A stretch of 64,000 bases of DNA, taken from positions 5,828,001 through 5,892,000 of the forward strand of contig NC_060116.1 in NCBI RefSeq assembly GCF_021155765.1, read 5' to 3'. Origin of the DNA: Diprion similis (taxonomy: Eukaryota; Arthropoda; Insecta; Hymenoptera; Diprionidae). The position numbers were made by a program, and so were the translations under genes. The notes beneath the pieces were generated by a model. That model worked only from the letters and a program-made list of their open reading frames with translations, was not told the origin of the DNA and ran no database searches. Numbering within the stretch: position 1 is the stretch's first letter; every line of letters starts with the position of its first letter. This document shows, in pieces, positions 1 through 64,000 of this stretch.

Positions 1-147
1 TGGTCAACAATGCTCCGTACTTTACGTGTATCGAATAATGTTGAGTTTCGTTAACAGCTTCAAGTATCTTCATCAAATCATCTTCGTGGTACTTTAAAAA
101 GTATTTCTCAAGCATTTTAACTGCTTACAGAGTTATTTCAAATCCCA

Positions 148-516
148 ATGGAAACAAATGAATCAACGATGAATCGAGGCAGAGCAAATAGGATTGGATT
201 TAATTCGGTCAACTTCAGTCGGGATCCGCAAGAGGCGCGGGAAACCAAACGCACGAACTTCAGATCGAAGCGATCGCGAAAAATTGACGATCGATGCAGT
301 GTGAAGACGGTCGAAGAACGCGTTTGTTTGGAAAAAAGTTGCTGTCTAGATTGTTTCATGTCTCTCATTTCTCTCTCTACCGGCTCTAATTCGAGTTCTG
401 ACGAAGAACAATCGTCAACACTCGCGATTCTTCGAGATATATCTGTGATTGACTATCAGACGGGAAACAAGAAACAAGAATTGCTCGAAGAGTTCGAGAA
501 GGCAGGCGGCGTGTGA
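148..516 (+). CDS. Uncertain ORF, 122 aa, unknown product
   Basis: An ATG-started open frame of 122 codons, with no family I recognise. The product is polar, basic in its first half (about residues 1-60) and serine/acid-rich in the middle, with a small cysteine cluster (CC..C) near residue 66. An acceptor-like ttacag ends at 130 just upstream, and in-frame TAA lies at 118-120. After the TGA at 514-516 the +1 frame stays open to a donor-like AG|gtatgc at 547/548, then continues in phase through an acceptor-like tttacag at 953 to a TAA at 1072. Further splice-like sites occur at 1082 (donor) and 1140 (acceptor), and AATAAA lies at 1615. Together these suggest a plus-strand spliced transcript, but the coding frame is not settled. 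It may be a partial gene cut by the window start, a noncoding RNA, or chance. Confidence 0.28.
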   Translation: METNESTMNRGRANRIGFNSVNFSRDPQEARETKRTNFRSKRSRKIDDRCSVKTVEERVCLEKSCCLDCFMSLISLSTGSNSSSDEEQSSTLAILRDISVIDYQTGNKKQELLEEFEKAGGV

Positions 517-652
517 AAACGTGGACTCTGCTGATTTTTACAACAAGGTATGCATTATTCGCAACATTCTTAAGAGGTTTTACTTTGTGCTTTATGTCGA
601 TGAAATATGGCTTCGGATGTATGTACGTATTTTTTGTTCATGTGGAATTTAC

Positions 653-870
653 ATCAGGCTGAAATTTGTAACGTTATTATTTTGACGATGTATCTTTGGA
701 AAAAGTCGTGATTTTGTCACTTACAAGCAACAAACTTACAACAAACCGTTAATACAACGTCGAAAAACTCAGATTTTGTTAATTCAACTTTTTCGGGTAT
801 TCTAAAGGTGAAAAATAAGATTTTTTGTTTCAACGGTTCCATAAGTTAACGTTACTAACTTCAGCCTCGT
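653..870. mobile_element. hAT-type MITE, copy 1
   Basis: The element begins ATCAGGCTGAAA and ends CTTCAGCCTCGT, so the termini are inverted repeats of about 22 bp ending in a TAACGTTA block. It is flanked by a perfect 8-bp direct repeat GAATTTAC at 645-652 and 871-878, the target-site length of hAT transposons. It has no coding capacity. Related copies lie at 11622-11846 and 26275-26480. Confidence 0.8.
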
Positions 871-1379
871 GAATTTACTGACTTGTCCAAAAACCTCATG
901 TCTTTATGTTGCTTTCATGGATGACTTTTTAATAGATTTTAAAATATTTACAGACCAATGGTCTTGCTGTGTTCAGTTACAACAAGATGCAAAACGAATG
1001 TTTCTGTGCTGTATTATACGATTCCGTGGAAAAGTTAGCAAGGATCAGCAGAGGTTACAATCCATCGCATGAAGTTTAATTGGTGAGTTTCTTGATTTGA
1101 ATTTTTTTTTTATCTATGTGTCGTTTCCTTTTTCTCTGCAGTGGGGTAGACGATTAACCAACATATGTCAGAATATTCAAGAAAAATATTCTCAACAGCC
1201 TTTATTCGTATTTACGAAATTACAATGTGGATATTGTGTGAATATTAAAGGAAGAGGAAAATGAATTTGAATTTATTACATATGAATAACGATGAATCCT
1301 AATGCGTGATTGCTGCAGCTTACTTAATTTATCTTGAAAAATAATTTTCAATTTGTGGTATTTCAACTAGCCATAATCC

Positions 1380-1434
1380 GCCTGAGCGTAGGCAAGCGTT
1401 TCACAAATGTACTTACGGTTGCCTGAACACAGGC
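1380..1434. repeat. Pair of GCCT-N6-AGGC mini-hairpins
   Basis: Two 14-bp hairpin motifs, GCCT-gagcgt-AGGC at 1380-1393 and GCCT-gaacac-AGGC at 1421-1434, lie 41 bp apart. The same motif recurs three times at 13699-13801 with 44-45 bp spacing. Function is unknown. Confidence 0.6.
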
Positions 1435-1853
1435 GATTCAAAACTGGCCCTGTGTTGCAAATTATGCTAGAACAATCAGAGTTGAAGTTCAGAGTCGTCC
1501 ATGTATCTGATTTTTATCTCTCTTATAATTTTTACGGATGATTCTTGAATTTTTCTATCTTGAATTATACAATCTTTACACAAGGGTAAACGTTCATAGC
1601 CTTGAATGAGATTGGAATAAAGCTAATTCTGGTACTCAGATACCCAAACATAATAGCAATCCATCGCTTGCGTGTAAAATAGCGTCATGTGATTTAATGT
1701 AACGCTTACACGTGAATACAATAATTTTCCCATATACGTGGACATGCATACCTGAACCATTATGTATGCAGCACAAAAGAGTAGTTTAATAAAATTGAAC
1801 CATTGCGAAGTCACCTGTAAACACACATCATTGCTCTCGATTGAGCGATGAAA

Positions 1854-2744
1854 TCAGGGTGCGGTAACGACGCATTCGCAGCAGAAGTTGACTGCCCGTT
1901 CTTCCCAGACCCATAACTCCCTCGGTTCGTCAGACGAGCTGGAATCGTCGATATTCGTCGGCGTCGAAGCGACGTTCAGAGACGGTGAGGGAATGCAGAC
2001 TCCGGTGTAGCGACGCAACATTTTCACTGTAAAAGACTTTGGCTTGCAGGTGTAAAAACCGTACCAGCAGTTGGTCTTCTCGCACTCTAAGATTCGCAAA
2101 AATCTTGGAAAATAATCGTTTCCCAGGTCGATCCATTCAACCTTAGCGTTGCATTGCCACGGTGTATTTTTTTTCACATGTCTGATTTCCCGGTTTCTAT
2201 CTTCCGACATGTTTTCCTCTGTATTCGGGTTGCTTGCAGGTAACTCCTCTTCGTATTTTATGTTCGAAAACTCGAAATCCCAAGCCGGGGCGTTACTGTA
2301 CACGGAATTGTACTCTTCGTCGACATAAAACGACGGTATTTTATCTGGAATCATGAATATTCACAAATCAAATTTCCAAGATCATCGAAGAGAAAACGGT
2401 CAAAGTCGAATCGTTAGTTGTGTGCGAAATTATGTCGGGGCCTTACTTATCTTTCGTTTCACGACTCCGGAAACTGTTGGCTCCGACTGAACGCTTTCTC
2501 TGGGATCAATGATGGACATGTACCTCGCATTGAACGCCGGCCCCAGAACGGTGCTCAGGATGGCCTCCGGGATGGTACGACATTGTTCGGGACCTTTAAC
2601 GTCTGCACTTAGTCCGACGTCAGTATCTCCGCTGTTATTCGAAAACTGGATTCCATCGCGTTTGATCGATGCTCCGAATACGGCAAAGCGCGTGTGATGC
2701 AAACACAACAAAAGCACCAACACAATGTCCAGCCTCAAGCCCAT
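1854..2744 (-). CDS. trk: Trunk, secreted cystine-knot ligand of Torso
   Basis: Two coding exons, 2447-2744 and 1854-2344, joined in phase (donor gtaagg, acceptor gattccag), give 262 aa. Residues 1-25 form a signal peptide with a leucine-rich core. An N-terminal block at residues 67-77 reads LGPAFNARYMS, a hallmark I associate with Trunk rather than PTTH. Residues 161-262 form the C-terminal domain with eight cysteines, the block WIDLGNDYFPRFLR, and ELWVWEERAVNFCCEC just before the stop. A KK pair at about residue 158 could be a processing site. In Drosophila, Trunk activates the Torso receptor tyrosine kinase at the egg poles. I chose the ATG at 2744 because upstream only a TTG extends the frame and the signal peptide follows at once. 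The next gene on this strand is tsg, 1.4 kb upstream. Function is assigned by family only. Confidence 0.92.
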
Positions 2745-2756
2745 CGTACTTGGCAA

Positions 2757-4173
2757 TAATCTATCGTCCGATTCTCAATTCAACTGTTTACTGGCAAGTT
2801 TCCTTCACCGCGTGTCCTCGGAGCACAATGTTTGCTTATCTATCTCCGGTTTCTTACAACCTACTTCGACACAGATTATTAGATGTTCACAGACTGCGTG
2901 ACGTTTGTCGTTTGGCAGGTACTCGTTGATTGTTCTGAGCTCAAAGGTTCGCGACTTATTTAGACCTGGATTTTTTGCCCCTTCTTCCCTCATTCTATCT
3001 ATGGTTTCAAGGTAAGAGGGAGAGGGTACGAGGGATTATTTCGACGGTTGTACAAAGTCGTAAAAGGTTTTCTAATAACTTTCCGTACTGCACCTGTATT
3101 AAACTTAGGTATCAACCCATGTACACCCAAGTTATTGTTGGAAATTAGGATTAGACAGTGATGTAGCGGGAAAAAGGTTTTCATTCCTCTGCTGTCCGTC
3201 AATTATTCTTATAATGACACATGACAACGATAGAGGATAATTGATAATTTATAGAGTAATGAAGACGGTGGTTTTCTTTTTTGTTTTTAATTTTTATTAT
3301 TTTTCTTATTTTAAAATAATATTTATACATTTATAATTAAGAATATGAATCTATATTTTTTTTTTTTTTTTTACCATCGTAAACGTCTGCATTCTGGACG
3401 TCTTTGTTAAGCGTTGTAGCATAGATACAGATAAATGTGCGAATACTTTGTTAGTATAACCGTAGGTGTATACATATAATATCGTTCTACGTGTACACGG
3501 TTTGGAAAAAAATTTTGGTAATTTCAGGTACCGCTCTATAAATAAACCTTACGAAGGGATAATATTATAATATTTGTTTATTAAAGTAGCGTGATGGATA
3601 AATTACTAGTTTAGAAGTATAACGAAACGTGCGTGTATTGTTAATAATTTGAGATACACATGTTACTAAATCGTTAAAATGCTTGAAAACTATCAATTAA
3701 CTCTACGCAGTGTATGATTATAACCAGACAATTGTATTCACATATATTATATCTATACATATACACAGTGATTTATACGTGTGAAACAATATTATTCGTA
3801 TAAAACGTTCGAGAAGAAGGTGAAGAAAAACACGCGAGCGCGTCAAAGTCGTTGTTTTTTTCTCGTAAAATTAAAAATATATCACAATTTCGAAACGAAC
3901 GATTTTCAGATATGGTACAATTATTGATGCACTATCGTCTTAACGATATATAAAATTAATTATCAAGGAACCTCGAGGGATGCGCCGCGTGTACCTCGGA
4001 CGCGATAATTATGATAAAAATTTTCTTCAATTCTACGAAATCCGAGTAGGTGTAAAATTAGAATCCGTCAAATTTCTAGGTCTAACTAATATTTTCTAGT
4101 CCAGAGACCCTCGAGGCTATATCATCAGGTCGTTAGTGAAGCGCGAACCTTTCCGGCTGCGGTATTAATATTC
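2757..4173. other. trunk 5' flank and tsg 3' flank, no gene seen
   Basis: AT-rich sequence between trunk and tsg. It should hold the trunk promoter and the tsg 3' UTR. Minus-strand AATAAA signals occur in the T-rich 3290-3310 stretch and at about 3577. I see no further coding sequence. Confidence 0.5.
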
Positions 4174-5197
4174 CTAATCCCGAATCTCCTCCAAAAGATA
4201 ATCCTCCAAGTTATCCTGGTCGTCGTCGTCATCCCCCTGCCCGTAGTCGTCGTACTCGTCATCCGCCACCCGATTAACCGTAGGACAAAGCCTGCACCGG
4301 GACTCGTTTATGCCGTAGTTTATACAGGTGTCGCCTACGCATTCGCAGCATCCGTCGTGAAACCACCTGTAGCTGGCTGCTCCCATGCTCTGGCACGTTG
4401 TCTGGCACTTGTTCCAGGAGTTGCATCGCGCTATGAAGGCAACCGTGCAATTCAGCGTCACGATTCTCGCGTTTCGAGGACCGGAGACGGTGCCCCGGTG
4501 CCTGGAGTCTTCGCCTGGATATGGAAAAGAGAATAAGAGAGAGAGAGAGAGAGAGAGAGAAGAAGAGCGAGAATTGGAATTAGAAGATTAGCCTAAAATT
4601 AAGTAAATAACGAGAACTATACGTAAATAATGCAGAGTTGACATAGTAAAAGACAGGGGGAAGGAGGGGGGGGGGGGGGGGGGGGGAGGGATAAGGCAGG
4701 AAGTGGATCTCGCTTACCGATGTGATACATAAACTCGGGCCTTGAGTCGAAGAGCGAGGCGTCAAAGTCGACCGGGAAGCTGAAGCTCGTCCACCTCTCC
4801 TGAGGATCGGGGTCCATGGTCAGAGCCTGGAAGAGTCCTGGAACCGGTTCGTCCAGTTCCTCGATGTGGGACTTTGCGCCGAGGGGATTCCGTGCCGTCG
4901 CGTTCGGCTTTGGACAGAGATCTTTCGGGGAAATAAGGGGACGGTTTTTCGTTCCATGAATGGAAGGTTGAAGGTATCCTTCGACTTACCGACGCACGAA
5001 CAGCACTCGTCGTAGAGGTAGCTCAGGCAGAAAAAGCACTCCTTGCAGCAGCTGCAAGTCTTCAAGTCGCACTTGCAGCTCTCAGTCAATAAACACTTGC
5101 TAACTATGCTGCCGCAAACCGCCTGGTTACAGGCACTTGTGGCTGCTACTAATGACACCAGCAAAACTGTCAAACGCGCAATAAATTCACGCGACAT
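4174..5197 (-). CDS. tsg: Twisted gastrulation, secreted BMP-binding protein
   Basis: Three exons, 4990-5197, 4718-4921 and 4174-4514, all joined in phase 1, give 250 aa. A signal peptide covers about residues 1-22. The N-terminal domain (residues 23-72) is dense in cysteine, with [19 protein letters not shown] and [12 protein letters not shown], and matches the Tsg N domain. The middle exon carries the conserved [16 protein letters not shown] and SFPVDFD blocks. The C-terminal domain (about residues 155-215) has [19 protein letters not shown] and CINYG. Tsg proteins bind BMPs together with Chordin/Sog and shape dorsoventral BMP activity outside the cell. The protein ends in an unusually acidic tail (residues 221-247, mostly D and E) beyond the last conserved cysteine. 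The ATG at 5197 begins the signal peptide directly. It lies in tandem with trunk and spätzle. Confidence 0.95.
4536..4562. repeat. (AG)n microsatellite in tsg intron 2
   Basis: About 13 AG units just 22 bases upstream, in gene orientation, of the tsg exon 3 acceptor at 4515-4516. Confidence 0.9.
4666..4686. repeat. G21 homopolymer in tsg intron 2
   Basis: A run of 21 G on the plus strand, so C on the transcribed sense strand. It begins 31 bases from the exon 2 donor. It could fold as G-quadruplex DNA and is prone to length errors in sequencing. Confidence 0.9.
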
Positions 5198-8100
5198 CTT
5201 TCCTACGCGCAGATTATTCGATTACTGTACTGTACATACCGTATACAAATTATTGTAACTCCCTTCGCTGTAACTTCGCCCACGCTTCTACGTATGGGTA
5301 ATGCACATGCTCTTACTGATACCTTCTTTTTTTTTTCTTTTTTTTTTCCTTTCTTTCTTTCTTTGTATGTATACTATCTCGTGCAGATATTATTACGTAT
5401 ACATGTATCTATATGTACACGTATGTGTGGGTGTTTGTGTCGTTGCGTGTATTATGTGCGCGGGTGTCGCACGCGTGTCTCCTCTTCGACGACAAGTTTT
5501 ACTTCATTGGCTCTGAGTTGATTTGTGTTTGGGTTATTTATACCTTCGCAAGTCATTCTCTTGTTCCTACAGGTAAGGACTGGGTGGGGTACTATCGGAG
5601 GGTGGGGGTGAGGATGAGGGCTCGGACGAGGAACGACCGATTTGTTAGCCTGTTGTATATTCTAATTTGCTGTAATTTCTAGATTTGGTTATACTCGACA
5701 TTCCTTGTTACAAATGGTTTCGCTTTCATATCATTAACGAAAATTATTTATTCGCACGGAGGGGAATAAGGATTGTTGGATCAACAGTGGCTAATTCTTA
5801 ATACTTGATGGGTGGGAAAGGAAATATTTTACTCGAGGAAATTAATTTTTTTCTTCAGCTAATCGAGTATTTTTAAAAATATTTTTATGTTTATTGTGCA
5901 GTAACAAAACAGTTTACATATACCGCAGAATTTCGCACAATTGCGATAATTTGATGTCAGTACGACGGTGAATTGATATTGAGGCCACCTTTTTCAAGTG
6001 AAAGAAATTTAAACAAACAAATTTAATGTTGCACCGACAAAAAAATGCATAAGCATTGAAAACTATAAACGATTTTCACTCAATTAACATAGCTGAGAGC
6101 TTCGGCGTGTAGAAAGAAACTTCTTCTTATTGTTAGATTAAGAAAAAAAAGGTTAATTAATCGATACGTATAGACAATCGTGTACAACACACCGGAATTC
6201 GCGGTAACATTTGCCAATAATCGAAGCATCGCTTGGTATAGAAAAGGCTTGAAAATATACGCCTTGACTTGAAAAATTTGCGCGATCTACATTCGATGCC
6301 TATTTAATAAACATCCAACACATCGACACAATTGTTATACGTACGCGTCGCTTTTCGCGAGCTGTCGAGCCCCTTTTTCTTGGAATACTCGTACCCGGGT
6401 AGTCGAAGGGCAGGCATAGAATTAACCCTCGTAAAACTATCTTCGATGATCCGAGGGATTAAAAGGGTAGCGGAGACAAAGCTCAGGTCAAGGGATAATG
6501 AAGGGTGCGAATAGGTCATCGGTCGCAAGTCTTTTGCGCAGCTGTGCCAATTGCAGGTATGTTGTATCAGAGTTGAAATCCTTGGAAAATGAATATTTGG
6601 AACAGCAAGAGTTGGATTTATTGGTTAATCCGCTTACCGATAGATCAAGGGATCCTGAGCTTTTCTACAGTTGTGCAATACGTTCATAATGCTTTGCCTA
6701 TAATTACTCAACGGATTTTGACAGAGCCTCATTTGTGTGGATTTTAATACACCGGTCGTTGACAGGTGAGGGTCTAATTCATTTCAAATATCGACTCGTC
6801 CTTCATCCGGGATTAGGAATAAACATCGCGCGGTGAGAGAGGCTTTTCGTTTGTCAGGAATTTGAACCTTTGTGTGTACATTGGGTCTTCAAAGGCACGG
6901 TCGAAATTTGAAACTCGAATTTCCTGCTTTCAAAATTATTTTTTACTGATAACGGTTTCGAACGTTTGACTTAGACAGCTTCTGGTCCATAAAGTAAAGA
7001 CTTTGAGAAGTAATCCAGATTTTTTCACATCATTTCAAATCCTAGAAAACTTTGAAAATCGGACTGTTTCTTAAAAGACACAGTGTACACAACGCTTCTC
7101 GGAAAGTATAGTTAGGAACGAACCTTATACTCATTATACTCATACTCAAATCCCACATCAATCTTATACTCATTGTTAATATCCATCATTAATAATAAGA
7201 TCAATTAGCCTTCGATCGTTATGTCGGAAAATTCTGATTCTTCTTAAATCATTTATCACTTATCACGTGGTCGACAGACTTCCACGATTTTTTTTTAACA
7301 CAATCAGTAAGCACGAAGGATTTATCCGTTTTCCCTCTTGGCTAAGTAAAATTGATTCGATCAATTCCGGTGAATTCTCTTTCCTTTGAGGTACTTCGTG
7401 TGCCAAGTACCTGAAAATATATTCAATCTGCACACCAATATTTGGCCATGCCGTTCAGGAATAATTGCAAACAATTCGCTCTCGAGTATCAGGCTATTTG
7501 CAGGATCGCGTGGTAGGCATAATGTGCACAAAAACGTACAGCATCGATGCGGTGGATACATTTTATTACATACGTACATAATTATTTAAATACAATTGCG
7601 ATATTGTACTATGTTTTTCTGTTATAGGCTACGCGCGATATGTAACTAAATATATTTTTGTAAGCTAAAAAAAAGTAGTGTAAGTGAAAGGCGTAAAAAT
7701 CCTTGCAGACGGTCGGACCAGCCAAGCTCATTCGATAAGTTCATTAATTGAATACCCGATACGCGCAGCATTAAGCAGTTCAGGCTAATTACTTGAAATT
7801 GCAATGGTCCTGACAATCTTAAAATCTACCATCATCATCATCGTTATGTTTATGATAATTATTATCACTATATTACCTATCTCTTACATCTATTATTTCT
7901 TCACTATCGTCTGTGCTTGTCGGACTGATTTTCACATTGAAAATTCATCCAATACTTTACGTACGTTGTATAATATAAAGTACAATACGAGTCACATTAT
8001 TTTTTGGTTCATCCAAGCAAAGCGCCCATTAACGATATAATTTGCTCGTTTCACGATCGAGTAAAAACCAAGCAACGCGCTAGTCTCTTCTGTATTCTCC

Positions 8101-8366
8101 AAAGAGCGCATGAAACGATGAATTTTGAATACATCGTCAAGGAACAAACTTTTATCACGTATCGCCGTGTTACTTTCCAACGAACTTCCTTACCAATTAC
8201 CTATAATTTCACCGAGAAATCCTAACTCCGACTTATAATTTATCCTTAGTACGGGTGAAAATCTGCGAAGCCATTATCTTCACGAATGGCTCGTTAATTT
8301 GCTAGTATCGTCCACTGATTATCGACCAGAATTTTTCCACGTCGGTACTGCAGTAGGTAATCGGTT
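5198..8366. other. tsg 5' flank and spätzle 3' flank, no gene seen
   Basis: AT-rich sequence of 3.2 kb with short pyrimidine tracts (5329-5365), GTAT-type repeats (5390-5450) and a degenerate ttatactcat repeat near 7124-7170. Short open frames occur on both strands, but none has a recognisable domain or coding flavour. Confidence 0.5.
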
Positions 8367-10791
8367 TTACGTCGGATTAAACTGGGTCTCGATCCTCATC
8401 CTGGCGTAAGGGGATTCCAATTTTACGTGACAACAGCAACTCGAAGGAAGCTTGAACAAGTCCCGAATCGCCGTGCCGTTTTCACTAATCGCAGCCAGTT
8501 GCCGGTAGATGTATTTCTGCTTGCACATCGTCTTGTATCCGGTCGCGAATCCACCGATTACCGAACATTCTCCCTCGGGCGATCTGGACAATGGTTAAGA
8601 GCCAATGAATCACTGCATCGCGAGCCTTTTCGCCCATCAACAATAGAGAATTGATCATTGCACGCGTCTTAATACTTACCGGCATGTCTCGATCCGAACT
8701 CCCTGTCTAAAGCCTTCCTGGTTCACAATGAACAGCCAATTGTTATCCTTGTTCTGAGCAGCCGTGGGGAAGATGAGCCGCTCCTGGATGATAAATTATA
8801 ATTAGGTTAATTAGCGTGTTCATCGAAAAACTCGGGTACTCATAAGACGCACAATTTGTGGCCAATAGTACCATTTTTGCCTATGTTTTTGCAAAATGCA
8901 GTATTTCTTGAATCGACCTTTCATCTCTTCAATTTATACTCCATTCCTGACCAAATTATTTTGACCGACTTTGACAAAGATTTGGACTGAAAAATTCGAT
9001 ACGCTTTATTTTTAAACCAACCAACTTTGCCATAACTTTTACGTCTACCAGGCGGAGAAAAATTTGACACCTACCGTCGTAACGCAAAGAGCAGTGCTGT
9101 CGTCTCTGTTGAATCTCTCGGCGATATCGTCGACCTGCGAATTATTTTTTTCCAATTACTGCCCGTCTCTTTTACGTGATTAACAGAAAAGGATGAGGAG
9201 GAGGGAGAAATCTCACCATGTCTACTACGGCAAGATACTTGAGATCGTTTTGCCGCTTTATCAAGTTGCTGACGTAGTTCTCTGGGTAGGAATCCGTCTT
9301 CTCGCAGAATGTTTCATCTCTGCATGCAGGATCTGGTCCAGGTTTGAAAGTTTTTAGCACAGGCGACGATTCGTCGTCGGGAAAAACTATATCGCCGGTC
9401 GATGATCCGTCACGTCCTGAAGACAGAGAGATACGTCAGAGGGATCCTTGCACTCTATGCCTACGCTTTTCATGCACTCTATGCTATGGTTTTGAAAAAG
9501 AAGAAAAAACATGGGGAAAGCGATTTACTCACCGGTGTCTCGATTCGTCTCTGCATTTATTTCGCTCAGCAATTGCCAACGGTGTTCTGTTCTCGGAAGG
9601 ACGTATTCGTCGTGCTTGTCGAAGGACCTGGACACTGTCGCCGAAGGCATCGATACGCTCATTTCGAAGAGCTGAAACAGCAAGTTTTGTACGTAAGGAT
9701 AGATGCACTTTTCTCGGCTGTTTTTTGATAGGAAAAATGATGCCCAAAATTCCGAGTATTTAGTATTTGAGTAAAACTTGTTATCCTCGATAACGAGGTG
9801 AAGCTAACGTCAAATCGACGCGTCGCGACGTTGAAATTGGGATATTATAGAAATGCTTGGAGAGAAAGAGGGAGAACTGAGAAGAAAGATATTCAGGCGA
9901 GCTTGAAATATATTCGTGTGAAAGGCGAACGGCGAACAGTTATGGGAATTACTCGAATGCCAGATAGCATCAGCAATCGCCAAGGCCACAGCCGAGGGTA
10001 AACAGTTCGTAACTATATTTATATTTGGAGTTAATGGTCAAAGATGGTCCCGTAAAGGCGCTATCGGAACCTCCGAATTCGTTAAATTCCGCGTGATAAT
10101 AAATATCGATAGAACGTCACCAAACACCGAGAAAAGAGTTTATTTATTATTTACAAACGTATATTTAGATGTGGAGAAATAAATGTTTTTTTATTATCAT
10201 CAAGTTTTAACTGCGGGCCAAGTAATGACCGATAGAACTCTGTTAATATGGTTAATACGTCACGATTTTGGTTCAACTACACAAATTTGATAATGATGAT
10301 GAAACTTTGCCTTCGCCATATACAAATATACGTTTGTTATCAGTAAATAAACTCTTTTTTTAGTTTAGAGAAATGTTTATCATTTTCCTCTCGGTTTGCA
10401 CACAGCAGCTTGTATTGATATTTCCAATTATTCCAACGTTCCGAGTGACGCCGAGAGAATCTCGCCTTGTTTGCTTCGCTTCTACGTCAACGATTCTGCA
10501 ACCTGTACCTAGAACCCCGTTGCAGAAGGTGGCAACCATCGTTACGTAATGTAATGACTCGTAAACACGTCATTTAAAGTACACGGAGATAAACTTTGGG
10601 CAAAAAACATTCCGTTTAAGACAAGTCTGAGAGAGGCGAAATGTCGGTTAACCCTGACTATTAGAAAAACCACTCACCACGGTGGTGAAAATTAATCCGA
10701 CTGTAACCAGGTTACGAGGCAGTTGATCAAGCGGCGAAATCCGCCTGCCGGGGGATTCCCGTCGACTGACGGTTCTGCTCGTTAACGTCAT
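8367..10791 (-). CDS. spz: Spätzle, cystine-knot ligand of Toll
   Basis: Six exons give 277 aa: 10678-10791, 9533-9671, 9217-9416, 9075-9134, 8680-8783 and 8367-8583. All splice sites are GT-AG and phases agree. The knot domain spans about residues 160-260, with seven cysteines at 168, 205, 212, 226 and 255-257, the Spätzle number. Diagnostic blocks are ERLIFPTAAQNKDNNW, FRQGVRIETC, CKQKYIYRQL and LFKLPSSCCC. The prodomain has a second paired-cysteine region with YPENYVSNLI (residues 128-137). In the family, a serine protease cleaves the proprotein and the dimer activates Toll in dorsoventral patterning or immunity. Exon 1 is inferred. It supplies the only in-frame ATG (10791), with an in-frame TGA 18 bases upstream. 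Its hydrophobic stretch (residues 27-39) continues across the junction into exon 2. Which of the several insect spz paralogues this is remains open; classical spz fits best. Confidence 0.9.
10751..10760. promoter_or_regulatory. kappaB-like motif GGGGATTCCC in spz exon 1
   Basis: This palindrome-like decamer fits the NF-kappaB/Dorsal consensus GGGRNNYYCC exactly. It lies inside the first coding exon of spätzle, the ligand of the pathway that ends in Dorsal/Dif/Relish. One short site can arise by chance, so a regulatory role is only an inference. Confidence 0.3.
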
Positions 10792-11621
10792 CGCACTAGC
10801 GCGGTTTCAGCTAGCGATTCGCTTATTCGCGAGTTAGATCAGCGCGCCACTTCGTCTGAATGGTAAATAAAATCACAATGAATCGGGAATTAAACCTTGC
10901 TAATTTGTGGCAGCTTCACTGACTGGTCACTGACTTCCGGTAAATAAATAATTATACCGCAGAGGTATTTTCACAGCGAGGAGACGCGGCCGGTATCGTT
11001 CCTCTAACAGGTTGCACTTGATTAAACCGGCGGCAACCTTCTTTCGTGTATTTATGACCAGTCGGGTTACTCGCCAATACCGCTGAGAGGAAGGGGAAAG
11101 GGGTTGAGTCGCAAGTGGGGCGAAGGGATTGGGACAATTGGCAAGTGCACGATGCGTTTAGGCCGTTGCAGACCTGTAGGGGAAAGGTCGTTGGAAAAGG
11201 TTAGTACAATGGTAAAATGTCTACCGAATGCTGAGTCGTTGATAGAAGCGATGACATGCCTCAGATTTCTTGAGATTTAAGATTGTGCCTACCGATGCGA
11301 ATTCAGGAGCAACATCGACGTACGACAATTTAGGTTCGACTAAAATTTAGTCAGCCATTAAAAAGATGGGCTAATATTTTGTAAATTTAACTGATCTTTG
11401 TAGTCACTTTGCGTAGTCGTGATTTTATTTTTTATGAATTTTACAATAAGATATAGTCGTATCTTGAGTATTTATCAAGTAATTATATTCGTGAGTTGTT
11501 TGTATCTCTATAAAACTTATAAAAATAGAATATACGGGAATTAGTAACAAAAGATTAGACATTGATGTTTCGTTTCAAATCGCTTTTAAAGGTTAATGAT
11601 CAAAGGTTCAATCTGTAATGA

Positions 11622-11846
11622 ATGAGGCTGAAATTAGTAACTTTATTGTAATGATTTACTTACGGAAAAACCGTTATTTCAAAATTGTAGGGATGTAGGA
11701 AATGCAGCGAGCCATAATTATGAAAAACTTATTTATATTTCGAAGACTTAACTTACTTACTTCAAAGTAAGAATATTTACAAATTTGCAAAATATTAATT
11801 TTCCCCCAATATTTCGTTACCTTAAGGTTACCAACTTTAGCCTCAT
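11622..11846. mobile_element. hAT-type MITE, copy 2
   Basis: Ends ATGAGGCTGAAATTAGTAAC and (inverted) GTTACCAACTTTAGCCTCAT match the termini of the copies at 653-870 and 26275-26480. The flanking octamers TGTAATGA and TATACCGA agree at only about five positions, consistent with an old insertion. It is noncoding. Confidence 0.7.
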
Positions 11847-11958
11847 TATACCGACTCATTTTGTCGGAACAATTATTTTCTACAAAGTAATTTAAACAGA
11901 TTTTTGTTTTAACTCCCCCCCATATTGATATGTCAAGTTTCTTTTCCCCGTGTAGTTA

Positions 11959-12076
11959 GCAGGTGAATGCAGCATGCTCTGATTCTTTTCAAATTCACCA
12001 AAATCACCATTTCGCGAGGTCTCAGGCTTGGTGATTTTGGTGAATTGACCAATCAGAGCATGCTGCATCCACCTGC
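11959..12076. mobile_element. 118-bp near-perfect hairpin, probable MITE
   Basis: Arms of about 50 bp pair with one another, beginning GCAGGTGAATGCAGCATGC on the left and ending GCATGCTGCATCCACCTGC on the right, with a loop of about 19 bp. The only mismatches are one base near the tip and a small bulge near the middle. TA lies immediately outside both ends, as for a mariner-type target. It could also be a hairpin RNA source. Confidence 0.65.
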
Positions 12077-13698
12077 TATATAGCTGGACGTGAAAATCCA
12101 GCCTTACACATTCACGATAACGTCAAGTTACGTATTACGCTGACTCACGAGGAGATCACGTCAACTTGATGATAAATAATTATACCACGGATTAATCGAG
12201 AATCGCGCGTTAGTGTACCACGACAAGGGGAAGGCCAGACCGGATGTTTCCATTGCACGAGCGTCAAGATCTTGAACTCTGGGAATTCATAGAGTCGAAT
12301 GAATTATAGCGAGAACCGACGACCGCACTGCGTACATGTTCATCAGCCATAAAAATGTTGTTGTGCTCACGATGGGAAACGTGAGGCGGTTATTAATATT
12401 ATTTTATGTATACAATGTGCTGCTTTTTACGGTTCGAATCTCGTGATACCGGATGTTGAGTAGACGCTCGCGATCAGCGGCCTCTGGACGATTCATCTCG
12501 GTTGTAAATCATGTTTACATTTTTTTTCCCCCTTTAATGGATATTTGTTACACGTGCGAAGAGTGTCACGTTTTCCTGTCTATCATTTGTCACACAGAGA
12601 TCTAATAATGTTATAGTGTAATAAACATTCCTAGTCACGTGTCACAGGAATTTTATTTACAATTTGATTGAATGAATTCTGTAAAAAGGATTGCGTTTTT
12701 TGCTGTTATAATTATCAAAATTTTTCTGCATATTATTGAATATGAATTAACGAAAATAGCACATATACCGTCAAAATATATTCACAGCGCTTTGCATGGA
12801 AGACGAAAGACGTTTATGATGATTCTCGTATAATTTTCAAAACTAACTGTGTACGTAATAAACTTTTTAATTAATGAGAGAATAAAAATAAAAAATAATT
12901 GAAATAAAACAACGTGTTAAACCAGCTGTGGAATTTAGCTCGGTAGTTTTGTACGCGGTATATATAAGATCCTTGGAGTAATTAAGGCAACTTGAGATCT
13001 TGCTGAACCTCGGCAACCGGTGAAATGATCAACCAGCCATTTCTCCTGCTGCGAAACCTGCAAAATGCGAAACGGTACTAGTTCTACTGTAATTAGCCGA
13101 CTGAGTCAAACGTTCTGCCTAATCTTGTGTCTCAATTTATTCTACTGCTCAACATCATGTATTCGTAAGTGCGCATAAATCAGCATACATAATATTGGCT
13201 AAATTATTACATGCGAATACTAGTCCAGATTTATACTGTATATAACTTAGGTCGTAAAATTCATAGAATTCGCGCCGCTCAGCCGTAGGATTATTAGCAG
13301 CTTTCTGGAATATGAAACATGTAGATTGGAAATATACGTAGCAATTATTCAAAAGCTAAAAACACTCGCCACTTTGTGATTGATCGTTACGAGTAATTTA
13401 TGATTAGAAAGAATTCAAATAAAAATTATAATTGGAATCAGTAATTAGAATTTTCGTTACAGTTCACAATTGTAATTAATCATTGATTTTTTACTATTCC
13501 AAATTATGTTTTTATAATTGGGCATTCGAATCTAATTAATTACTTCATCTAATTTAGTAATGCTCAATACCTACGTCATTTTTCAATCCCAATATCAATG
13601 CAAGGTTTTGAATGATGCTTGACCTCTTTTTTGTGTACATAATAATCCGGCATAACAGCTGATACGTCGCAGCAAGTAATAATATACTTCTTAAATTG

Positions 13699-13801
13699 GC
13701 CTGATGGTAGGCAATCCAACATACTTTCATTGTTTAAATAGTCGCCTAGAGGTAGGCAATTTAACAAGAACAACGGCTCGGATAGACGCCTATAGTTAGG
13801 C
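13699..13801. repeat. Three GCCT-N6-AGGC hairpins at 44-45 bp spacing
   Basis: Hairpins sit at 13699-13712, 13744-13757 and 13788-13801, each followed by CAA. The spacing is 45 then 44 bp, but the sequence between them is poorly conserved, so this is either a decayed tandem repeat or a spaced motif array. The same motif occurs twice at 1380-1434. Confidence 0.65.
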
Positions 13802-14935
13802 AACCCAGTCTGGATCCAGAATTAGATTTTTCCGAGTCTCGATTTACCCTCATTTTCCGTGAATGTATTAAATAATTTGAATTTTGTGGAAAAAATGAGT
13901 TTATTCACTCGCGTTTTTTTCTTATCAACATTTTTAAGCCCTGAGCTCTTGATGTGAAGAAATAAATTTTCTTTTTTAAATCTCTGTACTCATTTTTGAG
14001 TGTACCTATTTTAGCCGGCAAAATTTTTAATATACGAAATGATACATCGATTTTTTGCGTGAAAATGAATTCAAATTTGAAAATCAAAGTACAGATTAAA
14101 AGTCGAGCGTCTTGATAAAACTCGGTAAAACCTCGAACGTAATTTTGAGTAATTCAAAATTGACGAGTAAAATTTACATTTGTATGTAAAAGATGAATCG
14201 TAATCAGAAAGAGCGAGAATTTCGAGTTATTAACAAGTCTTTCAGTGGCGTAAATTTTATTTATTCATTCATTTAATAATATTTCTACACGCATCTTACG
14301 TCTAATTAGAGTGTACTACCTACATCCCTCTGCCATTATAGATGCAAAAATAGAATGTTAATCTATTTTTGTTGTAATCTTACAAGTAGGAATGTACGAT
14401 GATCTTAGAATAGACATTTGGGTTAATACAACGGACGATGTAATTAAAACACTCGTATCCGAGCAAGATATAATTCGAAAAATCTTTACTCTTTATCTAT
14501 TCTGATTTTTCGTTTAAAATCTCATCAAGTTTTTCACCGTTTGCCCAAGCAAGTATAACGATAGTTTACAAAATCGAACTGATGTTCTCTTCCGTTGAAC
14601 AAACTTGCTTCGCAGAAGTTCCTCCTCGTACGAGGACTAAGTAACATTGAACGGTGAAAATAATATATTCTGCTTTCAATCATTTTATTTACAATTCGTA
14701 TTCATCGTTACCGTTTCCCTGAACGCCGCCTACGTTGTTACTCATTCGTAACTCATCTGCCCTCGTCGTGCTCGCTATTTTCGCTATAATATCCCGTGTA
14801 TTATGATTACACATTAAATTATTACGTCTGAGAACAAAAAGCACGGTGAAAATAGGAACGATGCTATCGATAACAAAAAAAGGTAACATGTCACATATAT
14901 GTATATCGTATATAACGTAGGTATACTTATAACAT

Positions 14936-14938
<3 letters not shown>

Positions 14939-14974
<36 letters not shown>
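14939..14974. repeat. (AT)n microsatellite
   Basis: About 17 AT units within a longer TA-rich tract (14893-15007). The overlapping 99-codon open frame is a product of this repeat. Confidence 0.9.
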
Positions 14975-14985
<11 letters not shown>

Positions 14986-15560
14986 CATACATATATTTAC
15001 AATATATGCTGCGATTTAGGTATAAAGTATAATTAGCATTAAAACATGATTAACTCGCGAATTGACGGTTAGTTAATAATATAAGTAATAGTAATAATGA
15101 AACTAATGAATGGTGAATTTTCATTCTGAATAGATGCAATGAACAAAATATATATATAAGTTTCGAAACAGTCTTGAATACGTGTCTAGATATAATGTAA
15201 AAATACACATAGCTCTAGCTGTATTATAGCAAAATAACATTAATTACATAATTACTATATTATATCCATAATATGTTCATACAGACGATTTCAACGTCTA
15301 ATTACTAGCTAGCGACTCTCGTAGCGTCATAATTATTGATTTATTATTCCCTTTGTCCAATCAAACGTTAAAACAAAAAAGAACAAAATAAACTCTTGTA
15401 ACCACGCGAAATAAAATTCGTATATTTAAAATAATCTTAAAACTAGAGTACTTCGATATTATCATTTTCGCTACCTTTCATGATCTGAATATTTACAAAG
15501 AGAGAAAAAAATTACAATGACAATATTTAGAATGAAAAATAATAATTCTTCGCTCAATGG

Positions 15561-15587
15561 AAAAAAAAAAAAAAAAAAAAAAAAAAA
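15561..15587. repeat. A27 homopolymer
   Basis: A run of 27 adenines on the plus strand with no upstream element or target duplication that I can recognise. Confidence 0.9.
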
Positions 15588-15977
15588 CAGTGTATTGTTA
15601 AACAGAGAATTCGTCAAGGATTAATTTCGTATCAATTTTTTATAAAACATTTACGTTTTCTTATCCAAATATCACCGTATCTTCCAAAACTAATTGTAAG
15701 ACCGATCTCTGTTAATTCATACATATTTCTATTATCTTAGATTTCGGACTGTTTCAAAACTTTGCACTTTCATCGTCGTCGTTGTACTTCTTACTTCTGA
15801 TTTTTTCTTTCACTCAAATCGGTAAGAAACGATTCTAGAAATATTGTAATCACGCTGCTCAATCGACGTGCCAGTAATCAGTTGCAATTTACGCTTTATT
15901 TTCGTAAAACTAGAAACTGCAAATGAAAAAAGAAACATATATATATATATATATATATACCTATATATGTATACATA

Positions 15978-16384
15978 CAGAGTGAATAGCTAACAGTCGA
16001 CTGGTCTAACGCGCATGCGCTAAAATTGAAAGAGCAAATGCAGTTGTTTTGTCAAGTTGACCAATCGTCATAAGTTTAATCACCGCGATGTATGTAACCT
16101 CAAAAAATTTCACAGCTGATGGTGGCAATTGTGCGCAATTTCGGTCATTTCCCGATTAATACTTTTTACGAATAAGAACGTCCGCAATCCGTCCATTCGT
16201 TATTCAAAAATAGTTCCAACGGCCAAAATGTTTTATCTTTTACCGATGCTGTAAAAATTTTGAGATTACGTAAATCGCGGTGACTAGACTTACGACGGTT
16301 GGTCAACCTGACAAAACAATTGCATTTGCTCCAGAATTTTAGCGCATGCGCGTTAGACCATTCGACCGTTAGCTATTTACTCTG
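15978..16384. mobile_element. 407-bp MITE with 137-139 bp inverted repeats, TA target
   Basis: The left repeat (15978-16116) and the inverted right repeat (16248-16384) align over their whole length at roughly 85-90 percent by eye. Both begin CAGAGT(G/A)AATAGCTAAC and share the block GGTCTAACGCGCATGCGC. TA flanks both ends, and the element sits inside TATA dinucleotide tracts, as expected for a Tc1/mariner-type insertion preference. The 131-bp centre has no open frame of note. Confidence 0.85.
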
Positions 16385-17136
16385 TATATGTATATATATA
16401 TATATTACATATTTATATAGAATGAAAGTTGATGTATGAAATAATTGCAGTAGAGTTGTGGCAGTAATTTTAAAACTTATCGTCAGAACTAAAATTGCTG
16501 TGATAAAGACAATACCTCTTCATATTTTTTCCCACATGAACTTTACATGTGTACGTTATATTATATCCTGATTTTCGTAAATGCCAGCGCGACTCCCTGT
16601 GTAAATGGAATACAGAATCGCTGCATAAATTCCTAAACCCAGCCAAGCCTTACTTACATGTATTATGATGATGATAGTAATAATAATATTAATAATAACA
16701 ACAATAAGAGCACGACGAGGCTGAAAAGTTCAATAAAAAAGAAAATAAGAAAATAACGTCCGTAAAGAATCTAAACCAAATATATAGGTGAACGTGAAAT
16801 GTACTAAACATTACATATTGTATACCTATACATATATAATGTGTAATAATGACGAAAATGATCAGCGATGAGAAAAAATATTTCAAACGGTATTGCGAAC
16901 CGATGAAAAATGAAAACCGAAGAGCATAAATCACCATTCCGTTAGTTCTCTTTATCATTTCCTCTACGTCATATATTATATATATATATATATATTCTTT
17001 CCGTGTATACATGTACTCCATGAGATATGGAAAAAAGCAGCGATCCGTGCCCCCGTGTTTTCGAAGTTTTTCAAAGAGAAAAGGAAAACTTGCGTATAAA
17101 ATAAAATATGAGTAAATCGGCGTCCCTCAAAAACGT

Positions 17137-20100
17137 TCATTGCTCCTGGGGCACTTTGAGGAGGACCGTTCTGGTCCCGTCAGCGTCGGAGATGTTTATT
17201 TTGAGCTCGTTCGTCAGCGCCTCGAGTTTGTCGACGATCTTCGTCGCCGCTTCGCCCCCCGGTTTTGGCGGGGGCCAAACGTCGTCGAGGGGAGGCTCAA
17301 TGAACCTTCGTCCCGGCTTCACGTCGCCCTCCGACCCTTGGCCCAGGGTTCCGCCGACGTATTCGTACCGCGACGTCATCTTCGACGCCGGGTCCGGGTC
17401 CAGGCGGGGGCGTTTATGCGCCGGAACCGCCAAAGCTGGACTGTTGTAGTCGTGGTCGAGGAGGCCTTCGACTTCCTGGAGGAGCTCCTCGCCGCACTGC
17501 AGCTGGAGGTCTTCGCCCAGAAGCTGCTTCGTATAAAGCAGGCTGCGCGATCGTCCTGTAAAAGACATTTTTATTATTTATTATCAATCGCGTTTTTTGC
17601 TTCTGCAATACGAATTATTGACTTTTATACACTCAGATTAATATGGATCTCAACGAATGATATTTCGTTTTGGCGGACTAATTGACTGAATTCATTGAAT
17701 TTGAAAAATGTTTTTCAATTTATCGACATTTTTTTTTCAACGAAGTATGTCATCTTTTGTGTTGTACTTTGTCTGTTAGGATTAAGCAGTTGGACGTTTC
17801 TATCTCTATCTCTCTGTCTGCGACAAGTTTTCTTAACAGCCTTATTATACAGAATTAACGATTCTACCGGCATTTAAAATTGTGAATTTTTTTTTCACAA
17901 AATGGTCTGAGTGTATTAAAAAATGGATGAACAACGATTTTCGATCGTGTTTTACGAATGAAAAAAAAAGTAATTTAATTCAGCATTGGTCACTTATACG
18001 ATAGCGAATATCGTATGTATGCCTATAATAAGCTATATTATCAGTTGGCCAAAGAGAAAAAAACAATTCAAGTGTTGCGCAGCGCTCTTCTGAGAGTGTC
18101 CTAAAATAACGTAATCGTTATTCAAGGTAAAATTCCAAAGCAGAAACGAAGGGGTAAAAAACGTAGAAGAAATTTGAAGGCAACATTTTTTACGCGTTTG
18201 AAATTTCGACGCCGCAGTATTTGATAACGATATTATATGATTAGACTGACAATATTCAGCCTTGGGGAAGTTTATCGCAGGTATTTTATATCGTCAAGGA
18301 AGATCTTTGAGCCAATTGTGTAAACAATTAGAGCTAAGGTAGATATGAGTACGAATCTGAAATGCCGATATAAAGCATTTATATTTGCCACTTGTTATTT
18401 CCTGTAGCGGGGCGTTATATTTTTCTCGTGAAAATTATGCTAATCCGATGGATTATAAAACTTTCAAACTAGCGCAAAATTATCTATAAAATTGAGGGAA
18501 ATTCACTAGAAAATTAAATATAGCGTGGTGCAGAATCCGTAACAATATTTGTGACAAACGAGCGAGGTTAAATATATTCGAAAAATTGAGATTTCAAGGA
18601 TAATTGTGAAGAAAATGTAGTTGTAAGAAATAATTATACAAAGACGACGAGTTGACGAAGAGAATTTGTCATACATATGTATTATATATATACCTAATAC
18701 GCAAAGTTCGAAACGAACAACTATAGTAAGCGTTATAAATTATCTCTCGGAACGCAGCGTCTCAAACAACTGACGCATATATTGGGTCAAGAATATTATT
18801 CCGCCACGCGAGGCGGTTAAATGCAGTGTGTGTGATAATCGGGACTGCGTGATGTAACTGTACAATTTACGAATGACAAAGTAATAAATGAATCCGATAA
18901 GAGCAGCTGCGTACACTCGGCCGCAGTGATTCTAAAACGGTTTGTGATTTTTTCAACGCGTCTGTTACGTTGGCAGCGCAAAATTCCCTAGACTGTTACT
19001 ATGCAGAATCAGCCTGCAGCGCCAACATCGATCGCCCGCGAAACAGGCTTGATCTATGCAAATATAACAAGACCATAGACAGATTATAAATGGAGTAACC
19101 AAGGCATAGGCGTTAGCATAAGTGGAAAGGTCGGATGGACTTAAAGAGAAAAAAAATCGAGTGGCCGGTCTATCCTGGTTTGCATACGGCATACGCGTTC
19201 ACGCATGCGTCAAAAACACAAGTCCGCGTAAAATACTGCGCATGATTGTTAGAAGAGGATAGATAGATCACTCGATTTTCTGTCTACTTGCCTATTCTAT
19301 GAATAATATCTTTACGAACAAAATCCATGACCATCGAATCTAACTCGAAGAATACATTATGTAACAAGGGAATAATCAGCTTTATTCCTGTGTTGCATGT
19401 AGGACTTTATTCCCAAGTTAACTGTGGCCACTTTATTGTTTTGGAAAGTAGGACTCACGCACAGAGGCGAAGAATTTTGAGTTCTGTAAGTTTGAAAAGT
19501 AAAATTTGTTGAGGACTTATAATGATATAGAAGGTAATAATTGAAAATTGAAAAAAGAGAGGAAATGAGAAAAACTGCGGGCCGATTCTGCATTACCAAC
19601 GTAACCGACTCGGAATCACTGCGGCAAGGTATACGAACTGGAGGGGATACGAGGCCTGAGGAACGTTCGAGTCGTTTAAGGTCGCGGCTTCTAACGGTAC
19701 GCGCTTGCGGGATGGGATGCTTACAATTAGCGATGAGTAGTTTGTACGGCTACCAGTTTTACCGCGACGCACCTAAATAAACCTTGAAAAATCGATGTAC
19801 TTACGTAGGTCGATCCCGAGGAAAATCCTGAAGGAGAGATAGAGAGAGGCGTAACGCGAGAACGAAGAGCCCCTGATAAAACGAGGGTAAAAAGCTTCCA
19901 TAGCTCGACTGTTTAGACGCACGTACGATAAGTTATCTCGATATGTATTTTTATTGTATACGTAATACAATATTTGTCACAGTATCTACGCAATGCGACG
20001 TGCATATTTGAATTCACGCGACAAAGATCCAAAGATCGATATTTTCTTCTCATCTCGACGATTTAGGTATATCATGGGCAAAAGTTGATGTTTTCTTTTT

Positions 20101-23100
20101 ACATCGACAGGTGTTTTACACCTATCGAGAAGACACGAGTATCTTTGATGACGTTACGCGGTTGCAGCAATTGTGTTTGAATACCGTGAAGAGATATTCT
20201 GCAGGGACTGTAATTAATTTGATTACTAATTGAGACACGGGGAAAATGTATATAATGGAAACTAATGGGCAAACACGGAGATCTTATACAATGCCAGTTT
20301 TTGTAGAGAAAAATATACAAGGAATTACGAACATGATGCTTCGTACATCTATAGGCTCGTGCCGATTTTGATTCTTCGAGCAAGAAAACCTTTTTATCGT
20401 CCCGGCTGATAAAAAGCGATAAGAAGAAAGACTCGAGGAAAAGTAAAAAACAAATAAAAATAAAACGAATAAAAATCTAATTCGATAACCTATTATGCAA
20501 TGTGGAGGAATAATTATACCGAGTTGCAAATTCCGTACGTCGGAAAAAAATAAAAGCAAATTAAAAAAAAAAAGAACGCCATTTCTTGCAACATCGATCT
20601 ACACACACGAGGTCCAAATTAATACGAACGTTTACGTTACGAAACTTATTTAAAAAATAACTAATTCACGACTTTTAAGTGAATTTACATGCATTGAGTT
20701 TGCAAAATATGCGGTTTCCTGTATTTCGGACAATTCTAAAATCGCATAACTACGATTTTACACAGTTGTATGAATGTTGAGAACTTCAAGCTTACAAGTA
20801 CAGAACGTGTCGATTTTGACTGCGTCTTCCATTACACTTAAGATTTCGTTCGAATCGGCGTCTCGACTACGATGAGCATTAATTGTAGACCGAAGAGATA
20901 AAATTCCTCGAAGAAATGCTACACTTTTTTCGAAACCGGTGTCCAGAGTTCGGAATACAGTCAACATCGGGTGAAAAGTAGTTCAGCGGTTTCTTATCGT
21001 GAAATGTAACGGCTGGTAATCCTCGCCAAAAAACCCGCACGTTATTGCAAACCGAAGCAATTCGAGGAAAAAATAAATGTAGTAGAAAAAGAAACTGTAT
21101 CTTCTATTAATAAAGGCCGTGTAAACAAATACGTGCATGAAATCGGTTCAGCGAATTACGCAACGTTTCTCCTCGTCAGCAATGACGAAGAAATTTGACC
21201 TCTTCGGGTGACAGAAAAGTAGATAGAAAGAGAGGGACAGAAGATCCGTACTTAGTTACCATATTTCGCCATGTTTTGGGCCCGATGGTTTGTCATACGA
21301 GCTCGGAATATTAAATTGTAAGTAGCTGGCGTGTTCTCCACTTTAGGGCCGACTGGTTAGAGTAAAAAATTCCTTTCTCTTACGGTGTCAATGAACTAGC
21401 TTGCCTCTGCCTCCGCAGTTCAAAAGTTATTATTTACGTACCCGTAGAATTCGCTGAACGAAATTGATCAATCGTTAACATTTTCGCAGAATCGGATATA
21501 CATACGCGTATATGTATACCTATAATGTGAAGAAAATAAAATTTTCTCATTTTTATTCTTTCATTTATCCCGAGGTAGAAATAAATATATGTCTGAGAAA
21601 CTGACCGATGAAGGAAGTGTTGGGGAGAAAATTCCCGTTAATCCGGGGCGTGAAATCTCGGCTATTATATCACCTCGAGCGGAGCAAGTTATACAGCGAG
21701 TTTAATTTCGAAGTTGAGAGAAGAAGAGGAGAACTGGTACAGCGATAACGAGAGTGTGACCCATAATAGGAGGAAACCGCGGGCGATATCTTATCTCGGT
21801 CTCTCGTCGGACACTCGGAGTATGATGGGAAGCTTAGTTAGTGCTTTTAATTTGTACAAAAATCATCACTTTGCGAATATGCACCATCCGTCTCAGGCAG
21901 TAACGAAGGAAAATGCCAAGTTTTCAAAATCGCTCCAGCATCCGGTAATGAAAGTACGATACAGAGCAAGCCGGGGGGGATTTGCCAGTCGACGAAGTGA
22001 AACTCCAGTTTGGCATGTAGAATCAAATCCGACACACGCGGTCAGTGATGATTAACGATTTAGTCTCCGTTAACGCGATCTATGATTATTATTATTATCT
22101 AGTTTTCAATGATTGGACGATTCGTTGAGAGCGATAAATTTGATACACAGAATTCGAGAAATGAGAGAAAAAATTTATTCTAGATCTCTTTTATTCTGTT
22201 ATGGAATTTTGAAGTACTAATTTGGATAAATAATGAGATTTGTATCGATATTTTCCCATCAAACAGTAACGCGATGATTATGGTTAAGATTCTACTAGTC
22301 TATCTATATATATGTTACAATGAAAACGGTGAAAAAGGAGGAAATTTCTATTGCTTAGAAAGTGTGAAGAATACTTGCAGGTAATATCTTGTGCGATATT
22401 TAGTGTTCTTTGATCGTAAGAATCACTCTAAAAAGATTTTATCTCCGATGTTTATTCAAAGCGAAAGCGTCGGAATTTTATACTTTTATACAGTTTTACG
22501 AGATTTTTCCGACCGTTTCAGAGTAGAAGATGAAGACGAAATAAAACGTTATTCTGTGAAATAAAAAAAATTTATATACATTGTTATTAATCTCATTGTG
22601 AGGTTCATATTTAATTGGTGAACGAGAACTTAACTCTCTGTATCGGAGAGATGCCGAATCTGTGTACGTGCAATATATTATAACTGTTCAACGACTAATC
22701 GCACCGGAGCAATCTTTCTAGGTTACTTTCACTGTAAACTTGTCTTATATATCCTTGCGTCCTGCAGATACACAGACAGACAAGATACGCGCCTACATAA
22801 AGTTCACGTCTTTCTCTCCCCTTTTGCTCGACATCCGCCAGGCTTGGGTTTCGATTTATTTTAAAGTAAGCCTTGACTGAAAGAAATAATTCAAACCGAT
22901 TGCTATTTTTTTTTTCTCATCGATTTTAACCGGATTTCTGGTTAAAATGTTTCCTGTTAAATGATTGTCGGAATCAAATCATTAAATTGGTTAATTTTTA
23001 TCGGTTTCTTGTACAGAAATATGGTATTAATCCATTTAGATCTCACTTGACCGATAAAAATTGAGATCCCATTGGCGTCCGCTAATTTCTAATATCTTAT

Positions 23101-26100
23101 ATCGGAAGTCGAAAGTCTATTCATGGCTTCACAGATTGATGCAGCCAATGAATTTCTCGGACCGCGGCAAATCGCTGTATTACAATGAACCAATTGCTGT
23201 AATTGATACGACTACAAAACTCCAAGAAAGCAAACATCCGCACTGCGTTTATCCAAGTTGATTAATGTCTGGTAAATTGAACGTGAGAAGCTAATGAATT
23301 ATTAATTCGCGGAAGGAAACTGGCTCTCAATATTCAAATACAAACGGATCCACACTTCCAAGTTTAACGACAAAAGTAAGAGGACAAGGAAAAAGAAGAA
23401 GAAGAAGAAGAAGAAGAAGAGTGTCTCCCTTCTCAAGTCCTCGAGCCTTTCACAATCTCGTCGGGTTCAATGTCCGGGGCGACCCGCGATCCTCGTCGGT
23501 CAGGTGTGTAAACCGAGAATCAAGCGACCAGCCGACGGATTTCAAGAATGCTACGTGCACGCGGACACGTTCTTTGATTGTAGTACAAGATTGTGCAGGT
23601 ATAAGGAACGGAATTTATACCCACGGGAAGAGAAGCTTCGTCGTCACCGGCGAGGCAGGCCGACTTTGACCGTGAAACTTTTTTCATTCGAAGGCACTGC
23701 TAGGTAGGTCAGATTCTTAATCGCTGTACAGTTAGGTTAGAAATGTGAATGCGATGAGAGGAATTGAGATAGGACATTAAGGGGATTAAATTGCTGTTTA
23801 GCTAAAGATCGATGATGATTTTGATAGATTTCAGTACGAGGTAGTCGTGCATCCAGCATCCGGTACTTGTAAAATTATTATTGTATATACGTAAGCTACG
23901 AAGATCTTTTTGAAGATACAAAAATAGAAAGTACTGGTGTTATTTATAAACGAAAGCTTAGATATATCGATGATTCGTTTTAAATCGTTTCAGAATTTTT
24001 AAGAATCTAGTAGATTTTTAACCATTATAAAGCAATTTGGAAGAAAGCATCGGTACCTAAGCCTACGTTCCTAGTTCCAATATTATATATTTTGTATTTT
24101 TTTATTTTTAGAAGGATGTGCGTAGCTTACAAATATCATAATTTCATAAGTGTTGATTGTTTAGCTATCTCATAATAGAATTTACAAGAAGTATCGAAAT
24201 TTTGTCAACTAACCTAACTTAACATCACGCAACAAATCAAATTAAACGTACACTTGAAGTTTTTACGACAAGCTCTATTTAAGAGAAGAAATTAGCTACG
24301 GAAATTTGGTTTGCGCACATCGAATTTAAAATCTAGGACACCGAATAATGCGTCCTGTTGATTAGTCGAAAAGTAGAATCGGTTTAGAGAAGTTTGGGTT
24401 TTGTGTCTCAAGAATCGCTGACGTAATTTTCTGTGCATTCTAACGCGGACCAAAAAGGGTCTCGTGATGTCAGACTCGCAATCAGCATTCGAGCCTTCGG
24501 CGTCTGAGAGCCCTGAAGCTGGACTTACAAAGAGACAGAGAAGGTCGGGACGTAATATCGAGAATTAATTTAGGTCACCGCGCGTGAATTCTGAATTGAA
24601 AACAGTCGCTTGGAGACACGGGAAAAAAGAGTTGAGAAGCCCGAATTAAAAAGAAAAGAAAAAAGCTCCGGTGGTTGAGTAGAGAGATAATTCCATACAT
24701 TTCTTCTTTTATCGAAAACAAAATCATATGAACCATATTAAAATCCATTAATTTTTTTTTATCGATCTTGTTCGTTGGTAAAAAAAAAAAATATCTGTTA
24801 AGTAAGATCGTCATAGGTTACAAATGACAAACACATGGCTTATCAAAACGTACATTATCCTTATCTAAATGCTATTCCATTTAGAAACAGAATACACTAA
24901 AGTTCCGAATATTATCTGAACGATATGCTTTTGATTTATGTCAGAAAAAGTTACTCGTGATCCAGCTTCTTAATTAATTGTACTTAATTTTGTTCAACTT
25001 AAGGGAACATCGGACGAACCAAACTTGAATTGATTCTCTCAACTTTCGTCTCCTTGTTTTTTCTTTTTTTGGTAATATTTCGACTGGGCATTAAACACCG
25101 CAAAAAATATTCGGTGCGGACTTTGATAGTTCATAATTTGGTGCCAATCTAATACTGCTGATTCTTAACAGTACGGTAGTCCACACCGACTAATTTTCGT
25201 CCATTTCAATATCGAAATTATCATTTTTTCCACAGTACGCAGGTAATACACATTATTCAAAAAAATTACCTGCAAGTGGTGGCATTTTCTCCGACTGCTC
25301 CTGTTCCTGCGCTAGCTCGTTGCTGTTCGCGTTCGAGTGCGGACGAAGGTTTGGTACGGCGACGAGGGCGAGAGAAAGCAGAAGAACCATCAGACAAGTG
25401 GCAGGCTGTGCACTTTTGTTGCTGTTCTGTATGAGGGTTTGCAGCCTCTTTAGCTGCCCGGCGAGACTCTGGTTTTGGCTCTGGAGGGCCTTGATGCGTT
25501 TAAGGAGAGTCATGTTTTCCTCGGTGCACTGCTTGACGCGGTCCTCGAGGCCGTCGACGTACTCCTTTTTCCTCTTGCGGGAGTCTTGGGCGGATATCTT
25601 GTTGCGTATCTTGCGTCTGATCCTCTTGAGTTCGCGCTCCTCGTGTTTGGTAAGCGGATAGTGAGTAGGCAGAGTGATTCCCTCCTTCTGGAGCAACCGC
25701 TTTTCCTCACTGTTCAGCTTCAGCCGAGGGTACGGTGACGTTTCCGGTTCCGAACTCACTTCGTCGCTCGATATTCCACCCTTTTCGCTACCGGAATCGT
25801 CCTGCTTGATGCTCACCTGTTTCGGAAGTGGCGGTCATTTGATGGATACTTTTTTTTTCTACCACGTAGAAGGGAAAGAAAGAGGAGTTACAAGGGCTGC
25901 GGAAGCTTACCGACAATGGTTTGCTGATCACGTTGCCCTGGTTGATCTTGAAGCCTTTAAGATTCCTCGCCTGCGTCGCGTTTATGATTTTTATCGTCCG
26001 GACTTCCTTCATGTCCTTTAGGCTTACCGGAAGGAGAATCGAACGCGGATTTCCCGAGCCGACCGGTGTTACCCGGATCAATTGTCTAATGTTATTACGT

Positions 26101-29100
26101 TTGTTACTCTGAAGATTGCGCAGATTGATCGTCGCTTCCGGTGGAATTTCTGGCTGGTGTTGTGTCACGACGTCTGGAACAGTTAGAAATCAGGTCATTC
26201 GTAGCTTTGTATACTGCATTGAATTATCGAAGTATTTGACAGTGAGGATCGATGGATCAGCTTGTTCTAAATCAACGAGGCTGAAGTTAGTAACGTTAAT
26301 GTATCGAAAAAAAAATTACTGAAGCATTTACTGCACCTTGAATAAATTGAATGTACAAAAATCTGAGCTTTTGATGCTGTACTAACAGTTTACTAAAATT
26401 TAAGTCATCTTAAAGCAGCAAAAATAACGACGTTTTACAAAGATGCGTCATTACAATAAAGTTACAAAATTCAACCTGATCTAAATCATCGATTCGAGTT
26501 TCGCGTTCAAGGCTAAAATCCAGTTTCTCTCTTTCTTCGATTTTTTTGAAGATTCTCGGATCGAATTTAAAAAAAAATTCGACCCAGAAATCCCTTGGAA
26601 ATATGTTTAAAAAATTGTCGACTCAACCATGCTGAGTATTTGGTAATCGCGAAGAATATAGACCGCAGCTCGATAATGAGGTCAGAGTACCTACATGTGA
26701 AATTGGCTGAAGATAGTGGTTGTATAACATACGTATATGCCACTAAAGCGAAACAAGGCGCGTCACGTAATATCACGCACAGAGAATTCCTACACAAGAA
26801 GTGTATTTTACCTTAATCAAGTTAATTTACCCTAGAAAACGATGGGAAAACTTAGGACTTAGGAATTCATATACATAATAGCAAAGTTGCGTTCACACCC
26901 TTTACACGAAACATCTTCGAACTGCAGATAATATTCTTTATTTTATCAATTTTCACGTTTTCTTTTGGTGTACCACGTTACTGAGGACAGTAACAACTTA
27001 ACGATATCATTTGTATACGAGTCTTGCAAGCTCAGACTTCAAAGAGATATCTTTGACTTTTCTAACACGAAGAACCCTTTCCAATCCTGGTTTTCGCAAT
27101 TCCCGCGTCACCCTTTGTAACAACACTTGTAGGTACTCACTAAAATTGAGGGTCTGTTGCTGTTGCTGGACGACGACGGCCTCCTGGGATTGTCCGTCGG
27201 CGATGTTGTTGGGCTCGACGACGTTCACGAGGGTTTGTTCAAAGTCCATTTCCTCCGTGGCATCCGTCCCAGGTGATCCGAGGTTCGAGCTCATCACCGA
27301 TCTGATCGGGCTGTCGATCGGACTTTCGGGGCTTGATTCAAGGGATTGATTCGGGCTCTCAATTGGGTCGAATTCGACGAAATCCCGAGGGCTGTTCAAG
27401 TCGGAGTTGAATTCTATCTGCTCTTCCTCGATCGGCAGTAGCGGGCTCAGCTGCTGTTCGCACGAGCTTAAAGCACTCGAGAGTCCGCTGTCCGACGAGG
27501 AGGACGGAATTGCAACCAGGTCGCTGTCTATCAGATCGAACTGGTTGTCCAGCTTGAATATCGAGTCCAGGAAATCGTCCGGATTCGTCGGCCATTCTTC
27601 CGTCTGAAATACGAAAAATTTTCTTTGATTTAAAAGTAAATAAAACGACACAAGTATGTATCTTGCAGATTTCAGCAGCTGTCCAGCTAAGAATTTCACG
27701 ATTTTCTGCCGATTTAGCTGATTATTCAAGTCAAAATTTTCGTCGCAATTTGAGAATGAAAATTACTCAGTTTTTTAGGGTCAACTATGTGCAATCTACG
27801 AATCTAGTTTCTTCGTTTCGTTTTTTCTACACGAGAAAAAAAAATAAAAAAATTTCCGCGTTTTAGATCGTAACAGTTGTGAACAACAATGAAGCAAGTT
27901 TGTTTAAAAAATGCTAATGAGTAACGAAATTCAATACGAGGTTAATGAAATGACAGTTTTTCGACTTCGGAATAATTTTAAAGAAGCTGGATTTGAGAAA
28001 TGTGAGTTTAGATAAGGTTTACAAAATTCGAGACCACTAAATTTTTTAAATGAAAAGTTTTCCTTAAAATTCACGCTCGTAATAAGTTGACAACTTGATT
28101 TGTTAACCGGAAAAATCGTTGAAGGCTTTCCCGAATCGGAATACAATATTTTTTTCAGCAAGTGTAAATAAATTGTTTGAAAAATAAAAACAGGCCGTTC
28201 AAGTCGAATTGAATTTGCCATGTTTGTTGGATTGCACGCAAGAATAATTATTCGCAATCAATAAAACGACCATTATCTGCTAGGGTGTGATTTACTGAAA
28301 AGACAGACAGCCGGCGCCACGATTCGCGACAGTGAAAAACGTGCGAGGGTGTGATTGACATCGATTTATTGACGCGCGTTCAGGGATGCGGAAGGACGAT
28401 AAGAAGCTCGTTTCTCTGCCCCAATTGAGAAAGGTGGATCGATTTTCCATTCGGCTATCCTTTCTCATCAGTGTAACCAGTCAATTGTTAAATAAATTCT
28501 ATTACATCACGCGCTGCGCTTGTACGCCATGATTTCCCGTATAACAATAAATCGTCCTAAGCCCGTTAAATCTTATTTAAAATATTGAAAAAAAAACAAT
28601 AAAAATATAATACGAGATAACACATAGAATTTTGTCTGAAAACTGCAGTGAGATCTTTTTACGTAATATAATTATATGTGTTTTTTCTTGCAGGACATAC
28701 GCGGTAGAAAATATCTTCAGAAAGCTGACAATCACGGCGAAAAAAGGTGGAAAGAAAAGTTATCAGAGTGTGGCAGAATCGTACTAAGGTACATAATTTT
28801 TTATTCGTTTTCTTTTAGGTCAGTTATTTTGCAGATTTCTCCCGTTTCCTGTCTCTCTTTATTCTTCACTCTCTCCCTCTCTTTCTCTCTCTCTTCGCCG
28901 CGTACCTATTATATTCCTCTCTTTTTGGAATAGTTGTACAGGCACCGCATGGTAACGGGTGAAATTACTTATGGCATAGTGGTTTTACTGTTCTATGGTT
29001 GTTACAGTGTTACAAACTTCGTAGTGTAAGAATATAAGTAGTGAGCTCGTACAGATAATTGCACCCTTTGTTCAGTACAGTCAAAATTTGCATAGAAATT

Positions 29101-32100
29101 AGCTTTATACCGCGGTCGAAATTTTGTCCGCAATAATCCGTATCAGTAGTAGTGCTGTGCGATTACACGACCAATCGGCAACTTCGATTAATCATTTTTT
29201 TCGACTAATTGGTTAATTGATTAATTAAGTTTTTCGATTAATCGTTTTCCCAGTTAATCTTTACTTTACTGGTTGACCGGCAGAATTGTCATGAGACAAC
29301 TTTGATTAATCGATTATTTGGAGAAACGATCAACCGAAATCGCGTATTAATCGATTAGTCGAAAAAACGATTATTCGATTAATCTCACAGCTAACATTAG
29401 TACACATTGAGTCCGTGACTCGGTCCATAAATTTTTGTTGAGAAACTGGAAATTTCTGCGAGCGGGCTTCTGGACGAGCAGAATTATCGATCTTGAGAAT
29501 GACTAGAGCCAAATCGCGCTTTTAGATGTCCGTCGGGAATTCCCGCTGGATTAACAACCTAAAGCTATTAGCTAAAAGCGGTTATTTTACGATGAAATTT
29601 AGGAAAATGTCGATGCTAGTGCGTAGTTGCCTAAATATTTTCATCAACGTTACCTGCACGCTTTATAATTTATATACAGTACTGCGAAAGATGATTATTT
29701 CTACTGGATCCGACTATCTCGCAAGTTTTTTTAATTTCTCCGAATTAACGATGCGCAACATCGAGCAATAATTTAAACAGTTCGGTGCAAGGATAATAAC
29801 CAAGGCGACAACAATTAACTGCGTTGTGCAAAATTGTTTCAACGATTTCGGTTGAATTTTGCGGTATTATCATTATACAATTCAACCTTGCGATAAGAAA
29901 TTACTCTATAGAAACAGTAATAACACGTGGACTGAATTGAACGTGCAACTTACTTGTATTTAAAACTCGTGAATGCATGAACAACAATCAGCACTGATTA
30001 AATTCATCGGTATCAAGCCATGAGAAAAAAAAGAATTGTAGATTCTTGCCTACCGAGTTGCCTCTTTGCTCTAGATATCGCGCATGCATTGTTCGTCTGC
30101 TCATTTTAGGTCTTCAGAAAATGAAACAATAAATTTATGCTCATTGTAAGGGATAGCATTGTTGTACAGATACACCAATTAAACTCAGTTCATCGTCAAT
30201 CTTCACTGCTGAGTTCTTTATTCTCTTTATGCTTCGAACAGTCGGGCTTATAAGCGCTTCAGGGTCCCGCAAGCTAACGGTTCCTCCCCCCTCTTCGTTC
30301 CAAGAACGAAATTACACATGGGATGTGAATACTGGACACATTTGTTGTCTCGATCAAGATGCAGCCTTTTTCTATGTTGAATTCAGCGTAACAAAATGTC
30401 GGACGACAGTTTTCGAGTGTTGGCTATAATTTAATTGAAGAATAGTCGAAAACGAAGAACTGTGTGAGAGGATATAAATTGTAGAAATTTACAGGACGCA
30501 GGAGCGAATTTCTCCTTTCTTTCTGCTGGATTCCGTGTAACTTCTATTATCGAGCTCTCGACTGTACTTTGAGTTGTCGTAGGGGAGGGTGGCGCAAAGT
30601 GGCCCCTGGGGGCAAGTGGGTACCTTAAAATTTTTGATATGTAAAAAAATTTGAGAGCAAAGTGGACCCTCTGAAATTTTGTAAATAACAGAGGATAAAA
30701 TTAACCACGAGAACTTTTCATTAAATATAAATTATTCGGAAATCATTTACTCGAGTAATTGCAGACTTCATAACGCCAAACGTCTGAAGTTGTGCTTTAG
30801 TCTCAACTCGTCAAAGTCAAATAATTTCCTGAACTTGAATTTGTGAATACTTTTTCTCGAGAAAGCTAGATAATAATTTAACATAATTGTTCATATGAAA
30901 ACTAAACGTTTTATTCTGATTTTAGGCATTATTTTCTTAAGGGGCCAACTTTGCTCCACCTTCCCCTATGTATGCGGTGTTTATAGGTTTTTGAATTGAA
31001 CGTCCTATCGGAATGCACGCAATTTTGTCGATACGGCTTGTAGAACCAAAAAGAAAAAGAACACTCATCGTTGCACGTAGCTTTATAATTATTCTTTGAC
31101 CGATGTTCGCATAATTTCGAATACGTTCTCAGGTCTTGACGATAATGATAATGATTCGTGCAGTCACATATGGTCTGTACAATTAGGTCGATATATCTTC
31201 CATCTGGAGATCTCTCTTCCGAGGAGCGCGGTGCCTTCTTTTTCAACCTCGTTAAGATCGGTCTTCCGTCGTTGCTTCCAAACACGACGATAATGAAGCC
31301 ATTTTGGATTTCGCCTTTCACTCTGTTTCTTGCGGTCCCAAGTTGCTGATTCTTCCGATCGATGAAAAACGTGTCCTCGATTATGCACTTAATCACCTTG
31401 GCAAAATCAGAATAGCGTTTGAAAAGCGGGTGACATTAAAGTGTATAAAAATCACTCATCGCTTCCCTCCTAATTCATTTCCGGAAGAAGTGAGTGCATT
31501 GAGTTGTTCCGATTCGGAAATAATATTCCATAGAACAGCGTCTAGCCTCGGTTTCAACCATTGCACCGTATATGTATAATAATGAAAGTCCTGAGTCTGA
31601 TGATGGTTAGAGTCCAATTCCTCTACAACGGTGAATATGAGCTCAGGATGATGATGGGTCATCGCTACTGCGAATTAGCGGTAAACTTGCATGCCTTTAA
31701 GTCGTTTTCGCGTCCACCTTCCAGACTAACAAATTAAAAAAAAAAGCGGCGCATGTAGCTAGATTGGAACAACTCGTGGTAACAAAATGGTCCGTTTATT
31801 ATCCACCGGAGTTTTTGCAAATTTATACTAGACGATGCGGGCGCAAAAAACGTTTCAAGTGCCCACACGTTCACCAAATTTTCAACTTATTATTCAAAAT
31901 CAACCGCGAAGAACTGAAGAAGTATTCGATCAGGTTCACTTGTGCTGTAGCACGCAAACATTTACGTATCATGTATATTTGAAGTGTGAGTCATCGGCGT
32001 GTGGCAAAACAGTTTGAAATTTTACAATAGATGTAAAGTCTGTAGGCGCAAGCTTTGAAGTTTCGTTCCAAACGGGAAAGACCAGGATTCATGCAGATGC

Positions 32101-33489
32101 CTATTATACGTATACACGAGTAACATGCAACCCGGAGAATTCGATTGCAGAACTCGTGGTACCAGCGAGTCAATAAGATTGGATATGATACGAAGACCGA
32201 GGACCTCGCGCTTTATCTCACTTGTGCACGTATTCTACGTAACACATGTGTGTTATTTATGCAGCTGTAAAAGGCATTGTGCAACGCGTAATATACTAAT
32301 TATGAAGAAGGATATAGGGAACCGGTTATCGCGTACGAAAATTTTTCGAACTTTGATGAATTTTTAATGAAAATATTCAAGTTTTCGACGGAACAGGATG
32401 AGGCGCCTGAATATTACAAGTCCAGTTGACAACGTTTGCAGAAATGAAGAAGCGAACCATTCCTCGAATTTCCAAAACCTATCATAGAATTTTCATCGAC
32501 TTGGTATGCTTTTGAGCTGCTGCATGGGTTTGAGTAGAATGAAAACTGATTATCGTCGACCGGATTTGCGAATGAGGCAACTTGCAGTGCTAAGTGAAAG
32601 TATAGAAAACAAACGTGTGTGTACGTAATGTAATAGTCACCGACGAACTTGATCCGACAAAAGCGTAATGAATCATCGTGAATCGTTTCCTAGCATCGAC
32701 TGTCCGATGTTTTTCCTCATTTCTTTTCCCCTTCTTCCTTGTGGACTTCGGCCACGGTTAATCGGTAGCCCGAGCATACTTGTCGGCTGATATCAGGTTT
32801 TATAACGATTGCCGATATACAGTCTGTGGACCAAAATGGCCGCCGTCAGCAAGCGGCACGTGTGGCGGCGCGTTAAAATCTCGCCATATGTTTAACAAAA
32901 ACGTGAATCGGCATGATCTAAACTGGGAACTATCGGCATTGCCTTTGTTTCTTGGGGGTCGGCGAAACGCAGCGCAACTTGTTGCAAATCCCGGTTTCTA
33001 TTTCTGGCTCAAACCCGCTGTTTTGACAAGCGTGCATATAGCGCGCGTGGTCCACTTTTCGCCGCGGCGCGAGCCGGCATAGGTTCAAAAACGAGTTTGC
33101 TAAAGTCTCGCTTGTTTTGCTCCTTGGCTTATCTGCGACGTTCATCTTCGCGATTCACAATCAGATACCTATTTCGAATCACCGCTCTATCTACACGTCT
33201 TGTTTGTTTATGCCGCAAGCCGAGCAGCGTCTGCTTGACTCGGAGGATAAGTATCATAAATCATTGAGACGGTGTTATCAATGTTCGTACTCTGCACCTA
33301 GACGGGAAACCGCTTTGGAAAAAAGAAACACGATGACGAGACCGGACTGGACATTTCGTCACTTACCGCTATAGCGTCGTCCCGGCAATCGTCGTCCATG
33401 AGAACGGACTCGTGCTTAACGTCTTTCAGCATCGGATCCTCCCGGTCGAACAGGAGGTCCATCAGACTCATGTCCGAGGACAGCGACAT
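17137..33489 (-). CDS. CrebA: CrebA, ER-anchored bZIP factor of the CREB3 family
   Basis: Five coding exons give 604 aa: 33367-33489, 27141-27603, 25911-26173, 25270-25816 and 17137-17555. Every junction agrees in phase. An acidic N-terminal activation region (residues 1-195) includes a Q5 run. The basic region (about 347-368) reads RRKIRNKISAQDSRKRKKEY and is typical of CREB3-like factors; a leucine zipper follows to about 415. A single membrane segment covers about 424-437. The last exon, 7.7 kb downstream, supplies the luminal GRSRSLLY motif that continues PPLA from exon 4. CrebA activates secretory-pathway genes, for example in salivary gland and epidermis of Drosophila. The RSLL at 469-472 fits the site-1-protease pattern RxxL, which is an inference. 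An in-frame TGA 12 bases upstream supports the ATG at 33489. Many plus-strand open frames here are shadows. Confidence 0.95.
17556..25269. other. CrebA intron 4, 7.7 kb, no gene seen
   Basis: This long intron separates the bZIP/membrane exon from the terminal exon. Its donor is CAG|gtaatt and its acceptor ttttacag. I found no nested gene I can name. The longest frame, 113 codons at 21714-22055 on the plus strand, begins with TTG and has no recognisable domain. A GC-richer patch lies at 23430-23700. Confidence 0.5.
23394..23421. repeat. (GAA)n microsatellite in CrebA intron 4
   Basis: About nine GAA/AAG triplets in a purine-rich run. Confidence 0.9.
26275..26480. mobile_element. hAT-type MITE, copy 3, in CrebA intron 2
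   Basis: It begins ACGAGGCTGAAGTTAGTAAC and ends TTCAACCTGAT, the same asymmetric termini as copy 1. A perfect 8-bp direct repeat CTAAATCA flanks it at 26267-26274 and 26481-26488. It is noncoding, 206 bp, and lies just upstream of exon 3 (ending at 26173) in the direction of transcription. Confidence 0.8.
29157..29388. mobile_element. hAT-like element rich in TTAATCG, in CrebA intron 1
   Basis: The left end TAGTGCTGTGCGATTA and inverted right end GTTAGCTGTGAGATTA look like degenerate terminal repeats. Flanking octamers ATCAGTAG and ATTAGTAC agree at six of eight positions. The interior has many ATTAATCG/CGATTAAT blocks that pair with each other. Boundaries are approximate. Confidence 0.5.
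30582..30966. mobile_element. 385-bp TA-flanked MITE in CrebA intron 1
   Basis: Terminal inverted repeats of about 26 bp begin GGGGAGGGTGGCGCAAAGT on the left and, inverted, GGGGAAGGTGGAGCAAAGT on the right. TA flanks both ends at 30580-30581 and 30967-30968. It has no complete transposase frame. Confidence 0.75.
30929..31396 (-). other. Unexplained 155-codon open frame in CrebA intron 1
   Basis: A minus-strand frame open for 155 codons, whose end runs into the MITE at 30582-30966. The translated sequence is basic and shows no motif I recognise. A decayed gene, a lineage-specific coding exon, or chance are all possible. Confidence 0.15.
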
Positions 33490-33960
33490 TTTCGAAACTC
33501 AATTCAAGTCGCTTCTCAGGGCGGGAAAATGTAAACTCGTCACTGCCACTGACTCACTGAATTGTACTCGCGATGCTCTCCCATCGATACAAACTGCACT
33601 GAACACGGCCCGCACCGCGATCGCGAGATAACTGACAGCAGCTGCGTTTCACTTTTGGCTTCCGCCCCTCCTCGTCGACGCGATTATTCCCCACCGCCTA
33701 CTCTCGACGCACCGACGACGACGGCCGCGAACCAACGGTTCTTTGAACTTGGAACAGCGGGACGGAGTGGGGGTCACCCTGGGTGCACCGACCTTAGAAA
33801 TTTGAATTAATCGACCGAGGATACGATATGAATTTTTTCAAATTCGATGGGATTTTTTCACACGCGTTGGACTCGCGATAACAGACACGGCTAAGCGTGA
33901 CCGCATAGCCGACTGCCAGCGTGTAACTAATTACGTCACGGCGTCGCGGCGAGTTGTAAG
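33490..33960 (-). promoter_or_regulatory. CrebA 5' UTR and promoter, CpG-rich
   Basis: The sequence upstream of the CrebA ATG is clearly richer in GC and CpG than its surroundings. On the minus strand TCAGTT at 33635-33630 matches the arthropod initiator consensus and would give a 5' UTR of about 144 bases. I see no TATA box at the right distance. A CRE/ATF half-palindrome is annotated separately. Confidence 0.4.
33931..33938 (-). promoter_or_regulatory. CRE/ATF-like site TGACGTAA upstream of CrebA
   Basis: TTACGTCA on the plus strand reads TGACGTAA on the CrebA sense strand, about 440 bases upstream of the start codon. CREB/ATF and CREB3 family factors bind TGACGT cores, so autoregulation is possible but unproven. 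Confidence 0.3.
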
Positions 33961-34162
33961 ATTCCTATTGGGTGAGCCTGTTGAGTCGATAGCCGATTCG
34001 AGTTTTGTTCCGACAACGGAGCGCCTCTGGCGGATCTTTCGACCGTGAGAGACTCGGGGATGAAGAACCTCCAGTCGGTGCTGCTGTCTCATGGAATCCC
34101 TCTGTACCATTTATGCCGCGAATCGGATGGTCAGATATAACTGTATGTTTCTGCACTCGTTT

Positions 34163-34192
34163 TTCAAATTCAAATTCAAATTCAAATTCAAA
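34163..34192. repeat. (TTCAAA)5 minisatellite
   Basis: Five hexamer units, about 670 bases upstream of the CrebA start codon. Confidence 0.9.
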
Positions 34193-37100
34193 TTTAGGCG
34201 GCAAAGCGGTTATTGCGCGGCAAACAAGTCGCCCAGGTACCTTTGGACTCGTTCCAGGTATTGTTGTTTGGGAATTTCATGAAAGGGCGTTAATCAGTCG
34301 TGCGGCAAAAGGAAATTTGGCTAGGTATAGAGGGGCTGAGGGGGGATGACTTGGCTGACTGAATTCTTACTCAGGCTAACGAGCGGTCGCATTTATAACG
34401 AAACTCATTAGAGTAATGCAAGCGACGGATTTTTCGGATTGCTAAACAAAGGTGGTCCTTGCTTATTGCCTTCGGCACTATTATACCGCTCGCATTATAC
34501 CCATTTGCGTGTAACTGTAACTTTGGTTAATCGTCCAGTTTTAAGGGCGAAATCGATTATTGGCTTACTCATTGTCAGTAATCGCTAACGATTTCATGTA
34601 TGGAAGAAGTATAGATTTATTTATGGCGTATAGTCAATAGTGTGCAGTATATATATATAGTGCTAGACGGGGGTAGAACTCACTTATTCGTCGCGTTCTC
34701 CTTGGTGCAACGATCAAATCATCTGTTCTTCAAATCATCTGAGATTAGTTTGATACCTAAAACCAAGCAATGGACACTTCGGATTCAACCAAGTCATAGA
34801 GAATCGTGACGTTTCAATTTCAATATGTCCATGCAGTTGGATCCACAATGACGGGTTCCAGAACCCATTTCAAACGATTTCAAACTCTCAAGTCCAAACG
34901 CTCATTTATCTTTTCAATTCATTTTATCATAAAATGAAAAATCATTTTGTAGTAGATAAAAAGAAAAAGGCGGGAGAAATTTTAGGTACGGTATTTTCTC
35001 AAAATCAACGTATCTTTCCGAATCTGATTTTACACGAATTTTCCTCGATTCAACCACGACTGTTGCAATCGTATGCTTTTGATACACAATTCGCGGAGTG
35101 ACATATTTTCACATGAGACTATAAAGACGTTCTTGCGCGATCAAGTTGGGGTTGTTGCCTGTTGCTAACTATTGCTGAGCTTTTTAAATAATTTGACGCC
35201 CGCGTGTGTCGCTGGACTGGCTGGCTTCGGCTTCAATTTATTCGAGAATTGCCGAGCACGCGCTATTGGCATTATTGCCGCAATTTGCACGTATGTCCAT
35301 ACGACACATACATGTTCACCAAATACTCGTGCAAGCCTGGATGCATAGTCATCTCAGTCGCACTAAAAATACCAGGCATGCGCCAACTGCAAGCGGTGCT
35401 GAATCTGCTGCAATGTTGCAAAATCTATACAGCAAACTACTTGTGCTAATTCGGGTTTCGAGTTCTTATTTACCAGGAAACGTGGTATGTACACATATTT
35501 ATTAATGTTCATTTTCGCAATAGTATTTGCAAATTAGGCAACAGTTACAACAAGCTTCGGAAAAGCAGACTTACAAAATGATAGAAATTGAAATTCTTGA
35601 CATTATTACAAGGACTATATCCTATTATTTTTACCAGAATGAATACTCGAGGTATTTATGTTTATAGTCTGGCTGAACACTTGTGTCAATTATGGTCTGT
35701 TACGCGCAACATATAATTGATATTCGTATATATGTACGTTATTAACGTACAACGAATAATCGCGTAATGACACGATGCCGAGCGGTATAAGAAAAGTTGA
35801 TTATATACTTCAATGTTTTCCTAATAGAAAAAAAATTCCAACATATTGATGATTACTTCTAACGTGTCTAATTGAAAATTCTGCAACAGTTAATCAATCA
35901 ACAATGAATAGATATCGAAAATTTGATTAGTTATTTTTTTATTTTTTTTTATTTACACTATGGTAAGGTAGATTCGAACAAATTTCATCTCTACCACACA
36001 AGTTTCTCGCGAGTATTTCGTAGTTTCGCTCTTGCTTAGCAGAATACGTAACCACGGTGAATCGAGAGCAGCATACGAAGTTACCGACTGCATTGCACGT
36101 GAAGAAGCGTTGGTTCGATAACGTCAGATGATGCTGAAGGCGCTCCTCCCGGCTGTCAGCCAATCAAGATCATTCATAATTGCGCTGTGCATCGCGTCGC
36201 GTTGGTGGTTTCTAACCGCTAATAATATTGATTGGCGCAGGTTGCAGGTTGGCGGGCTCGACGATACGGTGAAGCACGAACTTATGAAGAGTGCTTCAAA
36301 CCTATATGCAGTGCCAATGGATGGCCGATGGTTAGATGGTAACGTCCTTGTCGTTATTCGATCGACGATGTGTTATCTATCTTCTGTAATAGTAAAATCA
36401 ACCTATCGCCAGTTAATTTCATAGGCATCTAATCGGATTTCATTTATTTTCACTTTTCATAAGGGAGAAAATTACATATTGGTGTTGAACTATTTAATTT
36501 GTTATCTGGCATTTTATATTCTATTCCACTGATACTTTTCAAGATTTTTTCTAATCAGTCTTTGACTATACAGGGTACTCTACATCAACTCGGACGAGTA
36601 CTAACCCTCGCCAGCTTAGATTTACCCGTCGAATTATTGTGGTATTTCAACCACTGTAAAATATTTTTGGAAATTATTATAAATTTTTTTTAGCCTTCAC
36701 TTCGGAGCTGTTGAATTTAACTTCTTCGCATCAAATTTTTTAAACGATCTTATACTTCAAAATGGAAGGGTCACACGGCAAAAATAATTGCTTTTTAATT
36801 TACCTATGTAATTTGAATAAATTTTCACAATTTTGTTTTTTTTTACACCGTTATGGAATAGATAATCATAAACAAAATAAATAGAAAACGCTTTATGGAA
36901 ATCGTTGTAATGCGACTAGCACTCGATTGACGTCACATGTTTTACGTATATAGATACGTACTTGACCGACTAATATATCAATATAGATCGTCGACACCCG
37001 TGAGTGCCTATTTATCAATTTCGTCGTCGAGTTGCCGTCGAGTAGTTCGATTGTTACGTGGTTCTGCGGTTTGACATACGTTACGGTATGCAGTTCAGCT

Positions 37101-40100
37101 TCCCGTGCTCGTACCACCGACTAATTCGACAACGCCTTTCATCAAAGAGTCTCTATGTCACTCAATTCCGCGTACTGCATGTTTGAAACCCCTCGCGTCT
37201 CGAATGCATTAACCGTTAACGTCACCCCGGTACTCCGTCACACGCGACGTCGATCACAGTCGATATATGTTGACGTTGCTCAGGTACACCCGAGTACTTG
37301 AACATAAACATGAGAAGTATCCAAGTAACATTTCGTCCCCAATTCCGAGGGGAACGATGATTGCGTGCGAGTTTTATGACTCCCCTATCGATTCAAACAC
37401 ATTCCCATTTTCATCGGAATTTCACCTCGTTTTGACGTACGTCTCACGGTTGCGACTTGTTTTTCAAGTGATTTCAACTATAACTTTAACTAATGTTTCC
37501 AACATTCATATATACCGCAGTATTAGCTCAGGTTTCTGGTCACTTATTATGAAATTCTCCGGCAGAAACAATCGATCAATTTTTATCCATACATCTAATT
37601 TACTAGAAATTAACCTACCCTTAGAAGCTTAGTGAGGACAAAAATTACTATCGCCGACTAATCAGATGTGCTGAAAAAGCAACCTTCGTTTTACACGGCC
37701 ATTAAAGTAATTGGTACAGTTATTTTGGGCGCCCATCGCGATTTCCTGCACGTACTTTCTATTTTCTCTTACTATATTTTTGCAAGCATGTATCTAGGCG
37801 CTGCACGTGAATCATCTCCTCGGGTGTTTAGCTAGCTACTCAAGCATGCATAGAAATTGCACTTAAAGAGGAGGCATTAGGATATTAAATGAGAGGCAAA
37901 GGCTTAGGAGTTATTCGGAAATTATATTTTTCACGATTCCTCGGAGATTTGCCAACCGAGGAGGGAAATCGCTGGTTAGATTATACTTAGCTCGAAGAAT
38001 AGAGCGACATCTTCTTTACCAAACGACGGCTTAAGATGCAGGATGTGTACCGGCGCAAAGTGCAAATGGGTTTGACACTGGGATGCTAATGGGATTGAAC
38101 CCGTTATCCCGTTTCCCTGTCTCGCGAGTAAAAATCTCGTTTAGACTAAACTTTACCCCATCATCTAACGGCGTTGTCAATATTTCGTTAACAGTAGGAA
38201 AACGTTTTGCAGACGAGTTTTCGACGAGATATTTGACGCGTTATTACTGCATTACAGTTATAATATCTTTCTCAATGCAGTTTCGCAGTGACGAAGAAAC
38301 GTTCAAAAAATTGCAACCAAATTTCTGCAAGGTACACGTATGCAGAAATCTGTATCAACAGTTTTCAATCAACATCGTTATAATCACAATAACGTTGCCT
38401 ATGTTTTAAAAAAATTTTCAAACCGTACTTGTTCGGACATTCCACCTCGAACCATGCGATTCCCTACGAAGCATCGCCACGCGTATTTTGCACCCTTTCA
38501 ACTAGCACTTTGTGCAGAGCCAGGAAACTGACCCCGGCATGTCTGTTGCAAAGTTCATGAGGGTTGAAGAGAATCCGGGGCGACACGATGCGACGCGACG
38601 CGACGGCTGGCCTGGCGACGCAGCTCTTGTCGGTGTGAAATATTTGAATTTGGTGGGATCGTGTGCATTGTTACGAGGCTGATACAAAGCCTGGCCCTGC
38701 AGCGTTAATGGTGGCTACAGTGCAGCATTCATCGTGAGACAGGATATGTTTCCGAGGCCGTAAAACGCCCTACCCTCCATAACGTTTCAGCAGTTGGACT
38801 TCGCGGGGTTCGAAATGACCTCGCACATTCGCTGAGAGCCACTGACCGTAGAAACAATAACTTTGGCCTCTGGGTGCAGGGGTACCGTGGAGCATCCTTC
38901 GCAGATAATACGTTTATCACGAGCTTATTTATTGCCTCAGGTGCCCGCAGGGTTTTCCGCTATATTTACACGCGAGCTTGCCATGTGTTTCCTTATCAGG
39001 ATTCCACCGATTGCCTACCTAAGCTACGAGTGTCATGTATGTACCTGCACCTTACGTTGTTACGCTGGCTTCTTTTCACCCATATATCTGATCTGCAATG
39101 TCATAAGATGGAATTACATCGGTCGTTTCCCTCCTGCACGTATCAATTTTTCACTTCTCTGCGTCATGGTGTAAGAAGAATAGACGATCATGTTCTATCG
39201 AAGCTCTGAAGACGGTTCATCTGCTTTGGTACCCTTAAGTTATGTCTGCGAGGATAGGGAAAAGATCCGAATGCGTGACGAGAGGAAAACACGTGGAGAT
39301 GAAAAGGTTTCTGAGATTTTGGGTTTTTGAAAGGATACGTGCTTCGGGTTCGTATAACGGATACAACTATGAACGGAACCAGATTTGCCAGTTTCGTGTT
39401 TTCGTGATCCAGCTTATGTGTGTCCGCTTTGTTTAACGTGAGGTATTGGCTTGCAGGCTATACTTGGATATAGAATAATCGATACGTTGAGAAACAATAT
39501 CACCTTCTCTTGAATGTTTTTTAAATGAAATTTTGATATTGCAAATTACACTGGACCACTTTTCGTCGTTGAAATGGAGATACGTTTTCAAAATCAAGCA
39601 ATTGTCAGTCCGAAAGTGGGGAATCTAGCCGCGAGTGTTGATTAACCCAATTACAATATTTTAACAAAACAAACAGCCCTAGGATGTGGAATTAATATCA
39701 AGTCACGCCCTTTCCCGCCCTTCGGTTCTGACGCAGGTTCGACGGGGCCGCGCTGGACCTTCGAACTTTGGAAGGTCAGAGGGATTTGTGAAATTTGAGA
39801 TCCAATTTACCAAGGTTATGACTTTGTAAGCGATGCTTACTGGCGGTTCGTAATTGCGAACCGTCAGACTGGGGCTGGTCCGAGGTTAGTTTTTGAGGGG
39901 TGGATTTACCCTTCCGATTATTATCCGATGTGAACTAATAACTACTTTATAGTAAATTGTTTACCGTATCCCAAGGGTGACGGTCGGTGTAATTACTCAT
40001 AAATCTGATAAACTGAAACGAGACAGAATAAACAACTAATTCGTAAGTTTCGAACATTAGTTCAAAGGTTGAAAAAAGGCTGAGGGATGTCTGTTCATCG

Positions 40101-42565
40101 TTTGAGAAGTATAAATTTGCTTTGAAGGTAATTTATTTTTGATTTTTCACGGGTCGCAATGTAAACAAAATGGGTTAGTAATTGTCATTAGACGAAGTTT
40201 AATTTATCGAGTTTCATATTCTGTCAATTGAAATGGTTTTAATTTTACACAATAAACTTTCAATATCCAAACTTCTGAATAAGGACATTATTCACCGAAT
40301 CGTGACAACCAAAAATTCATCCTCCGTGCTGCGGGTCGAATAATAGATTTTTATTCACAAATTTTGCAGTATGTGATTGAAACAAAAATTTTACGAATTC
40401 AGTTAATGTATCTTGAAAAATAAGAAATGTATTTTTTAATCGAAAATGTAGTCTATCCTAAGTGGGTTTAACTCGTTTAATGCTGGTTCTGGGAGTCTGC
40501 CATGAAGATAAATGGTTTCTTGTTCATCGGAAACATCAGAGTTGTCAGCCTCTAAACATAAGATAAATTCTGAAACAATGGATTGTATCGGAACACGAGG
40601 TGAAGTTTATCTCTTTAAAGGATTATAAAAAGAGATATTTACTCTGCACATCTCTATTGACATCATGATTGGTAACGCATTACAAAAAGAATTACAGATT
40701 TTGTGAACAGTTGATTTCTCGTTGTCTCGTACAATATTTCGGTGGTATGCTGCGATCGATGGGGAAAATAATTCGAACGCATATATCTACAGTGTGTGAG
40801 TATAAATCAGGATTGAAATCGGATTGACACTCTGCTTCCCACCGCGTCAATGCCAGTTATTCGACAATCCATCGTGAGCTGAAACGATTTTCGTTCGTAG
40901 CTTTGGCATACATCAATTCCCTTTTTCTTCTTTTTTTTCCACCACCCTATAGCCGCGTTTCCACGTACTACCTCCCTTCGTCTTCAATTTCGAAGGTATC
41001 GGTCTTACGCTTTTGAACCTTTCGAGTCGAGTTAAAACCGCCGGAACGTTTTTCATTTTTCACAATTCTCTCTAAAAATCTTGACCGATCAATCCGAAAT
41101 ATTACGAAAACGGACAGTGTACAGCTAGATTTCACTTCAACAGCTCGGTTAGGTATACGATTGTAGAATATAATGTGGATTAGGAAGAATTAGTCATGTG
41201 GATAAATAACAAGTTTTACGCAGTGCCAATCACCGAGTTATTATACTCTCTGATTTTCCGAGTAACTATCTGTATGTATATGTATATATATAGGTATATA
41301 TATAGGTATATATATTAGCGTGCCAATTCCAGGTCTTGGCAAATATTTGCCAGCGACTAATATTGGCCTGATTTTATCAAGTCTTGTCGGCGGCAGTAAT
41401 GAGACTCCTTCTAATTGGCTGGCTTGTTTTAGATGTAAAAATCCGCTCCTTCTTCTCCTTTCATCAGAGCCGTCTGATTACGCGATAGGCGAACGTGGTT
41501 CTCATCGTATCGACGGTCTTCTAATTAGTTGCGTTGAATTTCCGCGGAGATGGGGAAGAATGAAAGATAGATAAAAATAAAATCCTGATTGGATTTTCTA
41601 CTAACATTCCAAAGATATGGAAAAAAGAAGAATCAAATCAAGCTAAAAATTACTTGCGTAACGAGTTTCAATAATGGAAGTGTTCGGACCGGGAACGTGA
41701 TGGTTTCATCTGTCAAACATTTACCTGAAAATGAATAAACGATGCGATTGTAAAATCGACCCTGATGCCATTTAACAAGATAATCGCTCGGGCAATTTTA
41801 ATTCCCGCGAATTATTATTACAAATTAACGGCGAGAACGATTTGTGATTCATTTATTCACTCCAAAATGGAGAGAAACTCGAGTATATTTTTTTTATGAG
41901 CTAATAATTATCGTTCGAGAGATTCCATTAAAAACTTTTAGTTTATAAAAAGTTTATTACTGAGAGTTCACTGAGTTTCTTTTAATATACGTATCGCTTC
42001 TTTATAACTAAATTCAATAAGGATTCTTTTTATACTTTCATGCGTGAAGGTAAAAATTTTAGGGAGCTTGTAGCGAATTGTTGTATTTAAGGATCTGACC
42101 TACATAAACATCCACTATAGGTGATTCTGATCGTATTTCAACTTCTGCAGTCTGTTGGTATAATTGAATAGCGCGGGTTTCACGCCAGCTGAGCTCGGTA
42201 CGTGGTTGTAAAAGTGAGCTTGTTAAAAGTCCAAACAGGTTGAACGAGATTCGGTTTTTCAAAGCAATTAGGATACATTTTCAGTCAGATTTCAGATACA
42301 GCTGTGGTCGTTTTTTCTGTTACATTTGACTCGCTTTGAACATACCGGTTGTATAACGCCTGTCAAGAATAAAAGTCCCTTATTCTTCAGGGGAAAATCG
42401 TGAGCTGGAAATCCTTCCAAAGCCGTCGGTCTCATATTTCACAATTCTCTTTCCGCGACTCGTTACGCAACCGTCTTCCAATCACTCCTTCCAACCGTAT
42501 CATTTTCATCGTCGAGACGAAGTGAAACGGCTGTGCGAAATCACAAGATCCGCTGCTTTTGACAG
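34193..42565. other. 8.4-kb gene desert upstream of CrebA
   Basis: AT-rich with scattered short open frames. Frames at 36128-36424 and 37267-37632 on the plus strand exceed 95 codons but have no recognisable domain and contradictory frames on the other strand. It may hold distal regulatory elements of CrebA. Confidence 0.4.
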
Positions 42566-43627
42566 GGGTCGGAAACAAACGTCGGGAAAAATATCCCGTC
42601 GTTAGGATCAGGTGCACGGGTTTTATTTTTAAATTTATTCCCCGATTTAATCGGGATCAATCGCGTTTCAGACTCTCTTTTCTTCTATTTCAAATCCAAG
42701 TTTGCATTTCCCGGATATCCTCAGCTGTCGTCTAGCTCTCGTATAACTCAGGTCAGTCTGCAGCGATCGGAAGAGGGCTTTGAAAACCGAGAGAGCTTTT
42801 ATACGGCGAAGAAAGGTGAGGAGCTGAAGCACACCGAGGCACTCGAATCGATTTACACAACGGACTGTGGAGTGCATCCTGCATACGTGCACCTCGCAGC
42901 GTCTACGTGTCCATCCGGATCGTCGCGGCCTTCTCCTCCCGAGGTTCGTCCTGATTCCTCCAATCCCATCCCCGTCCTCGCCCTCCTCCACCTGAGACCA
43001 GGTGCTGCTTTCCTGCACTGCGCCCTGTTTCTTCATCCCAGTGCATCGCTGCCATTGGGGATGAAATTTATCACGTGCAGAGAGCTTCCGGGGTTAGAGT
43101 GGAGGGATGTCCGGTCTGCACGCTGCAGATGCGACCAGCCGCGTCTTCGGGAAGACGTATTATATTCAATCTCTTGCGAATTTCCCCACCTGGATAAATA
43201 TATCGCCTGGTCTCCAGGACAGCCGGTGAAAAATGCTGTGAAAACCTCGTCGCGGTGCACGACATCCTCACCTTTCGTTCAACTTGGACTTCATCAGTTA
43301 GTATGTGACACTTACTCTTCGTCTCTTCGTAATTCACGAGTTTATCATCCAGAAAAGAAGGTCAGTTCTAGTATTGGAAGGATCTATGGTGTGCAAGGTA
43401 CCGCTTTTGCCACAGGACGACGAAGTTTCGTTACTTCTGTACACCGTTTTTCCTTACTCCCGAGTGAAAGTAATAGGCTACGTACCAGATCGCAGTTCCA
43501 GGGATTCCAGGAACTTAGAAAGGGTGGTTCAAGAGCTTTTCTTGTCGTTTATCCTTTCCTCCGCCGTTTCTTGATAGTCAGGACAAGTTTCTGTATTGAA
43601 AAGAATGTCTTGTCCTCGGTAAATTAG
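42566..43627 (+). other. Unexplained 353-codon open frame, no early ATG
   Basis: The plus frame has no stop from 42563 to the TAG at 43625-43627, over 350 codons, longer than any single exon of the named genes. The previous in-frame stop (TGA at 42560-42562) is followed at once by an acceptor-like gcttttgacag ending at 42565, so the stretch could be a terminal exon. The first in-frame ATG is at 43061, leaving 188 codons. The product would be serine/arginine-rich with scattered cysteines. I recognise no family. The region (42870-43260) is much richer in GC than its surroundings, which makes stops rarer, and minus-strand frames of 75-122 codons overlap it. Confidence 0.25.
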
Positions 43628-43773
43628 TGAACGTATTATGATTACTTTTCTATCCAATTATATATCGCTGCAATAAAATTAAATTCCTGTTTCTTTTCAG
43701 ACATGAAGAAACTCTGACGTATGCATATCATAACTCCGGTGAAACTCACCTGAACGCGGATCGTGGAAGGCTT

Positions 43774-44840
43774 TTAAAGGACGATGCCCACTCGGCAGAT
43801 ACACTCAAAGTGCTGCGTTGTTATCGCTTCCGTGCTTGGAGGATGCTGGAGAAACAAGGTAAGATCAACCCTTATTCAGTATACTCCTTTCGTGATTTAT
43901 GCATGAAGTTTCCTCGGCTCCCGACGATCGCTTGTTTATGTAGGCGTGTATACGAAGGGAGTGGACAGGTCGATCTCTCTGCCTCCTGGAGGAGCTTCCA
44001 TCTTGCGGTTTAATATATACTTCGAAAGGGTAAATTTACCTGCGGGACATTGTCTGCTCTTTAAGGAATCTATTCACATCGGTAATTCAGCTGGTTGATG
44101 GTTTTGCAACCGGGGAATGCAAAAATAGGTTGGTAAAAGGGTCGACCATTCCTTTAATTTTAGATTACGTGCTCGCACATTGTTACAGAGAAAAAAGAAA
44201 TCTTTTCCCTTAAATAAGTGCGCGACAAGGGACATGATGAGTGACAATAAGTTTCTTTTCATTGCTTACGTTCAAGCATTTTAATCTAATTAACTATTAA
44301 AGATGAAGAGGCTTACAAGTGTCCTAGATTCATTTCGGCTGGCATCGAATGGTCTGAATTCGAATCGAATTCCTTGTTTCAACCGCATTGTGATAACCCA
44401 TTGTATGGAATATATAGTCAGTTTACCGAGTTTGCAATGTGCAGACGAGCGGAGGAACGTTGACTCGTTTTACTGCTTCTTGATTCTCCTTGTTTCATGC
44501 TTACAATAGTTGCATGTACGTTGGAGGGCGAAATTATGCTTTGAACTTTCCTATCCTTTATCCCGAAAATTATTCCGCCAGTGGAGACTCGGAGGATTCA
44601 TCCACCCTGCTGAAATTGGGTATTAACGGAGTGATATACTATTCTGTCCTGATGAGTTTGATCGCGTTTATTTCTGGTTTTGAGATTGCTGGAAATGTCT
44701 TTGCATTGGATTACCTTCTTGAAATGTTTGAAGACCATCAGACCGGCAGCCACCAGGAGGAGAATCAGTGTCACGAAATTCCATCCCCTCCAACCCCAGA
44801 TGGGTGTCCCAGGGGCATCGGCTCTGGAGCAAACTCCCAT
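43774..44840 (-). CDS. Possible two-exon single-pass membrane micropeptide
   Basis: A first exon (44715-44840) starts with ATG and encodes 42 aa. A short polar head with tryptophans is followed by a strongly hydrophobic segment (FVTLILLLVAAGLMVF, residues 22-37) and a basic KHFKK end before AAG|gtaatc. The best downstream acceptor on this strand (cttgtttctccag at 43846) opens in the matching phase and stops after 23 codons at 43774, for a total of 65 aa. I do not recognise the family. Splice signals of this quality also occur by chance here, and a competing plus-strand exon-like segment covers the second exon (43702-43858). Treat it as a candidate only. Confidence 0.2.
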
Positions 44841-45931
44841 TTTAAACGATATCCAGAATTAATTTTGCCTGGATTGCGGAAATTTATTTATTTAAATTTT
44901 TATTTTTTTTATCAAAATCACACTGTTAATTTGGTCCGATTGGGTTCGATGACGTTTTTCTTAAATTTATATTGACAGATGTTGCGTGATTTGTTACTCC
45001 TTTGTTTTCATAGGGTTTTCTTTATTCTTTTTTTACTTTCTCCTCTCGCGGTCACGCAGTGAAACAAAATTTTTCATCGTTAGGTTGGCAGTCGTGCATC
45101 GTAATTAATAGATGTGGTAGCAGAGTAACAGACTTTTTGACAGTTATTGTACATTTCAATGATCGCGGTCATTAGAGGTGAGATGTTTTCAAGCTTTTTC
45201 CTGAAGAAAGTCCTCGTCATTTAATCTACTATACGGGAAACACTCAAGTTTCATCTTTTGCATGAATTTTCCGCTCTATACGATGGTCAAGTCATTTTTC
45301 ATCTGCCGACAGCAGTTTTTCAGGAAAACGCAAAAAACGTCATATTTTGCTGTTTTCTCGAAACCCCGGCTATGCGGCTCAAAAATGACATTAGATTTGA
45401 GTTTCTGAGGGTCGAAAACCTCTGTAAACCAAAATGCGGTCACGAACCGAATATCTTGAATTCCGACTAATTTTGACTGGACTATGAAGACAAGTGTCGC
45501 GAAAAGTGACCAACGGATAGTTTTCTATGGGACTATAATCGCGGGTCGATTCCTCAAAGAAGCTTCACGATCGTCTCGGCGAGTTTCTTGTCTCTTGTCC
45601 ATTTTCATTCTCGTCGCGTGACGAAGCAATTAGTCTCGGGGTAACAATTCGATTGTTGAATAGACGCCGGGATAAAGGCAGTCAGTCGAGCCTTAGGCTT
45701 TTGTGAGGAGCACTTATTAAACGAATCGCACGAGTGCAATGGCGTATTTCTGTATTCAAAAGTTTAACCCTCGGGAGGAATATAACCGAGAGCTTATCCG
45801 GCCCGATTCCGTCCTCCGGAGTCCTCGTGGAATTTGAATTTTTCATTTCTTGGCTAACGAGCGATTGCACCCTTGTATTCAGAGAGACTTTTGATACTCT
45901 GTATATCACGTATATTATACATCCTACATAG

Positions 45932-45964
<33 letters not shown>

Positions 45965-48900
45965 ATACGAAAATTTTTAGTGACGCGTTTTACACGCCAC
46001 GCTAATTGCTTTGCGGAGCTGCTCTGAGCCCCCTTAAAAAAAACTTCCACTCAATTTACCTTCGCTTAATCACACTTAGTCCGTGGTGTGAAATTTTCCG
46101 AGTTAATCTTGAGCCCGTGTCTTGTATCACGTTCGATTGCAAAGTGGCAAAATAATTGGTAGGTTTATACTGTCTTTTTTGTAAATAACTCTGGGAGAGC
46201 TGAAGAAGGATGTGATAATGAATAGTTTCAATTGAAATTTGGAAAATTGATTTGGTCCAAGTTTTCAAATCTGAAAAATATTTTTGCAATGGATGCGATC
46301 GTATTTTATGAACTCCAGAATTTCATCGACTTCAGGCAACGCCTGTGCATCGCATCATTTATCAAAGCCTCGTACCCGTTTTATGCAATATTATTTACTC
46401 GGGTGCAAATTTCAGCACGATTTATCTAAAAAATTATATTCCCACCGATATTGACTGTCGAGAGTTAATTTGTGCAGTGCGGTCTAATCAAAGTTGATAT
46501 AACGAGGTTTCGAGGGTGTTAGATCGTCATTTTCTCTCTGATACACGCGGTAATGTGAAATGTAAAATCGAACGTGCATCAAAGTCAGTATCACAGCTTG
46601 AATATATGTTGCATTAATCATTTTCAAAATTCACAAAGATTGATTAAAATAATCCAGGCACACTGATAAAAATTTCATTTATTACAGTTACTATAAAGTT
46701 TTAGTAAAAAGGATCTGTTTACAATAACGGCGCAATATTGTTTAGATTATATGAAAATGTGGCACAAGTAACTATTTAGTATGGTTACAGATGTTAGTAT
46801 TCCTTGAATCTGTCTTATTAGTTTACCTGATTTTTCAGTCAAATTACCGCAAATAATTACAAAAAAATATATAACGAGTAACTATAATAAAAAAAGAATA
46901 GTAAGAAATACTAGGGATTTTCCGGTTACATCGAAAGAAACTCATTTTCACTTTGTGTAAAAAACTATAACGTATTTCTCGATTGTCGTGAAAAATGAAG
47001 GTAGTCGAGGAGTGTATAGCAACCGCAATTTCAAATTTCTCTCAGTGTATCACTCTACTCTTTTGTAATGCGACAAAACGTAAGAATTCGTACAACACTG
47101 AGCTACAAAGGGTTGAAATTTATCGCTGTCTCGTGAGACCCTTTACCGCAAGCTCTTCTCTGTTCACGATTCATTTGATTAATAATTTCAACCGTCCAGA
47201 GAGTGGCTTCGAGCGGAAAAGGAAAGAGCTCTGCGAGATGAGAACCCGCCTGCTGGGACATCTTGTGCAAAATTACGCATTCGGGGCTTTCCACTTTGGC
47301 GTGGATCACCACTGTTTCTTGTCCTCCAACTTTCAGCATTCGACTCTGGTTATGCAAAAACTTTTCAAATAATCTCCGTACAGTCTAACCTCGATATTGT
47401 CGACTGGAAAGTATCACGGAAGACACGCGTCTTCTGGATTTTCTGTAATAGGCCATAGGCAAGTTGAATTAACTTTGTGAATATTTTGTCGAAAAAACTT
47501 TTGTAGGAAAACATTCTTTCTAACAATTCTTATGTAGAATAATTCATGCAAGATTATTTTTAATGTGAATATCGAAATTCTTTTTGTGGGAAAATATTCT
47601 CAGGAAAAAAGTTTTAGTAGAAACGAGTCTGTAGAACATTTGCCCTGTAGAATTGATTTCTATAGAATCGAACCGCATTTTAACATACTGTATATTGGTA
47701 TGCAGTGCTTCGGAAATGCCCCACTGTATCGGCGAGGGTTGCGCACTTACATTAACCGGAAATTGATTCTGTGTAAACCGGAAATAGGCTGCTGCGTTAC
47801 GCACCGTCAATGCGTCGACGTACGTACGTACGTATGTACGTATATTTTTACCGTACCTACAAACATTTTGAGTCCGATTTATTTTCGAGTTGGATTGAGG
47901 TCGATGCACTTTCATTCGACATGTTCGTTTATTGATGTGTGTGGACTAGATTCATCGATATTTTCATATTTCTCATGATTCATAATAATATTTGATTAAA
48001 GCGTACTTATAATTTATTAATTCATTAAATACCGGACCAATAATTTGACAATTTTAAAGTCATTAAACACGCAGATAAAGCGGATTTGTTAAATTCATCA
48101 AATATGGCAGACGAAACGTTCGTTTGATCCAGCAAAAAAGTAGTCAGAACAATAATTTATGTTATCAATTGAATCCAAATTCATTTCAACTAACAAAACA
48201 TTTATTCCACTGTATTGGATCGCTGTACTTGGTCATTCCAACGCATTCTTTTTCGACTTCAGTATATAAACTTTCTTCATTCGAAAGTAGATTTCAAAAA
48301 ACCTCCTGTAGGATGACCGAAAAACACAGCGATCAAGTTTTTCCCTCGTGTAACTCGTCTAGAATCGATATTGCAAATTCACAGACTTGTCCCTTCGCCT
48401 TTGGGTTCGGCGATTCGCCGTTCAGCCCTGAACGTCGTCCCGCATATTTGTAAGGGTGGTTACGGCCTTAATCAAGCTGAGGTTACAGGGGTTGTTTTAA
48501 TTACGGAACCGTTGGGCCATAATTTTCCTGTTACAGTGACATTTCGTTCACCGTTGAACCGTTTTCCTCGGATTACAAAGGCGCTAACCGAATCGTAAGC
48601 AACACTAGGCGGAACAAAAATTTTTTTTTTTAATTTTTTTTAGTCAATATCTACAGCAATTGTGCCAAGATTTACAAATCCGATGCTAAGAGCTACAAAA
48701 ATCAATACTAAAAGTTACAATATGCTTAAAATTAGGGAGATCTAACACAATTGATGTTGATTTTTCTCGAAAAAAGTGCTATTCATATATTCATCACAAC
48801 AAATGTAAAACCTAAGTTACATTTTTATCCGCGTATACTTATTTCCATCAAACAAGCGTTACACTTAGCAGAAAATTGCGTTCACGGTCTTTTTTTTTCA

Positions 48901-50431
48901 TCATATTTTTTGTCAAGCTAGATGACTTAATTACGTTATAACGAGCCCCGCTTGCATTTTCATTTGAAACTGTTCCGCTGCTCGCAATTTTCCTAGACGC
49001 GTTACAGCGACATGAGTGTTTATTTCATCTTTTTTTTTATGTAATTTTCCACTCGCCTCACCCCCTTCAATGAAGCTTTACTGCATTATTTTACTTTTTT
49101 TTTTTGACTGACTGACTGACTGACTTATAATGTAATTTTTATATGTTAAACTACCATAATTTTGCATTATTTATGATTTTACACATAACAAATGGTCCTT
49201 GGTCATTCATTCGTGACTTTGTCTGTTTCGAGTTATCATTTGAAATTCAATAACATTTTTCGTTTCGTTAAACTCGGAGCTGATGGATGAAACAGGAAAG
49301 AGAAATGAACGAAATATAAACGAAAATAAAGCTGTGTAAAAACAGAGGGAATAAAAGTAATTAGTTGAATTTTCACGTGGCATGAAAAGCTTCAATAATA
49401 ACCAGAGGTCACTTCGGTCCCGATGTAACTCCCGACCCGTTCCATCGCCATTTGAAATCAATAACAGCATTCGCGGAAATTGCGCCTGGATATTAAATTG
49501 GAAAAAGCATTTGACCAGAAAGTTATGTATGGTAGAGTAAAGTAGAAAAAAAAAGAAAAAAAATTATTGTCCACAGTGCCCTGCGGGTTATACAGGTCAT
49601 GGGGCTTTCACTCGTATTAAGCGAACCACTCGTATACATATATCTAGCTGATGTTACGTGAGTTAAATCTAGACCGCTGGCCAAATGAGATGACCTGACC
49701 TGCAATATTTAAATTTGTTGTATTTATACAGCTTTCATCTAGTCTCTCGTCGTCGCTCTCCGTGTAGCCAAATAATATTTTTACGTGTCAATTCCCGGCC
49801 GTTATACGTTGGGAAAATAAATATAGGTACGAGATGTAGAGAAACATTGTGACGCTTATTTCCTGATGCTTTGGTACCTATTAGGTAGAGGCTGAGAAGC
49901 ACGGGGCAAAAGGTTAGACCTAACCTCGCCGAATCTCTGAAGATGGGCGGGTCGTTGACCCCGGCTCACAGAAATTGCTTCTATCGGCTTACCGGCTCAA
50001 GTTTTATTTGTTTTACACAGGCAACGGCCGTATTTCGGGCTGAATTCTACGTCGAAAGTTACGAGAACGTTTGGATCTACTTTCGGGTCTCCCAATTTCT
50101 GGATGAATCTTTTTCATCTATTCAATTCCGGGACCGAAATCAATACACAAGAGGCTATTCTTGACTGGAGATTTCAATTTTTAGTTACGGATTTTCGGGA
50201 TTCGCTTCACTTACTAACGTATTTTTACTCACCTTATATTACATTAATTTGGAATTTTCTTAATATGACAAATCCAACAAGTTTCGTTAAAGTACCTAAC
50301 GGAAATCCCGCTTGGAGTTATATGTATAAGTTAATATTTCTGATAATTTTGATACGAAAATGAATGACACATTTTAGCAGATGCACCATTGATTTGATTA
50401 TGGACAACCGCATTTGTTGTGAAATTCATCC
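44841..50431. other. 5.6-kb interval downstream of the P450, no gene recognised
   Basis: AT-rich, with a TA microsatellite (45939-45964), a GTAC repeat (about 47818-47842) and a GACT repeat (49106-49125). Overlapping frames of 84-137 codons at 46995-47372 and 47544-47978 occur on both strands with no known domain. The P450 3' UTR should lie at the right end. Confidence 0.4.
46660..46990 (+). repeat. Diverged dispersed repeat, copy A
   Basis: Shares the blocks ACGAGT-AACTATAAT...GAATAGTAA (about 46876-46909) and GGTTACATCGAAAGAAA (about 46923-46940) with 60565-60690, in the same order and orientation. It is probably an old transposon family. Boundaries are not resolved. Confidence 0.4.
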
Positions 50432-53400
50432 CTATTGCTTGCGGGTAAAGTGAATCTTGATTCCATCTTGTGGCCTTAGAATGAAATCATTATAGCACTT
50501 CGCCTCCTCATATTTCAGAGCGCTCTTGACTTTCCACTCTCTTAATATCGCAGTTAATACAATCTTTTGTTCCAAGAGAGAGAACTTTTGTCCAATACAG
50601 TTTCTCGGTCCGGCACTGAAGGGTATGTACGCGTATGGATGTCGCCCTTGAGAATTCTCCGGTAAAAATCTGTCCGGATCGAATTTATCCGGATTCGGCC
50701 AATGGTTCGGATGCCGGTGAACGTAGTGTATCAAAATGGAAGCGAGGGATCCCTTAAGCACTTTGTATCCAGCTGTTCGAAAAGATTTTTGTGAAAAAAG
50801 GTCACGTGTCGTATAAGTACTTGTCGTGGTGAATATTGGTAATCGTCGAGGCGTCATCGGCCAATTGACTCACCAATTTCCGTGTCTTCGGTTATCTTTC
50901 GACTCACCGACGGCACGGCAGGAAATAGTCTCAATGTTTCCTTAATCACCCTTTCAAGGTATCTGAGTTCGTTAATTTGTTGAAGCGTGGCTGGTTCCTT
51001 CGAGTCACCGAAGATGCGGAAATGCTCCTCGTGGATTTTCTCTTGGACTTCCGGATTATTCCCGATACAGAACAAGGCCCAACCCATAGTTGCAGCCGAC
51101 GTATCGTGACCCTGGAGAAAATTCGGAAATTCGAAAATTGCATCACTTTAGCGATGAAACTAAACATTCCACTCGTGTTATCGAAAATAAAGTTCATTAT
51201 CGTTTGTCGTACTTACTGCAAATAGAAACGTGTCAACCTCCTGTCGTAACTCGTCGTCAGTGAGAGGCATCTTTTCACGCTCGCACGCATCTAACAAGTG
51301 ATCTAAAAATGCCTGTCTTTTTGGTTTCTCTGTGCAAAGGAAAGCGTTATTTATTTCAGTCGTGTAATCCACGCAACGAAGGGAAATATTTTTCTTGTTC
51401 TATGACCAGATATACCAAACATCCCTTATCGTAATTATTAATTTGAAACATATAAGACAAAGTTTTTCTCATTCATCTTACCGAATTTGTAGTTTTCATC
51501 GGGATTATTTTGACGAGGGATTTTCTGGGCCATCTTCTTTTCACTTATTACCTACAAATGCAGATAAAACAATTCACGGGTGTTTCGTAAACGGTCGGAG
51601 CGAATGTTGTTTCACTCTTACCTTATTTGTAAATTTGTGTGCCGTTTCGACAAGATGCTGGAATTCTTTTCCACGCTGAGTTTGATAGTATAACCAGTCA
51701 TTGTGTAGCCAAGGTCGGAAAAGCCGTTCTATAGCATGGCTGCTAATTCTACGAATGAAATAGATTTTAGTAAAATACGTAGGATGCATTTATAACTATA
51801 GATCCATCAATCAATTTCTTCTTCTGACCGAGTGAAAGTTTTTCACCGTCAAGTCAAGTCTCGGTCTCTTTGTTCCACTTTCATTTTTACTAAGTACGAC
51901 TAAGGCTTGTAATAAGTTATGACTTTTTATCTGTTTTGATATTTTTCCCGTATGTTAAGTCGACTTTTTTCAACAATATTTTATACGGCACATTATGCAA
52001 TTACAATTTCATATGCCCATTATGATGCGATGTATTTCTGTTTGAAATTCATACCGTTCTATAGCTGTGGAATATGCCAAATTTTCGTCTTTTTTAACAT
52101 TGATGTTGACCCCCATTGCTGCTTCTAGAGTTAATAAGAGAATTTGAAAGAAATTATATATTTTAAGACGAAATTGCTAAACGAATAGATTACTATATCA
52201 AAGTCCAATCTCGCAAGTGTCATTTCACGAGTTTGAATACCAACACCCTAAGTATTTAGTATTATATCTCACCACAGATTATATCCAGTGCACATTTTGT
52301 TACAAAAACATACATATCGATCGGTTCTTCTGGATTCCTTTTTAGCTCTGTCTCGATGCATTTTTTCAAAACTTCCGCCTTCTCAAACATCACCACTGAA
52401 TATTCCTCCAATATATTGAAATGAAACGTTGGGGTGATCAATTTTCTGTGCTGATGCCACGTTTCCCCTGCGTAAGAAGTATAAAAACCTTTCATTACTG
52501 TGAACCATCGTTAATGACGAACATCAAATCTGTGCAAAATTGATAGCGGAATTTCATTATTGATTCGATGTAATAAACTAATTTTTAGTTATCTAAATAA
52601 TTTCACTCACCTGTAGAAGTTATCAGTCCTGTACCCAGCCACGGTTGAATGAAACTGTAAATTTCTGATTTCGTAATGAGCGTCTTGCTGCGCAAAATCA
52701 CCTAATTTACACAGAGAATAACAAAATCGCAGAATATCATTACCTTCCAGTGTCAGACAACGGGATGACTTATTCATGAGATTGAGGTATATTACTCACG
52801 CTGACAGTTTCTGGCGAAATAAAATAAACGTTGGCTGTAGTTCCAAACCAAATGCGAAATACTCCTTCCACATGATACCGCCCGCACAGATCACGTGACA
52901 GTTTCAAGCGATCTGTAAGCGTTATTTACACAAAGTAGAGGAGTAGATGTGCAGTGTGTGGCCAATCGTGTAAAGCGTTTCAATTCTATTTGGTACTAGA
53001 AATCTGTTCAGTCATTGATCCAAAGAATATCTTCTGCAGTAAGCATTAATGCAGCTTTTGACTACTCGATAGTTTGCAAATCAAATCTTACAAAGTCGAT
53101 CCAATACAGCTTTTTGCCATTTGTGGCCAGGCATTTCTTTGACATGCAATGAATTAGCCAAAAATTGCACGATTACCCTAATTTTCAAGGGAAATCACTA
53201 ATTACAAAACTGCCGTTTTGTTTTCTGCGTGTTATTCTTTTATTTAGGTTATTCAGTGACATATGAGGCATTCCATACCAAACCTACCTACGTCTCAGCC
53301 TCACTATCGGCGATTTTATCTATTTTTTAGTATAATGTAGAGTGTAAAAAAATAAATATCATCTTTCGCTGAGTTTCACACTTTTTGAACCACGTGTTTG

Positions 53401-53954
53401 ATTTTTACTGCTCCCAATAATGCAAAAATCCAATTTCGAATTATTAGTCTTAATTGATTAGCGTCAAATTTTTCTCATAAATTCTACGTTAAAAATCGAA
53501 TATTTTTAGACCTAAATAGAAATGGACAAAGTTTTGGTTTGGAAGCTACAGGAGAAACATAAGCAATTAAAAAGCTAGAAAAATCGCCCATTAAGAAAGA
53601 AAAAAGCCGATTCAAATTCAAAATGGTAATTCAACTTTTGGATACCAATCATTTTGCAACTGGCAACTACGTTACTGTTCAAATATCTCATTAATTTGAC
53701 GCCATAATTCCAGAGCGACAAACAGTGTTCAGAGCTCGTTATTTATCTTTCCAATAACAAGGGCTGTATTTGGGCTCACCTTTGCGATCGACCCTAATAA
53801 ACGTCAGCGCATTCCCCACTATAGGATGAGCCTTTGGTCCCGGAATTTTATTGATGGTAGTGACAAATTTATAATACTCGCTGAGCCATTTAGCCACTTT
53901 CGCGAAAACTATGGCGAACCATATCGTCAGTAACACAATTAAAAAAAAATTCAT
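50432..53954 (-). CDS. Cytochrome P450, CYP4 family
   Basis: Ten exons give an intact 510-aa protein: 53780-53954, 52800-52912, 52611-52701, 52273-52467, 52055-52124, 51622-51748, 51482-51551, 51217-51329, 50874-51111 and 50432-50772. All sites are GT-AG and phases agree. An N-terminal membrane anchor (about residues 1-20) and the PGP hinge (38-40) mark a microsomal enzyme. Later motifs are helix-C WHQHR (130-134), the helix-I block [14 protein letters not shown] around 311-324, helix-K ETLR (376-379), PDRF (430-433) and heme loop [11 protein letters not shown] with Cys456. The helix-I block is the CYP4 signature, but alanine (318) replaces the glutamate that binds heme covalently in many CYP4 enzymes. 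Insect CYP4s oxidise fatty acids, hormones, pheromones or xenobiotics; the substrate cannot be told from sequence. The start is ATG 53954. Confidence 0.96.
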
Positions 53955-54260
53955 CACGTTTTATCGTAGAATTTACACTTGAAATTGAAAATTCACTGCA
54001 ACACTAGTTGAATTTTCAGCGAATACATCCGGTCACTACAATTGGAACGATCGCAATGTGCGTTGCGTTATCGTTGCCGTGGAAATTTTTTCTACATTTA
54101 TATTTTTCTTGGAATGAATTTGCTCTGCAATTACGCTAACGATTGTAGTAATTGACCACCCATAGAAAAGACGAAAGCAATCGGACTGGCTAGCGCCTTC
54201 AGGGTATCGCCGCAAGCATGCAAAGTCGAATTTGTCGTCTTTATGGTGCACCTAAAGCTC

Positions 54261-54267
54261 TTATATA
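54261..54267 (-). promoter_or_regulatory. TATA-like box for the P450 gene
   Basis: TATATAA on the minus strand about 310 bases upstream of the P450 ATG would place initiation near 54235 and give a 5' UTR of about 280 bases. No strong initiator was noted, so this is only a plausible site. Confidence 0.35.
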
Positions 54268-57069
54268 AGCGACATTCGCAATCACATAAATTCTAATTAC
54301 GCACGCGGTGTCAACAAAAACCAATCAATATGTCATGGTTATCAACTCGTCACCGATATACGATGCGTATGTTTCTTACCTCGTTATACTTTGCAATATC
54401 GCGGAGTTGTATGTTCACGTTTCAATTTTAATGTCAGCTTTTGTACTATGTTTTCTTGTAAATGCGGCTGCTACAATAAATTTAGGTTGAAGTCTGTTAT
54501 TAACCTAAAAGAAACCGCGATAATAATATTTGTTTCGGTAGTTACAATCACTTAACAAACCAACTTAATTACTGGATGTATCGTTAAGAATGATAAGGAT
54601 ATTTTGCTGTTATTATTCCTTTTTATATATTCATTAGACGGTTCCTTGACTTTTCAATAAATTTTATTGCAAGTTATATCCAATTTCGCATCCTGGTTAA
54701 ACGATGATTATAATCTTTAATTTGAATCATATTCAATTGTGTCAATTGTCGGCGAACACATAACTAAGGCGTAGGCGGATAACGAGTCGTGGCGGTGATT
54801 CGTTAATGAGCATCTTTCTCTTTTTGCTACTGATATACGCCACGCTGTGTAATTACAACGAAAAAAAGCGGCAGAAACTTTATATTTTACATTATTAATG
54901 AATAGCCGCGCGTCGAGTGCAGCTGGCATAGTGGCCGAAGGAAGTTATTCAAACAGTCATTCAGTCTAGTCGTAGAATAATTACCAAGTTCTTGGGAACG
55001 TCGACGTGAAGAATATTTAAAAAATCGAATCTAGAATCAGTTTCTGTCATTACAGAATGAAAAATAACTCCTTTAGCAGCGACTACACCTGGACCGAATG
55101 TCTATTCCCCACGAAATCATCCTCATATAAAGTTTGAGACCATTGACGTAAAAATGGTTATAAAAAAAATAAAAAATTTTATCTGTGAGTCATTATCGTC
55201 ATTTCAAAATGAAAAAACACTCCCTTGTATCTGCATTACTGATGAGTAAAATTCGCTCGAACGTTTATTCCTCGAAAAATCATCAACTCACGTCTGGACG
55301 CTGGATCTGGAGTACCGATTAATTCAAGAGCCGATTAATCAGTAGCCTCAGTTTCCGGGAGCAATTCTCATCAAGCCAGCCTTCGATATCGCTCCTCGGA
55401 TGCTCTGCGGCCGGGGCGCAGCGTCGATAGAACTCCTGACACTAAATAATTTCTGCATCCGCAGAGCCGAAACTCGTGCCCGAAATACTATTCTTACCCA
55501 TACATGCCGATGCGCAGATACACTTTAACCCCGCGGGTAGGAAAGTACATTTGTGGATCTATAAAATATAAATTGTCGGCTTTCACCTCGGACCAAACTC
55601 CGAAGAGGTTGAGCGATGCGTCCGAGAGTTGTTTCGAGCTACGAATCAAGCCTGCGAATTATTACATCAAACTTTCCTGGGAATCGAACTGCGCTGCCTT
55701 TTCGCAATCTTTATCTCGGTTTTTCATCTTTTTGTTTATCTCTTCATCCCACCATTCATGAAATTTCTTTCGCTCCGTGAGAGATGCACCGATCAAAACT
55801 CGGGCAAAGTACGAAGAATAAATCAGCTGGACCGTCTGAATGAAAGGTTAGAACGAGCGGAAGAAAGGTGTTTAAAAAATCTTGAGCAATGTGATTTATG
55901 TCATAATGGTGGTAAACTCGAATCGTATAACATCCTTACAATTTTGTAGAAATGAATTTGAGGAAGTTCGAATAATACAAGCTGAGATATCAGGAAGTTG
56001 AGTAAAAGTAAATAATCCGATGTAAAATGAATAAATTTTAGCGAAATTCCTACCAGTAACAGTAAAGTACTTTCAGTTTGCAAAGCGGAACAAATTTGCT
56101 TTGTCAAGCTTGAGTTTCACGCGCAGATCGACACGAAGGGATGATGGCCGAATCAAACCCTGCGGCAAAGCTACAATAATAATTATTATCGGTGTTCAAC
56201 ATCGCCATACTGTCACTGTGGATTAGCGATCGCAGGTTTCGCACACATGCCAATCCGCCAGATGCAGCTGAATACTCATTTCCGTATTCCAGTCGTTGAT
56301 GTTCCCCCATTTTGAAAGCTCTTCCGGGCTCAAGCCCTCGGGATTTCGGAGCTACAGATGAAAACTCGTTGATGATAATGTCTAAGAGGCTGCTGCAGCG
56401 GGAGTCGAGGGACGGGAGCTAATTTTACTCGATGATATTCCTGTAACGGTTAATTGAATTCCCTCGTTTTCTCGGGACCCCTTGTACCCATAAGATGCCG
56501 TATTCTTGGTTTGTTCTTTATTCCTTAATCAAGGAAGTAATAAACGGACGAAGGAGACTGTGGCGAAGAATTACGCAATATTCCTCCTCGCTGCAGTTCC
56601 TGCCCTCCGCGAAGCTTTTATTATATATATTTCTTCTCCTCGAGAGATTTATTCATTGCCTGATTGCATCTCCAGGTACCACGTGACTCCCCGCTTGCGT
56701 CATTCGCCTTTTTATATCTCTTTAGATACCTACGTATCTATACCTACTACTATACACGTACAATTTTCTGCAGCTACAGAGACATCTTCGTCGAGCGGTT
56801 CAGGAAACCGGAAATTGATCGCAAAAACTGGCACGAATGTAGCTTCGCTAAAGTTTCGACTCGACTCGTGTATCCGTGTTGAATATACAATCTCGCAATG
56901 TTTACACACCTTCCAGGATTGTGGTAATCGTTTTATGACAGGTTTGCTACAAACGCAGCTTCCATTCGTGTCACAAGCTTCGAGTGACAGCAAAATTTTA
57001 CTGCCTGCAATTCGGTCTTATGCAATACTTGAAATAAGTATTTCTCTCCCTACGGAGATAAGGGAGCGT

Positions 57070-57092
57070 GTTTTTTTTTTTTTTTTTTTTTT
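57070..57092. repeat. T23 homopolymer
   Basis: A run of about 23 thymines, within the open frame at 56506-57144, which it encodes as phenylalanines. Confidence 0.85.
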
Positions 57093-60000
57093 AGTATTAC
57101 CGACAAACTTGTGCAGCTGGTCAATGATGTGTACAATATTTTAACGAATTTTCATGACAAACTTAGTTTATAAAATCGAATTAGTTTGCAGGCATAATAT
57201 AATGAATAAATAATAAGTACAACACTGATACGAATGATAAGAAGACGAAAAATTTCTATCCATTGATACTTGGCGTTTGTGCACACTTTATTGCTTTTAT
57301 GACGAACTCGTCCACTTCATTCGAAAATACTGTACAACGGATTAGACGCAGGAACCCGGTTTGAATTTGAATTTAAGCTCATTACGAGCGCCCTCCAATC
57401 ATTAACTACTCAGAGTTATAGGTATAATTATTTTTATTTCCAACTCAACCATAAAGTTCACTTTTTTGACCTGAAATGCGATACGAAAGCGGCATATTAT
57501 TTTCTCTTTACCCCCTCATTTGCGGCAAACATGAGTTCATATTTCCCGCAAATTAGTTTTTCAGTTTTTCTGGCTTTCCCTCTCTTTTCCGCTTCCATAA
57601 TTTTTGCATAACGTAACGCCGAAATCCACCTAAAACCAAAACTTTTCGTTCACGACTTTATTTCTGTGATCCATTCGGTTTTCGAGTTACACTTGATTCT
57701 CACGTATGTATATTATATCGGCTGCAAGCATCTCAACTTTGTGGAATAAAAGTGACCAAAAATCGAACACCCTCTTTCAACTGACAAAACCACTCCACAA
57801 TGTTTGAAACGGTTTTCAGAGAGTCGTGGTTTTCGTCAAGTGGATTTTAAGTCGAATGCCCTGTACGTACCTACCTGTCAAACGTGAAGGGTCTGGTTTC
57901 AGTAGGGTAATTCGCCGCTGCTACACGGGTCTCCTCGATCCAAGTATGGCGTATGCAAATGACCGGCGCCCTTGTCGAGTAACCCATTTGGCCTAAAGAG
58001 CGTTCCGGAATTTTCAAAATCTTTTGTCAGGCGCTTCTTTATTGCGTTTGCGTTATCGTTACAAGGGTTATCGGTTTAACAATATTTTGCTGAGGGTGAA
58101 AGGCTGGCCAATATTGCGGGGCTTTAGTCTCATTTCGAGCAACCCTTCAAATCTGTGGACAAACAAATTGCAGCTGGTGCGTATACTTTATGTACCGGTA
58201 AAGAAACGTATTCCTGCAAAAAACTTTGGTTTCAGGTTTCCATAATTTTTTCTTCCTTGTCACACATTAGCTGTAAGTTATTTTGCGGGTGATTTAGTCG
58301 TCCTTGCACATCCGGGACATCCGGTCGAGTTGTAAAAGTTTCACGATTAACGATAGTTTGAATTTTGTGATGAGAATGGAGGAGGTTTCGCGTAGTTGGA
58401 TTTAACCAGATCTGGGCTGTGAGCTTCACCATCGGCTTCTCGCCCCTTCCCATGTCTCATGGTCGCCGCCTTCACCTCATATCGCCAACTAAGAAGAAAA
58501 TATCCCGTAACTTTGCACATTGCGGGCTTAACTCCGTACGGAGCTACATTTTTACGTTATAACGATCCCACGCCGTTGAAAGCGGATTTTATAACTCGTG
58601 TCTGGGTTCTTTATTCCGTTATAACCTTAACGGTTGAAATCGCTCAAAAAAACGACGATGAATTATAGAGACGAAACTTTAAGGATCGTTTTACCACCGG
58701 ATGTGCAACTGGCCGTGTTTCATTATTCAACTTAGGTAGGGATTTGAAAAGGAGTGCTCATGAAGCGAATTCAGAGAAAAAATCCCAAGGATTGCTGATA
58801 CTTGCATTCATTCATTCCATATGTACTTGCGCTCATATTGCGAAAAACTTTCAGTCGTTAGGATAACTGTATAAAGTATTCAATTACTTCCCGAAATATG
58901 ATACGATAGATGCTCTATGTACGTTTCAAATTCATTGGTTAGCTGAGTTTTTCTTTTCATTGATTTTACGGAAACTGTAGTCTGTACCAGAAGTTTACGT
59001 TGAAAAGTTTCGACGCGAACGATTTCTCGCCTGCATACAGGCAGCCGAACTTACATCTAACACGATGTGGGTGCATCGAATGTAACTTCAGTTGCCTATT
59101 TGCCGGCGTAACGTCGTTTGCATCGAGACGCTTTACCGAAAACTTTCGATGTGTGCGGAAGGTTTGACCCATGTTTAACGGAAAGGATAGACTAACGAAA
59201 TAATCGTCGCTATGTGTGTTTCAATGCTCGTTGGATGCCGGTAATCTGGAAGTCGTTGAAAAATACTCGCAAAAACTGTCTGGAGAGGTTATGAGAGGTG
59301 TCTCAAATAGCAAATTTACGGATTATTTTCATTTCATTAATCAAGTGAAATAGGTATAAATAGTTCCACCTACGTCTCACTGTGAATCGGACGATTGTCG
59401 ATTTCCAGTTGGCCGATCTGACAATTATACAACGAAAGCGTTGAAGCGAAAAAAACGGTAAACAATCATTCATTTCCGAGCTATCATCGACAGTAGTTGG
59501 AGCTCAATATAAGTTGAAATGAGTTTCAGAAGGCTGCAGGAAGTTCGCGTCTCCGCGAACGATTTCCGCGCTTTTCTTCGTTTTATACGAGTTTAAAAGT
59601 TGAATCGTCGAAAAAATCTTTCACGTCTTCCTTTACTTGAGTTATAAAAATGCTTGAATTAAAGCTGAAAATTTATGCAGGCCGCACGTGCGTCGATTCT
59701 ATTGCGTCTTGGGCCCTCACCCTTTTGCGCGAAAAACCTGGCGGAGGAGGGGAAAGAAAATAATTGAGGAAAAGCTCGAGAAGTCAGGCGACAAGCTCTC
59801 GGTGTCGGGAACTCCCTCAGCGTATAAGTAGGAATGTGGCGACACTCTGTGGCGATATGGGTGCTTGGGAAGTCTAAGCCACCCCCATACCAGAGCCACA
59901 AATCTTCGTCGTCTCTGACGCTTAATACAAGTTTCAAGCGGTTACGTGCCGAAACGTTACCGGGGAATCCTGGCTTTATCGAGTCTTGTGTTAAACCGTC

Positions 60001-60539
60001 GCGTCGCGGCCTGCCGAGCTATCGCTTACTAACACTTTCGGGATTCCTCCTACCGATTTTCTTCGCTCGATTAACAACCCCGTGATCCACAACGCCGCTT
60101 ATTTTCACCCGGGGGTTGCGCGTCTCCTTGGCTTTCAGTAATTTTCGATGCAATATAGATAAAGAAAAATTCACCGACGTTAGTCCGTTGAACGCGCAAC
60201 GTTTGCTCTAATTAATTCTTTCGTTGCATACGATGTGAGGGGAAAAATATATATACCTCGTGTGCAATCGGGAAGGAAGGAAGGAGTGTTTCGAGTACTT
60301 GAAAAAATTTTACTCGCAGTTTTATTGTTGAATATTATAATGAAATGCAGGGTATCGTTGCAATATAGGTATAAATATCCTTGGAATTATAAGAAAATGC
60401 GGTATAATGGAAATTATTTAGTGTTTCATACTAAACTTTCTATTCGCTACAACATTAGATCTTTTTCTTTAGCTTGCTACATTTTTTCTAGTCTGATAAA
60501 ATAATGATTGAACATCAAGTAATTCTTGCGCCAACATTA

Positions 60540-60745
60540 AAAAATGGAAATTGTTATACGAAAATATAGTACGAGTGATTATAATCAGAAAGAATAGTAA
60601 CACGTTACACTAGATGTTATGGTTAGAGCTATGTAAATGATTTTCATTTTGCACGTGGAACTATATTTTTCAGTTACATCGGAAAAAATTATTATAATTT
60701 TAGAATCTTACGTAGCAACCACAGGTAACTGTAAGAATTTTTTTC
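60540..60745 (+). repeat. Diverged dispersed repeat, copy B
   Basis: Shares ordered blocks (ACGAGTGATTATAAT...GAATAGTAA and CAGTTACATCGGAAAAAA) with 46870-46945, separated here by about 70 extra bases. Boundaries are not resolved. Confidence 0.4.
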
Positions 60746-60769
60746 GATATTTTTAGCCAAGAAATTGTT

Positions 60770-60786
60770 GGGGGGGGGGGGGGGGG
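60770..60786. repeat. G17 homopolymer
   Basis: Seventeen consecutive G on the plus strand, just after dispersed repeat copy B. Confidence 0.9.
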
Positions 60787-63700
60787 TGTACAAATTCAAA
60801 GCTAATATAGTAGAGAAAAATCTTATTTGTAAGAGGAAAATAATTATTTTTGGAGATCGGTTTTATCTGTAAATATGAAGGGATACTTGCTGTCAGCGAG
60901 TGTAAAAATGACGCGATAAATTTGACCTAGAAAAAGTAAATTAATTGGAAAAAAGCATCTCGTAGTGAAAAAAGTCGGTCCTGGCGAGAGTTTTCGCTCA
61001 CCTTTAGCTTGTCGCAACACTCGTTAATGGACTTTTTACTTAATTAAAGCTGCGGCATTAATTAATTACGCTAAGAGGCAACAGCCCAGCGTCGTTATAC
61101 GTGTACCAGGTAAGCTCAAATGCAGCGAGCTTGAGCTTAGTCCCTTGTGGTAAAAAATCATTGAATTTTTCAGTGAGTTTGCTCTGGCAAAATATTCCAA
61201 AATCCTCCGTCCGTACGGGAAGTTCAAGACCATTCCGAGTTCACCGAACAGGCTGTGATGGAAAATTATCAAGTTAGAATTGATCAACATTCCGAGGATT
61301 CCCACTGATGAGCAAATTTCATACTTATACCGAATCACCGGTGATTTGTTTAATAGGGAGCCAAGAAAATGTCGGCCAAGGCTTGACAATAACTTTGTGA
61401 AATGCGGGTGCCACGTTATAATGGCTCGAGATTTGAACATCGCTTGAAAATATCCGCGAAAAGGGAATGAGAGAGAAAGCGGGGAGACATCGAAATACGG
61501 GGTGGATAGAACCGGTTTGAAACAACGGCATTTATTATCTGTATATTCTGATGGCCGCAGCTTTTCAGGATTGTAAACCGTCGGCACGTTAATGCGGCGG
61601 ACAGGCTTAACGAGATGGAAAATTCCTTGCAGGCAGCCCGAACCACGAGCTCGGTTTCCAGTATCCAGTATTATCCCGCGATCTTCTCTTTGTTTATTCC
61701 CCCACCGACGGAATATCGACTGATCCGATCCTTCGGCGGGGAAAATTCCGGCGTTAATTTCAGAAGCTGAACAAAGTTGGCGACTTGTTATTATTGTACT
61801 TGATTTCCGGATGTTATACGAAAGAAAGCTTTAATTATACTTATAAAGTGGCGCAAAACGTGTAGGTAATTGAAACCATGAGACGAGACAGAGAGAAAGA
61901 TGGAAAAGAAAGCGAATCGCTCTGGGACTTGCTTAGTGGGTAATTTGAAAATAATTTCTGTGAGCTTTGAGCGAAAATCCCTATCGTTGTATTCAATTTA
62001 GTCTCGGTTGGAACGAGCCAGAGCCTTCAAGATAGCTTCCATATTGTGTTATCAATATTCAACAGGAACAAGAGGGCGAGCTTTTTCGATTTTCGAACCG
62101 GTAATCCTTCCCCGCCAATCTTCGCCGTGTTTAATTCACGGCTTCCTTTATCCACGATAATTTATACGTAGCTATATATAACATAAACCTTGGATTGTTT
62201 ACCAATATTACACGATGAACTCGTGGGGCACGTAATACGTCTCTCTAAATTCCACTTGAGATCGAAGGGTGCTACTTTCCAAAGATTCGATGATAATACT
62301 GAGCTCCGCATATTGAATCTGAAATTATTTACTATCGATCAAATTTAAGATTGCGGAATAATATGATTTGTTGATCCTGCACCTCGATCCGCACCGAGGT
62401 TTATTTGTTTGGCGTTGCACGAGGTCCGAAACTCCGTTCACACCCCATTCAGTGAATAAAATTACATTTCCATAATTCGATTAAAACTTTGAATGGAGAC
62501 GAAATTGCTTGATTCAAGTTAACGCCGTTAAATTCAGTTGAACCCTCGCCGCTTGCCCTACGTCGTTCACGTGTCGTGCGCCACGCGCAGATGTTTCCTT
62601 CGACAGCCTTCAAACTGCTCGTCCCATAGTCATTACGAGGGTTGTGATACTCGCTCATCCTCTCCACCGTCTTCCTTGGAAATGTCGACGGGATCCATCC
62701 GATCTTCTGTTTTACTTGTCATCCTTTTCGGTTAAAAAACCATGCGTATACGTATAATGCAGAAGGTCCGGAACTTTCTTACAAGGTTTAATTAACGTGC
62801 CTGTACGTTTGTCAGGGTGGAAAGTCCTTCGCAAATACCCTCGAGTATTCAATGCTTCGTTTTAAGATCACTTAATTTCATGTTTGAGTTTAGCGCGAGC
62901 GAATTATAGATTACTGCTCTGACAATTTTCTGCCGCAACGCTCTTCAAATTCTGCACTTAATGAAAATTTTTCGACTTGCGAAAAGCAATCGAGGATAAA
63001 CATTTTACCCTATATTGCATATTTTGCATGGGTATTGAATTTCAACGTTTCTGATTCCTCAGTTTCTTCCTCCTCCTTCTCCATCTTATTTTCTATTAAT
63101 ATTCGATGCGATATCAAAACTTAATTAAAAACGACACTTGCAGAGAGGCGAAGTAGTCATCCAATTCCCAGCGGCAAGTCTAGGTGTATATTTTAGCGAA
63201 ATCTCTCTGCAGAGAGAGCGAGTCTCCGCCCCTTCGAGACTCAGAGGGACGAGGGTGCGCCTATCACTCCTGATTTAATACCGTAGGATCTCTCTCTCTC
63301 TCCCCTCTCCCCATTTCGTTCTCTTCCTCTTCCTCTTCCGCTTCCTACTCCATTTTCGCCTTCGCCTCTCATTCTAGATCTCTAAGCTTTTGCATCGTGT
63401 CCTCTCGTCACATGCGCGGTACGACGAATCACTAGAGGGATATGAAGGAGGAGATGAATCACCGTAGAGGATGCGAGGCGAAAATAGTCTTCATTGAATT
63501 TGAAGCCGTGTTTGTTACCGAGAGACGTGGCAAGGAAGAAACTTCATTTTGCACACCCAATTCGCTCATATTCTATGGCATAAAGTCTCACGTTTCGTAT
63601 TCTACGAGCCTTGAAGTAAACAGGATCAAGACAGGATCAACTGAATTTACAGGCGCAGAACGGCTAGTATTGAATTCGAAAAGTTCCGGGCATCGATCCG

Positions 63701-64000
63701 ACGATATTTTGTATGAAAATTCTTTTGACTTTTGAAATTTTGTTGAAGATAGTAGTTTGAGGGTCATTCTGGCACTTGTCGACAAATGAAAACGCAGATG
63801 GAAAAGGAAAATAGAAGAGTAACAGAGAGGAACGAACGATCCGTTTATTTTACCCCTACCGTCTGGTTACCACATTTGTGCACGAAGGTGGAGGGATTGG
63901 AGGGCTGGTTATAGGGGTAAAATGTTCTCTTGAGTACGAGAAAATATTTTTCGGTGATGGAAAGTCCTGGAAATTGCCCCGGCGTCGTTATGGCGCCTGG

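Follow-up and report, generated by a model that had tools for sequence, protein, structure and literature searches.

The locus raises the question of why a gene for a Trunk-type Torso ligand, a twisted gastrulation gene (tsg) and a spätzle gene (spz) lie next to one another in the hymenopteran Diprion similis. The window, that is, the whole stretch of DNA analysed, comprised 64,000 nucleotides with a CpG o/e of 1.38. All three genes were found intact and spliced on its minus strand between positions 1854 and 10791 (Table 1), and were separated by 1.4 kb (trunk/tsg) and 3.2 kb (tsg/spz). The gene models were built from the sequence, and GT...AG boundaries were present in all eight modelled introns. 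The open frames and family domains at these positions bore out the claim of an earlier note that the trio stood side by side on one strand. No recognisable gene was seen in the larger gap (5198..8366) when the list of open reading frames was read by eye. Based on the evidence given below, it was concluded that the best explanation, and probably the correct one, was a neutral adjacency of three independent genes.

Table 1. Coordinates of the genes, intergenic gaps and tandem repeat tracts within the window.
Feature	Position	Strand	Details
trunk-type gene	1854..2744	-	2 coding exons 2744-2447, 2344-1854; 262 aa
tsg (tsg/crossveinless type)	4174..5197	-	3 coding exons 5197-4990, 4921-4718, 4514-4174; 250 aa
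spz	8367..10791	-	6 coding exons 10791-10678, 9671-9533, 9416-9217, 9134-9075, 8783-8680, 8583-8367; 277 aa
gap, tsg stop to trunk start	2745..4173		1429 bases; minus-strand AATAAA at 3582, 3298
gap, spz stop to tsg start	5198..8366		3169 bases; minus-strand AATAAA at 7567, 6622, 5895, 5752
AG tract	4536-4572		inside tsg intron; tandem repeat listing, 1-12000
T-rich tract	5324-5364		between tsg and spz; tandem repeat listing, 1-12000

It was considered highly improbable that an assembly artefact had joined unrelated loci. No support for such a joint was found in the one assembly used. Against it, the window contained 0 N, the contig was 17.8 Mb long with a telomere array at one end, and the tandem repeats in positions 1-12000 were short.

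The three proteins matched three different Pfam families, and these matches supported the names trunk-type, tsg and spz given earlier, except that the first gene could still be either Trunk or PTTH. The trunk-type protein resembled the Trunk/PTTH/Noggin-like Torso ligands in its hydrophobic N-terminus (LDIVLVLLLCLH), a pro-region, an RxxR motif at residue 151 followed directly by an eight-cysteine Noggin/PTTH/Trunk-family knot at the C-terminus, and a Pfam Noggin match of 29.8 bits (cut-off 24.1). It is thus a candidate secreted pro-protein with a predicted cleavage site before the knot. Structure prediction without an alignment was unsuccessful, with a mean pLDDT of 37.5. The second exon, used as a query, matched itself alone across the genome, and the trunk-type exon alone was absent from the three matches of the genome-wide Noggin search. 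No relatives of the protein were found in viral contigs. It differed from the known ligands of this kind in its occurrence in a hymenopteran genome, the order being described as an early loser of trunk in the accessible part of PMC6777369.

The first gene might encode PTTH, the moulting hormone, rather than Trunk, in which case the trio would not consist of three axis-patterning genes; this identity, compatible with the other readings of the locus, was considered unlikely. It was favoured by the reports, as far as the available parts of PMC8887954 and PMC6777369 go, that PTTH is present in Nasonia and in solitary bees, while Trunk was undetected in bees and termed missing from several Hymenoptera. 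The closest relative among solved structures, compared by sequence, was also a PTTH (5aoq, a weak match with E 0.0078; Noggin 1m4u gave E 0.47), and no separate PTTH was recognised elsewhere in the genome. However, the knot of the trunk-type protein had near its start one cysteine and W-x-DLG, like Noggin, whereas the compared PTTH had C-x-C and I-E-DLG at this place. Its CWYG and NARYMSI stretches presumably resemble those of Trunk, which also speaks against PTTH. The identity to the PTTH fragment was 36% in a 59-column alignment, the compared set consisting of this fragment and two noggins. When the 56-residue fragment was searched against the genome, three matches were obtained up to E 10, with the window gene being the best (E 0.08). 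The frames of the other two were read and found to be chance-like, and both were rejected as a PTTH elsewhere. One of these was a weak match on contig C3 (E 0.124), located 1.46 Mb from the second tsg copy.

The tsg protein had a hydrophobic N-terminus and, like Twisted gastrulation/Crossveinless (TWSG1), both Tsg domains above the cut-off of 25 bits each (Tsg 171.9 bits, Tsg_N 82.6 bits). Among solved structures it matched TWSG1 (8bwa, E 5.9e-45) by sequence. No relatives were found in viral contigs, prokaryote contigs or plasmids. The present genome differed in carrying two clear copies, one in the window and one on contig C3, which were 64% identical and nearly equal in their match to TWSG1 (157 and 158 bits); a weak further Tsg match was located on C8 (E 0.194). 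The tsg duplication itself is not new, because three tsg/cv genes were reported in Nasonia in the accessible part of PMC4218986.

The spz protein was assigned by a Pfam Spaetzle match of 109.3 bits (cut-off 27) and by its sequence match to the solved Spätzle structure (3e07, E 1.4e-16). The C-terminal Spaetzle knot was encoded by the last three exons and was preceded immediately by a candidate cleavage site, RFNR; the first exon (10791-10678) was a prediction made without homology support. Spaetzle matches were recorded at eight genomic places, including the window gene and a second relative on the same contig at a distance of 8.7 Mb. Compared with the Drosophila Spätzle domain with exon pieces joined, the window gene ranked first of the eight with a score of 179, followed by 134, with two of the other seven places compared over half of the domain only. 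One of these half-domain places showed a higher identity (20/55 versus 32/98), and the top Spaetzle match of the genome in an exon-wise Pfam search was a C2 place rather than the window. No notable difference from the Toll ligand Spätzle was seen, and no relatives were found in viral contigs.

Tandem duplication of a cystine-knot gene was examined as the origin of the trio and was rejected. The earlier note had stated that Trunk and Spätzle share a cystine-knot fold. The first protein matched Noggin (Pfam) and PTTH, the third matched Spaetzle, and the two knots did not match at the level of sequence: the comparison of the two proteins gave no significant match, the best (E 0.12) lying outside the knot. 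That Trunk and Spätzle resemble each other is not a new finding, since the references of PMC6777369 include a title from 1995 on the subject. The distinct Pfam families and the lack of a significant Trunk/Spz match therefore exclude a recent local duplication behind the trio. Repeats within positions 1-12000 were few and poor (three direct families and three inverted pairs of 25-76 bases). One direct repeat of 25 bases (80%) had one copy in the intron of trunk and the other in an exon of tsg; it was taken as chance.

The chance expectation was estimated under the assumption of 13,000 genes and of patterning-gene sets of 100 or 300. For these set sizes 0.006 and 0.16 chance runs of three patterning genes, respectively, would be expected per genome. 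The low value for the narrow set (0.006) counts against the neutral reading. The adjacency of the trio is unusual, yet it is no proof of constraint because it was picked after the fact.

Conserved blocks of microsynteny are known in animal genomes, and the trio resembles them as unrelated genes adjoining on one strand, here known from one genome. It was proposed as an alternative that an early insect already had trunk, tsg and spz next to one another, that the three were held together by shared cis-regulation (e.g. maternal or early-embryo enhancers), and that they were broken up later in flies. Such an ancestral linkage seems unlikely. The close spacing on one strand would agree with it, as would the nature of the products, all three of which are extracellular and act in early patterning in Drosophila. 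Against it stood the paralogues, which were not clustered elsewhere in the genome: the second tsg was located on C3, the canonical noggin on C6, and the other Spaetzle places on C2, C5 and C8 and elsewhere on C12. A duplicate cluster was sought around the second tsg and rejected, C3 carrying neither a Spaetzle nor a Noggin match. No description of a trunk-tsg-spz trio was found in the open-licence literature, in agreement with the earlier note and likewise against an ancestral block.

Shared regulation, named earlier as a possible cause of the cluster, left no clear sign in motif counts, polyadenylation signals or exon layouts, all of which are weak tests. Positions 1000-12000 contained two CAGGTAR sites (2.06 expected by length), five CACATG sites (3.6 expected) and no Dorsal-like sites of either form. 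The looser CAGGTA was somewhat above expectation (7 observed versus 4.1), and this surplus was taken as chance. No marked surplus of Zelda-, Dorsal- or Twist-like sites was thus found in this region, in a weak test based on Drosophila consensus sequences, and the missing enrichment also argues against the ancestral block. Polyadenylation signals followed each of the three genes, although chance also yields them in AT-rich DNA. The exon layouts differed among the three genes.

The preferred reading is the neutral one, in which three independent ordinary genes adjoin in the same direction, by inherited or chance linkage that would have no effect and no common control. Neutrality is here an argument from absence. 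Judging from their families, the Trunk-type pro-protein would be cut at RxxR before the knot and would activate the receptor kinase Torso, Tsg would bind BMP and tune its spread, and pro-Spätzle would be cut at the candidate RFNR site and would activate Toll.

The genome as a whole provided some further observations. Orco was 70.9% identical to the 6c70 chain, which we take to be fig wasp Orco, and 57.0% identical to that of Drosophila bipectinata. The sex-determination family SDP_N was not found in the genome in a search run without a positive control. The mitochondrial gene order was rearranged, with nad2 read as inverted; it differs in this from ten sawflies for which the accessible part of PMC4754708 gives no rearrangement of mitochondrial protein genes. 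No torso-like (MACPF) match was found in the genome by an exon-by-exon search, which can miss genes. A weak Noggin match on C5 was discarded after its frame was read as chance-like.

The genome carried the canonical noggin in addition to the trunk-type gene. Noggin was reported as not found in Holometabola, as far as the accessible text goes. The occurrence of both genes in a hymenopteran may be a side result perhaps weightier than the cluster. It seems improbable, taken as a whole, that this hymenopteran kept a true trunk together with canonical noggin and that trunk-tsg-spz was an ancestral insect linkage, which bees and chalcid wasps lost along with trunk. If the cluster were conserved, terminal, dorsoventral and immune ligands would be tied to one regulatory neighbourhood, and only then would it matter as a cluster. 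If the first gene is truly Trunk, its loss would shift to a point inside the order, and D. similis would be a species for asking whether Torso still patterns the ends of the embryo.

Three spliced genes were found to occupy positions 1854-10791 of the window, on the minus strand. The gene models were assembled from exon frames and splice sites, and GT...AG ends were present in 8 of the 8 modelled introns. From stop to start, the genes were separated by gaps of 1429 and 3169 bases, both containing polyadenylation signals. No further genes were recognised in these gaps when the list of open reading frames was inspected by eye, and N bases were absent from the whole window. Matches to the Pfam families Noggin, Tsg and Spaetzle exceeded the cut-offs. 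The tandem of trunk, tsg and spätzle described in the earlier note held in its layout and, at the family level, in its names. The genome comprised 269 Mb in 60 contigs, with TTAGG telomere arrays at contig ends; its gene content pointed to an insect.

Features of the window and of other contigs of the same assembly (C12 carries the window at 5828001-5892000; L014 is a stretch of C12 with its own numbering)
Feature	Location	Observation
Trunk-type gene	window 1854-2744, minus strand	
tsg	window 4174-5197, minus strand	
spz	window 8367-10791, minus strand	
First spz exon	window 10791-10678	predicted, without homology support
Imperfect inverted repeat	window 10132-10358	in first predicted spz intron; 76-base arms, 76% complementary
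bZIP domain	window 25253-25834	62.8 bits, then a hydrophobic stretch; gene CREB3-like as judged by reading
Possible N-terminal part of the bZIP gene	window 27007-27762	
Cytochrome P450, C-terminal part	window 50432-50869	
Another Spaetzle-family gene	C12:14545109-14545282	48% identity to window spz over 58 residues
Trypsin-like pieces	L014:722-2507	sub-cut-off Pfam Trypsin matches; about 19 kb from trunk-type gene
Second tsg-type gene	C3:1507822-1508336	open frames
Canonical noggin	C6:6984343-6987161	two exons, scoring 136 and 33.9 bits in Pfam
Satellite-like repeat	C12:1-4000 and C6:1-4000	one common repeat fills these ends, opposite the telomere end
Mitochondrial stretch	C45:4001-24000	one frame recurs after about 16.1 kb; nad2 and adjoining tRNAs look inverted, some tRNAs swapped

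The trunk-type protein scored 29.8 bits against a Pfam Noggin cut-off of 24.1, and its knot held eight cysteines with an RxxR site ahead of it. Its closest solved relative by sequence was PTTH (E 0.0078), the Noggin structure following at a non-significant E of 0.47; against the noggin of the same genome an E of 2e-4 was obtained. The knot of PTTH starts with C-x-C and I-E-DLG, whereas that of the trunk-type protein starts, as in Noggin, with one cysteine and W-x-DLG. Its motifs also resembled those that we take to be typical of Trunk. Based on this knot start and these motifs, Trunk rather than PTTH was tentatively favoured from the sequence. Counting toward PTTH, portions of PMC8887954 and PMC6777369 report it as the family member retained in some Hymenoptera. 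The window exon of the trunk-type gene was not among the three matches of a genome-wide Noggin-family search; such searches may therefore overlook family members, PTTH included.

The window spz matched Pfam Spaetzle with 109.3 bits, and Spätzle was its closest solved relative by sequence (E 1.4e-16). Thirteen exon matches to the family were spread over eight places in the genome, the strongest by exon being on contig C2, not in the window. The window gene scored 179 when compared with the Spätzle domain of Drosophila; the other seven places scored 134, 127, 88, 80, 72, 61 and 44, the scores of 80 and 44 covering half the domain only. Judged on their motifs, the trypsin-like pieces look like a clip-domain serine protease homologue that has lost its catalytic residues. 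Such homologues act upstream of Spätzle.

For the window tsg, Tsg (171.9 bits) and Tsg_N (82.6 bits) were matched above the cut-offs, and TWSG1 was the closest solved relative by sequence (E 5.9e-45). Two clear tsg genes were present in the genome, together with a weak third match (E 0.194); portions of PMC4218986 report three tsg/cv genes in Nasonia. The copy on C3 was 64% identical to the window tsg over 229 residues, with an identical first intron position and a 204-base exon 2 in each. Since the two copies scored nearly equally against TWSG1 (157 and 158 bits), the window tsg is a candidate one-to-one orthologue of Drosophila tsg.

The earlier note had considered ancestral linkage, shared regulation or coincidence as the origin of the trio. 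The genes fell into three different Pfam families and no significant match was found between Trunk and Spz (best E 0.12, outside the knot), so they were not evident duplicates of each other; the cystine-knot fold common to Trunk and Spätzle was at most a remote tie. Repeats in window 1-12000 were few and poor (three direct families, three inverted pairs); a 25-base repeat, 80% alike, paired the trunk intron with a tsg exon, short two-copy families often being due to chance. As regards shared regulation, early-embryo motifs showed no clear excess in window 1000-12000, in a weak test based on Drosophila consensus motifs: observed (expected by length) counts were 0 (0.17) for CAGGTAG, 2 (2.06) for CAGGTAR, 7 (4.1) for CAGGTA, 0 (1.03) for TAGGTAG, 5 (4.1) for YAGGTAR, 5 (3.6) for CACATG, and 0 (0.34) and 0 (1.03) for two Dorsal-like forms. 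Under assumed numbers of 13,000 genes and of 100 or 300 patterning genes, 0.006 or 0.16 runs of three patterning genes, respectively, were expected per genome. No relatives of trunk, tsg and spz were found in IMG/VR, nor of tsg in GTDB and in plasmids. A literature search, judged by titles and abstract starts, agreed with the earlier note in finding no description of the trio as a cluster. It was concluded that the trio was most likely an ordinary adjacency, whether inherited or due to chance.

The Orco part was 70.9% identical to the 6c70 chain, presumably Orco of the fig wasp Apocrypta bakeri, and 57.0% identical to that of Drosophila bipectinata, over 323 positions each; these two references were 58.6% alike, and beetle, moth or lacewing Orco did not enter the comparison. 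The lowest-scoring Orco match (301 bits) was the chain labelled ApisOrco, which we take to be pea aphid; a honeybee origin of this chain would speak against Hymenoptera. CpG observed/expected in the window was 1.38, and the mitochondrial contig was 84% AT with a rearranged gene order including an inverted nad2 (genes named by reading). From Orco identity, window CpG and mitochondrial order, the source looks hymenopteran. Less in keeping with this, the inverted nad2 was unlike the arrangement in the ten sawflies described in portions of PMC4754708, and the hymenopteran sex-determination family SDP_N gave no match in the genome, in a search run without a positive control. An exon-by-exon search of the whole genome gave no match for MACPF (torso-like).

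According to portions of PMC9071555, nog/nog-like genes are present in other arthropods and were not found in holometabolous insects; none was found in Nasonia, according to portions of PMC4218986. Trunk is described in portions of PMC6777369 as absent in multiple hymenopteran genomes, implying early loss. The occurrence of the trunk-type gene and noggin in this lineage was regarded as the part worth following. Should the source be hymenopteran and its trunk-type gene encode Trunk, the loss described in the literature must lie within Hymenoptera.
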